A DNA stretch of 64,000 nt from Gammaproteobacteria bacterium. Its GTDB lineage: Bacteria > Pseudomonadota > Gammaproteobacteria > Burkholderiales > Burkholderiaceae_D. Shown one piece after another: positions 1 through 64,000 of this stretch. The number at the start of each line of letters is the position of its first letter. Position 1 is the first letter of the stretch. The translations under genes and the position numbers were made by a program. Under the pieces are notes generated by a model. The model was given only the letters and a program-made list of their open reading frames with translations. It did not search any database and had not been told where the DNA came from. The stretch spans positions 1 through 64,000 of the forward strand of contig CAJCIC010000002.1 of the NCBI GenBank assembly GCA_903970185.1. Direction: 5' to 3'.

Positions 1-633
1 CTCGCCTTAAAGAGCAAGGTGGTTTCCGCGTGCCTTGAAGACGGCAAGACGGTGCTTGAAGTTGACGCCAATCCCAGCGCAAGCATTGACTGCGAGCGTG
101 TCGTCAATTGTGCCGGGCTGGGTGCCATTGGCGTTGCGCAGTGCATGGCCGGCTTTCCAGCGCCGCTGATTCCCAAGGCACAGCTCGCCAAGGGAAATTA
201 CTTTTCGCTTGGCGCACGCGCACCTTTTTCTCACCTGATCTATCCCCTGCCCGAAGCGGGCGGACTGGGCATCCATGTCACCCTCGATCTTGCCGGCCAG
301 GTCAAGTTCGGACCCGACGTCGAGTGGGTCGAGCGCATCGACTATCGCGTCGATGCGGGGCGCGAGGACGCCTTCAAGGCGGCGATTCGAAGCTACTGGC
401 CGAACTTGCCCGATGGCGCGCTTTTTCCTGCCTACGCCGGCATTCGGCCGAAGATTGAGGCAGGCGCCACAGCCGCGGATTTCTGCATCCTGGGTCCGAG
501 GCAGCACGGCATCGCAGGCCTTGTACAGCTTTTTGGCATCGAGTCGCCCGGCCTTACGGCGTGCCTTGCGATTGCCGAGCATGTCGCCTTGCTGCTGGAT
601 GATCGGCCCGAAGCCGAAGTGAAAAGGCGATGA
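1..633 (+). CDS. FAD-dependent oxidoreductase, LhgO-like (5' truncated)
   Basis: The frame is open from the first base, so the gene starts upstream of the window and its N-terminal dinucleotide-binding motif is not visible. The 210 residues present match the C-terminal half of the DAO/L-2-hydroxyglutarate oxidase family: a VVNCAG segment, an [25 protein letters not shown] substrate-domain stretch, then YAGIRPKI and a closing [17 protein letters not shown] segment typical of the FAD-contacting C-terminus. Family enzymes oxidise 2-hydroxyacids or amino acids with FAD. The substrate here cannot be told. The stop overlaps the next start (ATGA), so the two are probably co-transcribed. Confidence 0.75.
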
Positions 634-1016
634 GCGTTCGCATCGTGCGCCTTGGCAGCCGTCGCGAGCGGGGCGAAGGCGTGCGCATTGGCACTGTCAG
701 AAGACCGCCCAGGGGCGTGCCCAAGGCCGACTTTTCCCGTCGCAATTTCTACGACGTCTGGCTGCCGGCACTGGCTCCGAGCGTTGCACTTCTGGCCAGG
801 GCCAAGGCGGCAACGACGCAAAAGGAATGGGACGCATTCGCGCGCAGCTTCAGGGCCGAGATGGGCAGGCCCGAGGCGAGTCGCGTGCTCGATTTGCTCG
901 CGGTGCTGTCAAGCGGCTCGAATTTTTCCGTCGGCTGCTATTGCGAGGACGAATCGCGCTGCCACCGCGCCGTATTGCGCGAACTGCTCAAGGCCCGCGG
1001 CGCGGCAATCAAATGA
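630..1016 (+). CDS. DUF488 family protein
   Basis: This 128-residue protein fits the DUF488 family in length. It carries the family's C-terminal motif, here [15 protein letters not shown] (about residues 105-119), with two cysteines and a histidine, and an N-terminal [15 protein letters not shown] segment followed by [12 protein letters not shown]. The biochemical role of the family is not settled. It overlaps the preceding oxidoreductase by four bases (ATGA) and so is probably translationally coupled to it. It converges with the HNH endonuclease gene, with an 11-base gap. Confidence 0.8.
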
Positions 1017-1027
1017 GCGGCGTGGCG

Positions 1028-1621
1028 CTAGCTGAGCGCGTTGACCATGCGGCTGTGGGGCGGCAGCATGGCAGCGAGATACTCCATCTGATCGGCGAGG
1101 ATGTTGCGGCCTGACAGGATGAAATGCTCGTAGCGACAGGGCGCGTAGGGCAGATAGATCAGCGGCATGTGCGCTTCTTCGGGTCGGCGCGCGCCCTTGC
1201 GATGGTTGCAACTGCGGCAGGCGGCAACGACATTGGTCCAGACATCCAAGCCGCCGCGCGAGCGTGGCGTGACGTGGTCCCGCGTCAGGCGCTCGCGGCT
1301 GAACTTGTCACCGCAGTAAGCGCAGGTGTGATGGTCGCGCTTGAACAGCACGTCGTTGCGATCGCCAAGCGGCGGATAGGCCAGCGCCTTGGCGGCCATG
1401 ATGTCCGAGCGCGCGATGGCAATGATCGGTGCGCTCTCGACGATCGACTGCTTGCCGTGGCGGTTATAGCCACCGTGAAAGATGACAACCGGCTCGCCGA
1501 TCGACCAGGCCACCTTGCCGGTGGCGTTGTACGACACGGCATCTTCCGCAGTCAGCCAGCGGAAGGGTTGTCCGGCAATATCGAGACCTAGAATCAGCGG
1601 CATGGCGTAAATGTAATGCAT
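1028..1621 (-). CDS. HNH endonuclease family protein
   Basis: The central part carries a full HNH/zinc module: CAYCGDKFSRERLTRDHVTPRSRGG, then NVVAACRSCNHRKGAR. This gives two CxxC pairs, the catalytic DHV..P..GG core and the closing asparagine-histidine. About 197 residues from ATG at 1621; a shorter start at 1603 (MPLILGLDIAG) and a TTG at 1645 also fit. The N-terminal half (LILGLDIAGQPFRWLTAEDAV) is the part shared by chromosomal single-copy HNH proteins of proteobacteria, which are not restriction enzymes. No partner methylase lies nearby, so the role is unknown. Confidence 0.8.
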   Translation of the reverse strand: MHYIYAMPLILGLDIAGQPFRWLTAEDAVSYNATGKVAWSIGEPVVIFHGGYNRHGKQSIVESAPIIAIARSDIMAAKALAYPPLGDRNDVLFKRDHHTCAYCGDKFSRERLTRDHVTPRSRGGLDVWTNVVAACRSCNHRKGARRPEEAHMPLIYLPYAPCRYEHFILSGRNILADQMEYLAAMLPPHSRMVNALS

Positions 1622-1762
1622 ATCCGTGCGCCGCAGTATGACCAAGCCGTGTCAGCTCGCCCGACGTCGTGCCGGCGCCACGCGTGCGGCGGCCAGACCG
1701 GCCCCAATTGTTCGAGGTGTTCGGGCTCGATTGAAGCCGCGGTACTTCGCCGCGGGGTGCCT

Positions 1763-2374
1763 TCAAATCACCTCGATACCTTCCTCGGAAAGTGCCGAGA
1801 CGACCGCTGGGCGCTGATTCATGCGCTCGCGAAAGGCGTCAAGCGAAGGGTAGGCGGAGAGGTCAATGCCTATCGCCTTGGCCCAGCGCAGCGTCACGAA
1901 AAGATAGCCATCGGCGACGCTGAAGGTGTCCTCGACGAGATAGGCGTGCTCGCTCAGGTGCCTGGCAACGTAGGCAAAGCGGCGATCGAGCTTCTTCCTT
2001 GCCGCGGCCTTGGCTTCCTCGGGCGAGGAGCGATCGAAGAGCGGGCCGAAGGCCTTGTGGATTTCGCTGTTGATATAGCCCAGCCATTCGGTCAGCTGGT
2101 AGCGCGCCATGGCACCGGGCTTGGGGGCAATGCGCGCCGAGGGGGCATGATCGGCGATGTACTGGACGATGGTTGGACCCTCGGTCAGGAGACTGCCGCT
2201 GTCAAGCAGCAGTGCCGGGACATACCCTTTGGGATTGATCGATGCGTAATCCGCTCCCGATTCGGTCTTGCCCGACTTGAGATCGACCTTTTCGAGCTCG
2301 AAGTGAAGGCCGGATTCGATGAGGGCAATGTGCGGCGAGAGCGAGCAGGCGCCAGGCGAGTAATAGAGTTTCAT
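1763..2374 (-). CDS. gstA: Glutathione S-transferase, beta class-like
   Basis: 203 residues, normal GST length. The thioredoxin-fold N-terminus begins MKLYYSPGACSLSPH, with the cysteine (residue 10) diagnostic of bacterial beta-class GSTs, then the cis-proline segment GYVPALLLDSG and the glutathione-contacting LTEGPTIVQYI. The all-helical C-terminal domain ends with VADGYLFVTLRWAKAIGIDLS..PSLDAFRERMNQRPAV. The start is the ATG at 2374, preceded on the minus strand by GGAG at good spacing, rather than an upstream in-frame ATG. It conjugates glutathione to electrophiles in the cytoplasm. The same window holds gshA and gshB, which make the cofactor, though far away. Confidence 0.9.
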   Translation of the reverse strand: MKLYYSPGACSLSPHIALIESGLHFELEKVDLKSGKTESGADYASINPKGYVPALLLDSGSLLTEGPTIVQYIADHAPSARIAPKPGAMARYQLTEWLGYINSEIHKAFGPLFDRSSPEEAKAAARKKLDRRFAYVARHLSEHAYLVEDTFSVADGYLFVTLRWAKAIGIDLSAYPSLDAFRERMNQRPAVVSALSEEGIEVI

Positions 2375-2477
2375 GGGGGGTCTCCGGAATGCCGGCCATC
2401 GCTTGAAATATTTTTCAGCCGGTCTGTCGCCATTGTACGGATGCAAAAGGCCTGGAGCTTGCCCGGCCTTCGCAAGG

Positions 2478-3443
2478 CTAGATCGGCACCGGCTCGGGAA
2501 TGCGAAAACCGTAGCGCGCAGCAGTCAGTTCGGCAAGAATCGAAACCGCGATTTCAGGAGGCGTGCGCGCGCCGTTCTTGATTCCCACCGGGCCATGCAG
2601 GCGGTCGAGCTCGGCGGCCGTGACGTCGAATTCGAGCAGCCGCTCGCGCCGCTTTTGCTGGTTTGCGCGCGAGCCGATGGCACCCACGTAAAAGCAGGGC
2701 GCCTTGAGCGCTTCCATCAAGGCCAGATCGTCAAGCTTCGGATCGTGCGTGAGGGCGACAACTGCCGTGTGGCGGTCGCAATGCATGGCAAGCACCGTGT
2801 CATCGGGCATGTCGCGCGAGAGGTGCGTGCCAGCGACCTTCCAGCCAAGCGCATATTCCTCGCGCGGATCGCAAACCGTGACGTCGTAATCGAGTGCCAG
2901 CGCCATGCTCGCCAGATATTCTGTCATCTGGCCCGCGCCAATCACGAGCAAGCGCCAGCGCGGGCCGTGCACGGTCCGAAGGGTATGTTCGTCTAGCGCG
3001 AGCGTGTCCGCAGCGCCAGGCTCGGCAAGCGTCACGGCGCCTGTGGCCATGTCGAGGATGCGCTCGATGCGCCTGCCGCCCGACAAGCCAGCAACCAGCT
3101 GTTCGAGTTGTGAAATCTCTGCAATCGGCTCGAGGACCAGTTCGAGCGTGCCGCCGCAGGGCAGGCCAAAGCGGTTGGCTTCCTCGGCCGTGATGCCGTA
3201 CTTGACGCGCTCGGGGTGACCGAGCTGCATGGTTTTTTCGCGTACCTTGGCAATTAGGTCATCCTCGATGCAGCCGCCTGAGACCGACCCGGCAATGCGG
3301 CCGTCGTCGCGCACGGCAACCAGCGAGCCGATCGGCCTTGGCGCCGAACCCCAGGTGCGCACGATCGTGCCAAGCACCACCCCGTGCCCGCTTTGGCGCC
3401 ACGCCAGTGCTTCGCGCAAGACGCTGAGATCGACGTTATCCAT
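2478..3443 (-). CDS. XdhC/CoxF family molybdenum-cofactor maturation protein
   Basis: 321 residues with the two-part architecture of XdhC/CoxI proteins: an N-terminal domain with VVLGTIVRTWGSAPRPIGS and GSVSGGCIEDD, and a C-terminal Rossmann domain starting RLLVIGAGQMTEYLA, followed by CDPREEYA, ALTHDPKLDD, YVGAIGSR and the closing HGPVGIKNGARTPPEIAVSI. Known family members bind and sulfurate the molybdenum cofactor and hand it to xanthine-dehydrogenase-type enzymes. It is transcribed divergently from coxSLM across a 204-base gap, in which I saw no clear sigma-70 promoter. It is very probably the maturation partner of that enzyme. Confidence 0.88.
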   Translation of the reverse strand: MDNVDLSVLREALAWRQSGHGVVLGTIVRTWGSAPRPIGSLVAVRDDGRIAGSVSGGCIEDDLIAKVREKTMQLGHPERVKYGITAEEANRFGLPCGGTLELVLEPIAEISQLEQLVAGLSGGRRIERILDMATGAVTLAEPGAADTLALDEHTLRTVHGPRWRLLVIGAGQMTEYLASMALALDYDVTVCDPREEYALGWKVAGTHLSRDMPDDTVLAMHCDRHTAVVALTHDPKLDDLALMEALKAPCFYVGAIGSRANQQKRRERLLEFDVTAAELDRLHGPVGIKNGARTPPEIAVSILAELTAARYGFRIPEPVPI

Positions 3444-3647
3444 GGTTTTCGGAATCGCTTACGCGAGGGTTGGCTCAGGGTTTTGAGCGCATATCGTAGC
3501 GCCAAATTTTGGAGTAAGCTGAACGCCCCGCGAGACAGTCTGCGCCGATTTGCGGCGGGCCGTCGCTGGCATTGCAGCTGACGCCGGGCACGAATGCGCT
3601 TGCCGCTCCAAGCAGGCAAGAGTTGCACAAAAAATCAAGGAGACAGC

Positions 3648-4121
3648 ATGTCAAGTCAGATTTCATTGCGTGTTAACGGAGTGGCCCTCACCCGCAGCGT
3701 CGAGCCGACCCAGCTCCTCGTGGATTTTCTCAGGCAGGACCTGGCGTTGACAGGAACGCATGTCGGCTGTGATACCGGACAGTGCGGGGCCTGCACGGTC
3801 CACCTTGACGGCCACGCGATCAAGTCATGCAACATGCTCGCCGTGCAAGCCGCCGGTCACGAAGTGACGACCATCGAAGGCATCGCCAGCAAGGACGGCT
3901 CGCTTCATCCCATGCAGCTGGCGTTCAAACAGTGCCACGGCCTGCAGTGCGGCTTTTGCACGCCGGGCATGGTGATGAGTTCGATCGATCTCGTGACCCA
4001 TCACAAGGCCGATACCGAGACCAAGATCCGTGACAGCCTCGATGGCAATTTCTGCCGCTGCACCGGATATCACAACATCGTCAAGGCCGTGGTCGCAGGC
4101 GGCCAGGCGATGAAGGCATAA
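3648..4121 (+). CDS. coxS: (2Fe-2S) small subunit of molybdenum hydroxylase
   Basis: 157 residues, the usual size for CoxS/XdhA-type iron-sulfur subunits. The N-terminal plant-ferredoxin domain has [15 protein letters not shown] and a further cysteine (KSCNML). The C-terminal helical domain has QCGFCTPGM and [11 protein letters not shown], so eight cysteines bind two [2Fe-2S] clusters. ATG at 3648 is chosen because AAGGAGA lies just upstream. The subunit passes electrons from the molybdenum site to the FAD subunit. It is first in a coxS-coxL-coxM run, the gene order typical of form II enzymes rather than the M-S-L order of true aerobic CO dehydrogenases. Confidence 0.93.
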
Positions 4122-4130
4122 GGAGATCCG

Positions 4131-6497
4131 ATGAATGCACCCCGTGATGGATTCGTAGGACAGTCCGTTGAGCGCCGCGAAGACGCGCGCTTTCTGACCG
4201 GCCGTGGCCAGTACACCGACGATATTGTCCTGCCCAGGCAAACCTACGCCTATTTCCTGCGCTCGCCCTATGCGCATGCGCGCATCAATTCGGTCAAGAC
4301 TGACGCGGCGCAGAAGGCGCCTGGCGTGGTTGCGATTTTGACCGGCGCGGATTTTCGCGAGGTTGGCGGGCTGCCTTGCGGCTGGCTCATCAACAACGTC
4401 GATGGCACGCCGATGAAAGAGCCCAAGCACCCGGTCCTTTGCGATACCAAGGCGCTCTATGTGGGTGATGCCGTGGCGCTGGTCGTGGCCGAGTCGCTCG
4501 CCGAGGCCAAGGCCGCTGCCGCCCTCATCGAGGTCGACTACACCGAACTTCCCGCTGTCGCCGACACCGCGTCGGCCAAGGGCTTTGCAAGCGCTGTGCA
4601 CGACATCGCGCCTGACAACGTCTGCTATGGCTGGGCGGTGGGCGACAAGGCGGCAGTCGATGCCGCGTTCGCCAGCGCAGCGCACGTGACCAGGCTCACG
4701 TTTCGCAATAACCGGCTCGTCCCCAATGCAATGGAAACGCGTGCTGCCAATGCCAGCTACAACCCGGCTGACGAGAGCTACACGCTCTATACCACGAGCC
4801 AGAATCCGCATGTCGTAAGGCTGCTCATGTGCGCCTTCGTCCTTGGCCTTCCCGAGCACAAGGTGCGCGTCGTGGCACCGGATGTCGGCGGTGGCTTCGG
4901 CTCGAAGATTTTTCTCTACGCCGAAGAGGTGGCGTTGACTTTCGCCACGAAACGGCTCGGCCGGCCAATCAAGTGGACAGCAGACAGAAGCGAGGCATTC
5001 CAAAGCGATGCGCACGGCCGAGACCATGTCACGACCGCTGAGCTCGCGCTCGATCAAGAGGGCAACTTCCTTGGCATGCGCGTCGATACCATCGCCAATC
5101 TGGGCGCCTACCTGTCGACCTTTGCCTCGTGCGTGCCGACCATCCTTTACGCCACGCTGCTTGCCGGACAGTACAAGACGCCGAAGATCTACTGCCACGT
5201 CACGGGCGTGTTTTCCAATACCGTCCCTGTCGATGCCTACCGCGGCGCTGGCCGCCCCGAAGCGACGTTCGTCGTCGAACGCCTGGTCGAGACCGCAGCG
5301 CACGAAATGAAGATCGATCCGGCTGCGCTGCGTCGCAAGAACTTCATCACCACCTTCCCGTACGCAACGCCGGTTGGCCTCACCTACGATACCGGCGACT
5401 ACGAAGCGACCATGGCCCGTGCGCTCGAGCTCGCCGACGTCAAGGGTTTCGCAGCCCGGCGTGCGCAATCCGAAGCGCGCGGCATGAAGCGCGGCCTGGG
5501 CTATTCCGCCTACATCGAGGCGTGTGGCATTGCCCCGTCAAACGTGGCCGGTGCGCTTGGCGCACGCGCTGGACTTTTCGAGGCAGGCGAAGTGCGCGTG
5601 CATCCCACCGGCAAGGTCACCATCTTCACGGGCTCGCACAGCCATGGCCAGGGGCATGAAACCACGTTCGCCCAGGTCGTGGCCGACCGGCTTGGCATTC
5701 CGATGGAGGACATCGACATCCAGCACGGTGACACCGGCAAGATCCTGTTTGGCATGGGCACCTACGGCTCGCGCTCACTGGCGGTTGGCGGCACCGCGAT
5801 TTTCAAGGCGGTCGACAAGGTCGTCGCCAAAGGCAAGAAAATCGCAGCCCACCTGATGGAAGCCGCCGATAGCGACGTCGAGTTCAAAGACGGTGTCTTT
5901 CGCGTCGCAGGCACCGACAAGAGCGTGCCTTTCGCAGCGGTCGCGCTCACCGCCTACGTGCCGCACAACTTCCCGCTCGACAAGCTCGAGCCGGGCCTGA
6001 ACGAAAACGCCTTCTACGACCCCACCAACTTCACCTATCCGGCAGGCACCTACGTGTGCGAAGTCGAAGTCGATCCCGAGACTGGCGTGACGCGCATCGA
6101 GCGCTTTACGGCCTGCGACGATTTTGGCAATGTCGTCAATCCGATGATCGTGGCCGGCCAGGTGCATGGCGGCCTTGCGCAGGGCATCGGCCAGGCCATG
6201 CTCGAGCACGCCGTGTACGACCCGGCAAGCGGGCAGTTGCTGACCGGATCGTTCATGGACTACGCCATGCCGCGTGCGGATGACTTCCCCAACTTTACCG
6301 TCGAGACCGTTCCCGGCACGCCGTGCACGCACAATCCGCTCGGGGTCAAGGGCTGCGGCGAAGCCGGTGCGATCGGCTCGCCACCGGCCTTGATCAACGC
6401 CATCTGCGATGCGCTTGGCGTCAAGGAAGTGTCGATGCCTGCAACCCCACATGTCGTCTGGCAGGCTGTGCAAGCCGCCAAGACCGCGAGCCATTAA
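4131..6497 (+). CDS. coxL: Molybdopterin-binding large subunit, form II CoxL type
   Basis: 788 residues, full length for the CoxL/xanthine dehydrogenase large-subunit family. The N-terminus ([22 protein letters not shown]) is the usual a/b hammerhead domain. Cofactor motifs include [12 protein letters not shown], and the C-terminus has [21 protein letters not shown] with the catalytic glutamate. The active-site loop near residue 369 reads AYRGAGR. Aerobic CO dehydrogenases (form I) instead have AYxCSFR, with the cysteine that carries copper. This is therefore form II, whose physiological substrate is mostly unknown, and CO oxidation should not be assumed. Nine bases separate it from coxS, and a GGAG precedes the start. 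Confidence 0.93.
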
Positions 6498-6509
6498 GGA
6501 GCCAGCGCA

Positions 6510-7295
6510 ATGCAAGCTTTTTCCTATCACAACCCCTCTTCGGTTGCCGATGCCGTGGCCAAAAGCAGCGCCGACGCGCGCTTTCTTGCCGGCGGCCAAT
6601 CGCTCTTGCCGTCGATGAAACTCGGACTGGCAGCGCCCGAGGCGCTGATCGATCTGAATGGCCTTGCTGACTTGCGTCAGATCAAGCAGGAGGGCGATGA
6701 AATCGTCATCGGTGCCATGGCAACGCATGCCGCGGTTGCTGCCTCGGACGCCGTTGCCAAGGCCATCCCCGGGCTCGCCTATCTGGCTGGCCACATCGGC
6801 GATCGCCAGGTCAGAAATCGCGGCACGATTGGCGGCAGCCTCGCAAACAACGATCCGGCAGCGTGTTATCCGGCGGCCGTGCTCGGCCTGGGTGCGACGG
6901 TTGTCACCAACAAGCGCAGCATTGCCGGCGATGACTTCTTCAAGGGCTTCTATGAGACTGCGCTTGATGCCGGCGAGATGATCACTTCGGTGCGCTTTCC
7001 GATCCCCAAGCGTTCGGCCTATGAAAAGTTTCGCCAGCCGGCGTCGCGCTTTTCGATCGTCGGTGTCTTCGTGGCGCAGGCCAAAGACGGCGTGCGCGTG
7101 GCGGTCACCGGTGCCGGTCCGGTGGTGTTTCGCGCCAAGGACATCGAGGCTGCACTGGCCAAGGACTGGTCCAATACGGCAGCAGCCGCAGTCAAGGTGA
7201 GTGAGGCCGGCTTGAACAGTGATCTGCATGGTTCTGCGGCCTATCGCGCAGCGCTGATCCCCGTGCTTGCCGGGCGCGCCGTGGCGCGCGCATAG
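6510..7295 (+). CDS. coxM: FAD-binding medium subunit of molybdenum hydroxylase
   Basis: 261 residues. It carries the two FAD-binding signatures of the CoxM family, AGGQSLLPSMKLGL near the N-terminus and TIGGSLANNDPAACYPA in the middle, followed by the C-terminal substructure YEKFRQPASRFSIVGVFV. It receives electrons from the coxS clusters and passes them to the quinone pool or another acceptor. It follows coxL by 12 bases with GGAG upstream. A strong intrinsic terminator lies directly after this gene, so coxSLM forms a transcription unit that can be expressed without the accessory genes. Confidence 0.93.
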   Translation: MQAFSYHNPSSVADAVAKSSADARFLAGGQSLLPSMKLGLAAPEALIDLNGLADLRQIKQEGDEIVIGAMATHAAVAASDAVAKAIPGLAYLAGHIGDRQVRNRGTIGGSLANNDPAACYPAAVLGLGATVVTNKRSIAGDDFFKGFYETALDAGEMITSVRFPIPKRSAYEKFRQPASRFSIVGVFVAQAKDGVRVAVTGAGPVVFRAKDIEAALAKDWSNTAAAAVKVSEAGLNSDLHGSAAYRAALIPVLAGRAVARA

Positions 7296-7311
7296 CGCAG
7301 CTGACGTTTGC

Positions 7312-7352
7312 CGACGTGGCCCGGGATTGCCCGTGCCACGTCGAATTTTTTT
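7312..7352 (+). terminator. Intrinsic terminator between coxM and coxD
   Basis: CGACGTGGC (7312-7320) pairs perfectly with GCCACGTCG (7335-7343). Inside the loop CGGG and CCCG can extend the stem. AA and seven T residues (7346-7352) follow. This is a strong rho-independent terminator in the direction of coxSLM. It lies 25 bases before the coxD start, so it would limit read-through into coxDEG. Confidence 0.8.
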
Positions 7353-7376
7353 CACTCCTTGACGATGCCATGAGCC

Positions 7377-8282
7377 GTGCTGCCCGATTCGATTGACGCA
7401 ACGCTTTCAGGTTTGAGGCAGCACCATTACGTCGCCGAACGCTCGCTTGGCACCGCCCTCTTTCTGGCCTTGCGCCTTGAGCGGCCGCTGTTTCTCGAGG
7501 GCGAGCCTGGAACCGGCAAGACCGAGATCGCCAAGACCGTGGCGCGCTTTCTGGAGCGCCCGTTGATCAGGCTGCAATGCTATGAAGGCCTTGATCTCGC
7601 CAGTGCCGCCTATGAATGGAACTATGCGCGCCAGATGATCGAGATCAGGCTCGCCGAGCGCGACGGCCAGGTGTCGCGCGAGGCCCTTGCCGCGGAACTG
7701 TTTTCCGAGCGCTTCCTGATCCCGCGCGCGCTCCTGACTGCGATCGATCCGCGCCAGCCGGTGCCTCCGGTGCTGCTCATCGATGAGCTCGATCGCGCCG
7801 ACGAGCCGTTTGAGGCCTTCCTGCTCGAGGTCCTGTCTGATTTCCAGCTGACCATCCCCGAATTCGGCACGGTCAAGAGCACGACGCCGCCGATTGTTTT
7901 CATCACCTCGAATCGCACGCGTGAAATCCACGATGCCGTGAAGCGCCGCTGCCTTTATCACTGGGTGTCCTATCCCGATGCCAAGCGTGAACTCGAGATC
8001 CTCTTTGCACGCCTGCCAGGCATTGACCAAACGCTTGCCGATGAAGTCGTGCAGTTCGTGCAGCGCCTGCGCACGCTCGATCTGTTCAAGCTGCCCGGGA
8101 TTGCCGAGACGATCGAGTGGACACGGGCGTTGCTTGAGCTCAACGCCGTTGCGCTCGATCCCGAGACGGTCAACAACACCCTGGGCGTGCTTCTCAAGTA
8201 CCAAGACGACATCGCCAAAATCCAGGGCTCGCAGGCGGCGCAGCTTTTAAGCGAGATGCGCGACGCCGTGCGCGCGCAATGA
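7377..8282 (+). CDS. coxD: MoxR-family AAA+ ATPase (CoxD)
   Basis: 301 residues. Walker A is GEPGTGKT (residues 42-49) and Walker B LLIDELD (133-139), followed by the sensor segment FITSNRTREIHDAVKRRCLYHW. The start is a GTG at 7377. The only nearby ATG is out of frame and stops within a few codons, and no strong ribosome-binding site is visible. CoxD-type ATPases act with the VWA protein CoxE in building the mature metal centre of CoxL-type enzymes. The stop overlaps the coxE start (ATGA). The gene sits downstream of an intrinsic terminator and may have its own promoter. Confidence 0.88.
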   Translation: MLPDSIDATLSGLRQHHYVAERSLGTALFLALRLERPLFLEGEPGTGKTEIAKTVARFLERPLIRLQCYEGLDLASAAYEWNYARQMIEIRLAERDGQVSREALAAELFSERFLIPRALLTAIDPRQPVPPVLLIDELDRADEPFEAFLLEVLSDFQLTIPEFGTVKSTTPPIVFITSNRTREIHDAVKRRCLYHWVSYPDAKRELEILFARLPGIDQTLADEVVQFVQRLRTLDLFKLPGIAETIEWTRALLELNAVALDPETVNNTLGVLLKYQDDIAKIQGSQAAQLLSEMRDAVRAQ

Positions 8283-9463
8283 CGCCAGGGCAGGCCACTG
8301 CGAAAGCCGCCTATCTGGCCGAAAATGTCATGCATTTTGCGCGCGTCCTGCGCGGCGCGGGCATCCCGCTTGGAAGCGATCGGGTGCTGCTCGCGCTGCG
8401 CGCCTTGACCCTGGGCGGCCTTGAGCATCGCGCCGATTTCAAGGCCACGCTGGCTGCCTGCCTGATCGATCGCCCCGAGCAGATTGCCATGTTCGAGCAG
8501 GCGTTCTACGTCTTCTGGCGCGATCCGGATCTTCTTGGCCGCATCATGGCGATGATGCTGCCGCGCATTGAAGGCAACATCGTGCGCCCGCCACCGCCTG
8601 AGAACCGGCGTCTTGCCGATGCGCTTTTTGGCCGCAGCGAAGCGCAATCTCCCCCTGATCTGCCCGAACAAATCGAGCTTGACGCGACGATGACGTTTTC
8701 GCAGGCCGAGATCCTGCGCAAGGCCGATTTCGAGACGATGTCAAGCGAGGAGTGGGCAAGCGCCAAGCGCATGATCAGCCGCCTCGTGTTGCAGGTCGCA
8801 AGGCGCAGGACCCGACGCTTTCGCAGCGCCCGCGGTGGCCGCAGCCTCGACTGGGCGGCAACCCTGCGCGCGAGCGCGCGCGGCGGTGATCTCGCCGCCT
8901 TGCGCTTTCGCAAGCCGCGCATGCGCCCTGCGCCCTTGGTCGTGCTCGCCGACATCTCTGGATCGATGAGCAAGTACTCGCGCATGCTCCTGCACTTCAC
9001 GCACGCCCTCTCGATGAGCGACGTCAAGGTGACGAGCTTTGTTTTTGGCACGCGCCTGACCCCCATCTCGCGCCAGTTGCGCCAGCGCGATCCGGATCTC
9101 GCCGTGGCTGCCGTGGTGCGCCAGGTCGAAGACTGGTCGGGCGGCACGCGCATCACCACCTGCCTGCATGCTTTCAATCGCGACTGGATGCGGCGCGTGC
9201 TGGCTCAAAACGCCACGCTCTTGCTCATTTCCGATGGCCTTGAACACGGCCCGACCGAAGAGCTCGAGTTCGAGATGGATCGACTGCACCGTTCCTGCCG
9301 GCAGCTGGTCTGGCTCAATCCGCTCTTGCGCTTTGACGGCTTTGAGCCGCGCGCAGCCGGTATCAGGGCGATGCTGCCCCACGTCGACGCATTTCTTCCG
9401 GCGCATAATCTCGAAAGCCTGGAAGCGCTCGGCCATATGCTTGGCCCTGCCATCGAGAACTAA
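8279..9463 (+). CDS. coxE: VWA-domain protein CoxE
   Basis: 394 residues. A C-terminal von Willebrand A-like domain carries a MIDAS site, DISGSMS (D225, S227, S229), with later VEDWSGGTRI and LLISDGLEHG segments. The N-terminal half is the helical, arginine-rich region of the CoxE family. Such VWA proteins pair with MoxR ATPases, and here the start overlaps coxD by four bases. Likely cytoplasmic; function inferred from the cox system of Oligotropha-type bacteria. Confidence 0.88.
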   Translation: MTPGQATAKAAYLAENVMHFARVLRGAGIPLGSDRVLLALRALTLGGLEHRADFKATLAACLIDRPEQIAMFEQAFYVFWRDPDLLGRIMAMMLPRIEGNIVRPPPPENRRLADALFGRSEAQSPPDLPEQIELDATMTFSQAEILRKADFETMSSEEWASAKRMISRLVLQVARRRTRRFRSARGGRSLDWAATLRASARGGDLAALRFRKPRMRPAPLVVLADISGSMSKYSRMLLHFTHALSMSDVKVTSFVFGTRLTPISRQLRQRDPDLAVAAVVRQVEDWSGGTRITTCLHAFNRDWMRRVLAQNATLLLISDGLEHGPTEELEFEMDRLHRSCRQLVWLNPLLRFDGFEPRAAGIRAMLPHVDAFLPAHNLESLEALGHMLGPAIEN

Positions 9464-9490
9464 GAGCTGATCTAGACGGAGGAGATGCGC

Positions 9491-10054
9491 ATGGAAATGG
9501 CCAGTGAGCAGTTGCTCGCGGTGTCCAAGGACAAGGCGTGGGCGGCTTTGAACGACCCTGAGATCCTGAAGGTTTCGATTCCGGGATGCGATGCCATCGA
9601 CAAGATTGGCGAGAACGAATACGAAGTGGCGCTGACCGCGGCGGTCGGACCGGTCAAGGCACGCTTTAAAGGCAAGATGCGGCTTGCCGATATTGCAGCA
9701 CCCGATTCGTATTCGATCCAGTTCGAAGGCCAGGGCGGCGCAGCAGGGCACGGCAAGGGATCAGCCAAGGTCAGCCTCGAAGAAGTCGGGCCGAACGAGA
9801 CCAAGCTGAGCTACACCGCGCAGGCGCAGGTGGGCGGAAAGATCGCGCAGATCGGCTCTCGCCTGGTCGACATGGCAGCGCAGAAAATGGCCAACGAATT
9901 CTTTGGTGCCTTCAACCAGGAACTGTCGCGCCGCTATCCAGGCGCAGCCACCGCGCCCTTGGCCGAGGAGCCCGAGACCAAGACCGAGGGCGGACTGAAG
10001 CGCACGCTCAACTGGTTCAAGGGGTCGGCGAAGGACGAGAAGCCCGAATCATAA
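9491..10054 (+). CDS. coxG: CoxG family SRPBCC protein
   Basis: About 187 residues with the CoxG family pattern: a ligand-cavity SRPBCC fold (DKAWAALNDPEILKVSIPGCDAI..GENEYEVAL, then VKARFKGKMRLADI) and a less conserved charged tail after residue 155. GGAGGAG at 9478-9484 gives better spacing to ATG 9491 than to ATG 9485, so the shorter start is preferred. CoxG is reported to help attach or assemble CO-dehydrogenase-type enzymes at the membrane. Some homologues bind lipids or quinones. It follows coxE by 27 bases and closes the cluster. Confidence 0.87.
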   Translation: MEMASEQLLAVSKDKAWAALNDPEILKVSIPGCDAIDKIGENEYEVALTAAVGPVKARFKGKMRLADIAAPDSYSIQFEGQGGAAGHGKGSAKVSLEEVGPNETKLSYTAQAQVGGKIAQIGSRLVDMAAQKMANEFFGAFNQELSRRYPGAATAPLAEEPETKTEGGLKRTLNWFKGSAKDEKPES

Positions 10055-10066
10055 CGAGCCGGACAG

Positions 10067-10096
10067 CAAAAAACCCGGGGCGACAAACATCGCCCC
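10067..10096 (-). terminator. Intrinsic terminator of the minus-strand secreted protein gene
   Basis: Read on the minus strand, GGGGCGA and TCGCCCC (10090-10096 with 10077-10083) form a seven-base-pair stem around TGTTTG, followed by GGG and six T residues. It lies 45 bases after the stop at 10141 and also sits between the convergent ends of that gene and coxG. Confidence 0.75.
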
Positions 10097-10140
10097 GATG
10101 GAACTGCGCGTGCCTTCGTCCAGAACGAGGCGAGGCCGGG

Positions 10141-10569
10141 CTAGCGTGTCGTGCCCATGCCGTTCTGGTTGGCCGGAACGCCAGGTCCCGAGCCCGCCAT
10201 GCCGGTCGTTGCGCCTTGCGGCGTGCCATCAGGCATGGACGCGCTGCCCCGGGACGTGCCGACACCGGAGTCGCCGGGATAGGCTGAGGGATACGTTGAC
10301 GGATACGGTGAAGGATAGGTCGAAGTCGTCGTGGTATAGCCGCTATCCTGCGTGCTCGCACTGCCGTTGCCGACCTTGCTTCTGACGCCGGTCTGCGGAC
10401 TGATCGGCGTCATGTTGGGGTTTTGCGACGGCGTGATATTGCCAAGGTCTTCGGTTTGCATCGGCGTCGAGTTGGCACTCGGCGTGCCGCCCGTAGTCGC
10501 CTGCTTAGCGAAGGCCGTAGCCGATGTGGCGATGATCAGGCAACCTGCAACAATTGATGCTCGCTTCAT
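10141..10569 (-). CDS. Secreted low-complexity protein, Ser/Thr/Pro/Gly-rich
   Basis: 142 residues. The start is ATG 10569, preceded on the minus strand by GAGGAG. Residues 1-21 form a signal peptide (MKRASIVAGCLIIATSATAFA, likely cut after AFA). The mature part is almost free of hydrophobic core and is rich in Ser, Thr, Pro, Gly, Gln and Asn. A short tandem repeat of the type TYPSPYPSTYPSAYPG lies near residue 90. I do not recognise a family. The composition suggests a disordered periplasmic or extracellular protein. It has its own terminator and stands apart from the cox cluster. Confidence 0.6.
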   Translation of the reverse strand: MKRASIVAGCLIIATSATAFAKQATTGGTPSANSTPMQTEDLGNITPSQNPNMTPISPQTGVRSKVGNGSASTQDSGYTTTTSTYPSPYPSTYPSAYPGDSGVGTSRGSASMPDGTPQGATTGMAGSGPGVPANQNGMGTTR

Positions 10570-10753
10570 GATGAATTCTCCTCGGTGATGTGCAAAAGTG
10601 CTGCCGCGAATGGCGCTGATGGAAAGCCATCCGGGCACCCCTTCATTTTTGGCAATCGTCGTGCCTACTGCGCGAGGACGGATCATTTGTGCAGGTTCGC
10701 GCAAATGCGCTGCGCCTTGCCGTAGCGGCTGCGCAAGACCAAAGGCCTAAAGA

Positions 10754-11230
10754 CTATTTGCTCTTTGGCGCGAGCATCGTGCCGCGGCAGTCTTCGCTAC
10801 CACAACGGCACTCGAACTCCTTTTTCAGTTTCTTGGTGTAGCGCGCATCAATTTCGAGGCCGTAGTCGTAGGTCAACTCTTCACCTTCTGCAATGTCGCG
10901 AAGGGCAATGATGAAGACCCGCTGCGCGCCATCTTCCTCGAGCAGTTCGGCTTCGCAGTTCGGCGCGCAGCCGTGGTTGATCCAGCGGGCGTTGTTGCCG
11001 TTGGCATTGCCATCGATCACGGTCTCGTCATCGACGGTGAAATAGAAGGTGTGATTGGGCTGTTGCGGGTCGTGGGGATGACGCCTGAGTGCCTCGGGCC
11101 AGTCGATGCGCTCGCCGGCGTATTCGATGATGCGCTGTCCGGCCTTGATCTTGCGCCGCGCGTAGACGCCGCGGCCGTGGATACCCGAACGTTTGACCTT
11201 GACGAGTTTGGCGGACTTCTCTGGTTTCAT
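10754..11230 (-). CDS. SET-domain lysine methyltransferase-like protein
   Basis: 158 residues from ATG 11230. It is a minimal SET domain: KRSGIHGRGVYARRKIKAGQRIIEYAGERI at the start, then WINHGCAPNCEAEL (the NHxCxPNC pseudoknot motif), GEELTYDYG, and a post-SET cysteine cluster CRCGSEDCRG near the end. All residues expected for S-adenosylmethionine and lysine binding appear to be present. Bacterial SET proteins of this length occur in several proteobacteria, and their substrates are mostly unknown. The preceding intergenic stretch shows no partner gene. Confidence 0.85.
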   Translation of the reverse strand: MKPEKSAKLVKVKRSGIHGRGVYARRKIKAGQRIIEYAGERIDWPEALRRHPHDPQQPNHTFYFTVDDETVIDGNANGNNARWINHGCAPNCEAELLEEDGAQRVFIIALRDIAEGEELTYDYGLEIDARYTKKLKKEFECRCGSEDCRGTMLAPKSK

Positions 11231-11330
11231 GGCGGCGAGGAAGAGAGCATTGCGAGGCGCAGTGTAGCGAAGATTGCCCACGCAAGCGCAGGACGCGAAG
11301 ACAGAAGCGAGGGTCGTGCCAGCGGCGCGC

Positions 11331-12491
11331 TCAGCTCGCGCGCGCAACTTCATCGGGTAGCGCCGTGACGAGGCGCATTGCATCTGCCCGGGTGCTGTAG
11401 AGATGCAGCGAGATACGCGCGAAGGGCCGGTGGTTGTGAAGACCGACCGGGATTTCGATTCGATGGCGCTCAAACAGCGCCGCGCGCACGCGTTCGGCAT
11501 CGCAAGGCGGAAGCGGTATGGCGACCATCGGTCCAAGGGCTGACGCCTGCGCAATCGGCGCGATGCCGAATCGCCCGCAGAGGATTAGCGCCGTCTCAAG
11601 CGCCAGGGCGCGACAGTCTTCACGCTTTTTTCGCCAGTCATGGGCCGCCAGAAAGTCGATCGCCCTGGGCACGCTCAAGAACGCCGACGGATCGCGCGTG
11701 CCAAGCCACTGCAGGCGTTCTTCGAGTGCGCCCGTGCCGGTGTAAAGGCGCCGTGGCGAATCGTCGCCCTGGGCCACATAGCCCCAGCTGATGACCGGTG
11801 CTGCCAGCGTATCCTGAAGGTCCGGGGCGACGTACAGGAAGCCAGCGCCCTTGGGCGCGCACATCCACTTGTGACAGTTACCCGTGTAGAAGTGAGCGCC
11901 AAGGGCATCAAGATCCAATTCGAGAAATGCCGGCGCGTGGGCGCCATCGATGACGACGATGATGCCCCTCTCGCGCGCAACGCCAATCAGTTCCTCGATG
12001 GGCAAGATGAGCGCGGTAGACGAGGTCACGTGACTCAGAAAAAGCACGCGCGTTTTCGTCGTCATGGCGTTTTTCATGTCGGCAGCAAAGGCGTGCGCAT
12101 CAAAGGGCAGCCTGACCGGGATGCGTCTGTAGGTCGCGCCCTGGCGCTGGCAGAAGATGTCCCAGGCGGCATCGCAGGCGCCGTATTCGAGATCGCAGGC
12201 AAGCACTTCATCGCCAGGCGAAAGCGCAATCGAGTGCGCCGCGATGTTCACGCCCGTGGTTGCGTTCTCGACGAAAATCAGATTGGACGCGCGTGTGCCA
12301 AGAAAGTCGGCAAGTGCAGCGCGTGCCGCAGAAAGGAGCAGCGCCGAGCGCCTGCCGAGGAACTCGCACGGGTTTTTCTCCATCTCGTCCTGCAGTGCAC
12401 GCTGGTGGTTGAGCACCTCGATCGGACAGGCGCCAAACGAGCCGTGGTTCAGAAAAGTCAGTTCCGGATCAATCAGGAAATGCTGCCGCAT
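11331..12491 (-). CDS. Class V PLP-dependent aminotransferase (isopenicillin-N-epimerase-like)
   Basis: 386 residues. The N-terminus, LTFLNHGSFGACPIEVL, is typical of the isopenicillin N epimerase-like branch of class V enzymes. The cofactor lysine is in FYTGNCHKWMCAPKGAGFL, with the aspartate-histidine pair VVIDGAHAPA upstream and the SHVTSSTALILPI stretch between. The C-terminal domain ends HNHRPFARISLHLYST. The actual substrate (epimerase, cysteine desulfurase-like or other) cannot be read from sequence. It is transcribed toward the SET gene with a 100-base gap and is divergent from the Ada/AlkA gene. Confidence 0.83.
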   Translation of the reverse strand: MRQHFLIDPELTFLNHGSFGACPIEVLNHQRALQDEMEKNPCEFLGRRSALLLSAARAALADFLGTRASNLIFVENATTGVNIAAHSIALSPGDEVLACDLEYGACDAAWDIFCQRQGATYRRIPVRLPFDAHAFAADMKNAMTTKTRVLFLSHVTSSTALILPIEELIGVARERGIIVVIDGAHAPAFLELDLDALGAHFYTGNCHKWMCAPKGAGFLYVAPDLQDTLAAPVISWGYVAQGDDSPRRLYTGTGALEERLQWLGTRDPSAFLSVPRAIDFLAAHDWRKKREDCRALALETALILCGRFGIAPIAQASALGPMVAIPLPPCDAERVRAALFERHRIEIPVGLHNHRPFARISLHLYSTRADAMRLVTALPDEVARAS

Positions 12492-12588
12492 GAGACGCTG
12501 CCAGAAAGACGAGTGCGCTATCGTAGCCGCACTTTGGTCGTGTCCGAAAACGGCTAGACTCTCACTCCGGCTTGCGTTTCAATGGGAC

Positions 12589-14082
12589 ATGGACCAGGCC
12601 TCACTGGAATTCGAAAGCTGCTATCGCGCGATCTTAGTGCGCGATGCACGCTTTGATGGCATGTTCTACACCGCCGTGTCGAGCACGGGCATCTATTGCC
12701 GCCCGGTGTGCCCGGCGAAAACGCCACGGCGCGGCAACTGCTCGTTCTACCTGACTGCAGCTGCCGCCGAGCGCGCCGGCTTTCGGCCCTGTTTGCGCTG
12801 CCGTCCCGAGCTTGCTCCAGGGCGCGCGGACTTCTCGGAAACCATGGCGTGGTCGATCTATTGCCGGCTCGCAGAAGGGGCGCTTGACCATGGCTCGGTC
12901 GAGGCGCTGGCCCGTGACATCGGCATGTCCAGCCGCCACATGCGCCGACTTCTGCTGGATCACTTCGGCGTCACGCCGATTGAGGTTGCGCAAACGCAAA
13001 GATTGCTGTTTGCCAAGAAGCTCCTGCACGAAACCGGCCTGCCGATGCTTGAGGTCGCGCTCGCTTCGGGTTTTGCAAGCCTCAGGCGTTTTAACGCGGC
13101 CTTCATCGAGAGCTACCACATGTCGCCAAGCGCGCTCAGGCGCGAAAGGACGCACATGCTGCCCGAAGGCGACGTCGTGACCTTGAGGTTGAGCTACCGG
13201 CCGCCGCTTGATTGGCCGTACTGGCTTCAATGCCTCGAGTTGCGCGCGATAGTCGGCATCGAAGCCGTAGCGGCGGGCGTCTATCGCCGCACGCTGAGAA
13301 TGACAAGCGGCGCGAAAACGCTTACCGGCTGGTTCGAGGTCTGCGCGGATGCAAAGCGCCATGTGCTCGTCGTTAAGGTGCCGCGCCACCTCAGCGCGTG
13401 CCTTGTGCCGCTGTCGCAGCGCGTCAGGCAGCTGTTCGACCTCGATGCCAATCCGCGACTGATCGCCGAGCAACTCAAGAACGCGACCCTGATCGGGCCG
13501 CATCTGAAGGACGCAAGCCGGCTTCGCGTGCCCGGTGCCTGGGACGCCTTCGAGTTGGGCATTCGCGCCGTGCTCGGCCAGCAGGTCAGCGTGCGCGGCG
13601 CCTCGACGCTTGCGCAACGGCTTGCCCAGCGCTATTGCGATGCGCTAGAAGACGCACCCGCGGGCCTTGCGTACCTGCCGCCCGAGCCCGTGCGGATCGC
13701 CGCGATTAACGCCGCGGAGCTCGCCTCAATCGGCGTGCCAAGGAGCCGGGCCGTGACGCTTGTCGAATTTGCCCGCTTTGCAGCCCAGGGGGGCCTGGTT
13801 TTCCCGTTTGGCGCCAAGCTTGGCGATATCGTCGCACGTCTGAAACAGGTCCCGGGCATTGGCGACTGGACGGCGCACTACATCGCCATGCGGGCGTTGC
13901 GCCAGGCGGATGCCTTTCCCTCGGGCGATCTGGGCCTGCGCCACGCAGCCGCGCGACTGTCAGGCCATGCGGGAAAACCGCTGTCGGCACGCGCATTGAA
14001 CCAACTCTCGGAAAACTGGAGGCCGTGGCGGGCGTACGCTGCGAGCCAGCTCTGGTCGTCCTTGGCAAAGGAATTGTCGTGA
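12589..14082 (+). CDS. alkA: Ada/AlkA bifunctional DNA alkylation repair protein
   Basis: 497 residues from ATG 12589. The N-terminal Ada module has zinc-type cysteines C37, C41, C68 and C71 (IYCRPVCPAKTP and FRPCLRCRPE), so one can act as the methylphosphotriester acceptor. An AraC-type DNA-binding region follows (about residues 85-185: LARDIGMSSRHMRRLLLDHFG, ALASGFASLRRFNAAF). Then comes an AlkA-like glycosylase with LGQQVSVRGASTLAQRLA and the helix-hairpin-helix VPGIGDWTAHYIAMRAL, with the catalytic aspartate in FPSGDLGLRHA. It senses methyl damage, can act as an activator, and removes alkylated bases. The stop overlaps the ogt start, so repair functions are coupled. Confidence 0.9.
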   Translation: MDQASLEFESCYRAILVRDARFDGMFYTAVSSTGIYCRPVCPAKTPRRGNCSFYLTAAAAERAGFRPCLRCRPELAPGRADFSETMAWSIYCRLAEGALDHGSVEALARDIGMSSRHMRRLLLDHFGVTPIEVAQTQRLLFAKKLLHETGLPMLEVALASGFASLRRFNAAFIESYHMSPSALRRERTHMLPEGDVVTLRLSYRPPLDWPYWLQCLELRAIVGIEAVAAGVYRRTLRMTSGAKTLTGWFEVCADAKRHVLVVKVPRHLSACLVPLSQRVRQLFDLDANPRLIAEQLKNATLIGPHLKDASRLRVPGAWDAFELGIRAVLGQQVSVRGASTLAQRLAQRYCDALEDAPAGLAYLPPEPVRIAAINAAELASIGVPRSRAVTLVEFARFAAQGGLVFPFGAKLGDIVARLKQVPGIGDWTAHYIAMRALRQADAFPSGDLGLRHAAARLSGHAGKPLSARALNQLSENWRPWRAYAASQLWSSLAKELS

Positions 14083-14600
14083 CACTTTCAACGACCGTGT
14101 ATCGCAGCCCGATTGGCCCCTTGACCCTGGTGGCCAGCGAGAAGGGGCTTTGCGGCCTGTATTTTGACCAAGCCAGGCACCAAATTGAGCGCGGCGCGCA
14201 GGTCGATGACGCGCCCTTTCATCATGTGGTGGCCCAGCTTGACGACTATTTTGCCGGCAGGCGTGAACGCTTTGAGGTCGAGCTTGACCTTGTCGGGACC
14301 GAATTCCAGCGCTCGGTCTGGCGCGCCCTGCTTCTGATTCCCTATGGAGAGACGATGAGCTACGGTGAGCTTGCACGCCATCTGGGCAAGCCCAAGGCCA
14401 TGCGTGCCGTGGGGCTCGCCAATGGGCGCAATCCGGTTGCCGTCATCGTTCCATGTCATCGCGTGATTGGTGCTGACGGCTCGCTGACCGGGTTTGGCGG
14501 CGGCCTTGCGCGCAAACGCTTCCTGCTCGAACTCGAGCAGCGCGATTTTTGCCTCAGCGCCGATCGCACCGCAATGCCGCTTTCGCGGGCGCTGGCGTGA
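14079..14600 (+). CDS. ogt: Methylated-DNA--[protein]-cysteine S-methyltransferase
   Basis: 173 residues from a GTG at 14079 that overlaps the previous stop (GTGA). The Ogt family signature is complete: GTEFQRSVWRALLLIPYGETMSYGELA, then the acceptor motif PCHRVIG with the active cysteine at residue 126, and GFGGGLARKRFLLELE. It removes methyl groups from O6-methylguanine and is consumed in doing so. Together with the upstream Ada/AlkA fusion it recreates the full Ada functions in two polypeptides. Confidence 0.93.
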   Translation: MTLSTTVYRSPIGPLTLVASEKGLCGLYFDQARHQIERGAQVDDAPFHHVVAQLDDYFAGRRERFEVELDLVGTEFQRSVWRALLLIPYGETMSYGELARHLGKPKAMRAVGLANGRNPVAVIVPCHRVIGADGSLTGFGGGLARKRFLLELEQRDFCLSADRTAMPLSRALA

Positions 14601-14629
14601 CGCGCCTGCGGATATGCTAGTTTCTTGGG

Positions 14630-15562
14630 ATGCCCAAGAAACTCGATCTCAATCTTCTTCAGACCCTTGAAGCACTGCTCGCCGAGCGCAACGTGACGCG
14701 CGCTGCCTTGCGGCTGCATACGACGCAGCCGGCATTGTCAGCGCAGCTTGCCCGCCTGCGCTCGATGTTTGGCGATCCCCTTTTCATTCCCGGATCGCGT
14801 GGCATGACGCCAACCCCGCGCGCACTCGAATTGCAGCCGCAGATCACGCAATTGATGGCATCGCTTCGCGCTGTCGTGCATCCGACCCGTTTCGATCCTG
14901 CAACGTCGGCCGAGACCATCCTGATTGCAGCCACGGACTCGACCCAGTTTCTGCTCGCTGCAACCGTAGCGGAGCTGCACGCCGCGGCGCCGTTCCTGAA
15001 ACTCGGCACGATGCCGGTCATGCGCCTTGCCAAACCCGAGATCGAACGCTATCTCGCCACAGGACAGCTCGATATCGTCATCGGACTGACCGTGCTTTTT
15101 CCCGACGATTTGCGCGTGCGCGAAATCAGCCAGGACGATTACGTCTGCGTCATGCGGCTTGATCATCCCTTTAGGAAGCCGACGCTCTCGATCAACGATT
15201 TCTGCAGCTTCGAGCACGTTTTCATGTCACCGCTTGGCGGTGAATTTTCCGGCGATGTCGACGCCGCGCTGCTCGAACTTGGCCGCGAGCGCACGGTGAT
15301 CGCGTCCGTGCCAAGCGCGCTGGTTGCCACTCGCGTGCTTGAGACCAGCGACTTCGTCGCGGTATTCCCAAGCGCCCTGGCGCGCCGTGAGTCGCACCTT
15401 CTGAAGAGCTACCCGTTGCCGGTGACGATCCCGAAGCTGAAGCTGGCCATGGCCTGGCACGAGCGGACCCATCTCAACCCCGCTCACCAGTGGCTTCGCG
15501 AGCGTCTGATCAAGGCGTTGCAGCAATCCGTGAAGCCAGACCCTGACAAAGAAGCCCCCTGA
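14630..15562 (+). CDS. LysR-family transcriptional regulator
   Basis: 310 residues. The N-terminal winged helix is LDLNLLQTLEALLAERNVTRAALRLHTTQPALSAQLARLRSMFGDPLF, close to the NodD/LinR-like subgroup, followed by the periplasmic-binding-like effector domain (ILIAATDSTQFLLAATVAEL..., YVCVMRLDHP, SALVATRVLETSDFVAVFP). The target is unknown. It lies after ogt with a 29-base gap, and a hairpin terminator follows it. No divergent gene shares its promoter, so it is not the classic LysR arrangement. Confidence 0.9.
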   Translation: MPKKLDLNLLQTLEALLAERNVTRAALRLHTTQPALSAQLARLRSMFGDPLFIPGSRGMTPTPRALELQPQITQLMASLRAVVHPTRFDPATSAETILIAATDSTQFLLAATVAELHAAAPFLKLGTMPVMRLAKPEIERYLATGQLDIVIGLTVLFPDDLRVREISQDDYVCVMRLDHPFRKPTLSINDFCSFEHVFMSPLGGEFSGDVDAALLELGRERTVIASVPSALVATRVLETSDFVAVFPSALARRESHLLKSYPLPVTIPKLKLAMAWHERTHLNPAHQWLRERLIKALQQSVKPDPDKEAP

Positions 15563-15649
15563 GGCGACAGGCGTTAGCTTGCGAAGTCCTGCGACCGGGG
15601 CTTGGCCGATCTGCTGGCAGCCGCACGCCAACTTCGAGGGGCGCGGCGA

Positions 15650-15672
15650 CTTGCGTGGTACGCAAGGTTTTT
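15650..15672 (+). terminator. Probable intrinsic terminator after the LysR gene
   Basis: CTTGCG (15650-15655) and CGCAAG (15661-15666) form a six-base-pair stem around TGGTA, followed by G and five T residues. It sits in the short gap between the convergent LysR gene and the adenylate cyclase gene. Confidence 0.55.
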
Positions 15673-15686
15673 GCACAAGCTGTCGT

Positions 15687-17636
15687 TCAGGCTGCGACAT
15701 CGACGAAGTACATGTCGATCTCACCTTTTCCCTTCATCTCGATTTTTCCGCGATAGGTCGCCCGATGCGTCGCTTTGATCAGATCGAAGGTGTAGGCGGA
15801 TACGTTCAGGCGACCCGGCTCGCCACTGCTTTCCATCCGGCTCGCGATATTCACGGTATCGCCAAAGACGTCGAAAGCGAATTTGGTCTTGCCGACGATT
15901 CCGGCAACGACCGCGCCGGAATGGATGCCGGCGCGCATGCCCCATTTGATCGAGGAGGTCTTGTTTCGCTCGTCGATGAATGAAAGCATGCGAAGCGCAG
16001 CGCCTACGCAGCGCTCGGCGTGATCAGGAGCGGGCTCGGGCAGTCCCGCTGCGACCATGTAGGAGTCTCCAATGGTCTTGATCTTCTCGACGCCGTGTGC
16101 AAGGAGAATCTCGTCGAACTCTTGAAAGATCTCGTTTAGCTCATCCACGAGCCTTGCCGCAGGCAAGGCCGAGACCGTCGATGTGAAATTGCGGAAATCC
16201 GTGAACAGGATCGACGCATCGTCATAGCGCCTTGGCCGGGAATATCCTGTCGCTTTCAATTCCGCTGCGATCTCGGCGGGCAGCACGGTAAGAAGCAGCT
16301 GGTCGGATTTCTGCTTTTCGTCGTTGAGCTCGCGCGTGCGCGCGGCAACGTCGATTTCCAACTGCTCCTTCTGGGAATTGACCAGAATTTCGCGATCGCG
16401 CAGGTTGCTGATCGTTTGATCGGCGACGGTTTGCATGAGCGTCTTGACCCGGTCAGAAAGCGCCAGGGAAAACAGGATGGCCTCGAGCAGCGAGCCGAGA
16501 AAGACCGTTCTGAACGAAATGGCACGTCCCCAGCTGCCTCGTGCGTAGTCAAAATCGATGAATCCGAAGTCATGTGCAACCTGGATCAGCTCGCCGATGC
16601 AAAGCACGCTCTGGGCCACCAGGAAATAGCGGGCCGGACGATAGCCACGGGCAAGGCACAGGGTCGAGGCAACGATGCCAAGCGGGGCGGGGAGCGAATA
16701 GCCGAGGTATGACGCAGCGTTCCAATAGTCAAGGCCAAAGGCGCCAGCCGCAACCGCCAAGGCGCCAATGATGACCGGTATGGCCCAGAGCCAGTCGAAG
16801 CGGGGCAGGCGTGTGCGTGTGTCAAGGAAGCTGCGTGCAAACGCAACCAGGCAGAGCCACATGAGGCATTGCGAGCCATATTGACATGTGACGCGCAAGA
16901 GCGGATGCCCGGTAAAGATGAGTGCCGTAAACTCGGCCTGCGTGTCATAGGCGAAAGACGAGAACGCCATGAATAGAAGGTAGGCGACATACCAGTAATA
17001 GCTCGAGCTGCGCGAAGTCAGTGCGACGAGGAAGTTGTAAAGCGCAAGTGTCATGAGGCCGCCAACGAGCAGGCCGTTCATGACATCGTCGCGTCGGCCG
17101 TCTTCGAGCGCCTTGGCCGCTGACTGCACGCGCATTGCGGGATCCGCGTCCCACGGAAAGACCTTTGCCCTCTGCGTACGGGCAACGAGTTTCACGCGCT
17201 CGCCCTTGCCCAGGGAAAAGTCGCCGGTTGCGTCGTGGGCAGGCCGAGGGGCCATGGTACCGGTCGAGCGCAATTGCCTGACGGTGCCGTCTTCACGCTC
17301 GATCCAGGTGTCCACAAGGTCCGCATACACGGTGAGCGTGATCTCCTGGTCCCGATCGAAACCGCTCTTTAGGCTCATCCCAACCCAGCATCCTTCAGGG
17401 TCGCAGGGCTGGCTTGAGGGCGAAGCGTGCGGCTGGTCGAATTCCTTTAGCGCCTGATCCAATGTCATCGTCTGCGCTGCACCCAGGACGATCATGTTGC
17501 CTTTTTCTAGCTCGAAGGTGGCAGACGACTGATCGTGCAGAATCACCGCCGACTGCGCCCACGTCATGGCGGGATCAAGAATCGCGAGGAGAACGGCAAC
17601 GAGGCGCGGCAGAACCAAACAGAGCGTTCTGTACAT
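15687..17636 (-). CDS. Membrane adenylate cyclase with 7TMR-DISM sensor
   Basis: 649 residues from ATG 17636. Order of parts: signal peptide (about 1-28), a periplasmic domain of the 7TMR-DISM type (about 30-190), seven hydrophobic segments (about 195-400), a coiled-coil linker (DREILVNSQKEQLEIDVAARTRELNDEKQK) and a class III cyclase domain. In the cyclase, FTDFRNF and TIGDSYM supply the two metal aspartates, KIKTIGD the adenine-contacting lysine, and DVFGDTVNIASRM the adenine-side aspartate plus the transition-state Asn and Arg. The catalytic set is complete and fits ATP rather than GTP. It probably makes cAMP in response to an extracytoplasmic ligand. It stands alone on the minus strand. 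Confidence 0.88.
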   Translation of the reverse strand: MYRTLCLVLPRLVAVLLAILDPAMTWAQSAVILHDQSSATFELEKGNMIVLGAAQTMTLDQALKEFDQPHASPSSQPCDPEGCWVGMSLKSGFDRDQEITLTVYADLVDTWIEREDGTVRQLRSTGTMAPRPAHDATGDFSLGKGERVKLVARTQRAKVFPWDADPAMRVQSAAKALEDGRRDDVMNGLLVGGLMTLALYNFLVALTSRSSSYYWYVAYLLFMAFSSFAYDTQAEFTALIFTGHPLLRVTCQYGSQCLMWLCLVAFARSFLDTRTRLPRFDWLWAIPVIIGALAVAAGAFGLDYWNAASYLGYSLPAPLGIVASTLCLARGYRPARYFLVAQSVLCIGELIQVAHDFGFIDFDYARGSWGRAISFRTVFLGSLLEAILFSLALSDRVKTLMQTVADQTISNLRDREILVNSQKEQLEIDVAARTRELNDEKQKSDQLLLTVLPAEIAAELKATGYSRPRRYDDASILFTDFRNFTSTVSALPAARLVDELNEIFQEFDEILLAHGVEKIKTIGDSYMVAAGLPEPAPDHAERCVGAALRMLSFIDERNKTSSIKWGMRAGIHSGAVVAGIVGKTKFAFDVFGDTVNIASRMESSGEPGRLNVSAYTFDLIKATHRATYRGKIEMKGKGEIDMYFVDVAA

Positions 17637-17752
17637 GAGGCAATTCTTCGCAGGGCTGGATATCGCCGCACATACTGTCAAATTGTTGCTAGCCATGCAA
17701 TTGCAGGATGGGCGATGACGTCGGTTGGCAACGACATCACCTTGCGGCGGCC

Positions 17753-17786
17753 AAAAAAAAGGCCCGCGCGGGGAAAGGCGCGGGCC
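17753..17786 (-). terminator. Intrinsic terminator of the liv operon
   Basis: Read on the minus strand, GGCCCGCGC and GCGCGGGCC (17778-17786 with 17761-17769) form a nine-base-pair GC stem with an eight-base loop, followed directly by eight T residues (17760-17753). It lies about 95 bases after livM and about 117 bases before the cyclase start, so it ends the ABC-transporter transcript cleanly. Confidence 0.9.
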
Positions 17787-17879
17787 CAAGCAGCACTTTT
17801 GGAGAGGTGCTGTGCGACTGGGAAGAGGGGCGTGCGAGCACGCACCCAAGGCTTCTACGAAGAGGAGCACCCGTTGGAT

Positions 17880-18971
17880 TCAGCGAGCGGATAGCGCCCG
17901 CGCCCGCTCCTTGCGAAAGCGGCCGACAATGCCGTCGGGAAAGTAGTAGACCGACAAGACAAAGAGCACGCCAAGCCACAACAGCCAGCGATCGGGCGAA
18001 ACGAGCGTGGCCAGCACGGCGCCGATGTGAGGGGTGCGCGCGGCCGCGTCGCTCGCAAGTTTCATCAAGTCCTGAAGATACGATTGTGCAATGACGTAGA
18101 CGGTGGCCCCCATCAGCGCGCCGTAGAGGGTACCCATGCCGCCGATCACGACCATCAAGAGCAGGCTGACCATGATGTCAAACGACAGCGACGTGTCAGG
18201 CCCGTTATAGCGCAGCCAGACGGCAAGCATGGCGCCTGCGAGCGTGGCAAAGAGCGCGGAAACCACGTTCGAGAGCGAGCGATAAAGCACGGTGCGATAG
18301 CCCAGCGCCTCGGCGCGAAAGTCGTTTTCCCGGATCGCCTTGAGCACGCGCCCAAACGGCGAATTGACGATGCGCAAGAGCATCAGGAAAAGGACCAGGC
18401 AGGCAAGAGCGATCAGGTAGAAACACAGGATGCGCCCGGTAATGGCAAGGCCCAGGACCTTGCCGTCAAAAAATGTCGTGGCCGGCGAGAGCAGTGCGGG
18501 AAGCGAAAAACTGAGGCCATCCTCGCCACCGGTCAATTCCGACATTTGCGACACCAGCGTCTGGAAGGCACTGGCTACGGCGAGCGTGATCATGGCGTAA
18601 AACAGTGCGCGCACGCGCAGGCTGAACAGGCCAATGACAAGTGCCAGGAGCGCAGAGAGCAAAAGCGCAAGGACGGTGCCGCCAAGGAGCGCGAGCCAGG
18701 TGGCGCCAAAGGCCGTCACCGACATCGCCACGCCATAAGCGCCGATGCCAAAGAACATGGTCTGCGCAAAGGACACGATGCCGGTGTAGCCAAGAAGCAG
18801 GTCAAAACTTGCAACCAGCACCGTATAGATGCAGATCTGTGCCGCCACATTGATCGGCTTGGCGCCAGGCAGAAGAAAAGGCGTGGCCGCCAGTGCGAGC
18901 AGGATCGAAAAGAGCAGCACCTTGAGCGGGCGCGGGCCGATGTCATCCCCCGACAGGAGCTTGAGCCTCAT
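17880..18971 (-). CDS. livM: Branched-chain amino-acid ABC transporter permease LivM
   Basis: 363 residues from ATG 18971, which overlaps the livH stop by four bases. A highly hydrophobic protein with about nine to ten membrane segments, and the family pattern LLLGYTGIVSFAQTMFFGIGAYG near the N-terminus and SPFGRVLKAIRENDFRAEALGY, the EAA-like loop that contacts the ATPase. The C-terminal portion GGMGTLYGALMGATVYVIAQ is also conserved. With LivH it forms the membrane channel. It is the last gene of the operon. Confidence 0.92.
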   Translation of the reverse strand: MRLKLLSGDDIGPRPLKVLLFSILLALAATPFLLPGAKPINVAAQICIYTVLVASFDLLLGYTGIVSFAQTMFFGIGAYGVAMSVTAFGATWLALLGGTVLALLLSALLALVIGLFSLRVRALFYAMITLAVASAFQTLVSQMSELTGGEDGLSFSLPALLSPATTFFDGKVLGLAITGRILCFYLIALACLVLFLMLLRIVNSPFGRVLKAIRENDFRAEALGYRTVLYRSLSNVVSALFATLAGAMLAVWLRYNGPDTSLSFDIMVSLLLMVVIGGMGTLYGALMGATVYVIAQSYLQDLMKLASDAAARTPHIGAVLATLVSPDRWLLWLGVLFVLSVYYFPDGIVGRFRKERARALSAR

Positions 18972-19990
18972 CGCCTGGCCACCGGGTAGAGGCCGCGCGG
19001 GCGCCACATGAGAATCAACAGCATCAGGAGGATATTGGAAAACAGAGCCACCTTGGGTGCGACAAATCCGGCGTAGTTGGCAACCAGGCCGACCAGCAGG
19101 GCGCCGACAAAGGAGCCGCCCACCGAGCCCAGCCCGCCAATGATGATGACGATGAAGATCAGCACATTGAGCCTTGCGCCAAGACCGGGCGTGATGACTT
19201 CCTGGTAGAGCCCCCAAAGCACGCCGCCTGCGCCGGCCAGCGCACTGCCTGCCACGAACACGCCAATGAAAAGCCGGTCGATGCGATAGCCAAGGCTTGC
19301 CACCATCTCGCGATCCTGCACGCCTGCGCGCACGAGCAGGCCGATCTTGGTGCGGTTAAGCGATAGCCACAACAGGGCGTAGATGAGAAGGCCGATGGCC
19401 ACCGCGAAGATCCGGTACTTCTCGATTGCCGCATCGCCGATGATCAGTGCGCCGCCCAGCGCAGGCGGGATCTGGAAGGCATGCTGCTCGGGTCCCCAGA
19501 TCACCTTGATCAATTCTTCGCCGATGATAAGGCCACCGGTGGTGATGAGAATCTGCTTGAGGTGCGCGCCGTAGACGGGCCTGATGATGACGCGCTCGAA
19601 GACCCAGCCAAGGAGCGCTGCAGCGAGCGTGGCAGCCAGGATGGCGATGGCGATAACGGCCAGGTTTTGCGCCAGGTCATGGCCTTGCGCGAGCGACGAG
19701 AGCGCGCCAAAGACGCTAAAGCCGACGAATGCGCCAAGGCTGACGAAAACGCCGTGACCGAAATTGAGCACGTCCATCAGGCCGAAGATGAGCGTGAGGC
19801 CGGCAGCGGCAATGAAGATGATAAGGCCCATGGCAAGGCCGGCGACGGTCAGGGTGACCCAAGTCGAGGGTGAATGAACCAGTGGCAGCCCGATGACGGC
19901 GATGACCAGCACGAGCATGATCGGGCGCCAGTCGACGGGCGCGACGGCCAGCGCATGATCAGCCCTGGAAGCGACTTTACTGGTGGGCAT
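18968..19990 (-). CDS. livH: Branched-chain amino-acid ABC transporter permease LivH
   Basis: 340 residues from ATG 19990, overlapping the end of livF by 14 bases. Many membrane segments, with the LivH motifs GLTLIFGLMDVLNFGHGVFVSLGAF and the cytoplasmic loop RAGVQDREMVASLGYRIDRLF, then GGLGSVGGSFVGALLVGLV. The N-terminus before the first membrane segment (about 20 residues) is longer than usual. It forms the channel with LivM for a LivJ-bound ligand. Confidence 0.92.
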   Translation of the reverse strand: MPTSKVASRADHALAVAPVDWRPIMLVLVIAVIGLPLVHSPSTWVTLTVAGLAMGLIIFIAAAGLTLIFGLMDVLNFGHGVFVSLGAFVGFSVFGALSSLAQGHDLAQNLAVIAIAILAATLAAALLGWVFERVIIRPVYGAHLKQILITTGGLIIGEELIKVIWGPEQHAFQIPPALGGALIIGDAAIEKYRIFAVAIGLLIYALLWLSLNRTKIGLLVRAGVQDREMVASLGYRIDRLFIGVFVAGSALAGAGGVLWGLYQEVITPGLGARLNVLIFIVIIIGGLGSVGGSFVGALLVGLVANYAGFVAPKVALFSNILLMLLILMWRPRGLYPVARR

Positions 19991-20711
19991 CAAGCGAGAG
20001 TCCAAGAAGGCGCTGCTGCAACGCGCTGTCGTCAATCAAGCTTGCCATCTCGCCCTTAAAGACGATGGCGCCGTTATCCATGACAGCCACATGATCGCCA
20101 AGCTGTCGCGCGAAATGGAAATTCTGCTCGACCAGAAGCAGCGTCGTGCGGGTCTCTTTCACCGCCTGGAAGGCTTCGATCATCCTCGCCACCATCGACG
20201 GTGCCAGTCCCTTGCTCGGCTCATCGATGACCAAAAGCCGCGCCGGCTCGATCAATGCCCGCGCAACCGCAAGCATCTGTTTCTGGCCGCCTGAAAGAAG
20301 GCCGGCCGGATGCAGCCAGAATGTCTTTAGCATGGGGAACAGCGAAAAAATCCACTCGAGTCGTGCGCTGTCGATGTCTTTTGTGCGCCTGGCGCTGCGC
20401 GCCGCAAGGGTCATGTTCTCGGCTACCGTCAGGTCGGAGAAGATGCCCATGGTTTCCGGCACGTAGCCAATTCCCAGGCGCGCGATCGACGCGGTCGGGC
20501 GCGAGGTGATGTCCTCGCCTGCAAACAGCACCTGGCCTTGCGATGCGCGCCAAAGACCCATCAGCGTGCGCAAGGTCGTGGTCTTGCCGGCACCGTTGCG
20601 CCCAAGCAGCAGCGTGACCTCGCCTTCAGGCACTTCGAGGTCCACCCCGTGCAGGATGTGATACGGGCCGATGTGCGTATGGACATCGCGCAACCCCAGC
20701 AGCGCGCTCAC
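19977..20711 (-). CDS. livF: Branched-chain amino-acid ABC transporter ATPase LivF
   Basis: 244 residues. Walker A GRNGAGKT (37-44), the Q-loop segment YVPETMGIFSDLTVAENM, signature LLSGGQKQMLAVARAL, Walker B RLLVIDEPSKGLAP and the switch histidine region LLLVEQNFHFA. These are the standard features of LivF. It overlaps livG by four bases and livH by 14, consistent with tightly coupled translation. Confidence 0.93.
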   Translation of the reverse strand: MSALLGLRDVHTHIGPYHILHGVDLEVPEGEVTLLLGRNGAGKTTTLRTLMGLWRASQGQVLFAGEDITSRPTASIARLGIGYVPETMGIFSDLTVAENMTLAARSARRTKDIDSARLEWIFSLFPMLKTFWLHPAGLLSGGQKQMLAVARALIEPARLLVIDEPSKGLAPSMVARMIEAFQAVKETRTTLLLVEQNFHFARQLGDHVAVMDNGAIVFKGEMASLIDDSALQQRLLGLSLDAHQ

Positions 20712-21481
20712 GCAACGCCATCCGCGCCGCCTGGCGCGACGCCGAGATACGCCTCCTGCACAATCGGCGAGGCAATCACTTCGGCCGGAGCGCCGTCGGC
20801 AACCAGCGCGCCGTTGTGCAAGACGATGATGCGATCGGCAAGCTCGCGCACGACATCAAGCTTGTGTTCGACAAGCAACAGCGTCGCGTTCGGGTCGCCC
20901 TTGAGCTTGCGGATCAGATCCAGGATCACCGGAACCTCGTCAACGCTCATGCCCGCGGTCGGCTCGTCGAACATGAAGACCTTGGGTTCTAAGGCGATCA
21001 AAATCGCGACTTCGAGCTTGCGCTGGTCGTTGTGCGTCAGAACGCTTGCGAGGCTCGTGCTTCTTTGGCCCAGTGCGACCTCGTCAAGGATGGCAAGCGC
21101 GCGCGCCGTGAGCGCCTTGTCATCGTCGGCCACGCGCCACATCGACAGGCCCTTGCGCGCCTGCGCCTGGACGGCCAGGCGCACGTTCTCAAGCACCGAC
21201 AGGCGCGGAAAAAGCTGGGTCAGCTGGAAGGCGCGGCCAAGGCCCAGGCGTGCGCGCTCGGGCGCACTTGCGCGCGTGATATCGACACCCTCGATGAGTA
21301 CCTGGCCCTCGCTCGCCTTGATCTGCCCGGAAATCAGATTGAAAAACGTGGTCTTGCCTGCGCCGTTGGGGCCGACGATGGCCGTGAGCGTGCCGCGCTG
21401 AAACGATGTCGACACGCGGTTGACGGCGATTTGGCCGCCAAAGCGAACGGTCAAATCGCGTGTCTGCAGTGCCGTGCTCAA
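20708..21481 (-). CDS. livG: Branched-chain amino-acid ABC transporter ATPase LivG
   Basis: 257 residues. Walker A GPNGAGKT (37-44) and Walker B KVFMFDEPTAGMSVDE are intact. The signature loop reads LTHNDQRKLEVAI instead of the usual LSGGQ-like motif, a variant form of the family's relaxed signature. The C-terminal LivG tail ends ADGAPAEVIASPIVQEAYLG, as in typical members. It is second in the operon, 26 bases after livJ. Confidence 0.92.
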   Translation of the reverse strand: MSTALQTRDLTVRFGGQIAVNRVSTSFQRGTLTAIVGPNGAGKTTFFNLISGQIKASEGQVLIEGVDITRASAPERARLGLGRAFQLTQLFPRLSVLENVRLAVQAQARKGLSMWRVADDDKALTARALAILDEVALGQRSTSLASVLTHNDQRKLEVAILIALEPKVFMFDEPTAGMSVDEVPVILDLIRKLKGDPNATLLLVEHKLDVVRELADRIIVLHNGALVADGAPAEVIASPIVQEAYLGVAPGGADGVA

Positions 21482-21507
21482 TGGATGGCGTGGCGGGCGG
21501 GGTGGGC

Positions 21508-22707
21508 CTAGCGCTTGTTCAAGATCGGCACGTTCATTTCAGAAGCGGTGATCTCGTGGGTTAACACCGGAACGCCCCAGTCGAACGCCGGATCGACCTT
21601 GATCTTGAAGGCGTACATCGACTGCATCGCCTGGTGGTCTTCCTTGCGAAAGGTCATCTTGCCCTTGGGCGTCTCGAAGGACATGCCCTCCATGGTCGAG
21701 ATCAATTTCTCGGTGCTGGTGTCGCCGTTGGTCTTTTTCAGTGCCTCGACGAGCGCCATGCCGGCGGCCATGCCGCCTGCCGTGAAGAAGTCAGGCGGGG
21801 CGTGAAAGCGCTTGTAGTGCTCGCTGACGAGCCAGGTATTGGCATCGTTTTTGGGAATACCGAAGTAATAGTAGGTCGCGCCTTCCATGCCCGGGAACGC
21901 CTTGTACGCCTTCATGGCTTCAAGAATGTTCCCGCCCGTGGCGATTTCGATGCCGTAACGCTTGGGGTCGAGATCGGCAATCTTGAAGGGGTTGCCTGCG
22001 CCTGCCCAGATGATGAAGATGACCTTGCGACCCGGCTGATCCTTGAGCGCATCGAACAGATGCTGCGCGCCCGCAGTGAAGTCGGTGGTATTGGTTGGCA
22101 GGTACTCCTCGTGGACCACCTTGGCGTTCTTTAGCGCAGCCTTGAAGGCCTTGACGCCGTCACGGCCGAAGGCGTAGTCCTGCGCCAGGGTCGCGATCAC
22201 GGTGCCGGGCTTGTCAAGGGCCACGGCGTTGGAGATGGCGTCTTGCGACGAGTTGCGCCCGGTGCGAAAGATGTAGCGGTTCCATTTCTCGCCCGTGATC
22301 GAATCGGCGACCGCCGGCTCGACCAGCAGGATCTTCTTGTATTCCTCGGCCACCGGCAGAAGGGCCAGGCCGACGCCCGAGGACGTCGGGCCCACGGCGA
22401 TATCGGCCTTGTCGTCGGCGAACGCCGATGCGAGCTGGGTCTTGCCGACATCGGGCTTGCCCTGATCGTCCTTCTCGATGACGACGAGTTTCTTGCCAGC
22501 GACCATCATCGTGCCGCCGGTGGCGTAGTCAAGGCCCATGAGAAGTCCGGTCTGCGTCTGCTTGCCGTAGGCTTCAAGCGGGCCCGTCTTGCTGTACACG
22601 TGGGCGATGCGGATCTCGCCCGACTGCGCGGCGACGCTGGCCGAGGCACACGCAATAGCGACAGTCAATGCCGCAGAAAGCAACCGCTTCCAGATCGATC
22701 GAGTCAT
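21508..22707 (-). CDS. livJ: Branched-chain amino-acid ABC transporter substrate-binding protein
   Basis: 399 residues from ATG 22707. An N-terminal signal peptide ends near residue 28 (ASVAAQ). The mature protein starts EIRIAHVYSKTGPLEAYGKQTQTG, the type I periplasmic-binding fold of the Leu/Ile/Val family, with VGPTSSGVGLALLPVAEEYKKILL and FRTGRNSSQD. The ligand cannot be fixed from sequence. Family members bind branched-chain amino acids, but also amides, urea or aromatic acids. It is first in the livJ-G-F-H-M operon, so binding protein and transporter are made together. Confidence 0.9.
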   Translation of the reverse strand: MTRSIWKRLLSAALTVAIACASASVAAQSGEIRIAHVYSKTGPLEAYGKQTQTGLLMGLDYATGGTMMVAGKKLVVIEKDDQGKPDVGKTQLASAFADDKADIAVGPTSSGVGLALLPVAEEYKKILLVEPAVADSITGEKWNRYIFRTGRNSSQDAISNAVALDKPGTVIATLAQDYAFGRDGVKAFKAALKNAKVVHEEYLPTNTTDFTAGAQHLFDALKDQPGRKVIFIIWAGAGNPFKIADLDPKRYGIEIATGGNILEAMKAYKAFPGMEGATYYYFGIPKNDANTWLVSEHYKRFHAPPDFFTAGGMAAGMALVEALKKTNGDTSTEKLISTMEGMSFETPKGKMTFRKEDHQAMQSMYAFKIKVDPAFDWGVPVLTHEITASEMNVPILNKR

Positions 22708-22834
22708 GGCTAGTCCCCTGATGCGCACGCGAGGCGCAAGGCGCAAGGTTATTGATGTGTGTCGCGTGATTTGCGCGATGCGCAAGTATGCCCGATCGCA
22801 CCGCGCGCGCGAGCCCCGGATTAACGCCTAGAAA

Positions 22835-25537
22835 CTAAGCTGCGGGTGCAGCTTTCTTCTGGCTGCGCGCGGCTGGCGTCTTCTTTGGCGCTGCAATTTT
22901 TTTTGCTGCGCTCGTCGATGCCTTGGGCTTGGCTCTTGCCGGCTTCGCGCTTGGCTTTGCAGCGCTTGCAGCGGTCGCGGGCGCTTTCGCCGCAGCCGAT
23001 GTCGCAGGCGTTGTCGCAGCTGTCGTCGCCAGGCCCTTTGGCGTCTTGGCCACAGCCACCTTGCCCGCTTGCTTGGCAGGCGTTTTGCGCGCTTCGAACT
23101 CAAAGCCGATCTTGCCCTCCGGCCCTTTCACGAGATAGGCCTTGAAGAACCGTCCGGTGCGCGCCGACTTGAAGCCCGCAAGCAGGTCGGTTCTCCCCTC
23201 GCTCAAGAGTTTTTTCATCTGCTCGCGCGAGACCTCCTGCTGCAAGATGATCTTGCCGGTACGAAAATCGCACGTCTTGGGCGAGGCGACACTGTTTTCG
23301 CAGACATACGACAGTCCCATCTCGTACACGCCTGCAGAACACTTCGGACACGCGCCGAGGACTTCCTGCCCGGTGAAGTCGACTGGCTCGCCACCGTTGT
23401 CGTCGCGCTGCTGGCCGAAATCAAATTCGAGCTTGTAGTTCTTGGTCTCGTCGTCGGCAACGATTTTCAGGATGGCGGCAAACGGGCGCCCCATCTTGCT
23501 GCGAAATCCCTGCAAAGGCCCGAGCTGGCGCTCACGCAGCAGGGTTTCGACTTCCTCGATCTCGAACTGTCTTGAGCCGGGAATCTTGCTGATCGAGAAT
23601 GCACAGTTCTCGCAGGCGAAGCGGCGGTAGTTTTCCTTGACCACGCCACCGCAATTCGGGCACGGCGTTTTCAGCGTCGCGTAGTCCCCCGGGATGGTGT
23701 CGCTGTCGTATTCCTTCGCGTGCTTGACGATGCGCTGGGTCATCTGTGCGATTTCACGCATGAATTCGTCGCGCGAGATGCGACCGCGTTCCATCTCGCC
23801 AAGCTTGAACTCCCATTCGCCGGTGAGCTCGGGAGCGGTAAGTTCAGTCACGTCCAGGCCGCGCAAGAGCGTCATCAACTGGAAGGCCTTGGCGGTCGGG
23901 ATCAGCTCGCGGCCTTCGCGCAGCAGATATTTTTCGCTTAGCAGGCCTTCGATGATGGCAGCCCGCGTTGCCGGTGTGCCAAGGCCGCGAGCGGCCATCG
24001 CTTCGCGCAATTCGTCGTCTTCGATGAGCTTGCCTGCGCCCTCCATCGCCGACAGCAGGGTGGCTTCGTTGTACCGCGCGGGCGGCCTTGTGGCGAGTGC
24101 GACGGCCTCGACCTTGTCGGCAAGCGGACGCTCGTTTTTCGCAACCGGGACCAGGTTGGCATCTTCGTCTTGTGACGCCTTGCCATAGACCTGCAGCCAG
24201 CCGGGGTTGATGAGCACCTTGCCCTCGGTCTTGAAGTGGTGGCCAACGACCTCGGTGATGCGCGTCGTGACGAGGTATTCAGCCGCCGGGAAAAAGACGG
24301 CGAGAAAACGCTTCACGACCAGGTCATACAGCTTGGCTTCCGGCTCTGACAGGTTCTTTGGCGCCTGTAGCGTCGGGATGATGGCGAAGTGATCGGAAAT
24401 CTTGGTGTTATCGAAAACGCGCTTGTTGGGCTTGACCCATTGATTCTTGCTGATCATCTTGGCAGCACTGCGATAGGCCGCGTCCTCGCCCAGCATGGCG
24501 ATGGTGTCCTTCACCGCGCCAAGGTAGTCCTCGGGCAGGTGGCGCGAGTCGGTTCGCGGATAGGTCAATACCTTGTGGCGTTCGTAGAGCGCCTGCGCGA
24601 TACCGAGCGTGTTCTTGGCCGAAAACCCGAAGCGGCCGTTTGCCTCGCGCTGAAGGCTGGTCAGATCGAAAAGCCCAGGCGCCATCGAGCTCGATGGTTT
24701 TGCCTCTTCGGTGACGATGCCGGCCTTGCCGCGGCACGCGGCGACGATCGAATCGGCCGCGGCCTCGCTCCAGAGCCGGCTTTCGCGCCGCTCGGCGTCG
24801 ATCTCGTCGCGCTTGAAAAGGGGGTCGAACCAGCGCCCTTCATAGATGCCTGCAGCGGCGACGAAGTCGGCGCGCACTTCCCAGAAGGGGCGCGATACGA
24901 AGCGCTTGATGCGTTCCTCGCGCTCGACCACGATCGACAGGGTTGGTGTTTGCACGCGGCCGACGGTGGTCAGGAAAAAGCCGCCGCCCTTACTGTTAAA
25001 GGCGGTCATGGCGCGCGTGCCGTTGATGCCCACGAGCCAGTCGGCCTCCGAGCGGCAGCGGGCCGCATCGGCAAGCGGCAGCATCTGCTCGTCGCTTCTT
25101 AAGCTGGCAAAACCGTCCTTGATCGAGGCCGGGGTCATCGACTGCAGCCACAGGCGGCGCACCGGCTGCTTGGCGCGCGTGTATTGCGCGATCAGCCTGA
25201 AAATCAGCTCACCCTCGCGTCCGGCGTCGCAGGCATTGATCAGGGTGCCGACGTCCTTGCGCTTGATGAGGCGGGCAAGAAGCTTCAGGCGCGGCTCGGA
25301 CTTGGCAATCGGATGCAGGTCGAAATGCGGCGGAATCACCGGCAAATTGGCGAAGCTCCATTTGCCGCGCTTGACGTCGTAGGCTTCCGGCGCAGCAATT
25401 TCGACCAGGTGGCCCACCGCCGAGGACAGGACGTATTCGTCTGACTCGAAGTAGTCATCATGCTTGGAAAAGCCGCCCAGAACCCGCGCGATGTCATTCG
25501 CAACGGAGGGCTTTTCGGCGATGATCAGTGACTTCAC
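22835..25537 (-). CDS. topB: DNA topoisomerase III with basic C-terminal tail
   Basis: About 900 residues from a GTG at 25537 that gives the standard start MKSLIIAEKPSVAND. An upstream in-frame start at 25642 would add a poorly conserved leader. The TOPRIM motifs are IIAEKPS and NACDAGREGELI, and the catalytic tyrosine is Y326 in LTYPRTDS. Two C-terminal zinc-ribbon-like cysteine sets follow (CPNCGG..CENC and CPKC..CEN). The last 84 or so residues are an Ala/Lys/Pro repeat-like basic tail resembling histone H1. It relaxes and decatenates DNA in the cytoplasm. It is downstream of smg, with a 256-base gap. Confidence 0.92.
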   Translation of the reverse strand: MKSLIIAEKPSVANDIARVLGGFSKHDDYFESDEYVLSSAVGHLVEIAAPEAYDVKRGKWSFANLPVIPPHFDLHPIAKSEPRLKLLARLIKRKDVGTLINACDAGREGELIFRLIAQYTRAKQPVRRLWLQSMTPASIKDGFASLRSDEQMLPLADAARCRSEADWLVGINGTRAMTAFNSKGGGFFLTTVGRVQTPTLSIVVEREERIKRFVSRPFWEVRADFVAAAGIYEGRWFDPLFKRDEIDAERRESRLWSEAAADSIVAACRGKAGIVTEEAKPSSSMAPGLFDLTSLQREANGRFGFSAKNTLGIAQALYERHKVLTYPRTDSRHLPEDYLGAVKDTIAMLGEDAAYRSAAKMISKNQWVKPNKRVFDNTKISDHFAIIPTLQAPKNLSEPEAKLYDLVVKRFLAVFFPAAEYLVTTRITEVVGHHFKTEGKVLINPGWLQVYGKASQDEDANLVPVAKNERPLADKVEAVALATRPPARYNEATLLSAMEGAGKLIEDDELREAMAARGLGTPATRAAIIEGLLSEKYLLREGRELIPTAKAFQLMTLLRGLDVTELTAPELTGEWEFKLGEMERGRISRDEFMREIAQMTQRIVKHAKEYDSDTIPGDYATLKTPCPNCGGVVKENYRRFACENCAFSISKIPGSRQFEIEEVETLLRERQLGPLQGFRSKMGRPFAAILKIVADDETKNYKLEFDFGQQRDDNGGEPVDFTGQEVLGACPKCSAGVYEMGLSYVCENSVASPKTCDFRTGKIILQQEVSREQMKKLLSEGRTDLLAGFKSARTGRFFKAYLVKGPEGKIGFEFEARKTPAKQAGKVAVAKTPKGLATTAATTPATSAAAKAPATAASAAKPSAKPARAKPKASTSAAKKIAAPKKTPAARSQKKAAPAA

Positions 25538-25793
25538 GACTGGATCGATAACGAGAGAGATAGGGGTGGGCAGGACGTAGAGGACCGTCAAAACCTGCAG
25601 CGCCCGGGGCTGCCGCGCAATGCCTGGCAATCGGGCCGGCAATCATAGTGACGAATTTCCTGCCGTGCAAGCGGCGACTTGCCAGCTGCGGGTTTTGTTC
25701 GCGGGTTATGTTCGCCTTTGGAAGGCCAAACGCTAACAGATCGATTTGCGGCCGGGAAGTTCGCCTATAAGGATGGGGCCGCTTCTGGCCAAT

Positions 25794-26252
25794 TCAATGA
25801 AGAATGGGCGAGGGGTCGTCTTCGAGCAGTTCGTCAAGGATCAGGGTGTCGGGCTCTTCGCCCTGGCTCCACAGCACCATCAGGACAATGATCTTGAGCT
25901 TTGACAGGGGCACGGGCGTCTCCCCGGTGGCCAGTGCGCGCTCGATGACGATTTCGCGCAACATGGCGCTAAGCACGCCAGCGGACTCGAGAAAGCAGAG
26001 AAAGCCGATGCTCTCAAGGCCGAGGTGCTCGTATTCGATGGCGGCGAAAATCCGGACCGCGGCAACATCCCGCGTCGCCTTGGGCAGGTTGGACTGGGCG
26101 ACAAGGGCGAGTCCGGAAAGCCAGGACAAGGCGTCGCTGATCTCTTCGCCTTCAAAACCTGCTGCGGACAGCTTTCGGGCCAGGGTGTCCGCATCGGGAC
26201 AGGCGTCCGGCCTGAAGTAATTCTCGTAAAGGTAGACAAGAACTTCGAACAT
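25794..26252 (-). CDS. smg: Smg family protein (DUF494)
   Basis: 152 residues, the usual length for Smg. It starts MFEVLVYLYENYFRPDACPD and contains LARKLSAAGFEGEEISDALSWL and the C-terminal LKIIVLMVLWSQGEEPDTLILDELLED segment of the family. Its function is not established. The neighbourhood dprA-smg-topoisomerase is the conserved location in beta- and gammaproteobacteria. It is 82 bases downstream of dprA on the same strand. Confidence 0.9.
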   Translation of the reverse strand: MFEVLVYLYENYFRPDACPDADTLARKLSAAGFEGEEISDALSWLSGLALVAQSNLPKATRDVAAVRIFAAIEYEHLGLESIGFLCFLESAGVLSAMLREIVIERALATGETPVPLSKLKIIVLMVLWSQGEEPDTLILDELLEDDPSPILH

Positions 26253-26334
26253 CGGGGTTAACTTTACCCTGAGCCGCGCGCAAGTACAAGCGCCAGCGTG
26301 TCACGCTGGACTGGAGCCGAATTGCTGGCGGGGC

Positions 26335-27264
26335 CTAGCTCAAAGGCGAAGTGTGCGCTTGCACAGGCGGTAATCGTTGTATTTCTTCCACGATGTCGTC
26401 AATGCTGTCGACAAGCTTGGCCCCTTCGCGGATGAGCTTGTGGCAACCCTTGGCAAGGGGCGAGTGGATGGAACCGGGAATGGCCAGGACCTCGCGGCCG
26501 GCCTCGGCAGCCAGGCGGGCGGTTGCGAGCACCGGCGAGCGCAGCGGGGCTTCGACGACAAGAAGCGCGCACGCCATGCCGACGAGAAGGCTTCCCGGCT
26601 CGAGCCGGCTTTCTACCTTTTCTGCTTCCCCTGGCGCATGCTGGGCGAGAAGCGTGTGCTCCTTGGCGAGCCGGCGCGCGAGATCGACCTGGCTTGCCGG
26701 TGCGATGCGGTCGGGCCCGCGCGGCAGCAGCGCAATCAGGTCGGCCCCCTTGATGGCAAGCACGGCCTTGATCAGCGATTCTGCATAAGGGCTGCCAAAT
26801 TCAGTCACGAGCGGAACGCCGCGCCTTGCCAGTTCGGCTGCAAACCGGGTTGCGGTATCAATCGCCGCGGCGCTGGCGTTCTTGGGCGCAACGATGGCAA
26901 GGCGCTGCGCGCCAAGCGTGTCAATGCGGCCGCTGGCGAAAAGCACAAAGGGTGGCGCAGGCGCTGCGAGCAGTTGCGGCGGATAGGCGCCATCGGCGAT
27001 CGACACCACGTAGCGCCCGCCTTGTGCGAGCCACTTTGCCGTGGCATCGATGAGGTCTGCGACGCTTTCTTCGTCCTTGAGCGCAGATGCGCAGTGCGTC
27101 CCAACGAGCCTTGCCAGTGCAGCGTGGCTGCTGGCAAGAATGACGCTCGGCAGGCCAATCTCGCCAAGCAGCAGCCGGATCGCCGCTTCATCGATGCCAG
27201 CAGCGCGCGTCAGGCGCAGCCACGCCGCGACTTCTTCGGGCGTGGCTGACGATTGCGGGGTCAA
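26335..27264 (-). CDS. dprA: DprA-like protein lacking canonical motifs
   Basis: 309 residues from TTG 27264, two bases after the LysM gene stop. No ATG or GTG alternative sits near it. The second half of the Rossmann domain is normal: LLVVEAPLRSPVLATARLAAEAGREVLAIPGSIHSPLAKGCHKLIREGAKLV. The first half is altered. The family's GSR motif reads VAPKN, the SGxAxGID motif reads TEFGSPYAES, and the conserved FPxRNRxIxGLS stretch is replaced by VESRLEPGSLLVG. The C-terminal winged helix of longer homologues is absent. It is probably a divergent DprA/Smf with altered single-strand DNA binding; the position between lysM and smg supports orthology. Confidence 0.75.
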   Translation of the reverse strand: MTPQSSATPEEVAAWLRLTRAAGIDEAAIRLLLGEIGLPSVILASSHAALARLVGTHCASALKDEESVADLIDATAKWLAQGGRYVVSIADGAYPPQLLAAPAPPFVLFASGRIDTLGAQRLAIVAPKNASAAAIDTATRFAAELARRGVPLVTEFGSPYAESLIKAVLAIKGADLIALLPRGPDRIAPASQVDLARRLAKEHTLLAQHAPGEAEKVESRLEPGSLLVGMACALLVVEAPLRSPVLATARLAAEAGREVLAIPGSIHSPLAKGCHKLIREGAKLVDSIDDIVEEIQRLPPVQAHTSPLS

Positions 27265-27266
27265 CC

Positions 27267-28385
27267 TTACGGGTTGAGGACCACGTCTCCACGCTCGACT
27301 TCGATATCGGCGTCGAGCACCAGGGCGTAGGAAATGTGGTCAAACACCCTGAAGACGAACACCAGGCCATTGCGCTCGTCGGGCAGCTTGATCTCTTCGC
27401 GCGAGCCGTTGCTGGTATCGGTGATGGTGCGGCCCGCCGTTTGCACGGCAAGGACGTTGCCGATCTCAAGGCCGTCGCTGGCGCCGCGGTTCATGACGAC
27501 GATGGCGCCTCGCCCGGCATAGCCAACGCCGCCAAGCGTCGTGATCACGCGCCCCTTGATTGCGCTTGCCGGGGCGTGCGGGACGTAATTGATGAGCACC
27601 GGCTGTGCCGAGGGCACGAGCCGGTCGCCAGGCGCGATCTCCTGCGCAAAGGACGTGACCACAAGCGTTGCCGGATCGCCCGGACGCGTGAGCTGCGCAG
27701 CGCCGAGATATTCGGCCTGGTAGGCAATCACCTCATTGGTCTCGGGATCCTTGAGCGCGGTACCGGGGCGATAGATCTGGTAGCTCGTCACGGACGGGTC
27801 GGTAATGCCCGAGACATAGGCGGTATCGCCGCGGGCGAGCACGACGTGGTCGTCCTTGGAGCCCACGATGCGCGGCGCGCTGCGCATGGTCGCGGTTTCG
27901 ACCACGAGCGGCTGCGACAGGAACGGCTCGATGACGTCTTGCGGGATGCTCGGGATGGCCTTCTCGGAGGTCTCAACGCGCACCTCGGGCTCGACGCGGA
28001 TCATGCTGCCATCGGCGCCGCGGCCCTCGAGATACATGGTGCCGTTCAGGCGGTCGATGACGATCACCTGTCCCGGATAGATCCAGTGCGGGTTCTTGAT
28101 CTGGTCGCGATTCATGCGCCAGATGTGCGGCCATTCAAGCGGATTCTTCAGAAAGCGCCGGGCGATGCCCCAAAGCGTATCGCCGCGCACGACCGTATAG
28201 CGCGTTGGCGCGCTCGCTGTGAAGGGATCGCTTTTCACGCCTTGCGCGGGAACCGGCGCCATCGCCGGCGCCGGATTGGCCTGGGCAAAAGCGCTGCGCC
28301 CTTGACCCAATGCAACCAGTCCCAACATCACTAGGGTGGCGGCCAATGCGCCTGTGCTAAAATTTTTGTCCCTCAGCGGTCTCAT
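27267..28385 (-). CDS. LysM-domain protein
   Basis: About 372 residues from ATG 28385; a GTG six bases upstream is also in frame. A signal peptide covers about residues 1-36 (ALAATLVMLGLVALGQGRSAFA). One LysM domain follows near residues 62-112 (RYTVVRGDTLWGIARRFLKNP, then WPHIWRMNRDQIKNPHWIYPGQVI). The remaining 250 residues are the conserved C-terminal part of the betaproteobacterial LysM proteins found before dprA. It is expected in the periplasm, bound to peptidoglycan. The two bases between its stop and dprA point to one transcript. It is divergent from def. Confidence 0.88.
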   Translation of the reverse strand: MRPLRDKNFSTGALAATLVMLGLVALGQGRSAFAQANPAPAMAPVPAQGVKSDPFTASAPTRYTVVRGDTLWGIARRFLKNPLEWPHIWRMNRDQIKNPHWIYPGQVIVIDRLNGTMYLEGRGADGSMIRVEPEVRVETSEKAIPSIPQDVIEPFLSQPLVVETATMRSAPRIVGSKDDHVVLARGDTAYVSGITDPSVTSYQIYRPGTALKDPETNEVIAYQAEYLGAAQLTRPGDPATLVVTSFAQEIAPGDRLVPSAQPVLINYVPHAPASAIKGRVITTLGGVGYAGRGAIVVMNRGASDGLEIGNVLAVQTAGRTITDTSNGSREEIKLPDERNGLVFVFRVFDHISYALVLDADIEVERGDVVLNP

Positions 28386-28495
28386 GTCCACTGGCCTCTG
28401 GAGTTTCGGAATCGCTTGAAATTCTGCATGTAATTGGTTGATGCTGCAATACTTATCGGGTTCGCGCCCGGTTTTGACAAACCCCGACTGTTGTT

Positions 28496-29002
28496 ATGGC
28501 GTTACTGCCCATCCTGCATTATCCGGACGTCCGGTTAAAAAAAGTCGCCCGCCCCGTGGCCCGGGTCGACGAGCGCGTGCGCGCCCTCGTCAAGGATATG
28601 GCGGCCACCATGTATGACGCCGACGGCATCGGGCTTGCGGCAACCCAGGTCGACGTTCACGAGCAGATCATCGTCATCGACGTCTCGGCGACGCGCGACG
28701 AACTCAAGGTTTTCATCAATCCGGAGATTCTCGAACTCACCGGGGAGACGGTCGCGACCGAGGAGGGCTGCCTGTCGGTGCCTGGCATCTACGACGTCGT
28801 CGAGCGTCGCGAAGGGGTGCGCGTGCGCGCCCTGGGCGAGGACGGCGAAAGTTTTGAGTTGAGCGCAGACGGACTGCTTGCGGTGTGCATCCAGCATGAG
28901 ATCGACCATCTCAAGGGACGCGTTTTTGTCGATTACCTGTCGCAGCTGAAACAGACGCGTATCAAGGGCAAGATGCGCAAGCTCGATCGGCAAAGCGCGT
29001 AG
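28496..29002 (+). CDS. def: Peptide deformylase
   Basis: 168 residues, full length. All three active-site motifs are present: GIGLAATQV (Gln51), EEGCLSVPG (Cys92, metal ligand) and QHEIDH (His134, Glu135, His138). It removes the formyl group from nascent proteins. It is paired with fmt 22 bases downstream, which adds the formyl group to initiator tRNA. No strong ribosome-binding site is visible before the ATG. Confidence 0.96.
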
Positions 29003-29024
29003 GCGCCGGATCGGCCTCTCGACC

Positions 29025-29972
29025 ATGAAGGTCGGCTTCGCCGGCACTCCCGAATTCGCCCGCATTGCGCTTGACGCCCTGATCGCGTCGTCCCATGCCG
29101 TGGTGCTGGTCATGACCCAGCCCGACCGCCCGCGCGGGCGCGGCCAGAAGCGCCTGCCCTCGCCCGTCAAGGTACGCGCCCAGGCCGCCCAGATTCCGGT
29201 GTACCAGCCGCACAGCCTGCGCCTTGGCGGGCAGACGCCGATCGAGGCCGAAACCATGCACCAGGTGCTGCTCGCGGCACGCCTTGACGTCCTGGTCGTT
29301 GCCGCCTATGGCCTGATCCTGCCGCAAAGCGTCCTCGCCTTGCCACGGCTTGGCTGCCTTAACATCCACGCCAGCCTGCTGCCTCGCTGGCGCGGGGCAG
29401 CACCGATTCAAAGGGCGATCGAGGCGGGCGACGAGGTCAGCGGGGTGACGCTGATGCAAATGGACGCGGGCCTTGATACCGGTGCGATGCTAGGCCAGGT
29501 TCCGCTCGCAATTGATCATCGCACCGCGGGCGAGTTGACGCTGGCCCTTGCCGATCTGGGTGCAAGCGCCATGGTTGATGCGTTGAATCGGCTGGAAAGC
29601 GGCCCTCTGGTGGCGCTGCCGCAGCCTGACGAGGGCGTGACCTACGCCGCCAAGGTCATGAAAACCGAGGCCAGGCTTGACGCCCGCAACGATGCCGTCG
29701 TGCTTGAACGACGCATCCGCGCGTTCAACCCGGCGCCTGGGGCCACGCTGATGCTTGGCAAGGACACGATCAAGATCTGGCGCTCGCGCGCTAAGCCTGG
29801 CGTTTTTGCCGACGCCGGGCGTGTCCTTGAAGTCAACGCAGAGGGCATCGTGCTCGCCTGCGGCCATGGCGCGCTTGTCATCGAGGAAGTGCAGGCCCCT
29901 GGCGGGCGGCGCGAGCCTGCAGCGCAATTCGCACGGCGCGTTGCGCTTTGCGCCGGGATGCAGGCGCAATGA
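29025..29972 (+). CDS. fmt: Methionyl-tRNA formyltransferase
   Basis: 315 residues. The N-terminal formyltransferase domain starts MKVGFAGTPEFA and carries the basic loop RPRGRGQKRLPSPVK and the catalytic set N113, H115 and D151 in CLNIHASLLPRWRGAAPIQ and QMDAGLDTG. The C-terminal OB-like domain includes RRIRAFNPAPGATLM. It formylates initiator Met-tRNA. The stop overlaps the next gene by four bases (ATGA). Confidence 0.96.
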   Translation: MKVGFAGTPEFARIALDALIASSHAVVLVMTQPDRPRGRGQKRLPSPVKVRAQAAQIPVYQPHSLRLGGQTPIEAETMHQVLLAARLDVLVVAAYGLILPQSVLALPRLGCLNIHASLLPRWRGAAPIQRAIEAGDEVSGVTLMQMDAGLDTGAMLGQVPLAIDHRTAGELTLALADLGASAMVDALNRLESGPLVALPQPDEGVTYAAKVMKTEARLDARNDAVVLERRIRAFNPAPGATLMLGKDTIKIWRSRAKPGVFADAGRVLEVNAEGIVLACGHGALVIEEVQAPGGRREPAAQFARRVALCAGMQAQ

Positions 29973-30640
29973 CCGCCGCGTTCTTTCATCTTGGCATCGT
30001 CGATCCCGGGCTGTTCCTGCTCGCCGTGCTTCTGCTTTGCGTGACCCCGGGCCCGGACACGGCGTTTATCGTCAGCCGCAGTCTGGCGCAGGGCGCGCGC
30101 GCCGGAGCGCTGTCAGCGCTTGGCATCTCCCTGGGTTGCTGCCTGCACTGCCTGCTTTGCGCCTTTGGCGTGACCGCGCTGATCGCGGCCTCGCCTGGCG
30201 CTTTTGTCATCATCAAGTTTGGCGGTGCGCTCTATCTGATTTTCCTTGGCGTTCGCATCCTGATCAGCGCGCGGCGCATGGTGGCAAGCGCAAACGCCGT
30301 TCTCGCCCTGGAACCCTCGCGCCGGCGCGAGGGTGTCGCGCTCGTCGTCCAGGGTTTTGCCACCAATGTCGCAAATCCCAAGGTGATCCTGTTTTTCATC
30401 GCGTTCTTTCCGCAATTCGTCGCGAGCGACAGCCCGTCGAAAACCTTCTCGCTGCTTCTTCTGGGGGCGCTTTTCATCGTCGTTGCCACGCTCTATAACG
30501 TCGCCGTGGCGTGGCTTTCGGGCTCGATTACCAGGCGCATTCGCGCCGTGCCGCGCTTTTCGCTTTGGCTCGAGCGCGGACTTGGCGCGGCCTTCATCGC
30601 GCTTGGGCTGCGCATCGCCCTGATCCGGCAGCCGCTGTAG
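29969..30640 (+). CDS. LysE/RhtB family amino-acid exporter
   Basis: 223 residues from ATG 29969. A six-segment membrane protein with the LysE family N-terminal signature LLLCVTPGPDTAFIVSRSLAQGARAG, then FGGALYLIFLGVRIL and the central GFATNVANPKVILFFIAFFPQFV. Family members export lysine, threonine, homoserine or homoserine lactones, and the substrate cannot be read here. It is inserted between fmt and rsmB, with an ATGA overlap upstream and an abutting start downstream. Confidence 0.92.
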   Translation: MTAAFFHLGIVDPGLFLLAVLLLCVTPGPDTAFIVSRSLAQGARAGALSALGISLGCCLHCLLCAFGVTALIAASPGAFVIIKFGGALYLIFLGVRILISARRMVASANAVLALEPSRRREGVALVVQGFATNVANPKVILFFIAFFPQFVASDSPSKTFSLLLLGALFIVVATLYNVAVAWLSGSITRRIRAVPRFSLWLERGLGAAFIALGLRIALIRQPL

Positions 30641-32005
30641 ATGACAGGCGCGTCGAGCACGAGGCCTCGATCGAAGGCTTCGCTTCCTGCCGCAGACAGC
30701 CTTGCAATGAGTCTGGTGCTTGCCGCGAGTGCCTGTGATGCGGTGCGCGAGGGGCGCTCCCTCAATGCCGCACTCGAATCCGTCTTCACCAGTCCGCAAG
30801 GCCGCCTTGCCGTGGCGCAGGCGCGCGCGGCGGCCCAGGATCTGGCCTATTTCGCCATGCGCTACCGCGCGCGCGGCGATGCCTTGCTTGCGCGCATGTC
30901 GGACAAGCCGGCAGCGCCTTCTGTCTTGGGCGAGCTGCTTGTCATCGCGCTTGTCGTGATCGACGCCAAGGGCGGCACCCATGCCCCCACGTATGACGTG
31001 CACACGCTGGTTGACCAGGCGGTGGATGCTGCAGGCCAACTTGCAGGCCGCGGCAAGGCGAAGGTCGCGCGCGGCTTTGTCAATGCCGTGCTGCGCAGGG
31101 CGCTGCGCCTTGGCGAGGCGATTTTCGCAGCGCCGAAAGCGTTTGGCGTCGAAGCCGAAAACTATCCGCAGTGGTGGATCGACGCGACGATGAAGGCCTA
31201 CCCGGGGCAGTGGCAGCAGATCCTTGCTGCAGGCCAGCAGCCGCCCCCACTGACGCTGCGCGTGAACCGGCGCAAGTTTGATATCAGCGCCGGCCAGGAC
31301 CTGCTGGCCAAGGCCGGCATCGCCTCGAGGGCGCTAAGCGCAAGTGCGCTGGTCCTTGACAAGCCGCGACCGGTCGCGGCCATCCCGGGATTTTCCACGG
31401 GCCACTTCTCGGTGCAGGACGAAGCCGCCCAGCGCGCAGCGCCCCTGCTTGATGTCAAGGATGGCCAGCGCGTGCTCGACGCGTGCGCTGCACCCGGGGG
31501 CAAGAGCGGACACCTCCTGGAGATTGCCGACATCGAGCTGACGGCACTCGATGTCGAGCCGCAAAGGCTCCTGCGCGTGAAGGACAACCTCGAGCGCCTT
31601 GGCTTTCGTGCGGCTCTCGTCGCAGGCGATGCAGCCACTCCCGAGCGCTGGTGGGACGGCAGGCCGTTCGCGCGCATTCTTGCCGATCTTCCCTGCAGTG
31701 CCTCGGGCATCGTCAGGCGCCATCCGGACATCCGCTGGCTAAGAAGGCCGGCCGATATCGATGCGCTGTCGCGTCGGCAACAACACATGCTCGACGCTTT
31801 ATGGCGGCTGCTCGCGCCCGATGGTAAATTGCTCTTGGTGACGTGCTCGATTTTTCCGCAGGAGGGGGTGCTGCTGGCCGAAAAATTTACAAGCCGTCAT
31901 GCCGATGCCCGACCGCTTCCTTCGCCTGGCCAGTTGCTCCCGGAAACAGGCGTTAACGGGGATCACGACGGCCTGTTTTTCAGTCTTATCCAGAAGGCCA
32001 GCTAG
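30641..32005 (+). CDS. rsmB: 16S rRNA (cytosine-5)-methyltransferase RsmB
   Basis: 454 residues, starting right after the LysE stop. An N-terminal NusB-like helical RNA-binding region (about 20-170) precedes the methyltransferase: DACAAPGGKSGHLLEI binds S-adenosylmethionine, and the two catalytic cysteines lie in ADLPCSASGIVRRHPDIRW and LLVTCSIFPQEG. It makes m5C967 in 16S rRNA in known members. A downstream methionine near residue 23 could be the true start. It is in the conserved fmt-rsmB-DUF4390-ntrYX order of betaproteobacteria. Confidence 0.94.
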   Translation: MTGASSTRPRSKASLPAADSLAMSLVLAASACDAVREGRSLNAALESVFTSPQGRLAVAQARAAAQDLAYFAMRYRARGDALLARMSDKPAAPSVLGELLVIALVVIDAKGGTHAPTYDVHTLVDQAVDAAGQLAGRGKAKVARGFVNAVLRRALRLGEAIFAAPKAFGVEAENYPQWWIDATMKAYPGQWQQILAAGQQPPPLTLRVNRRKFDISAGQDLLAKAGIASRALSASALVLDKPRPVAAIPGFSTGHFSVQDEAAQRAAPLLDVKDGQRVLDACAAPGGKSGHLLEIADIELTALDVEPQRLLRVKDNLERLGFRAALVAGDAATPERWWDGRPFARILADLPCSASGIVRRHPDIRWLRRPADIDALSRRQQHMLDALWRLLAPDGKLLLVTCSIFPQEGVLLAEKFTSRHADARPLPSPGQLLPETGVNGDHDGLFFSLIQKAS

Positions 32006-32593
32006 ATGGTGCTCCTTCGATTCCCGCTGTTGGCCCTGTGCCGCCTCGCTGCCGCGTTGCTGGTGCTTGCGCTCTTGCCGCAGCTTTCCTCCGCGGCATC
32101 GGGGGATGGCATCGAAGTGGTGCAGGCGAGCCTTGATCCCACGGAAGATGGCTGGGCGCTAAACGCCCAGTTCGATCTCACCCTGAAGCCGCGCCTTGAC
32201 GAGGCCTTGCGCGGCGGCCTGCCGCTTTACTTCGTCATCGACTTCGAACTGGACCAGCCGCGCTGGTACTGGCTCGATGACAAGGCGGTGGCGACGTCTT
32301 TGACCTACCGTCTGACCTACTATGCATTAACGCGCGAATATCGTCTTTCAAGCGGCACGCTGCAAGTCGGCTTTCCGACGCTTGCCGAAGCGCTGTCGGT
32401 GATGACGCGGGTGCACGACTGGCGCGTCATGGACAAGAGCGTGATCAAGCCAGGGGAGACCTACATTGCCTCGGTACGAATGAGATTTGACAGTTCACAG
32501 TTGCCAAAACCGGTCCTTCTTACAGCGCTAACCAGTCGCGAATGGACGATGGAGTCAGACTGGAAGCGCTTTAGCTTCGAGTTGACGCGATGA
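32006..32593 (+). CDS. DUF4390 domain protein
   Basis: 195 residues. A signal peptide covers about residues 1-30. The body matches the DUF4390 pattern: YFVIDFELDQPRWYWLDDKAVATSLTYRL, YALTREYRLSSGTLQVGFPTLAEAL, and a closing EWTMESDWKRFSF. It is exported, probably to the periplasm. Its function is unknown, but it is linked to rsmB-ntrYX in many betaproteobacteria, abuts rsmB and overlaps ntrY by four bases. Confidence 0.9.
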   Translation: MVLLRFPLLALCRLAAALLVLALLPQLSSAASGDGIEVVQASLDPTEDGWALNAQFDLTLKPRLDEALRGGLPLYFVIDFELDQPRWYWLDDKAVATSLTYRLTYYALTREYRLSSGTLQVGFPTLAEALSVMTRVHDWRVMDKSVIKPGETYIASVRMRFDSSQLPKPVLLTALTSREWTMESDWKRFSFELTR

Positions 32594-34866
32594 GTCTTCC
32601 TGGCGGCAAGAAACCCTTCTGGCGCACGCGCGCCCTGCGCTATACGGTGATCGTCACCAGTGCGATCGCCTGCGTGCTGCTGTTCCTCCTGCTCTCGGCA
32701 TCGAGCAACACGCCGGTCTTCGAGCGCGCCTATCCGGTGATCCTGACCGCCAACGCCGTGGTTGCGCTGGCCATGCTGGGTCTTGTCAGCTGGCTCGTCT
32801 TCCGGCTCGCGCGGCGTTATCGCGCCGGAGTGTTTGGCGCGCGCCTGATGGCACGCTTTGCCTTCTCCTTTGCGCTCATGGGCGTCATCCCCGGGGCGGT
32901 CATCTACCTCGTTTCGGTCGAGTTTCTCTCGCGCAGTTTCGAGTCGTGGTTCGACGTGCGCGTGGACAACGCGCTTGAATCGGGATTGACGCTTGGCCGC
33001 ACCGTGCTCGATTCGATGCTTGGCGATCTCAACAGCAAGGCGCGCAGCATGGCGCTGAGCCTGTCTGACGTGCAGGACACCTCGTTGCCCAATACCCTTG
33101 TCAAGCTGCGCGAGCAGCTTGGCGTTGAAGATGCGCTGCTGCTGACGGCCTCGGGAAAAGTCGTGGCGAGCGCGGGCAGCGGCGACCTTCTCGTGCCGGA
33201 GATGCCCCCGCCCGAGGTCTTCCGGCAGCTGCGCCTGACGGGGAGCTACGCCACCGTCGAGAGCCCCCCCGATGACCGCCCAAGCGATGTCTTGCGCATG
33301 CGCGTGATCGTCGCGGTGCCGACCGCCGATCTGTCCCTTTTTGCTGCCGATCGGCTGTTCCTCCAGCTGGTGCAGCGCGTGCCCCAGGCGGTGGCGAAAA
33401 ACGCCAGCGAGGTGCAAAACGGCATGCGCGATTACCAGGAGCTGTCGCTCTCGCGCACGTCCCTGCGGCGCATCTACACCATCACCTTGACGCTAGCCCT
33501 CCTGCTCGCCGTGTTTGCCGCGCTCGGCGCGGCGTTTCTGATCGCAACCTGGCTCACCGCTCCCTTGCTCATGCTCGCCCAGGGGACCAAGGCGGTGGCC
33601 GGCGGCGACTTCCGTCCGATGGAAGAGTTCGAGACCAAGGACGAGCTGGGCACGCTGATGCAGTCGTTTAATGCCATGACGCGCCAGCTCGACGAGGCGC
33701 GCCATGCGGTCGAGACCAACCGCCTGCAGCTCGAGCATGCCAAGACCTACCTTGAAAGTATTCTTGCCAACCTGTCTGCGGGCGTTTTGGTGTTCGACCG
33801 CGACTATCGCCTGGTCACGGCCAATCATGGCGCGAAGCGCATTCTCGGCACACCTTTTGCAGAGTGGCTTGGGCACTTCATGCGCGAGCTGCCACAATTC
33901 GAAACGCTCGCCGATGCGATCGAGAGAGCCTTTGGCGAGCAGGCCGGAACGGCGACCGACTGGCAAAAACAGATCGAACTCAGGCGTGCAGCGGACGTCG
34001 CGGCGCAAGCGAATGCCGATGACGCCGACGTGGCGCAGTTGACGCTGCTTGCGCGCGGCTCGCGCTGTCCTGTAGGCGATGCGGAAGGATATCTGGTGGT
34101 TTTTGACGATGTCAGCGATGTCATTTCAGCGCAGCGCTCGGTGGCATGGGCCGAAGTCGCAAGGCGGCTTGCGCATGAGATCAAGAATCCGCTGACGCCA
34201 ATCCAGCTCTCGGCAGAACGGCTGCAGATGAAGCTTGAGGGAAAGATACCCGAGGTCTACGCCGAGTACCTCGAGCGCAGCGTCGCCACCATCGTCAACC
34301 AGGTGACCGCCATGAAGCGCATGGTCGACGATTTTCGCGACTACGCCAAAACACCTGCCGCCAACATGGCCGCGATCGATTTGAATGCCCTGATCGGGGA
34401 AGTGCTGGCGCTGTATGGCGTCTCGCCGGGGCGCGATGGCGGTGAGGGCATCATCCTGCACCTTGGCCAGGACTTGCCGTTGATCGTTGGCGATGCCACG
34501 CGCTTGCGCCAGGTGATCCACAACCTGGTGCAAAATGCGCAGGATGCGACGCAGGACCAGGCCGCAGCCGAAGTCACCATCGTGACCGAACGCGTTGATG
34601 CGAAAGACGCGCACGCCCAGCGCGAGTCGATGGTGCGCATGGTGGTCTCCGACAATGGCAGTGGGTTTCCGGCTAGAATCCTCGCGCGGGCATTCGAACC
34701 CTATGTCACCACTAAGTCGCGCGGCACCGGGCTGGGATTGGCAGTGGTCAAGAAGATTGCCGATGAGCATGAGGCGCGCATTGAGTTGCGCAACCGTGAA
34801 TCTGGCGGCGCCAGCGTGTCCCTGCTCTTTACCAGGGTCGCGGGACGCCAGCTGGCGGTCGCATAG
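32590..34866 (+). CDS. ntrY: Sensor histidine kinase NtrY
   Basis: 758 residues. Membrane segments near residues 15-36, 45-70 and 85-110 are followed by an extracytoplasmic region, another membrane segment (about 297-325), HAMP (TAPLLMLAQGTKAVAGGDF), a PAS region and the kinase core. The phosphorylated histidine is H529 in RRLAHEIKNPLTPIQLSAERL. ATP-binding motifs include DNGSGFP and TKSRGTGLGLAVVKKI. This is the NtrY architecture. It autophosphorylates and passes the phosphate to NtrX, encoded 74 bases downstream. Confidence 0.94.
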   Translation: MSLPGGKKPFWRTRALRYTVIVTSAIACVLLFLLLSASSNTPVFERAYPVILTANAVVALAMLGLVSWLVFRLARRYRAGVFGARLMARFAFSFALMGVIPGAVIYLVSVEFLSRSFESWFDVRVDNALESGLTLGRTVLDSMLGDLNSKARSMALSLSDVQDTSLPNTLVKLREQLGVEDALLLTASGKVVASAGSGDLLVPEMPPPEVFRQLRLTGSYATVESPPDDRPSDVLRMRVIVAVPTADLSLFAADRLFLQLVQRVPQAVAKNASEVQNGMRDYQELSLSRTSLRRIYTITLTLALLLAVFAALGAAFLIATWLTAPLLMLAQGTKAVAGGDFRPMEEFETKDELGTLMQSFNAMTRQLDEARHAVETNRLQLEHAKTYLESILANLSAGVLVFDRDYRLVTANHGAKRILGTPFAEWLGHFMRELPQFETLADAIERAFGEQAGTATDWQKQIELRRAADVAAQANADDADVAQLTLLARGSRCPVGDAEGYLVVFDDVSDVISAQRSVAWAEVARRLAHEIKNPLTPIQLSAERLQMKLEGKIPEVYAEYLERSVATIVNQVTAMKRMVDDFRDYAKTPAANMAAIDLNALIGEVLALYGVSPGRDGGEGIILHLGQDLPLIVGDATRLRQVIHNLVQNAQDATQDQAAAEVTIVTERVDAKDAHAQRESMVRMVVSDNGSGFPARILARAFEPYVTTKSRGTGLGLAVVKKIADEHEARIELRNRESGGASVSLLFTRVAGRQLAVA

Positions 34867-34940
34867 CGGTGCGGCATGCCTGCGCAGGACTTGAACGCTT
34901 CTTCGAATTGCAACGGGGCAAGGCAGGATAAGACGGTCCA

Positions 34941-35642
34941 ATGGCAAATATTTTGGTAGTCGACGATGAAATCGGGATCCGTGAATTGCTTTCGGAAATC
35001 CTGGGGGACGAGGGGCACGTCGTGCACCTCGCGGAAAATGCCGCCCAGGCACGGACGTTTCGCCAGCAGGAGGCGCCCGAACTGGTTCTCCTTGATATCT
35101 GGATGCCCGATACCGATGGCGTCACGCTCTTGAAGGAGTGGTCCTCGGCGGGCGCGCTCACCATGCCCGTGATCATGATGTCAGGACACGCCACGATCGA
35201 CACCGCGGTTGAAGCGACGCGAATTGGCGCGATCGATTTCCTGGAAAAGCCGATCGCCTTGCAAAAGCTCTTGCGCGCGGTGCAAAAGGGGCTCGAGCGC
35301 GGTGCCGGCGTGTTGCGCTCGGTGGGCATGGTCAAGACCGCTGCGCCCTTTGCTGCCGATAGCGCACACGCAGGCGATGGCGCGCGCGCAGCGCTTGGCC
35401 CGTTAAGCGAGGCGCGCGGCAACGATGTGCCGCCAAGTTCGCTCGCCAATAACGACATGCCCCTCGATTTGCCCCTGCGTGAAGCGCGCGACGCTTTCGA
35501 GCGCGCCTATTTCGAATATCACCTGGCGCAGGAAAACGGCTCGATGACGCGCGTAGCCGAGAAGACCGGACTTGAGCGCACGCACCTGTATCGCAAGCTG
35601 AAGCAGCTTGGCATCGAACTCACCAAGGGCAATCGCAAATAG
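34941..35642 (+). CDS. ntrX: Response regulator NtrX-like, receiver plus Fis-type HTH
   Basis: 233 residues. The receiver domain starts ANILVVDDEIGIREL with D8/D9, phospho-acceptor D52 (LVLLDIWMPDTDG) and K103 (DFLEKP). A 60-residue low-complexity linker follows, then a Fis-type helix-turn-helix at the end (MTRVAEKTGLERTHLYRKLKQLGI). The AAA+ sigma-54 activation domain of classic NtrX (about 240 residues) is missing, so the protein cannot itself remodel sigma-54 polymerase. It more likely acts as a simple DNA-binding activator or repressor. Confidence 0.9.
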   Translation: MANILVVDDEIGIRELLSEILGDEGHVVHLAENAAQARTFRQQEAPELVLLDIWMPDTDGVTLLKEWSSAGALTMPVIMMSGHATIDTAVEATRIGAIDFLEKPIALQKLLRAVQKGLERGAGVLRSVGMVKTAAPFAADSAHAGDGARAALGPLSEARGNDVPPSSLANNDMPLDLPLREARDAFERAYFEYHLAQENGSMTRVAEKTGLERTHLYRKLKQLGIELTKGNRK

Positions 35643-35643
35643 G

Positions 35644-36054
35644 GTGGCGCAAAAGCAGAGGACGCCGCTTTACATCGTCATCGCGGCAAAAGGCGACGCG
35701 CGCGCAACCGGGTTTGGCGAGATCCTTTCGCACTTTGCGACGCTAAGACCGGCATGCGTGCTGCTCGATGGCGCGTTGGCCCAGGCGGCAAGTCTCCATG
35801 ATGCCCAAGATGTGCGCGTGCATGTGCACGCCTTTGGCTGTCCGTGCTGCACCGGATCGTTGCCACTTGTCGTCGCACTTGGACGCATTTTGCGCCACGA
35901 GCGCCCAAAACTGCTCATCATCGGCATTCAACTTCCGGACCACAGGGCCTCGCTTGAGGCGCTGATCAGGGAAAAATTTGCCGAAAACGTTGAAATCGGT
36001 GTCTTTTCTCACAAAAGCGCGTGCGTGGCCCAAGGCTTGCTCAATACCCATTGA
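35644..36054 (+). CDS. Small CobW-like protein without a P-loop
   Basis: 136 residues from a GTG at 35644, just after ntrX. It has a single notable motif, HAFGCPCCTGSLPLVVALGRIL (about residues 72-93), which matches the GCxCC metal-binding motif and following helix of CobW/G3E GTPases. The preceding strand PLYIVIAAKGDARATGF is where the P-loop would be, but no GxxGxGKT is present. The following KLLIIGIQLPDHRASLEAL corresponds to the strand after the motif. This suggests a compact, GTP-binding-deficient relative that may hold a metal. The exact function is unknown. Confidence 0.6.
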   Translation: MAQKQRTPLYIVIAAKGDARATGFGEILSHFATLRPACVLLDGALAQAASLHDAQDVRVHVHAFGCPCCTGSLPLVVALGRILRHERPKLLIIGIQLPDHRASLEALIREKFAENVEIGVFSHKSACVAQGLLNTH

Positions 36055-36104
36055 TTCCTGCGTCTTAAGACCCCACATAGGCCGCAAGAGTCACTGGAGG
36101 CCCT

Positions 36105-36353
36105 ATGAACATGATTTACAACTCGTCGAACTATTGCGTCGTTGAGTTCGGCGCAGCCAGCGCGCCCGACACAGCTGGTTTTGAGATCATGGATAAACAG
36201 GCCCGGCGCGAGATTTATCTCGCAGGCGCGCTCGCCGAAGGCTTTCGCCGCGGCGTCGCCGAGTTGATCGCGCAGCAGCCAAGCATCGAGGAAGTCGACG
36301 ATTTCCTGTCGCAGTTCGACTCGCTCATGACGCAGCCGATGATCCTGCACTAG
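36105..36353 (+). CDS. DUF3567 family protein
   Basis: 82 residues, the family size. It runs MNMIYNSSNYCVVEFGA, then GFEIMDKQARREIYLAGALAE, and PSIEEVDDFLSQFDSLMTQPMILH, matching DUF3567, a family found mainly in betaproteobacteria. The function is unknown. A GGAGG precedes the start. It lies directly before the metH leader and on the same strand, but the leader has its own promoter element. Confidence 0.85.
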   Translation: MNMIYNSSNYCVVEFGAASAPDTAGFEIMDKQARREIYLAGALAEGFRRGVAELIAQQPSIEEVDDFLSQFDSLMTQPMILH

Positions 36354-36380
36354 GCGGCAGCACGCCTTGGGGCGTGCGGC

Positions 36381-36386
36381 TATAAT
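36381..36386 (+). promoter_or_regulatory. Probable -10 element of the metH promoter
   Basis: A perfect TATAAT lies at 36381-36386, six bases before the riboswitch P1 helix. It would place the transcript start near 36392-36393, exactly where the aptamer begins. No good -35 hexamer is seen at 16-18 bases; the region there contains a GCACGCC/GGCGTGC hairpin (36360-36377). Confidence 0.6.
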
Positions 36387-36391
36387 CGTTG

Positions 36392-36445
36392 TGGCGCCGA
36401 TTTGAATCAGCTTGCGGGCGCCTTAAAAATCCGGCTAAAGCGAGG
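36392..36445 (+). promoter_or_regulatory. SAM-II riboswitch aptamer upstream of metH
   Basis: All conserved blocks of the SAM-II (metA-motif) aptamer appear in order: P1 GGCGCC (36393-36398) pairing with GGCGCC (36417-36422), loop GATTTG (36399-36404), AGCTTGC (36409-36415), the TTAAA linker (36423-36427) and GCTAAAG (36434-36440), whose GCT can pair with AGC of the loop as a pseudoknot. SAM-II folds sense S-adenosylmethionine. The position directly before metH, which makes methionine for SAM, fits feedback control. Seen by eye only; a covariance search is needed. Confidence 0.85.
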
Positions 36446-36449
36446 CAGC

Positions 36450-36480
36450 ACCCGCCCGTTTTTCCGGCGGGTTTTTTTTT
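36450..36480 (+). terminator. metH: Rho-independent terminator in the metH leader
   Basis: ACCCGCC (36450-36456) and GGCGGGT (36466-36472) form a seven-base-pair stem around a nine-base loop, followed by a run of T residues to 36480. It lies 25 bases before the metH start codon and just after the SAM-II aptamer. The aptamer segment CGGGCG (36415-36420) can pair with CGCCCG (36453-36458), which would open the terminator. Confidence 0.88.
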
Positions 36481-36505
36481 GGGCAGGCGTAGATTGGGGT
36501 CGGGC

Positions 36506-40246
<3,741 letters not shown>

Positions 40247-40267
40247 GCACAACAAGGGGGATGGGTC

Positions 40268-41644
40268 ATGCCGGCATGGACTAGCAGGCTTCTCGCGCTC
40301 GCATGGAGTGCGACACTTGGCGCGTGCAGCCTTATCGGTCATGCACCGACGGCAAGCCTGCCCGCCTGGGACGAGCCGATTATTTTCGTGCACGGCAACG
40401 GCGATAACGCGAGCCTTTTCATTGCGACCGCCTGGCGCTTCGAATCGAACGGCTGGCCCCGGGACCGCCTGTTCGCCTTCAACCTGCCGTACCCGGTGTC
40501 ACGCGATCTGAACGACGTGGCGCAGGCCAATCGCACCAGCGCCGAGGAATACACGGCGTTTCTCGCGGCAAAAGTCGATGAAGTCAAGCGCATCACCGGC
40601 GCACCCAAGGTGATCCTCATCGGCAATTCGCGCGGCGGCTATCCGATTCGCCGCTACCTCAGGGACGGTGGTGCAAAAAACGTCTCGGACGTGATTCTGG
40701 GTGGCACGCCCAATCATGGCGTGTCCGTATCGACCACGGTGCAACCCACCAACGAATATAACGGCGCTGGCCCATGGCTTGTCAGCCTTAACGCGCCCCA
40801 GGGGCCAGCGGAGATCGCCGAAGTCACGCCGGGCGTGCGCTTTCTGACGTTGCGTTCCGATCACAACGATCTCTATGCGCAGCCCACCGGTGCCTATATT
40901 GGCATGCCGAATATGGACACCCACGTCACCTTTGACGGGCCGGCGCTTGCCGGTGCGCAAAATGTCGTGCTGCCTGGCGTTGACCATCGCGAGACGGTCT
41001 ATTCGGTGCAGGCCTTCAACCAGATGTGGCAGTTTCTGACCGGGCGCACGCCCAAAGCCGATATCATCGCCGAGGCAAAGCCGGAAATTTCCGGGTGCAT
41101 CTTCGCCATCGAGCGGCAGACGCCAACCAACCTGCCGCTTGCCGGCACGCACGTGCAGATCTTTCGCGTCGATGCAGCCAGCGGCCGCCGCGAGGAGCAG
41201 CTGCTTGACACCCACGTGAGCGACGATGGACGTTTCGGGCCGGTTGCGCTCGATTCGAAGCGTCGCTATGAATTCGCGCTCGAGCATCCCGGCTATTCGG
41301 TGACGCATCTCTATTTCGGCGATTTCTTGCGCTCGACCGAGTGGCTCAACCTGTCGTTGCAGGCCAAGGTCGACAACGCCACCAGCAACAGCGTCGTCAC
41401 GCTCGCCAGGCCCTCGGGCTATTTCAACACGACGCGCGACACGATCCTGCTGGATGGCTTGACGCCAAAGGAAATCCAAACGCCGGTTCCGACCAAGGCG
41501 CAAGCGACGGTCACGATCCCGGAAATCGATGCCATGCACCCGGTGGTTGGCCGCTATGATGACGAAGTCATCGTCGCCCCGGCCTGGCCTGGCGTTGATG
41601 CCAACGGTTCAAGTCAACGCGTCGTTGAAGTGCTCCTCGATTGA
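40268..41644 (+). CDS. Lipoprotein alpha/beta hydrolase
   Basis: 458 residues. The N-terminus is a signal peptide with a lipobox (ATLGAC, cysteine near residue 20), so the mature protein is probably lipidated. The hydrolase core has FVHGNGDN, the nucleophile elbow GNSRGG (Ser121) and GTPNHG. The catalytic histidine probably lies in PGVDHRETVYS. The C-terminal half (about 290-458), with AGTHVQIFRVD and other beta-rich segments, looks like one or two Ig-like domains. It resembles secreted lipase or esterase families. It shares a strand and a two-base spacing with the DUF2167 gene downstream. Confidence 0.72.
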   Translation: MPAWTSRLLALAWSATLGACSLIGHAPTASLPAWDEPIIFVHGNGDNASLFIATAWRFESNGWPRDRLFAFNLPYPVSRDLNDVAQANRTSAEEYTAFLAAKVDEVKRITGAPKVILIGNSRGGYPIRRYLRDGGAKNVSDVILGGTPNHGVSVSTTVQPTNEYNGAGPWLVSLNAPQGPAEIAEVTPGVRFLTLRSDHNDLYAQPTGAYIGMPNMDTHVTFDGPALAGAQNVVLPGVDHRETVYSVQAFNQMWQFLTGRTPKADIIAEAKPEISGCIFAIERQTPTNLPLAGTHVQIFRVDAASGRREEQLLDTHVSDDGRFGPVALDSKRRYEFALEHPGYSVTHLYFGDFLRSTEWLNLSLQAKVDNATSNSVVTLARPSGYFNTTRDTILLDGLTPKEIQTPVPTKAQATVTIPEIDAMHPVVGRYDDEVIVAPAWPGVDANGSSQRVVEVLLD

Positions 41645-41646
41645 CC

Positions 41647-43116
41647 ATGCGCAACCTCGTCAAGTCCCTGCCCTTGCCGCTGCGGCTCGGAAGCGCCGCG
41701 CGCCGTGGCGCAAAGGCGTTGGCGCTGATGCTGGTCCTCTGCGCGCTGGCGCCAGACGCTGCGCGGGCCCAGCTCGATGCGATCCGCTCGGAATTCTCCG
41801 CCGCCTTGCGCGATGCCCAGGCGACGCAGAAAAGCGGCCCGGCGATCGTGCCGCTGCTTGACGAAGCGACGCTGCAAATTCCCGCCGACTATGTCTTTGT
41901 GCCGATGCCCGCGGCGGCACGGCTCCTAAAGGCCATGGGCAACCGCGTCGACCCGCACCTCGTGGGCGTGGTCTTCCCAGGCCACGACGAGAACTGGCTG
42001 ATGGTCGTGCAGTTCGAGAAGACCGGATTCATCCGCGAGGACGATGCCCGCCAGTGGAACGTCGACGATCTCCTAAGGAGCGTGCGCGAGGGTACCGAGC
42101 GCGGCAACGAGCTCAGGCGAGATCAGGGCCTGCCAGAGATCGAAATCACCGGATGGGTCGAGAAGCCGCGCTATGACACCGGCAACCATCGCCTGGTGTG
42201 GGCGGTTGCTGCCCATGACAGCGGCTCCAACGAGAAGGACACGGCCCAGGGCGTCAATTACAACACCTACATGCTCGGGCGCGATGGTTACTTCAAGTTC
42301 AACCTCGTCACCGACCTGAAGGACCTGTCAGGCCAGCAGGCGGCCGCCGATGAAGTGACGGCCAGCCTGCATTATCTCGATGGCAAGCGCTACCAGGACT
42401 TCGATCCTGCAAGCGATCCGGTGGCTGACTTCAGCATCGCGGCGCTGGTTGCCGGCATCGCCGTCAAGAAACTCGGCTTTCCGGCCGTGCTGGCTGCCGT
42501 CGTGGCGAAATTCTCGATTGCCATTGGCGCTGCCGCGGTGCTCGTTCTCGCTGGTCTGTTGACCTACCTGGCGGTGCGGCGCAGGGCGCGCAAAAGGCGC
42601 CTTGCCGATGATTTTCCTGCGACCGAAATCCATGGCGCAAGTCTGGACGAGCCAACGCTTGCCCTGTTTGATGCGCCAGACACCGTCGTGCAATCGCTCA
42701 CAGACGAGAGCGACGATTCCGGGCCGCCGACGATCACGCAATCCTTTGTGCCCGAAGTCGCTGCGCAACCCGTGCCCGCACCGGATGTGGCACCGACGCA
42801 AAAGGTCATGCCCGTGGCGCCGCCCGCGAGCGTTGCCGCAACCGAGAATGCCGAGGCGAGCCAGAATGACGCGCCCGCGCCTGAAGCGACCGGGGCGTCC
42901 ACGGTCGATGCCGCCGCTGACGTCGCGCCAGAAGAGCACGCGCCCGAGGAGCCGCCCGAGCCTGAGCTGCCGGTGCCAATGCTGCCGCTGCCCCTGCCGC
43001 CGCTGCGCAAAATCCACATCGAAGAACAGATTACCGAGCCGCCGATGTCCGAGCCGCCGATCCAGGTCCTGCCGATCAAGCTCGCATCGAAGATCACACC
43101 CAACAAGAACAACTGA
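41647..43116 (+). CDS. DUF2167 family membrane protein
   Basis: 489 residues from ATG 41647. A signal-like hydrophobic segment (about 24-42) is followed by the DUF2167 domain (about 70-270: GNRVDPHLVGVVFPGHDENWLMVVQFEKTGFI, WNVDDLLRSVREG, GWVEKPRYDTGNHRLVWAV, NYNTYMLGRDGYFKFNLV). A long hydrophobic hairpin lies near 270-315 and a basic RRRARKRR stop-transfer follows. The last 150 residues are Pro/Ala/Glu-rich and low in complexity. It is probably an inner-membrane protein with a cytoplasmic tail; function unknown. Confidence 0.85.
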   Translation: MRNLVKSLPLPLRLGSAARRGAKALALMLVLCALAPDAARAQLDAIRSEFSAALRDAQATQKSGPAIVPLLDEATLQIPADYVFVPMPAAARLLKAMGNRVDPHLVGVVFPGHDENWLMVVQFEKTGFIREDDARQWNVDDLLRSVREGTERGNELRRDQGLPEIEITGWVEKPRYDTGNHRLVWAVAAHDSGSNEKDTAQGVNYNTYMLGRDGYFKFNLVTDLKDLSGQQAAADEVTASLHYLDGKRYQDFDPASDPVADFSIAALVAGIAVKKLGFPAVLAAVVAKFSIAIGAAAVLVLAGLLTYLAVRRRARKRRLADDFPATEIHGASLDEPTLALFDAPDTVVQSLTDESDDSGPPTITQSFVPEVAAQPVPAPDVAPTQKVMPVAPPASVAATENAEASQNDAPAPEATGASTVDAAADVAPEEHAPEEPPEPELPVPMLPLPLPPLRKIHIEEQITEPPMSEPPIQVLPIKLASKITPNKNN

Positions 43117-43118
43117 AC

Positions 43119-44342
43119 ATGCACGCCATCCGGAGTCTTGACGCGAGCGACGGTCCGTTCCCGATTTCAGCGCGCCCCGAAGTCATCGGGCTTGGCGCAT
43201 CGAAGATCCGTGAAGTGGCCAACGCCGGGCTTTTGCGCGGCGATGTGCTGCCCTTCTGGTTTGGCGAGCCCGACCAGGTCACGCCGAAATTCATCTGCGA
43301 TCGCGCCGCCCTGGCCCTGGCCCAGGGCGAGACCTTCTACAGTTCGAATTTTGGCATCATGCCCCTGCGCGAGGCGATCGCAGGTTATGTCAGCGGGCTG
43401 CATCAGGAGGTCGATGCCGACCGCATTGCGGTCACGAGTTCAGGCGTGTCAGCGCTCATGCTGGTTGCCCAGACGCTGTTCTCGCCAGGCGACAGAGTGG
43501 TGATTGTGACGCCGATCTGGCCCAATCTGACCGAGGGCCCGCGCATTCTCGGCGCTCACGTTGTCAGGGTCGCGTTGCGCGTGAAGGAGCAGCGCTGGCA
43601 GCTCGACCTTGACGAGCTGCTCTCCGCGCTCACGCCAGATACGCGCGCGCTGGTTGTCAATTCTCCCAACAATCCGACCGGATGGGTGCTCGATCGCGAC
43701 AGCCAGAGCGTGCTCCTCGCCCATTGCCGGCGCCACGGCATCTGGATCATCGGCGATGACGTCTATGAACGCCTGACGTTTGAAGGCGCAGTGGGCGCGA
43801 AGTGTCTTGCGCCGTCGTTTCTTGACATCGCCCACGCTGAAGATCGGGTCATCTCGACCAACAGTTTTTCCAAGACCTGGTTGATGACCGGCTGGCGCCT
43901 GGGCTGGCTGGTCTCGCCCCGGGATGCAAAGGGCAAGACCCTCCTGCCTGAGATCGGCAAGCTGATCGAGTACAACACGTCGTGTGCGCCGCCTTTCGTG
44001 CAGCAGGCAGGCATCGCCGCAATCGAAGGTGGCGAGGACGTGACGGTGGCAACGCGCAGGCGTTATGAGGCCGCGCGCGACACGCTTTGCGACCTGCTCG
44101 AGGCCATCGATGGCGTGCGCGTGATGCGTCCGCAAGGCGCGATGTATGTGTTCTTCGAGATCGAAGGCGCGCGCGACTCGCTCGCCTTTTGCAAGCAACT
44201 CGTCGAGAAGGCCGGACTGGGCCTCGCTCCAGGTGCGGCATTCGGCCCCGAAGGCGAAGGCTATGTCAGGTGGTGTCTTGCCGCGAGCACCGAAAAGCTC
44301 GAGGAGGGCGTCTCGCGCCTGCGAGGCTTTCTTTCGCGCTAG
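43119..44342 (+). CDS. Class I/II PLP-dependent aminotransferase
   Basis: 407 residues. The fold type I motifs are clear: YSSNFGIMPLREAIAGYV, NSPNNPTGWVLD, the aspartate-tyrosine in IIGDDVYERLTF, the cofactor lysine in STNSFSKTWLMTGWRLGW, and the arginine near the end in GYVRWCLAAS. The sequence resembles aspartate- or aromatic-type aminotransferases, without a diagnostic substrate residue visible to me. It begins two bases after the DUF2167 gene and overlaps the convergent DUF1840 gene by four bases. Confidence 0.9.
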   Translation: MHAIRSLDASDGPFPISARPEVIGLGASKIREVANAGLLRGDVLPFWFGEPDQVTPKFICDRAALALAQGETFYSSNFGIMPLREAIAGYVSGLHQEVDADRIAVTSSGVSALMLVAQTLFSPGDRVVIVTPIWPNLTEGPRILGAHVVRVALRVKEQRWQLDLDELLSALTPDTRALVVNSPNNPTGWVLDRDSQSVLLAHCRRHGIWIIGDDVYERLTFEGAVGAKCLAPSFLDIAHAEDRVISTNSFSKTWLMTGWRLGWLVSPRDAKGKTLLPEIGKLIEYNTSCAPPFVQQAGIAAIEGGEDVTVATRRRYEAARDTLCDLLEAIDGVRVMRPQGAMYVFFEIEGARDSLAFCKQLVEKAGLGLAPGAAFGPEGEGYVRWCLAASTEKLEEGVSRLRGFLSR

Positions 44343-44653
44343 CCCCCCCAGACCACGTCGGCGTCCTCTTTTGCGGCACGCTCGAGCATGGCAATCAGGG
44401 GATATGCCCGCTGCGAAAGGCTGACGTTTCGTTCGGCATCTGGCAGATCCTGGGTCTCGCGCTGCGCGCTGCGCGCCGTATCGGCTGCGGCCTTGAGTTT
44501 TTGCAGCGCCAGCGGAATTTCAGCGGCCGTGATGATGCCGCGATCGGGCCCGCTTGCGCCAAGCGTTTTGCCGACGACGGCAAGCAGGGCCTCGGCATGC
44601 TCGGCGAACATGGTGATATCGCCTGCAGCCTTCGATTTGAAGGTGACGAGCAT
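44339..44653 (-). CDS. DUF1840 family protein
   Basis: 104 residues. It starts MLVTFKSKAAGDITMFAEHAEALL and ends LIAMLERAAKEDADVVWG, matching the DUF1840 pattern, a short soluble family of unknown function in betaproteobacteria. It follows the hydrolase by five bases on the same strand, so the two are probably co-transcribed. Confidence 0.85.
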   Translation of the reverse strand: MLVTFKSKAAGDITMFAEHAEALLAVVGKTLGASGPDRGIITAAEIPLALQKLKAAADTARSAQRETQDLPDAERNVSLSQRAYPLIAMLERAAKEDADVVWGG

Positions 44654-44658
44654 GTGCG

Positions 44659-45501
44659 TTACCGCTTGAGTTGAGAATCGAGCCAGAGCGACAGATCGTT
44701 AAGCACGATCGCGCGCTGCTGCGCGCTCTCGTTGAAAACCTCGTGGTATGACTGATCATACCAGTGCATGGTCCTGATCTTCTCGTTAAGGCGCTCGAAA
44801 AATGCGCGGCTGCCCGACGCATCAACCAGTGCGTCATCGCCTGCAACCAGCAGCAAGACCGGGGTCGCCACGCGGCTTGCGGCGTCAAGCGCATCACGCG
44901 CCGCAGATTGCATGAAGCGCACCAGCCGCGCCGTCACCACGCCATGCACGAGGGCATCACTGCGATACGCGGCGACGACCGCGGGGTCGTGGGACAGCTT
45001 GTCGCAATTTAGGTGGCTTGCGACCGGCAGGTTCGGAAAAAGACGGCTCGAGACGGCAAGCAGGAGCCGGTCCTTGCGGGTCAGCGTAAAGCGCAGCGCG
45101 GGTGAGGACAGGACGAGGCCGCGAAGCGGACTGATCATGCCCGTGGCAAAGCGGGCGGCGACGAGGCCGCCAAGGCTGTGGCCCAGAAGAAACGGTGTCG
45201 ATTTTTCCTGTTGCGCGAAATCGTCAAAGACCAGTTTCAGATCGTCAAGCAGATCGTTCGCGCGGCCAATCGATGCGCGCCTGCCAGCGGAGCGGCCGTG
45301 GCCACGCGCGTCATGGGCGCGCACCGAGATGCCAAGGGCGTTAAGCCTCAGGGCGACGTGCGCGTAGCGGCCGCCATGCTCGCCAAGCCCGTGCACGAGA
45401 ACCAGTGCGCCGCGTGCCGAGTCGACCAGCCACTCGCGAAAAAACAGTTGCGTGCCGTCGCGCGCGAGAATCGTTCCGGTCTTCTCGAAGGTAGCTGCCA
45501 T
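44659..45501 (-). CDS. Alpha/beta hydrolase, monoacylglycerol lipase/lysophospholipase-like
   Basis: 280 residues. The oxyanion strand is LVLVHGLGEHGGRY, then ARGHGRSAGRR, the nucleophile elbow LLGHSLGGLVAARF (Ser107), and the acid residue in LLLVAGDDALVDASGSRAFFERL. The catalytic histidine is in YHEVFNES. This is the Hydrolase_4 (PldB-like) pattern. It probably acts on monoacyl lipids in the cytoplasm. No signal peptide is seen. It is divergent from the small lipoprotein gene downstream. Confidence 0.87.
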   Translation of the reverse strand: MAATFEKTGTILARDGTQLFFREWLVDSARGALVLVHGLGEHGGRYAHVALRLNALGISVRAHDARGHGRSAGRRASIGRANDLLDDLKLVFDDFAQQEKSTPFLLGHSLGGLVAARFATGMISPLRGLVLSSPALRFTLTRKDRLLLAVSSRLFPNLPVASHLNCDKLSHDPAVVAAYRSDALVHGVVTARLVRFMQSAARDALDAASRVATPVLLLVAGDDALVDASGSRAFFERLNEKIRTMHWYDQSYHEVFNESAQQRAIVLNDLSLWLDSQLKR

Positions 45502-45579
45502 CGGCCATGCATTAAGGGTGTGCCAGAATTCAACCCGGCGATCTGCCAGGCCCCGCCATTTCGCAACTGGAGCGAGTCA

Positions 45580-46122
45580 ATGATACGTGACGGCAAACTG
45601 CCAAGCTGGGTTGCAGCAGCCGCCCTCCTTGCGCTTGCAGTGAGCGCGTGCGCGCCGCGCTTTAACTGGCGCCAGGTGCAAAGCGAAAACGGCTTTGTCG
45701 CGCTGTTTCCGGCCAAGGTCGCACGGGAAAATCGCACTGTGCTGCTCGGCAGCCAGCGTGCCAATCTGGTCCTCACCGGCGCCGAAGTCGATCACGTCAC
45801 CTTTGCCGTGGGCGTGGCCAACCTCGATGACCATGCCGACCTGACGGCGGCTCGCGCGGATTTCGAAGCATCGCTGCTCGCCAATCTGAATCATGCCGTG
45901 CCAAAGAAGTCACTGGTCGACGTGGGCCTTATCGCCAACCGGGTGCGCATTCCCGCCGAAGAGATCGTGGCCAGCGATGACAAGCGGGCCGTGACTGCAC
46001 GATTTGCCATCCGCGCCAATCGGGTCGTCGAAATGCTCGTGGCGGTACCGCCTGCGCGCGCCAACGAGGCAGAAATCAAGCAGGCGCGCGATACGTTCTT
46101 TCAGGGCATCGAACTATTCTAG
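45580..46122 (+). CDS. Small lipoprotein of unknown function
   Basis: 180 residues from ATG 45580. A signal peptide with lipobox VSAC (cysteine near residue 24) is followed by RFNWRQVQSENGFVALFPAKVARENRTVLL, a pattern found in several betaproteobacterial lipoproteins. The rest is a mixed alpha/beta domain of about 150 residues with no catalytic motif I can see. It is probably anchored in a membrane on its periplasmic face. It overlaps the convergent MFS gene by nine bases. Confidence 0.75.
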   Translation: MIRDGKLPSWVAAAALLALAVSACAPRFNWRQVQSENGFVALFPAKVARENRTVLLGSQRANLVLTGAEVDHVTFAVGVANLDDHADLTAARADFEASLLANLNHAVPKKSLVDVGLIANRVRIPAEEIVASDDKRAVTARFAIRANRVVEMLVAVPPARANEAEIKQARDTFFQGIELF

Positions 46123-47742
46123 GACGGCCTCGGCCTTGCGCCTTTGGCCGTGCGGGTTCACTTCAGGAAGCTTCAGGGCGCAAAAGAGGGCGATGGCGCA
46201 AAGCGCGACCGACACCCAGATCGCGTCGTGAACGGCCCCGATCAAGGCTTCTCGCGCGAGCGCGAGGATCGGCTCGAACTGCTCGCTTAGGCCGGCCTTG
46301 AGCGCTGCCGCTGACAATTCGGCGCGATCGCTCGCGCTCACCAGCACCTGCGGATCATGAAAAAAACCTGACAGCGCGCCGGCATGCGTGTCGATCAGGG
46401 CGGCGTTGACGCGCGCCTTGAAGACGCGATCGACGATGACCCCTGACAGCGCCGCACCGACTAAGCTGCCGAGCATGCGCAGGGTTTGCACCAAGGCAGA
46501 GGCCATGCCGACGTCCTCCATGGTCACCGCCGCCTGCATCTGGATGGTCAGATTGGGCAGCTGAAAGCCAAGGCCAACACCCGCAAGGGCAAAGGTTGTG
46601 GCGATGAGGGCGGCGTGCGCGCCGGACTTGAGGCTGATCACGGCAAGGCAGCCGCATAGAAATATCAGGATCCCGAAGGTCAGCAGATGCTGCGGCCGGC
46701 TCACGCGCGAGAACAGGCGGCCATTGAGGATGCTGCCAATGCTGATGCAAGCGACCAGCGGCGAAACCAGAAGGCCGGCGCGGTTGGGCAGAAGGCCAAA
46801 GCCGGCCTGCAGCAGCAAAGGCGCATAGAAGATCAGGCTGAACATGGCCCAGCCGCTAAATACAGCGATCAGGGCCAGGAGCCTCACCGCGCCGATCTGG
46901 AACAGCCTGAGCGGCAGGATCGGCTGGATGGCGCGCCGCTCGAGGTAGACGAATCCTGCGAAGAGAACCGCGGCAAGGGCCAGCAGCGTGGCCACGCGCA
47001 TCGCATCGGCAAGCGCTGCATGGGCGTGTGCACCGCCTTCGATGGCAAAGAGGAGCGCGCTGATGAGGCCGGCCAGAAGCAGCGCGCCAGGCCAGTCGAT
47101 CGAGGCGCCAGGCGTGCGGTGGCCGGCGATGCGCGGCAGGAAACGGGCGACCACGACCATGGCCACAAGGCCGATCGGTAAATTGACGTAGAACACCGAT
47201 CGCCAGCCCCAGTGCTCGGTCAGCCATCCGCCAAGCGATGGCCCGATGGCCGTGGAAAGGCCGAAGGCCGAAGACAGCATGGCCTGCCAGCGGATGCGGC
47301 GCATCTGGTCAGGAAAGATGTCGGCGCTGGCGGCAAACGCGGTGCCTACGAGCATGCCGCCCCCGATGCCTTGCAAGGCCCGGCTCGCCACGAGTTGCGG
47401 CATCGACTGGGCAAGCCCGCACAGCGCCGATGCGCCGGTAAAAACCACGATCGAGGCGAGCACGAAGGGCTTTCGCCCGAACAGATCGCCAAGGCGGCCC
47501 ATGATCGGCACGAAGATCGACGAGAGCAACAGGTAGGACGTTGCGACCCAGGCATAAAGGGCAAAGCCCTGCAGTTCGGCGACGATGCGCGGCAAGGCCG
47601 TGCCGACCACTGTCTGGTCAAGTGCGACCAGCATGGTGACAAGACATATGCCAAGCATCGCGACGAAGGCGCGAGGGGCGCTCAGATGCTCGGCCGGGTG
47701 CGGGACGGCTAGCGCTGCGACCGCGCTCTTGGGAGTGGCCAA
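46114..47742 (-). CDS. MFS drug:H+ antiporter, DHA2 (EmrB/QacA) type
   Basis: 542 residues, with 14 predicted membrane segments, as in the DHA2 family. The first segments carry VTMLVALDQTVVGTALPRIVAEL, GRLGDLFGRKPFVLASIVVFTGASALCGLAQ (motif A), and RALQGIGGGMLVG, then GPSLGGWLTEHWGWRSVFYVNLPIGL. The substrate is unknown; family members export drugs or lipophilic ions. No EmrA-like membrane-fusion partner or TetR regulator is beside it. It is a single-gene unit on the minus strand. Confidence 0.9.
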   Translation of the reverse strand: MATPKSAVAALAVPHPAEHLSAPRAFVAMLGICLVTMLVALDQTVVGTALPRIVAELQGFALYAWVATSYLLLSSIFVPIMGRLGDLFGRKPFVLASIVVFTGASALCGLAQSMPQLVASRALQGIGGGMLVGTAFAASADIFPDQMRRIRWQAMLSSAFGLSTAIGPSLGGWLTEHWGWRSVFYVNLPIGLVAMVVVARFLPRIAGHRTPGASIDWPGALLLAGLISALLFAIEGGAHAHAALADAMRVATLLALAAVLFAGFVYLERRAIQPILPLRLFQIGAVRLLALIAVFSGWAMFSLIFYAPLLLQAGFGLLPNRAGLLVSPLVACISIGSILNGRLFSRVSRPQHLLTFGILIFLCGCLAVISLKSGAHAALIATTFALAGVGLGFQLPNLTIQMQAAVTMEDVGMASALVQTLRMLGSLVGAALSGVIVDRVFKARVNAALIDTHAGALSGFFHDPQVLVSASDRAELSAAALKAGLSEQFEPILALAREALIGAVHDAIWVSVALCAIALFCALKLPEVNPHGQRRKAEAVLE

Positions 47743-47970
47743 GGGATCGACGCCTAAGCGTCAGGAAAGGGCAGTAAAGAAGTGATTTTACCGCGCGCAC
47801 CCGGTCTTTCGGGCGGGGTAGACCCGCATGTGACAGTGGCGCGCTTGTGCGACACTCTGGTCACGGCGGTCTCACGGGTGCAAAGCTTGCTTAAGCATGG
47901 CGCTGCACCCGCGCGATCGCGCAAGATGAAGAGCCCCGGGGCGCCGTTGCGTGTCCCATCGGACCCACGC

Positions 47971-48630
47971 ATGGCACAACAGAATTATCACCTCATGGCC
48001 TGTCCGCAGTGCGATGCACTGCAGCGCGTGCTCGAACCTTCGGGCGATGGCGCGGCGCTTTGCTATCGCTGTGGCGAGAGCGTCAAGCGCGGGCGCAATC
48101 TGCACGCTGACGAACTGAGCGCCCTGGCGAGTTTGGGCATCGTGCTGTTTTGCGTTGGCAACTTCAGCCCGTTGTTGCTGTTGACCGCCCAGGGCACGAC
48201 CACCGCCAGCAGTTTCTTCAAAGCGACCATGGCGCTTTGGGACCAGGACTATCGTGCCATCGCCGCGGTGGTTTTTCTCACCACCGTGGTGATGCCTGGC
48301 GTGATTCTGGGCTCGACGCTGTTTCTGACTGCCTGCGTCAGCATGCGCGAGCGCGGCTGGCTGCGCAGGCTGCCCACGATCTTCGAGCCGGTATTGCGCC
48401 TGGCACAGGGCGCGCGCGACTGGTCGATGATCGAAGTCTTCATGGTCGGCGCGGTGGTGTCCTTCGTCAAACTTGCAAGCCAGGTGCGCGCGACCGTCTA
48501 CGCCGGCCCGGCACTCTGGTCGTGTGCGCTCCTGGTGGTGGTCCTGACGTTCATGACCACCTGGTTTCATCCGCGCGATTTGTGGGATGAACTCGACGAG
48601 CCCGAGGATGAAGGCGATGCCCCACGCTAA
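47971..48630 (+). CDS. pqiA: Paraquat-inducible protein A, N-terminal half-type
   Basis: About 219 residues from ATG 47971; an upstream ATG at 47926 is also in frame. A zinc-ribbon-like CPQCDALQRV..LCYRCGES opens the protein. Four hydrophobic segments follow (about 53-78, 95-120, 155-180 and 185-205). E. coli PqiA joins two such units in one chain. Here the second unit is a separate gene that begins 14 bases before this stop. It is an inner-membrane part of the PqiABC lipid-transport system. Confidence 0.85.
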   Translation: MAQQNYHLMACPQCDALQRVLEPSGDGAALCYRCGESVKRGRNLHADELSALASLGIVLFCVGNFSPLLLLTAQGTTTASSFFKATMALWDQDYRAIAAVVFLTTVVMPGVILGSTLFLTACVSMRERGWLRRLPTIFEPVLRLAQGARDWSMIEVFMVGAVVSFVKLASQVRATVYAGPALWSCALLVVVLTFMTTWFHPRDLWDELDEPEDEGDAPR

Positions 48631-49288
48631 CGCGCAGGCGGCGGGCCTCGCGCGCTGTCGCGTCTGCGGGCTGCTGGCGCGCATGCCCAAGGTCGGCGCC
48701 GGCGCGGCCTGCCGCCGCTGCGGCACGGAACTGACCTATCGCAAGCGCCGCAGCCTCGAGCGCACGTGGGCCTACCTGGTCTCGGCCTACATCCTCTACA
48801 TCCCGGCCAATGTGCTGCCGATCATGCATACCGAGTCGCTCGTGCAGCGTCGTGACGACACCATCTTTTCGGGCGTGATCTATCTGTGGTCGGTGCATTC
48901 CTACATGCTGGCCGTGGTCGTGTTTGTCGCCAGCATCACCGTTCCCCTGGTCAAGCTGGTGGTGCTCACGGTGCTTGCCGTGTCGGTCAAGCATCCCTCG
49001 AGTTTTCGCCGCATCGAGCGCGCCAGGGCCTATCGCATCGTCGAGAGCATCGGGCGCTGGTCGATGCTCGATGTCTATGTCGCGGCGCTTCTGACCTCGC
49101 TTGTGCACCAGCAGGTGGCCGTGATCAGTGTCGGTCCTGCAGCCTTTGCCTTCACCGCGGTCGTGATCACGACGCTGATGGCCTCGCGTGCATTCGATGC
49201 ACGCCTGCTTTGGGATTCGGCCGAGGCGCAAGGCCTTGACGACGACGCCAGCGAGCGCGGGCATGAGCGGGGACTTGCCAATGGCTGA
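48617..49288 (+). CDS. pqiA: Paraquat-inducible protein A, second half-type
   Basis: About 223 residues from ATG 48617; ATG 48608 is also possible. A CRVCGLLARM..CRRCGTE ribbon is followed by WAYLVSAYILYIPANVLPIMHTE, the family's signature membrane segment, and more helices (SITVPLVKLVVLTVL, GRWSMLDVYVAALLTSLV). It overlaps the first pqiA by 14 bases and the pqiB start by 8 or 26 bases. The two PqiA halves probably form one complex with PqiB. Confidence 0.87.
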   Translation: MPHANAQAAGLARCRVCGLLARMPKVGAGAACRRCGTELTYRKRRSLERTWAYLVSAYILYIPANVLPIMHTESLVQRRDDTIFSGVIYLWSVHSYMLAVVVFVASITVPLVKLVVLTVLAVSVKHPSSFRRIERARAYRIVESIGRWSMLDVYVAALLTSLVHQQVAVISVGPAAFAFTAVVITTLMASRAFDARLLWDSAEAQGLDDDASERGHERGLANG

Positions 49289-50924
49289 TGGCAAGTCGCG
49301 ACTTCTGCCCGAGGACATTCCCGAGGCGCGCAGCGTGCCGCGTCGCGGTCGCGCCTTTCCGTGGTTTTGGATCGTGCCGCTGGTTGCGATCCTGATCGGC
49401 GTCGTGATGATGATCAAGGCCGTCATCGACCAGGGTCCGACGATCCAGATCCACTTCAAGAATGCCGAAGGCATCGATGCCAACAAGACCCACATCAAAT
49501 ACAAGAGCGTCGACATTGGCGTGGTCAAGGCGATCCGCCTTGACAGTGACAACAAGAGCGTGATCGTCGAGGCCGAGATGACCCACGACGCGAGCAAGCT
49601 GCTCGTCTCGGATACGCGCTTTTGGGTGGTGCGGCCGCGCATTGCCGGGGGCCAGATTTCAGGGCTTGCGACCCTCGTATCGGGTTCGTACATCGCCATG
49701 GACGTCGGCTCGGCAACGAAGGCGCGTCGCGAATTCGTGGGGCTCGAGCAGGCCCCGACCGTGACCACCGACGAGCCTGGCAGCGAGTTCATCTTGCACA
49801 GTGAGACGCTGGGCTCGCTCGATGTCGGCTCGCCTGTGTATTTCCGGCGCGCGCAGGTCGGCCAGGTGACAAGTGCCGAGCTTGACCCCGACGGGCGCGG
49901 TGTCACGCTGAAAGTCTTTGTGCACTCCCCTTACGAGCATTTCGTCACTGCCAACGCGCGCTTCTGGCACGCCAGCGGCGTTGATCTTTCGCTGGATGCC
50001 AATGGCATCAAGCTGCAGACGCAGTCGGTGGTTGCGATTCTGCTTGGCGGCATTGCATTTCTTGCGCCGCCGGATCTTCCCGCAGGTCCGGCCATGCCGC
50101 CAGATTCGGCCTTCACGCTGTTTGAGAATCAGGCGAGGGCGATGCGCCGCACGGATTCGGAGGCGATGACGATCATGGCCTACTTCACCGGCTCGGTGCG
50201 CGGGCTTCAGGCCGGCGCACCGGTGGAATTCCGCGGGCTGGCGATTGGCGAGGTCAAGTCGATTGACGTGGTATTCGATCCGGATCACATGGATTTCCGC
50301 TTCCCGGTCGAACTCAGCGTTTATCCAGACCGGCTCCTGCCCAAGCGCGGGCCTATGCCTGTGCCAACCGAAGAAGGCGACACGATCGTCATGCGCGCCA
50401 TTGCCAAGGGCCTGCGGGCGCAGATCACAAGCGGCAACCTCTTGACGGGCCAGAAATACGTGTCGCTCGATTTTTTCCCGAAGGCGCCGCGCGTCAAGGT
50501 CGATACGACGCAGCTGCCGTATGTCATCCCGACCGTGAACGGCAGTCTTGACGACCTGCAGGCGACGCTTGCCGATATCGCGCAGAAGATCGACAAGATT
50601 CCGTTTGCAGAAATCGCCTCGGATCTGCGCACGACGCTTAAGACCTTGAATCAGACCCTCTCCAGCGCCGATAGCGCGATTCATCACATCGACACGCAGG
50701 TCACGCCGCAGATCCAGGCCACGCTCGATTCGGCGCACCAGACGCTCAACGCGGCCAAGGAGCTGCTAGAAAGCGATGCGCCGGTGCAGCAGGACCTGCG
50801 CGAAGCCTTGCAACAGCTCACGCGCACCGCGGAATCGATCAGGGTGCTTACCGATTACATCCAGCAGCACCCGGAAAGCTTCATCAGGGGCAAGCCCAGT
50901 GACGCGAAGGAGAATGCGCCGTGA
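49281..50924 (+). CDS. pqiB: Paraquat-inducible protein B, MCE-domain protein
   Basis: About 547 residues from ATG 49281; ATG 49263 is also possible. One N-terminal membrane segment (about 27-47: WIVPLVAILIGVVMMIKAV) is followed by three MCE domains (about 45-140, 160-250 and 285-395; the first with IQIHFKNAEGIDANKTHIKYKSVDIGVVKAI) and a C-terminal helical region with DLQATLADIAQKIDKIPF and further coiled-coil repeats. In E. coli, stacked MCE rings and this helical tube form a lipid channel across the periplasm. Its stop overlaps pqiC by four bases. Confidence 0.92.
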   Translation: MADGKSRLLPEDIPEARSVPRRGRAFPWFWIVPLVAILIGVVMMIKAVIDQGPTIQIHFKNAEGIDANKTHIKYKSVDIGVVKAIRLDSDNKSVIVEAEMTHDASKLLVSDTRFWVVRPRIAGGQISGLATLVSGSYIAMDVGSATKARREFVGLEQAPTVTTDEPGSEFILHSETLGSLDVGSPVYFRRAQVGQVTSAELDPDGRGVTLKVFVHSPYEHFVTANARFWHASGVDLSLDANGIKLQTQSVVAILLGGIAFLAPPDLPAGPAMPPDSAFTLFENQARAMRRTDSEAMTIMAYFTGSVRGLQAGAPVEFRGLAIGEVKSIDVVFDPDHMDFRFPVELSVYPDRLLPKRGPMPVPTEEGDTIVMRAIAKGLRAQITSGNLLTGQKYVSLDFFPKAPRVKVDTTQLPYVIPTVNGSLDDLQATLADIAQKIDKIPFAEIASDLRTTLKTLNQTLSSADSAIHHIDTQVTPQIQATLDSAHQTLNAAKELLESDAPVQQDLREALQQLTRTAESIRVLTDYIQQHPESFIRGKPSDAKENAP

Positions 50925-51571
50925 CCCGCATCGCATACCGCCTGGCCCTGGGGCTTGTGTCAGTCGCGCTAAGCGGCTGTGGCAGCGCCTTGCCCGAGCG
51001 CTTCTATACGCTTTCTGCAGAGGGCCCGGGCGACGCATCGGCTGCGCCAGCCGGAAATCCTCTGTCCTTGCAAGACGAGAGCGTGGCGATCAGCGCCGTG
51101 ACCATTCCTGCCACGCTCGACCGGCCGCAGATGGTGCGCTTTGTCGGCGATGGCCGCATCGAGCTCAGCGAGCAACAGCGCTGGGGCGAGCCGCTTGCCC
51201 ACGGCATTGCGCGCACGCTCGCCGAGGACGTGCAAAAGAGGCTTGGTGCGCGCCTGGTTGCGGCCTATCCGCAAGAGGCCAGCGCCCATGCGCGCTATCG
51301 CATCACGGTGGATTTCACGCATCTGGATGCAAGAAGCGGCGACGTGCTGCTCGATGCCATCTGGAGTGTTCGCGATACCCACGCCGTGGCGCCACAAGCG
51401 GCAAGCGCCGCGGTCAGCGCGACGCGTGCCGAAAGCGGCCGTACGGTGTTGACCGAGCCCTTCGACCGCGGCGGGCCTGATGCCGAAGTGCTCGCGCAAA
51501 GCGCTGCGCTTGCGCGCTTGTCCGATGCGCTCGCGGCCGCCGTGAAATCGCTCGCAGGCGCGCACCCGTAG
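50921..51571 (+). CDS. pqiC: PqiC-type lipoprotein
   Basis: 216 residues from GTG 50921, overlapping the pqiB stop. The signal peptide ends with lipobox ALSGC (cysteine near residue 20), followed by RFYTLSAEG, the start of the PqiC/ABC-type auxiliary lipoprotein domain, and VAISAVTIPATLDRPQMVRFVGDGRIELSEQQRWGEPL, which is diagnostic. It is expected on the inner leaflet of the outer membrane, docking the PqiB channel. It completes the pqiA-pqiA-pqiB-pqiC set. Confidence 0.9.
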   Translation: MTRIAYRLALGLVSVALSGCGSALPERFYTLSAEGPGDASAAPAGNPLSLQDESVAISAVTIPATLDRPQMVRFVGDGRIELSEQQRWGEPLAHGIARTLAEDVQKRLGARLVAAYPQEASAHARYRITVDFTHLDARSGDVLLDAIWSVRDTHAVAPQAASAAVSATRAESGRTVLTEPFDRGGPDAEVLAQSAALARLSDALAAAVKSLAGAHP

Positions 51572-51652
51572 CGCGCGTTTGCCGATCGCGCCTTTGCGCC
51601 TTTCTCTTTGCAAGCCCCTGTCCCTAAAGAGTCCCTGATTCGTCGCTGCGCC

Positions 51653-52585
51653 ATGGAACTGCACATCACCGGCCTGTCCAAGACCTACGCCAACGGCGTT
51701 GCGGCACTTTCCGGGGTCACGCTTTCGATCGGTCATGGCCTTTTCGGCCTGCTTGGCCCCAATGGCGCTGGCAAGTCGACCCTGATGCGCATTCTCGCGA
51801 CGCTGCAAGACGCCGACTGCGGCAGCGCCAGGATCCGCGATGGCGAGCGCCAGATCGATGTCCTCAACGACAAGCCCGCCGTGCGTGCGCTGCTTGGCTA
51901 TCTGCCGCAGGATTTCGGCCTGTATCCGAAGATGTCGGCAATCAAGCTGCTCTCGCACCTGGCTCAGCTCAAAGGCATCGATGACAGGGGCGAGCGGCGC
52001 GAGAGGGTCGAAGGCTTGCTGCAAAAGACCAACCTCTGGTCCGACCGTCATCGTGCACTTGGCACTTTTTCGGGGGGCATGCGCCAGCGCTTTGGCATTG
52101 CCCAGGCGCTCATTGCCAACCCGCGCCTGATCATCGTTGACGAGCCGACGGCCGGCCTCGATCCGGAAGAACGCGTGCGCTTTCACAACCTGCTTGCAGA
52201 AGTCGGCGAAGATGTCGTCGTGCTGCTGTCGACACATATCGTCGCCGACGTCGCCGAACTGTGTCCGAGACTGGCGGTCCTAAACATGGGCCGGGTCCTC
52301 GTCGAAGGCGCGCCCGTTGCGATTGCAGCGCGTCTATTTGGCCGCGTCTACGCCACTTCGGTGGCGCGCAACGATCTGCAACAGTTCGCCTTGCGCTACC
52401 GCGTGATTTCGACGCGCCTGCGCGCCGGGCGCACGGTCGTGCACGTGATTTCCGAGGTGCCTTTGGGCGAGGGCTTTGAGGCGGTCGAGCCAACGCTTGA
52501 GGACGCCTATTTCGCGGCCATCGCGGGCGTTTTGCCCGCGCCGCCCGATGATCCCGCAAACGCCGCTGCCGCGGCGCAAGACTGA
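51653..52585 (+). CDS. ABC transporter ATP-binding protein
   Basis: 310 residues from ATG 51653. Walker A GPNGAGKS (35-42), Q-loop YLPQDFGLYPKM, signature TFSGGMRQRFGIAQAL, Walker B LIIVDEPTAGLDPEE and switch histidine LLSTHIVADV. The C-terminal 80 residues are the extra domain common to ATPases that pair with ABC-2 permeases. It precedes the permease-peptidase fusion by two to eight bases and is surely its partner. The substrate is unknown. Confidence 0.92.
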   Translation: MELHITGLSKTYANGVAALSGVTLSIGHGLFGLLGPNGAGKSTLMRILATLQDADCGSARIRDGERQIDVLNDKPAVRALLGYLPQDFGLYPKMSAIKLLSHLAQLKGIDDRGERRERVEGLLQKTNLWSDRHRALGTFSGGMRQRFGIAQALIANPRLIIVDEPTAGLDPEERVRFHNLLAEVGEDVVVLLSTHIVADVAELCPRLAVLNMGRVLVEGAPVAIAARLFGRVYATSVARNDLQQFALRYRVISTRLRAGRTVVHVISEVPLGEGFEAVEPTLEDAYFAAIAGVLPAPPDDPANAAAAAQD

Positions 52586-52593
52586 GCTTGCGC

Positions 52594-55500
52594 ATGCTTA
52601 GCGTCATCGCCAGGTTCGAATTCGCAACGCGCGTTCGGCGCGTCTCCACCGCAGTCTATTTCACCCTCTTTTTTGCGCTGAGTTTTCTCTGGCTGGCTTT
52701 AGCCGGCGGTGTTTTTCCCGACGCTGATATCGGCTTTGGGGCAGCACGGATTGCCATCAATTCCCCCTTCTCGATCGCGCGCGCAAGCGTCATCCTCACG
52801 GCCTTTTCCATGATCGTGGTGGCCGCGATCATGGGTCGCGCAGTGCAAGAGGACGTCGAGGCGCGCACCACGCCCTTTTTCGCGACGGCGCCGATATCGA
52901 AGTCTGATTTTCTAATCGGCCGCTTCCTTGGTGGCTTCGGGGTTGTCGCGGTGATCCTGCTGTCGCTGCCCCTTGGGGCGTGGCTTGCGACCTTTTTGCC
53001 TGGCATCGACCCGGCACGGCTCGAGGCCAATCGCCTGTCTTCGTATGTCCTGCCCTACCTGTGGCTAAGCCTGCCGGATGCGCTTGCCACCGGCGCCTTT
53101 TTTTTCTTCCTGGCGGCAACCACGCGTCGCATGCTGCCCGTCTACGTCGGCAGCGTCCTTCTGATTGTGGCCTGGACCTTGTCCCTGCGCTGGGTACAGG
53201 ACCTCGATAACCGAGCGCTCGGCGCGCTGATCGATCCGTTTGGCCGCAGTGCGCTCACCGAGGTCACGCGCTACTGGACGGCGCCCGAGCGCAACCAGCG
53301 GGCCTTGGGGCTGAGCGGGCTGCTTCTTGTCAATCGCGTCTTCTGGCTGGTGCTTGCCTTCCTGTTTGCGCTGATTGCAAGTCTGCGCTTCTCAATGGCG
53401 CATTACGCGGGTGGCCTTGAGCGTTTCGGCGATGTCGCAACCCGCCCGGACACGCCCGTGGCAGGCGCTTTGCGCACGCATGCCAAACCGCACAGGCCCA
53501 CCATGCATCTTCAAGGCGCCTTGCTGCCGATGACGCTTGTCTACCTCAGAAGCATCGTCAGCAACGTCTACTTTGGCGTTCTGGTTGCAGCCGGCCTCGT
53601 GCTTGCGATCACGCTGGCCAATTCGGGCGGGCGCATCTATGGCACGGCGACCTGGCCTGTCACCGCGCAGATGATCGATTCGCTGTCAGCGCCGTTCACG
53701 CTGTTCATGCTTGTCATCATCACGTTTTATGCGGGCGAGCTGGTCTGGCGCGAGCGCGAGGTGCGCATCTCCCAGATCGTCGATGCGTCCCCGACGACGA
53801 GCGTCACCCTCCTCGCATCGAAGCTCCTGGCCCTGATGGCGGTGCCGGCCATGCTCGAGGGCGTGTTGATGCTTGCGGGCATCTCGGTCCAGCTCAGCCA
53901 TGGCTATACCCACGTCGAGCCGGGTCTTTACCTGCACGACCTGTTTGGCATCCAGCTGATCGACTTCTGGCTCTTGTGCGTGCTTGCCCTGACCGTGCAC
54001 ACGGTACTCGATCACAAGTACGTCGCTCACTTCATCCTGGTCTTGTATTACATCGCCGACATCAGCTCTTCCGCACTGGGCTTTGAAGACAATCTCTACA
54101 AGTTCGGCGAGACCGGCGATATCACCTACTCGGATATGAACGGCTTCGGCCACGCCCTCATCGGCGTGCGTTTTTTCGAGATCTACTGGGGTTTCGCCGC
54201 GCTCTTGCTCTTGATTGCAGCCTTCTTGCTGATGGTGCGTGGCACGCCAGCCTCGTTCTTAGAGCGCATCGCAAATGCGCGCCTTCGGGCAGCGCGCATG
54301 CCGCGCCTCGTTCTGCCGTTGGCCCTGCTGTCTTTCGTCGGCTCAGGCAGCTTCATCTATTACAACACGCACGTTCTCAATCGCTTTCATACGGCGCGCT
54401 CGGACCTTGAGGGCCAGGCCGACTACGAAAAGAGCTATCGCTTCCTCGCGGCATTACCGCAACCGCGCATTGCCGCGGTTACGCTTGCCATCGACATCAG
54501 GCCCGAAAGCCGCTCTGCCGTGGCACGCGGGCACTATGATCTTGAGAACCGCACCGCGCATGCGCTTTCGCTTGTGAATCTCGACTTTCCCGCAGGCGGT
54601 GGCGTCGTTTTGAAATCGCTTGCGGCAAGCCGCCCTTTTCAGTATGTCATCAACGACGCGGAGCTCGGCATGCGCCAGATGCGTCTGGCCGCTGCGCTGC
54701 AACCTGGCGAGCACATGGGCATTGATTTCGTCACGGCGCTTGAAAGTCGCGGCTTTGCCGGCGCGCACGAAGAGACCGCGGTGGTTGAAAACGGCACTTT
54801 TTTCAACGGCCGCATGATGCTGCCGCACGTCGGCTACGACAGCGCAGGCGAATTGACGCGGCCTGGCGATCGCAAGAAATTCGGCCTGCCTGAGAAGCCC
54901 GCGATGCGCGCCCAGGATGATCCGGTCGGACTTGCCGCCAATTACATCGCCGATGACGCGGACTGGATTCCCTTTGAGGTCGACCTTGGCACCGGACCCG
55001 ACCAGTTGGCGGTGGCCCCTGGCGATCTGGTCAGGACCTACAGCCAGAACGGCCGTGCTCACTTCGTCTATCGCAGCAGTCGCCCGATCCTGAATTTTTT
55101 TGCCTTTCAGTCCGCGCGCTATGCGCGCGCCAACGACGTCTGGCATGGGCCAGAAGGCGATGTGCCGATAGCGATCGACTACCAGAGCGGGCACGAGTTC
55201 GACCTCGCGCGCATGATCTCTGCCGTCAAGGACGCCCTGGCCTACGACACGGCGAACTTTGCGCCTTACCAGTACGACACGTTTCGCATCGTCGAATTTC
55301 CGCGCTATCAGATGTTTGCCGAATCGTTTCCGAACACCACGCCCTACTCGGAGGGCCTTGGTTTCATCGCGCGCGTCAACGACGACGATGCGCGCGACAT
55401 CGACTATCCGTTTTTCGTCACCGCGCACGAGGTCTCGCACCAGTGGTGGGGCTACCAGATGGTCGGCGCCAATGTACTCGGGGCGACCATGCTCAGCGAA

Positions 55501-56196
55501 AGCCTCGCGCAGTACTCGGCGATGATGGTCCTGAAGCATCGCTATGGCGACATGCGCATGCGTCGATTCCTGGCCTTCGAGCTCGATACCTACCTGACCG
55601 GGCGAGCCAATGAAGGCGATCACGAGGTGCCGCTGTCCAAAGTCGAAAACCAGACCTACATTCACTACGCCAAAGGCGCGCTGGTGATGTATGCCCTGCA
55701 GGACGCGTTAGGCGAGGCACGCGTCAACCGGGTCTTGTCCGAGATGCTCGCAGCCCATGCCAGCAAGGGTGCGCCGTACCCCACCAGCGGGGAACTGGTG
55801 CAGCGCTTTCGCGACGCAGCGCCTGCGCAATTCAAGTCGCTTGTGACCGATCTTTTCGACCGTATCGTGCTGTTTGACTGCCGTGCGCTCAGTGCCACGG
55901 CGAGGAAAAATGCCGATGGCACGTATCTCGTTAGCGTCGAAGTCGAGGCGCAAAAGCGCGAGGCCGATGGTCAAGGCAACGAGAGCTATGCAGCGCTTGA
56001 CGACTGGATCGACATCGGCGCGCTCGATGACAAGGGCAATGCCATCGTGCTTCAGAAGCACCATTTCACCGATGGCAAGCTCAAGGCCAGCTTCATTGCC
56101 GACCGCCTGCCGGCAAGGGCGGGAATCGATCCGTTGCACAAACTGATTGACAGGAACCCGGGCGCTGCGATGCTGCCGGTCGAGATCGCGCCCTAG
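52594..56196 (+). CDS. ABC-2 permease fused to M1-family metallopeptidase
   Basis: About 1200 residues from ATG 52594; TTG 52588 is also in frame. The first half (about 1-600) has about 12 hydrophobic segments in two ABC-2 permease-like sets. The second half is an M1 gluzincin peptidase: HEVSHQWWGYQ carries zinc ligands H945 and H949 and catalytic E946, and E968 (MLSESLAQY) is the third ligand at the correct 18-residue distance. The usual GxMEN exopeptidase motif is not obvious to me. The peptidase domain should face the periplasm. Its substrate is unknown; it may process what the ABC module moves. Confidence 0.88.
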   Translation: MLSVIARFEFATRVRRVSTAVYFTLFFALSFLWLALAGGVFPDADIGFGAARIAINSPFSIARASVILTAFSMIVVAAIMGRAVQEDVEARTTPFFATAPISKSDFLIGRFLGGFGVVAVILLSLPLGAWLATFLPGIDPARLEANRLSSYVLPYLWLSLPDALATGAFFFFLAATTRRMLPVYVGSVLLIVAWTLSLRWVQDLDNRALGALIDPFGRSALTEVTRYWTAPERNQRALGLSGLLLVNRVFWLVLAFLFALIASLRFSMAHYAGGLERFGDVATRPDTPVAGALRTHAKPHRPTMHLQGALLPMTLVYLRSIVSNVYFGVLVAAGLVLAITLANSGGRIYGTATWPVTAQMIDSLSAPFTLFMLVIITFYAGELVWREREVRISQIVDASPTTSVTLLASKLLALMAVPAMLEGVLMLAGISVQLSHGYTHVEPGLYLHDLFGIQLIDFWLLCVLALTVHTVLDHKYVAHFILVLYYIADISSSALGFEDNLYKFGETGDITYSDMNGFGHALIGVRFFEIYWGFAALLLLIAAFLLMVRGTPASFLERIANARLRAARMPRLVLPLALLSFVGSGSFIYYNTHVLNRFHTARSDLEGQADYEKSYRFLAALPQPRIAAVTLAIDIRPESRSAVARGHYDLENRTAHALSLVNLDFPAGGGVVLKSLAASRPFQYVINDAELGMRQMRLAAALQPGEHMGIDFVTALESRGFAGAHEETAVVENGTFFNGRMMLPHVGYDSAGELTRPGDRKKFGLPEKPAMRAQDDPVGLAANYIADDADWIPFEVDLGTGPDQLAVAPGDLVRTYSQNGRAHFVYRSSRPILNFFAFQSARYARANDVWHGPEGDVPIAIDYQSGHEFDLARMISAVKDALAYDTANFAPYQYDTFRIVEFPRYQMFAESFPNTTPYSEGLGFIARVNDDDARDIDYPFFVTAHEVSHQWWGYQMVGANVLGATMLSESLAQYSAMMVLKHRYGDMRMRRFLAFELDTYLTGRANEGDHEVPLSKVENQTYIHYAKGALVMYALQDALGEARVNRVLSEMLAAHASKGAPYPTSGELVQRFRDAAPAQFKSLVTDLFDRIVLFDCRALSATARKNADGTYLVSVEVEAQKREADGQGNESYAALDDWIDIGALDDKGNAIVLQKHHFTDGKLKASFIADRLPARAGIDPLHKLIDRNPGAAMLPVEIAP

Positions 56197-56241
56197 GCGT
56201 AAAGCGCCAGGGCCGCATGGTGCGGTCCCGTGCCCATCGTG

Positions 56242-56508
56242 CTAGCCCTTGGCTTTTTCCTTGGCTTTTTCTTTTTCGAGTTCGGCGACGCGCGACTCGA
56301 GCGCGTCGAGCTTGATGCGCGTGCGCGAGAGCAGTTCGGATTGCAACTCGAGTTGTTCGCGCGTGGCGAGATCGAGCTTGGCAAAGCCCTGGGCGAGCAT
56401 GGCGCGCACATTCTGTTCGATGTCCTTCGCAGGAGATTGTTTCAGCATCTCGCTAAAACGACTCTGCATTTCTTCGAAGAACGCGCGCAGATCAGGTGGG
56501 TTGGTCAT
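56242..56508 (-). CDS. ubiK: Ubiquinone biosynthesis accessory factor UbiK
   Basis: 88 residues. It begins TNPPDLRAFFEEMQSRFSEML, has the helical middle DIEQNVRAMLAQGFAKLDLATREQLELQ, and a C-terminal coiled coil TRIKLDALESRVAELEKEKAKEKAK. This is the UbiK/YqiC (BMFP) family. UbiK binds UbiJ in aerobic ubiquinone synthesis in E. coli. An 11-base palindrome GTTAATTTAAC lies at 56519-56529, just upstream of its start. It is divergent from glnK. Confidence 0.9.
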   Translation of the reverse strand: MTNPPDLRAFFEEMQSRFSEMLKQSPAKDIEQNVRAMLAQGFAKLDLATREQLELQSELLSRTRIKLDALESRVAELEKEKAKEKAKG

Positions 56509-56539
56509 GGGCTGTCAAGTTAATTTAACTGAATTTTAG

Positions 56540-57102
<563 letters not shown>

Positions 57103-57103
<1 letters not shown>

Positions 57104-58668
57104 TGCAAGGACGTGATCTGATGACTGCAATGAATGCCACTTTTTTTCCGGTCGTCTCCGCAAGGCAGTGGATTTTTGCCCTCCTTCTGGCGCTCTTCGC
57201 GGGGCTCGCACTACCGCCTCTTGCCCATGCGCAAAGCGACACGTCAGCGCCTGCCGCGTCTTCGGCAAGTGCGGCACCGATGGCAGCCCCGGTTGCAGCC
57301 GATGAGGCTGCCAAGCCGGCTGACGCCAGTGCCCAGCCGGTGACGCCGAACAAGGGCGACACGGCGTGGATGCTGACTTCGACTGCACTGGTTCTTCTCA
57401 TGTCGGTGCCTGCGCTTGCGCTCTTCTATGGCGGCCTGGTGCGCAGCAAGAACATGCTCTCGGTCTTGATGCAGGTGTTCGTGAGCTTCTCGCTTGTCAC
57501 CGTGCTTTGGTGCGTCTACGGCTATTCGCTGGCCTTTACCGAAAACAATCCCTTCATTGGCGGCTTCTCGCGAATTTTCCTCTCCGGCATGTTCGACGCC
57601 GCGACCGGCGCGTTCTCAACCGTTGGCTCGTTCGACAAGGGCGCACCCCTGTATGAGCTCGTCTACTGCGGCTTTCAGTGCACTTTCGCTGCCATCACCT
57701 GCTGCCTGATTCTGGGCGCCTTAGTCGAGCGCGTGCGCTTTTCGGCCGTGCTGCTCTTCATGGTGATCTGGTTCACCTTCAGCTACCTGCCGCTTGCCCA
57801 CATGGTGTGGTTCTGGCCCGGTGCCGACGCATTCACAAGTGCCGGCCTGGCCGACGCCACCACGGCCAAGGGCGGCTATCTGTGGCAGATGGGCGCGCTT
57901 GATTTTGCCGGTGGCACGGTGGTCCATATCAACGCCGGGGTTGCTGGCCTCGTGGGTGCTTTCGTTCTTGGCAAGCGCATCGGCCTCGGGCGCGAATCGA
58001 TGGCACCGCACAGCCTGACCATGACCATGATCGGCGCGTCGCTGCTGTGGTTTGGCTGGTTCGGCTTTAATGCCGGCTCGGCGCTCGAAGCCAACGGCAG
58101 TGCCGCGCTCGCGTTCATGAACACCTACCTTGCAACCGCCTGCGCCGTGCTCGCCTGGGTGTTCGCGGAATGGGCCATCAAGGGCAAGCCATCGATGCTG
58201 GGCGCGGCCTCGGGGGCCGTCGCCGGGCTGGTCGCGATCACGCCTGCGGCAGGCAACGTCGGCATTCCTGGCGCCTTTGTCATCGGCATTGCCGCAGGTC
58301 TTGTCTGCCTTTGGGGCGTGACGGGGCTAAAGCGCATGATTCCCGCCGACGATTCGCTCGATGTCTTTGGCGTGCATGCGCTGGGCGGCATGCTTGGCGC
58401 GCTTTTGACCGGGGTGTTCAATTCGCCGGCGCTTGGCGGCCCCGGGTCGGTGGTTGACTGGGTCACCGGCAAGACCGGCTACCCAGGCATCGCAGCCCAG
58501 CTTTTCATCCAGGCCAAGGCGGTTGGCATCACGGTGGTCTGGACGGCCGTGGTGGCGCTCATCGGTTTCAAGATCGTTGACATGCTGATCGGATTGCGTG
58601 TGCCCGAGGAGGCAGAACGCGAGGGCCTCGACATTTCGGCACACGGCGAGTCGGCGTATCACGCGTAA
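57103..58668 (+). CDS. amtB: Ammonium transporter AmtB
   Basis: 521 residues, longer than E. coli AmtB because of an N-terminal signal peptide (cut near residue 44, AHAQS) and a 45-residue Ala-rich linker before the first membrane segment. Eleven membrane segments follow. The pore histidine motifs are GGTVVHINAGVAGLVG and VFGVHALGGMLGALL, with LFYGGLVRSKNMLSV and WFGWFGFNAGS also conserved. A start at 57121 is possible. It carries ammonium/ammonia across the inner membrane under GlnK control. A terminator follows at 58748-58780. Confidence 0.95.
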
Positions 58669-58747
58669 TCGCAGCGGGTTTTTTGCCAGGGAGCAGGGTT
58701 CAGTTCGAGGTTTTCTCCTCCAGAAGTCTTGGCCCCGCATGGGGTTG

Positions 58748-58780
58748 TGGCCGGCCAATACACGCGCCGGCCATTTTTTT
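58748..58780 (+). terminator. Intrinsic terminator of glnK-amtB
   Basis: TGGCCGG (58748-58754) pairs with CCGGCCA (58767-58773) around a 12-base loop, followed by seven T residues (58774-58780). It lies 80 bases after the amtB stop. Confidence 0.85.
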
Positions 58781-58831
58781 GCCCGAAATCCGCAAAAGAC
58801 CTGTAACCAGTAGGGTTTAAATTGGTCTGAA

Positions 58832-58871
58832 TGCCCAAAGGTGGGCAAAGGCGGCCATCTGGCCGCCTTTT
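58832..58871 (+). terminator. Tandem hairpins before gshA
   Basis: TGCCCA/TGGGCA (58832-58837 with 58842-58847) is followed directly by a perfect ten-base-pair hairpin AAAGGCGGCC/GGCCGCCTTT (58847-58856 with 58861-58870) with a four-base loop. The T tract lies inside the stem, so it may be a second, bidirectional terminator or an mRNA end structure. A TACAAT at 58897-58902 may be the -10 of gshA. Confidence 0.5.
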
Positions 58872-58927
58872 CACGGGTCTCGCACGCCTTTACCGATACA
58901 ATTCAGCGCTTACTCGAAGAGTCCCGC

Positions 58928-60217
58928 ATGGTTCCTCATCTCATGACCGCGTTGTCCGGCCCGCTTCTGGACCTGGAAAAGCGCATTCTCGACGCGACGC
59001 CCGCGATCGAGCGCTGGTTCCGGCTCGAGTGGCAGGAGCACACGCCGCCGTTTTACTGTTCCGTCGATCTGCGCAATGCCGGCTTCAAGCTGGCGCCGGT
59101 CGATACCAACCTGTTTCCCGGCGGATTTAACAACCTGTCCCCCGACGTCTTGCCGCTCGCCGTGCAGGCGGCGATGGCTGCAATCGAGAAGATCTGCCCG
59201 GACGCGCGCAATCTGCTTCTGATCCCGGAAAATCACACGCGCAACACCTTTTACCTGCAAAACGTCGCGAGACTCTCGGCGATCCTGCGGCAAACCGGGC
59301 TTAACGTGCGCCTGGGCAGCCTGAACCCCGAGATCGAGGAGCCCACCCGGGTCGATCTGCCCGATGGCCAGTATCTGATGCTCGAGCCCCTGATCAGAAG
59401 CGCAAGGCGGCTCGGCCTGAAGAATTTCGATCCCTGCGCGATCCTCCTTAACAACGACCTGTCCTTGGGCATACCCGAGGTGTTAAAGGGCCTCAACGAG
59501 CAGTTCGTCCTGCCCCCGCTTCACGCCGGCTGGGCCGTCAGGCGCAAGTCGAACCACTTTGCCGCCTACGACGACGTGGCCAAGAAGTTCGCGAAGATGC
59601 TCGATATCGATGCGTGGATGATCAATCCGTATTTCATGCCTTGCTCGGACATCGATTTTCATGAGCGCACCGGCGAAGAATGCCTGGCTGAAGCGGTCGA
59701 TGCGCTGCTTGTCAAGATTCGCAAGAAGTATCGCGAGTACGGCATCAGCGAGCAGCCCTTCGTGATCGTCAAGGCGGATGCCGGCACCTACGGCATGGGC
59801 GTGATGAGCGTGAAGGACGCCTCCGAGGTGAGAAACCTCAATCGCAAGACGCGCAACAAGATGTCGGTGGTGAAAGAGGGCCTCGAAGTCAGCCAGGTGA
59901 TCGTGCAGGAAGGCGTCTATACCTCGGAGAACATGAACGAAGGCGTGGCCGAGCCCGTGGTCTACATGGTCGATCGCTATGTCGTGGGCGGCTTCTACCG
60001 CGTCCATGCAGAACGCGGCAACGACGAAAACCTGAACGCGCCTGGCATGCAGTTCGTGCCGCTGCCCTTTGCCTCGAGCTGCAACCTTCCCGACCCGGGC
60101 CAGCGCCCAAGCGCGGCGCCGAACCGTTTCTACGCCTATGGCGTGGTCGCGCGCCTGGCGCTGCTTGCCGCGGCGCTCGAACTCGAACGCACCGATCCGA
60201 ATCCAGAGATCTATTGA
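58928..60217 (+). CDS. gshA: Glutamate--cysteine ligase, ATP-grasp type
   Basis: 429 residues from ATG 58928. The protein matches the proteobacterial ATP-grasp GshA family rather than the E. coli GshA fold: YCSVDLRNAGFKLAPVDTNLFPGGFNNL, IPENHTRNTFYL, FVIVKADAGTYGMGVMSV, and VVYMVDRYVVGGFYRVH. It joins glutamate and cysteine using ATP, the first step of glutathione synthesis. gshB begins nine bases later, so both steps are made together. Confidence 0.93.
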   Translation: MVPHLMTALSGPLLDLEKRILDATPAIERWFRLEWQEHTPPFYCSVDLRNAGFKLAPVDTNLFPGGFNNLSPDVLPLAVQAAMAAIEKICPDARNLLLIPENHTRNTFYLQNVARLSAILRQTGLNVRLGSLNPEIEEPTRVDLPDGQYLMLEPLIRSARRLGLKNFDPCAILLNNDLSLGIPEVLKGLNEQFVLPPLHAGWAVRRKSNHFAAYDDVAKKFAKMLDIDAWMINPYFMPCSDIDFHERTGEECLAEAVDALLVKIRKKYREYGISEQPFVIVKADAGTYGMGVMSVKDASEVRNLNRKTRNKMSVVKEGLEVSQVIVQEGVYTSENMNEGVAEPVVYMVDRYVVGGFYRVHAERGNDENLNAPGMQFVPLPFASSCNLPDPGQRPSAAPNRFYAYGVVARLALLAAALELERTDPNPEIY

Positions 60218-60226
60218 TATCGGGTC

Positions 60227-61177
60227 ATGGACTACCTTTTCATCGCCGATCCCCTTGAAGAATTCAAGATCTACAAGGATTCGACGTTTGCGATGATGCA
60301 GGAGGTGGCGGCGCGCGGCCACCGCATCTTCCACAGCCAGGTCGGGCAACTGGCGAGACTCGAATCCGGCGTTGTCGAGTCAGGCGTGCGTGAAATCGTG
60401 CTGACGGGCGATCCCCACAGCTGGTACCTGGCCAAGGACGCAGTCGCGCGCGCGCTCGCTGCCTTCGATGCGGTGGTGATGAGAAAGGACCCGCCGTTTG
60501 ATCTCGAATATGTCGTTGCCACCTACCTTCTGGAGTTGGCCGAGACCCAGGGCGCCCGCGTCTACAACCGCCCGGGTGCGATTCGCAGCCACAACGAGAA
60601 GTTTGCCATCACCGGCTTTCCCGATCTCATCGCACCGACCCTTGTGACCCGTGACGTGGCGCGCCTGCGCGCGTTTCACGCGACGCACAAGGACATCATC
60701 GTCAAGCCGCTTGACGGCATGGGCGGGATGGGCATTTTTCGCGTGCGCGAGGACGAACTCAACTTTGGCGTCATCCTCGAGACCGTCTCCGAGCTCGGTG
60801 CGCGCACGGTCATGGCGCAGCGCTACATTCCCGAAATCGTCGATGGTGACAAGCGCATCCTCCTCATCGATGGCGAGCCGGTCCCGTTTGCGCTCGCGCG
60901 CGTGCCACAGGGCAAGGAAATCCGCGGCAACCTCGCAGCCGGGGGCGTCGGCCGTGCGCAGCCGCTTTCGCCGCGCGACCTGCACATTGCAACCACGCTT
61001 GGGCCGACCTTGCGCGAGCGGGGATTGTTGCTTGTCGGATTGGACGTGATCGGCGATTATCTGACCGAAGTCAATGTGACGAGCCCGACCTGTTTTCGTG
61101 AAATCATGGATCAGTCGGGTTTCCCGGTTGCAGCGCGCTTTGTCGACGCCATCGAAGCCCGCTTGCGGCTCCATTGA
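60227..61177 (+). CDS. gshB: Glutathione synthetase
   Basis: 316 residues, normal GshB length. It starts MDYLFIADPLEEFKIYKDSTFAMMQEVAARGH and has MRKDPPFDLEYVVATYLLE, the substrate loop NRPGAIRSHNEKFAIT, ATP-grasp KPLDGMGGMGIFRV, and metal-binding VGLDVIGDYLTEVNVTSPT. It adds glycine to gamma-glutamylcysteine. It is followed closely by a small membrane protein and the PTS genes in the conserved betaproteobacterial order. Confidence 0.95.
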   Translation: MDYLFIADPLEEFKIYKDSTFAMMQEVAARGHRIFHSQVGQLARLESGVVESGVREIVLTGDPHSWYLAKDAVARALAAFDAVVMRKDPPFDLEYVVATYLLELAETQGARVYNRPGAIRSHNEKFAITGFPDLIAPTLVTRDVARLRAFHATHKDIIVKPLDGMGGMGIFRVREDELNFGVILETVSELGARTVMAQRYIPEIVDGDKRILLIDGEPVPFALARVPQGKEIRGNLAAGGVGRAQPLSPRDLHIATTLGPTLRERGLLLVGLDVIGDYLTEVNVTSPTCFREIMDQSGFPVAARFVDAIEARLRLH

Positions 61178-61201
61178 AAGCCGAACACCGATGGGGGTGC
61201 A

Positions 61202-61441
61202 ATGAATCAGAACAGTGCCGCTGAAACCAGCGTCGATCTGCCCGAGGAGATCAAGGACGTGCTGGCCGCGACGACCACGCGCATTGTCAACCGCGCCATC
61301 GAACAGCGGGTCGAGCGCGTGGTCAGCGTCGATCGCAGGAATCGCGAGATCGGCGAGCGCCTGTGGCGGCCCTCGATGCTGGTGCTGCTGGGCATTTTCG
61401 TTGCTGCCTTCATCTGGCTGGTGATCGGTGTACTGCATTAG
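61202..61441 (+). CDS. Small single-span membrane protein
   Basis: 79 residues. The first 55 residues are hydrophilic and helical (LPEEIKDVLAATTTRIVNRAIEQRVERVV), and one hydrophobic segment near the end (about 58-77, MLVLLGIFVAAFIWLVIGVL) would anchor it by its C-terminus. GGGGGTGCA precedes the ATG. I do not recognise a family. It lies between gshB and the EIIA gene, 24 bases after the former and 12 before the latter, so it is probably part of the same transcript. Confidence 0.65.
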   Translation: MNQNSAAETSVDLPEEIKDVLAATTTRIVNRAIEQRVERVVSVDRRNREIGERLWRPSMLVLLGIFVAAFIWLVIGVLH

Positions 61442-61453
61442 GTCGTCGACTTC

Positions 61454-61948
61454 GTGATTGCACGCGTCGCGGTCCTGATCGTCGCACACGCGCCCCTGGC
61501 CAGCGCGCTTCGCGCCTGCGCCGAGCATGTCTACGCCTGCGCCCCCGAGGCCCTTGCCGCGCTGGCGGTGATCGATGTCGCCGCCAACGCCGAGCATCAA
61601 GCGGAAGTGGCGCGCGCGCTGGTAAGTGTCGCTGCAATCGAGCGTGGCCGGGGCGTACTGGTGCTGACCGATCTTTTTGGGGCGAGTCCGGCAAACATCG
61701 CAAGCCAGCTTGCCAAGCCAGGCGAGATCGAGGTCGTGACCGGCGTCAACCTGCCGATGCTGCTCGGCGCGCTTTGCTATTGCGACCAGTTAAGCGTCAC
61801 GGCGCTTGCCGAAAAAGCGCAAACGGGCGGATCCTCAGGTGTCATGAAGCTCGCCGCCACGCCGCCGCAGAATCAGCGGCTGGCGCGCGCAACAGACGTC
61901 ACGCAAAAAGACGACCATGCCGCAACGCGACTGCAAGATCAGCAATAA
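61454..61948 (+). CDS. PTS EIIA component, mannose/fructose type
   Basis: 164 residues from GTG 61454. It starts IARVAVLIVAHAPLASAL, in which His12 is the expected phosphorylated residue, and continues with VLVLTDLFGASPANIAS and VVTGVNLPMLLGAL, both signatures of the EIIA-Man fold. The 30-residue C-terminal extension (from about residue 135) overlaps the start of ptsH by 32 bases. No EIIB, EIIC or EIID gene is visible, so it is likely a regulatory component. Confidence 0.9.
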   Translation: MIARVAVLIVAHAPLASALRACAEHVYACAPEALAALAVIDVAANAEHQAEVARALVSVAAIERGRGVLVLTDLFGASPANIASQLAKPGEIEVVTGVNLPMLLGALCYCDQLSVTALAEKAQTGGSSGVMKLAATPPQNQRLARATDVTQKDDHAATRLQDQQ

Positions 61949-62186
61949 ACTCGGGTTGCACGCCCGCGCCTCGGCCAAGCTGACCCAGCTCGCCGCCAAG
62001 TACCCCTGCGAGGTGTGGATGACGCGCAATGGCCGCCGCGTCAACGCCAAGAGCATCATGGGCGTGATGATGCTGGCCGCGGGCAAGGGCGCTGACGTCA
62101 CGATCGAGACCATTGGCGATGAAGCCGAAGAGGCACTCGATGCACTTGAGGCGCTCATCAACAACAAGTTTGACGAGGGCAGCTAG
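61917..62186 (+). CDS. ptsH: Phosphocarrier protein HPr
   Basis: 89 residues. The active-site motif NKLGLHARASAKL carries His15, and VNAKSIMGVMMLAAGKG carries Ser46, the possible HPr-kinase site. The ending EALDALEALINNKF is typical. HPr takes phosphate from enzyme I and gives it to EIIA. It overlaps the EIIA gene by 32 bases and precedes ptsI by 45 bases. Confidence 0.96.
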   Translation: MPQRDCKISNKLGLHARASAKLTQLAAKYPCEVWMTRNGRRVNAKSIMGVMMLAAGKGADVTIETIGDEAEEALDALEALINNKFDEGS

Positions 62187-62231
62187 GCAGCCGTCGCAAG
62201 GTGATTTGTGTTTACGACTTGATGGGCGCAG

Positions 62232-63974
62232 ATGGCATTCATCCTTCACGGCATCGCGGTCTCCGGTGGCATCGCCATCGGCCGCGCGCATTTGATTGCG
62301 CCTGCCGCCCTTGAGGTCGCGCACTACCTGGTTCCCCTCGAACACATCGAAGCCGAGGTGCATCGTTTCGACGACGCCGTCGCTACGGTTGTCAACGAGC
62401 TGTATTCGGTCGAAAGCGAGCTGCCCGCGGACTCGCCGCCGGAATTTGCCGCGCTGCTCGAATTGCACCGGCTGATCCTGCAGGACCCGCTGCTCTCCGA
62501 GGAGCCGCAAAACCTGATTCGCGAGCGCCGCTACAACGCTGAATGGGCGCTGACCCAGCAGTTGCAGGCGGCGGTTGCCCAGTTCGAGGAAATCGAGGAC
62601 GAATACATCGCGGCACGGCGCGCCGACGTCGCGCAGGTGGTCGAGCGCGTGCTCAAGGTCCTGACCGGAACGGCTGGCGATCTCGGCCTGTCGTCTCCGG
62701 GCGATGATGTCGTCATCATCGCCCACGACATCGCGCCTGCGGACATGATGCAGTTCAAGAAACGCGTCTTCGGCGGCTTTGCCACCGATCTCGGTGGCGC
62801 CACCTCGCATACCGCGATCGTCGCCCGCAGCCTCGATATCCCGGCGGTGGTCGGCGTTGGCAACGCGGCGCGCCTGATCCAGCAGGACGAGCTTGTCATC
62901 ATCGACGGTGATGCCGGTGTCATCATCGCCGAGCCGAGCGCGATCATTCTCGAGGAGTACCGCCACAAGCGCCGCCACCTCGAACTGCAGCGCGACCGCC
63001 TCAAGCGCCTGCGCTACATGCCGGCGCGCACCCTCGACGATGCGCCGATCGAGCTGCACGCCAATATCGAATTGCCAAGCGATTGCGCCATGGCGGTCGA
63101 GGTCGGGGCCACCGGCGTCGGCCTTTATCGCACGGAGTTTCTCTTCATGAACCGCTCGGGGCAGCTTCCCGACGAGGAGGAACAGTATCTCGCCTACAGA
63201 AGCGTGATCGACGCCATGGGCGGTGCGCCCGTGACCATTCGCACCCTCGATGTCGGTGCCGACAAGTCGCTCGATGGCGAAGCGCCGGTGGATTCGGGGA
63301 ATCCAGCGCTAGGCCTGCGCGCCATCCGCTACTGCCTGTCCGAGCCGCAAATGTTCCTGACGCAGTTGCGCGCCATCTTGCGCGCTTCGGCGCACGGGGC
63401 GACGCGCCTTTTGCTGCCGATGCTCGCCCACGTCCAGGAAATCGACCAGACACACGCGCTTCTCGATCAGGCCAGGGCGCAGCTGGTTGCGCGCAAGCAG
63501 GCCTTCGACCCGGCGATGCCGGTGGGCGGCATGATCGAGATTCCAGCGGCGGCATTGAGCCTGTCGAGTTTCGTCAAGCGCCTCGATTTCCTCTCGATTG
63601 GCACCAACGACCTGATCCAGTACACGCTTGCGATCGATCGCACCGACAATGCCGTGGCGCATCTTTATGACCCGCTGCATCCGGCCGTGCTTCATCTTGT
63701 TGCCCACACCATCAGCGTTGGCCATCGCGCCAATCTGCCTGTCGCGGTGTGCGGCGAGATGGCAGGCGATGCCCGCCTGACGCGCCTCCTGCTTGGCCTT
63801 GGCCTTAGGGAGTTCTCGATGCACCCGGCGCAAATGCTAAGCGTCAAGCAGGAGGTCCTGCTCTCGGACCTGACGCACTGCCAGGCGGTGGCCAAGAAGG
63901 TGCTGGCTTCCGGCGAGCCACAGCGCATCCGGGCGCTGGTGGCGGGCCTGGCACGGGGCACGACCAGCACGTGA
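62232..63974 (+). CDS. ptsI: PTS enzyme I (phosphoenolpyruvate-protein phosphotransferase)
   Basis: 580 residues, full length. The N-terminal HPr-binding domain is followed by the phosphohistidine domain, with H193 in GGATSHTAIVARSLDIPAVVG. The C-terminal PEP-binding barrel has GATGVGLYRTEFLFM, LSIGTNDLIQYTLAIDRTDN, and the catalytic cysteine in AVCGEMAGD. It starts the phosphorelay by taking phosphate from phosphoenolpyruvate. It is the last gene in the window, with 26 bases left after its stop. Confidence 0.96.
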   Translation: MAFILHGIAVSGGIAIGRAHLIAPAALEVAHYLVPLEHIEAEVHRFDDAVATVVNELYSVESELPADSPPEFAALLELHRLILQDPLLSEEPQNLIRERRYNAEWALTQQLQAAVAQFEEIEDEYIAARRADVAQVVERVLKVLTGTAGDLGLSSPGDDVVIIAHDIAPADMMQFKKRVFGGFATDLGGATSHTAIVARSLDIPAVVGVGNAARLIQQDELVIIDGDAGVIIAEPSAIILEEYRHKRRHLELQRDRLKRLRYMPARTLDDAPIELHANIELPSDCAMAVEVGATGVGLYRTEFLFMNRSGQLPDEEEQYLAYRSVIDAMGGAPVTIRTLDVGADKSLDGEAPVDSGNPALGLRAIRYCLSEPQMFLTQLRAILRASAHGATRLLLPMLAHVQEIDQTHALLDQARAQLVARKQAFDPAMPVGGMIEIPAAALSLSSFVKRLDFLSIGTNDLIQYTLAIDRTDNAVAHLYDPLHPAVLHLVAHTISVGHRANLPVAVCGEMAGDARLTRLLLGLGLREFSMHPAQMLSVKQEVLLSDLTHCQAVAKKVLASGEPQRIRALVAGLARGTTST

Positions 63975-64000
63975 ATGACGACGTGAGCGACGACGGCACC

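Follow-up and report, generated by a model that had tools for sequence, protein, structure and literature searches.

Introduction

In alpha- and betaproteobacteria, riboswitches of the SAM-II class were already known in 2007 to occur mostly with terminators (PMC2258182), and their presence in Alpha-, Beta- and Gammaproteobacteria has been published (PMC2704228). In the case of the metZ leader of Sinorhizobium, termination has been proposed together with cellular data (PMC9373788). Leyn 2014 (PMC4239095) reported SAM_alpha, the RF00521 element, in Rhizobiales and Rhodobacterales only, and presented as new a 'metXZ' element from 35 betaproteobacterial genomes. This element consists of a pseudoknot of regions 1-4 and 2-6 followed by a terminator, and is located upstream of metX or, in Nitrosospira, Thiobacillus and Methylophilales, upstream of metZ. 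In the same survey (PMC4239095), betaproteobacterial metK was left without a known regulator.

Here we describe the leader of a metH gene, for which an initial annotation had proposed a SAM-II riboswitch. The whole stretch of DNA that was analysed, 64,000 nucleotides in length, is referred to as the window, and all features lie on its plus strand unless stated otherwise.

Architecture of the metH leader

The leader is located between a DUF3567 gene (36105-36353; PF12091, E 2.3e-32) and metH (36506-40246). The latter encodes 1246 amino acids and is, as annotated, a complete cobalamin-dependent methionine synthase with five Pfam domains, namely the homocysteine-transferase, pterin, two B12 and activation domains (Met_synt_B12, E 5.8e-119). 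The host is a betaproteobacterium, as initially read from the sequence: relatives of the same family and order are found on contigs named Burkholderiales, and a DUF3567 gene stands in front of metH.

A perfect TATAAT box at 36381-36386 could serve as the -10 element of the likely metH promoter, and an ATAAT box is found at about the same position in six other metH leaders (L213, L215, L217, L202, L203, L013). The box itself thus stands as first described, whereas no -35 box for this promoter passed the promoter scan. Transcription would start a few bases 5' of P1, so that the RNA would open with the aptamer. An in-frame TTG at 36389 was considered as the start of a leader peptide; its frame continues through the terminator and it is best taken as chance.

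All of the SAM-II blocks that had been named for 36381-36480 are present, in order and in place. In detail, stem P1 is formed by six pairs between GGCGCC at 36393-36398 and GGCGCC at 36417-36422, as seen in the sequence and in the RF00521 alignment, and encloses the GAUUUG...CUUGC loop. L1 (GAUUUG, GATTTG in the DNA; 36399-36404) is nearly invariant among relatives, and we take it to be the loop that contacts SAM in the solved SAM-II structures. The 5' strand of the P2 pseudoknot, UCAGCUUGC (36407-36415), includes the AGCTTGC block (36409-36415); its UC belongs to P2b and its last GC to P2a. Past P1 follow L3, UUAAAAAUCC (36423-36432), which starts with the TTAAA block (36423-36427) and carries a conserved A-rich AAAU block, and the 3' strand of P2, GCUAAAGCGA (36434-36443), with the GCTAAAG block at 36434-36440. 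Conservation, covariation and folding support this latter strand, whose AAAGCG could also act as an antiterminator. The resulting pairs are G36414-C36435 and C36415-G36434 for P2a (GC/GC) and C36408-G36442 and U36407-A36443 for P2b (UC/GA). Downstream, an intrinsic terminator (ACCCGCC...GGCGGGU plus a U tract; 36450-36480) is supported by the sequence, by folding and by the scan that also covered the promoter. This terminator was absent from the initial account of the leader.

Assignment to the SAM-II family

The covariance model RF00521, which had been suggested as a check, matched the leader at 36384-36455 over the full model length (1-79) with 35.8 bits and an E value of 6.4e-7 in a permissive scan of 191 bases. 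At the scale of the whole genome (3.7 Mb), the E value was 3.0e-6. Because the score falls 0.2 bits short of the Rfam gathering cut-off of 36 bits, which is a curation threshold, a scan of the window at the Rfam default cut-off gave zero matches anywhere. Only 2 of 17 related matches pass this threshold, which is therefore too strict for this lineage. To avoid circularity, a model (R3) was built from 13 betaproteobacterial relatives, leaving out the window and the closest metH homologue. On the 64 kb window it returned 71.2 bits and an E value of 2.5e-21 at 36382-36447. Its runner-up, at 39251-39312 inside metH, was weak (18.6 bits) and is taken as chance rather than as a second SAM-II. Rfam families other than RF00521 stayed far under their cut-offs, including SAM-II with long loops (RF01726; 15.5 bits against a cut-off of 44, E 1.3), and SAM-V gave zero matches at the leader with E values up to 10. 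Judged by covariance-model homology, the leader is a SAM-II member and a chance match is excluded.

The pairing was then compared across 132 non-redundant SAM-II leaders obtained by pattern search. The outer P1 pairs covary: the first pair beyond the fixed search pattern is formed in all 132 of them, in four pair types, and its outward neighbour in 92 of 132, where 56.5 were expected. P2b occurs in a single register, in which the bases at -3 and -4 before CUUGC face those at +3 and +4 after GCUAAA. The -4:+4 pair is present in 96 of the 132 leaders compared to 75 expected (z 5.1), mainly as UA, UG, AU, GC and CG, so that P2b covaries; that P2b comprises two pairs only counts against the SAM-II reading of the leader. 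The minimum-energy z-score of the leader (-0.79) was uninformative, as is expected for a pseudoknot combined with a terminator.

Mode of action

Folds were calculated with the aptamer strand free and blocked. The pair probability of the terminator was 0.002 in the free fold; blocking L3 together with the P2 strand, as a stand-in for the SAM-bound state, increased it to 0.83-0.999, and blocking GCUAAAGC alone again made the terminator the best fold of the leader. The minimum-free-energy folds contain a predicted antiterminator hairpin (36437-36462) that pairs 36437-36442 with 36457-36462 and 36444-36446 with 36454-36456. In folds of the growing transcript, AAAGCG pairs with CGUUUU once 36462 has been made, ahead of the 3' arm of the terminator. 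As the pseudoknot strand and the terminator exclude each other in these predicted folds, the leader is interpreted as a transcription-terminating OFF switch.

At low SAM, the strand GCUAAAGCG would lie outside the pseudoknot and pair with the 5' side of the terminator (AAAGCG/CGUUUU and GGC/GCC), so that the terminator would be blocked and metH transcribed. At high SAM, the ligand would sit between L1, P2 and L3 and lock GCUAAAGCG into the P2 pseudoknot. The terminator hairpin would then form and transcription would stop near 36480, before metH. Altogether, we consider it very likely that this is a SAM-II riboswitch which switches metH off via transcription attenuation.

Comparisons with shuffled sequences and with relatives speak partly for and partly against this reading. 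The antiterminator duplex of the window is barely better than shuffled sequences (z -1.7). Among 100 terminator-bearing relatives, complementarity between the P2 strand and the 5' side of the terminator exceeds that of shuffles (mean z -1.25), and exact matches to GCUUUGGC and GCUUUAGC occur 7 and 5 times, with 0.2 and 0.1 expected, respectively. Equilibrium switching of more than 0.3, a weak general test, was seen in 14 of the 100 relatives compared to 5-8 for control blocks. In most relatives the antiterminator would therefore have to be kinetic or inactive, and the sharp result of the window is not to be generalised. Going by these folds, the window is an unusually clean switching case of a mechanism that could in general be kinetic.

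These observations bear on the possible alternatives. That SAM-II acts here on translation or RNA stability, the U-tract hairpin being constitutive or chiefly marking where a small RNA ends, is unlikely. A small-RNA reading has been published for the Sinorhizobium metA leader (PMC9373788) and the terminator dominates at equilibrium in most relatives, with P2 blocked or free. In the window, however, the predicted folds make terminator and pseudoknot strand clearly exclusive; moreover, metH starts about 25 bases past the U tract and no anti-Shine-Dalgarno pairing to the aptamer was identified. We regard as very improbable a SAM-II-like fold that controls metH through another ligand, e.g. SAH. 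Its L1 and GCUAAA core are identical to the RF00521 consensus, SAM-II did not respond to 1 mM SAH (PMC1273637), and the genome holds a separate SAH riboswitch right downstream of a metK fragment (contig C132). These points stand against the precedents of SAM-I variants switched to spermidine (PMC10853860) and of Comamonadaceae metH being assigned to SAH-riboswitch regulons (PMC4239095).

That the locus encodes, in place of a riboswitch, a minus-strand antisense RNA acting in trans (Burkholderia Bp2_287 sRNA, RF02424) has a negligible probability. RF02424 does score 23 bits on that strand over the leader (36360-36474), but its cut-off is 70 bits, and the match arises because its reverse-complemented consensus is SAM-II sequence; the candidate was rejected at this locus. 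Seven of eight RF02424 loci (L174-L181) lie opposite a metX or metZ leader, and RF02424 is therefore probably SAM-II annotated on the wrong strand.

Methionine genes with SAM-II leaders

In the pattern search, metH was the target in 11 of the 132 leaders, including those of Methyloversatilis, Accumulibacter and Rhodocyclaceae, and further cases were found by model. Among the best 30 matches in the family of the window, 27 precede metX, two metH (one being the window itself) and one metZ. Thus, metH is a minority but recurrent SAM-II target. The view that SAM-II before a betaproteobacterial metH is less familiar has weaker support, as SAM-II in Betaproteobacteria had been published and metH leaders with SAM-II recur across many lineages.

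In the same genome, SAM-II also precedes metZ (contig C60), and a long-loop SAM-II precedes metX just beyond the window (contig C2, 70426-70526; L225:1501-1601). The SAM-II targets found in this genome, i.e. metH, metZ and metX, are all methionine genes, and consequently the steps from homoserine via homocysteine to methionine carry SAM-II leaders. The step to SAM, catalysed by the metK product, carries a relative of SAM-II, as described in the following section. A search for metE as a backup methionine synthase found none in the genome, which is 93% complete. MetH is therefore probably the sole methionine synthase, allowing for genes that the assembly may lack, and its leader offers a clear attenuator model for this step.

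The comparison extends to the metXZ element (PMC4239095). SAM-II leaders and metXZ share taxa and genes as well as a pseudoknot followed by a terminator, and the betaproteobacterial metX and metZ leaders examined hold SAM-II (L034, L025 and L081 for metZ, and many for metX). The orphan metXZ element is therefore very probably SAM-II, a conclusion drawn from the coincidence of gene and taxon. In L034, L025, L081, L015, L017 and L144-L161, the metXZ gene and taxon coincide with a SAM-II that the Rfam cut-off misses. As a whole, the Rfam SAM-II model and its cut-off miss most of the betaproteobacterial copies found here.

Two other observations were made in these searches. Eight leaders (L018, L019, L038, L114, L132, L137, L211, L212) are tandem arrangements in which another SAM-II-like aptamer, in many cases with GAC/GUC, lies a short way past SAM-II and its terminator; 44 tandem pairs have already been published (PMC9481103), and the arrangement is not regarded as new. 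Pattern matches were also seen on contigs labelled Acidimicrobiia and Planctomycetota (L048, L059, L110, L096), possibly as a result of mislabelled bins or of transfer.

An element upstream of metK

With weaker matches included, model R1 matched at least once in 373 of the 393 family genomes, and the weaker matches that were inspected were mostly metK leaders. In the genome of the window, such a SAM-II-like leader precedes metK (L228:1332-1410), with CCCGCUAGGUUAAUCGACAACUUGCGGAGCGGG followed by CGCUAAAGCGUC, and a repeat after CGCUAAAGCGUC could sequester the ribosome-binding site. The general pattern is CCGCCGAGUUAAUAGACAACUUGCGAGGCGG...AAAU.UCGCUAAAGCGUCGCAG, followed by a segment complementary to the ribosome-binding region of metK. 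Characteristic features are GAGUUAAU replacing GAUUUGA, P2b of the type GAC/GUC, and a predicted anti-Shine-Dalgarno platform. Examples occur across Burkholderiales (L205:1501-1572, L186, L209, L231, L239, L251 and others).

Within the order, a dedicated model for this variant (R2) found matches at E 1e-4 in 167 of 300 genomes, and within the class at E 1e-7 in 9 of 274. Not all of these matches are confirmed before metK, and the weaker ones will include some ordinary SAM-II. Among the best 30 R2 matches, 20 lie before metK. In an alignment of 54 sequences, fitted to P1 and not to P2, P1 and P2 together are 94% paired and covary strongly, with seven pairs changed on both sides; slid versions are 30-42% paired. 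Ten metK-type and tandem loci gave no Rfam match to the variant at cut-off; for one of the ten the best match was RF00521 with 15.1 bits and E 0.2. In the literature searched, which covered papers available outside subscription, no description of the variant was found.

Because the replacement of GAUUUGA by GAGUUAAU affects the loop that contacts SAM, the ligand of the metK variant is not to be assumed. On balance, we favor a view in which the metH switch is part of a Burkholderiales SAM-II system (metX, metZ, metH) with an undescribed sister variant at metK, which would use a translational anti-Shine-Dalgarno platform and possibly a changed ligand preference. A SAM-II-like element before metK, outside Rfam, bears on the open question of how betaproteobacterial metK is controlled. 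It is the most novel lead of this analysis, and the interest of the metH leader lies mainly in the wider set that it exposes.

Some metK-type elements were seen before genes other than metK, metX, metZ or metH (L222:330-402, and L245, L246, L249 and L253 with R2). The frames that follow are a MoxR-like ATPase frame and MFDCYLE/MYDCLQ frames.

Relation to described elements

In its overall design, the metH leader resembles SAM_alpha as defined by Corbino 2005 (PMC1273637). Both combine P1, the GAUUUG loop, CUUGC, the P2 pseudoknot, UUAAA and GCUAAAG, and both have a promoter just 5', a methionine gene 3' and a terminator past P2. The leader differs in its shorter P2b (UC/GA, compared to GGCC/GGCC in SAM_alpha), in the AGCUUGCGGGCGC signature typical of betaproteobacterial copies, and in having metH as its target; its score remains 0.2 bits under the RF00521 cut-off. 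With the metZ SAM-II of Sinorhizobium (PMC9373788) it shares the order of SAM-II and terminator and a predicted SAM-triggered termination, although the latter system is alphaproteobacterial, precedes another gene and has cellular data. SAM-II with long loops (RF01726) and SAM-V share with it the H-type pseudoknot and the same core logic. As a SAM-II attenuator, the metH leader is well formed but ordinary, apart from a target that is less commonly seen.
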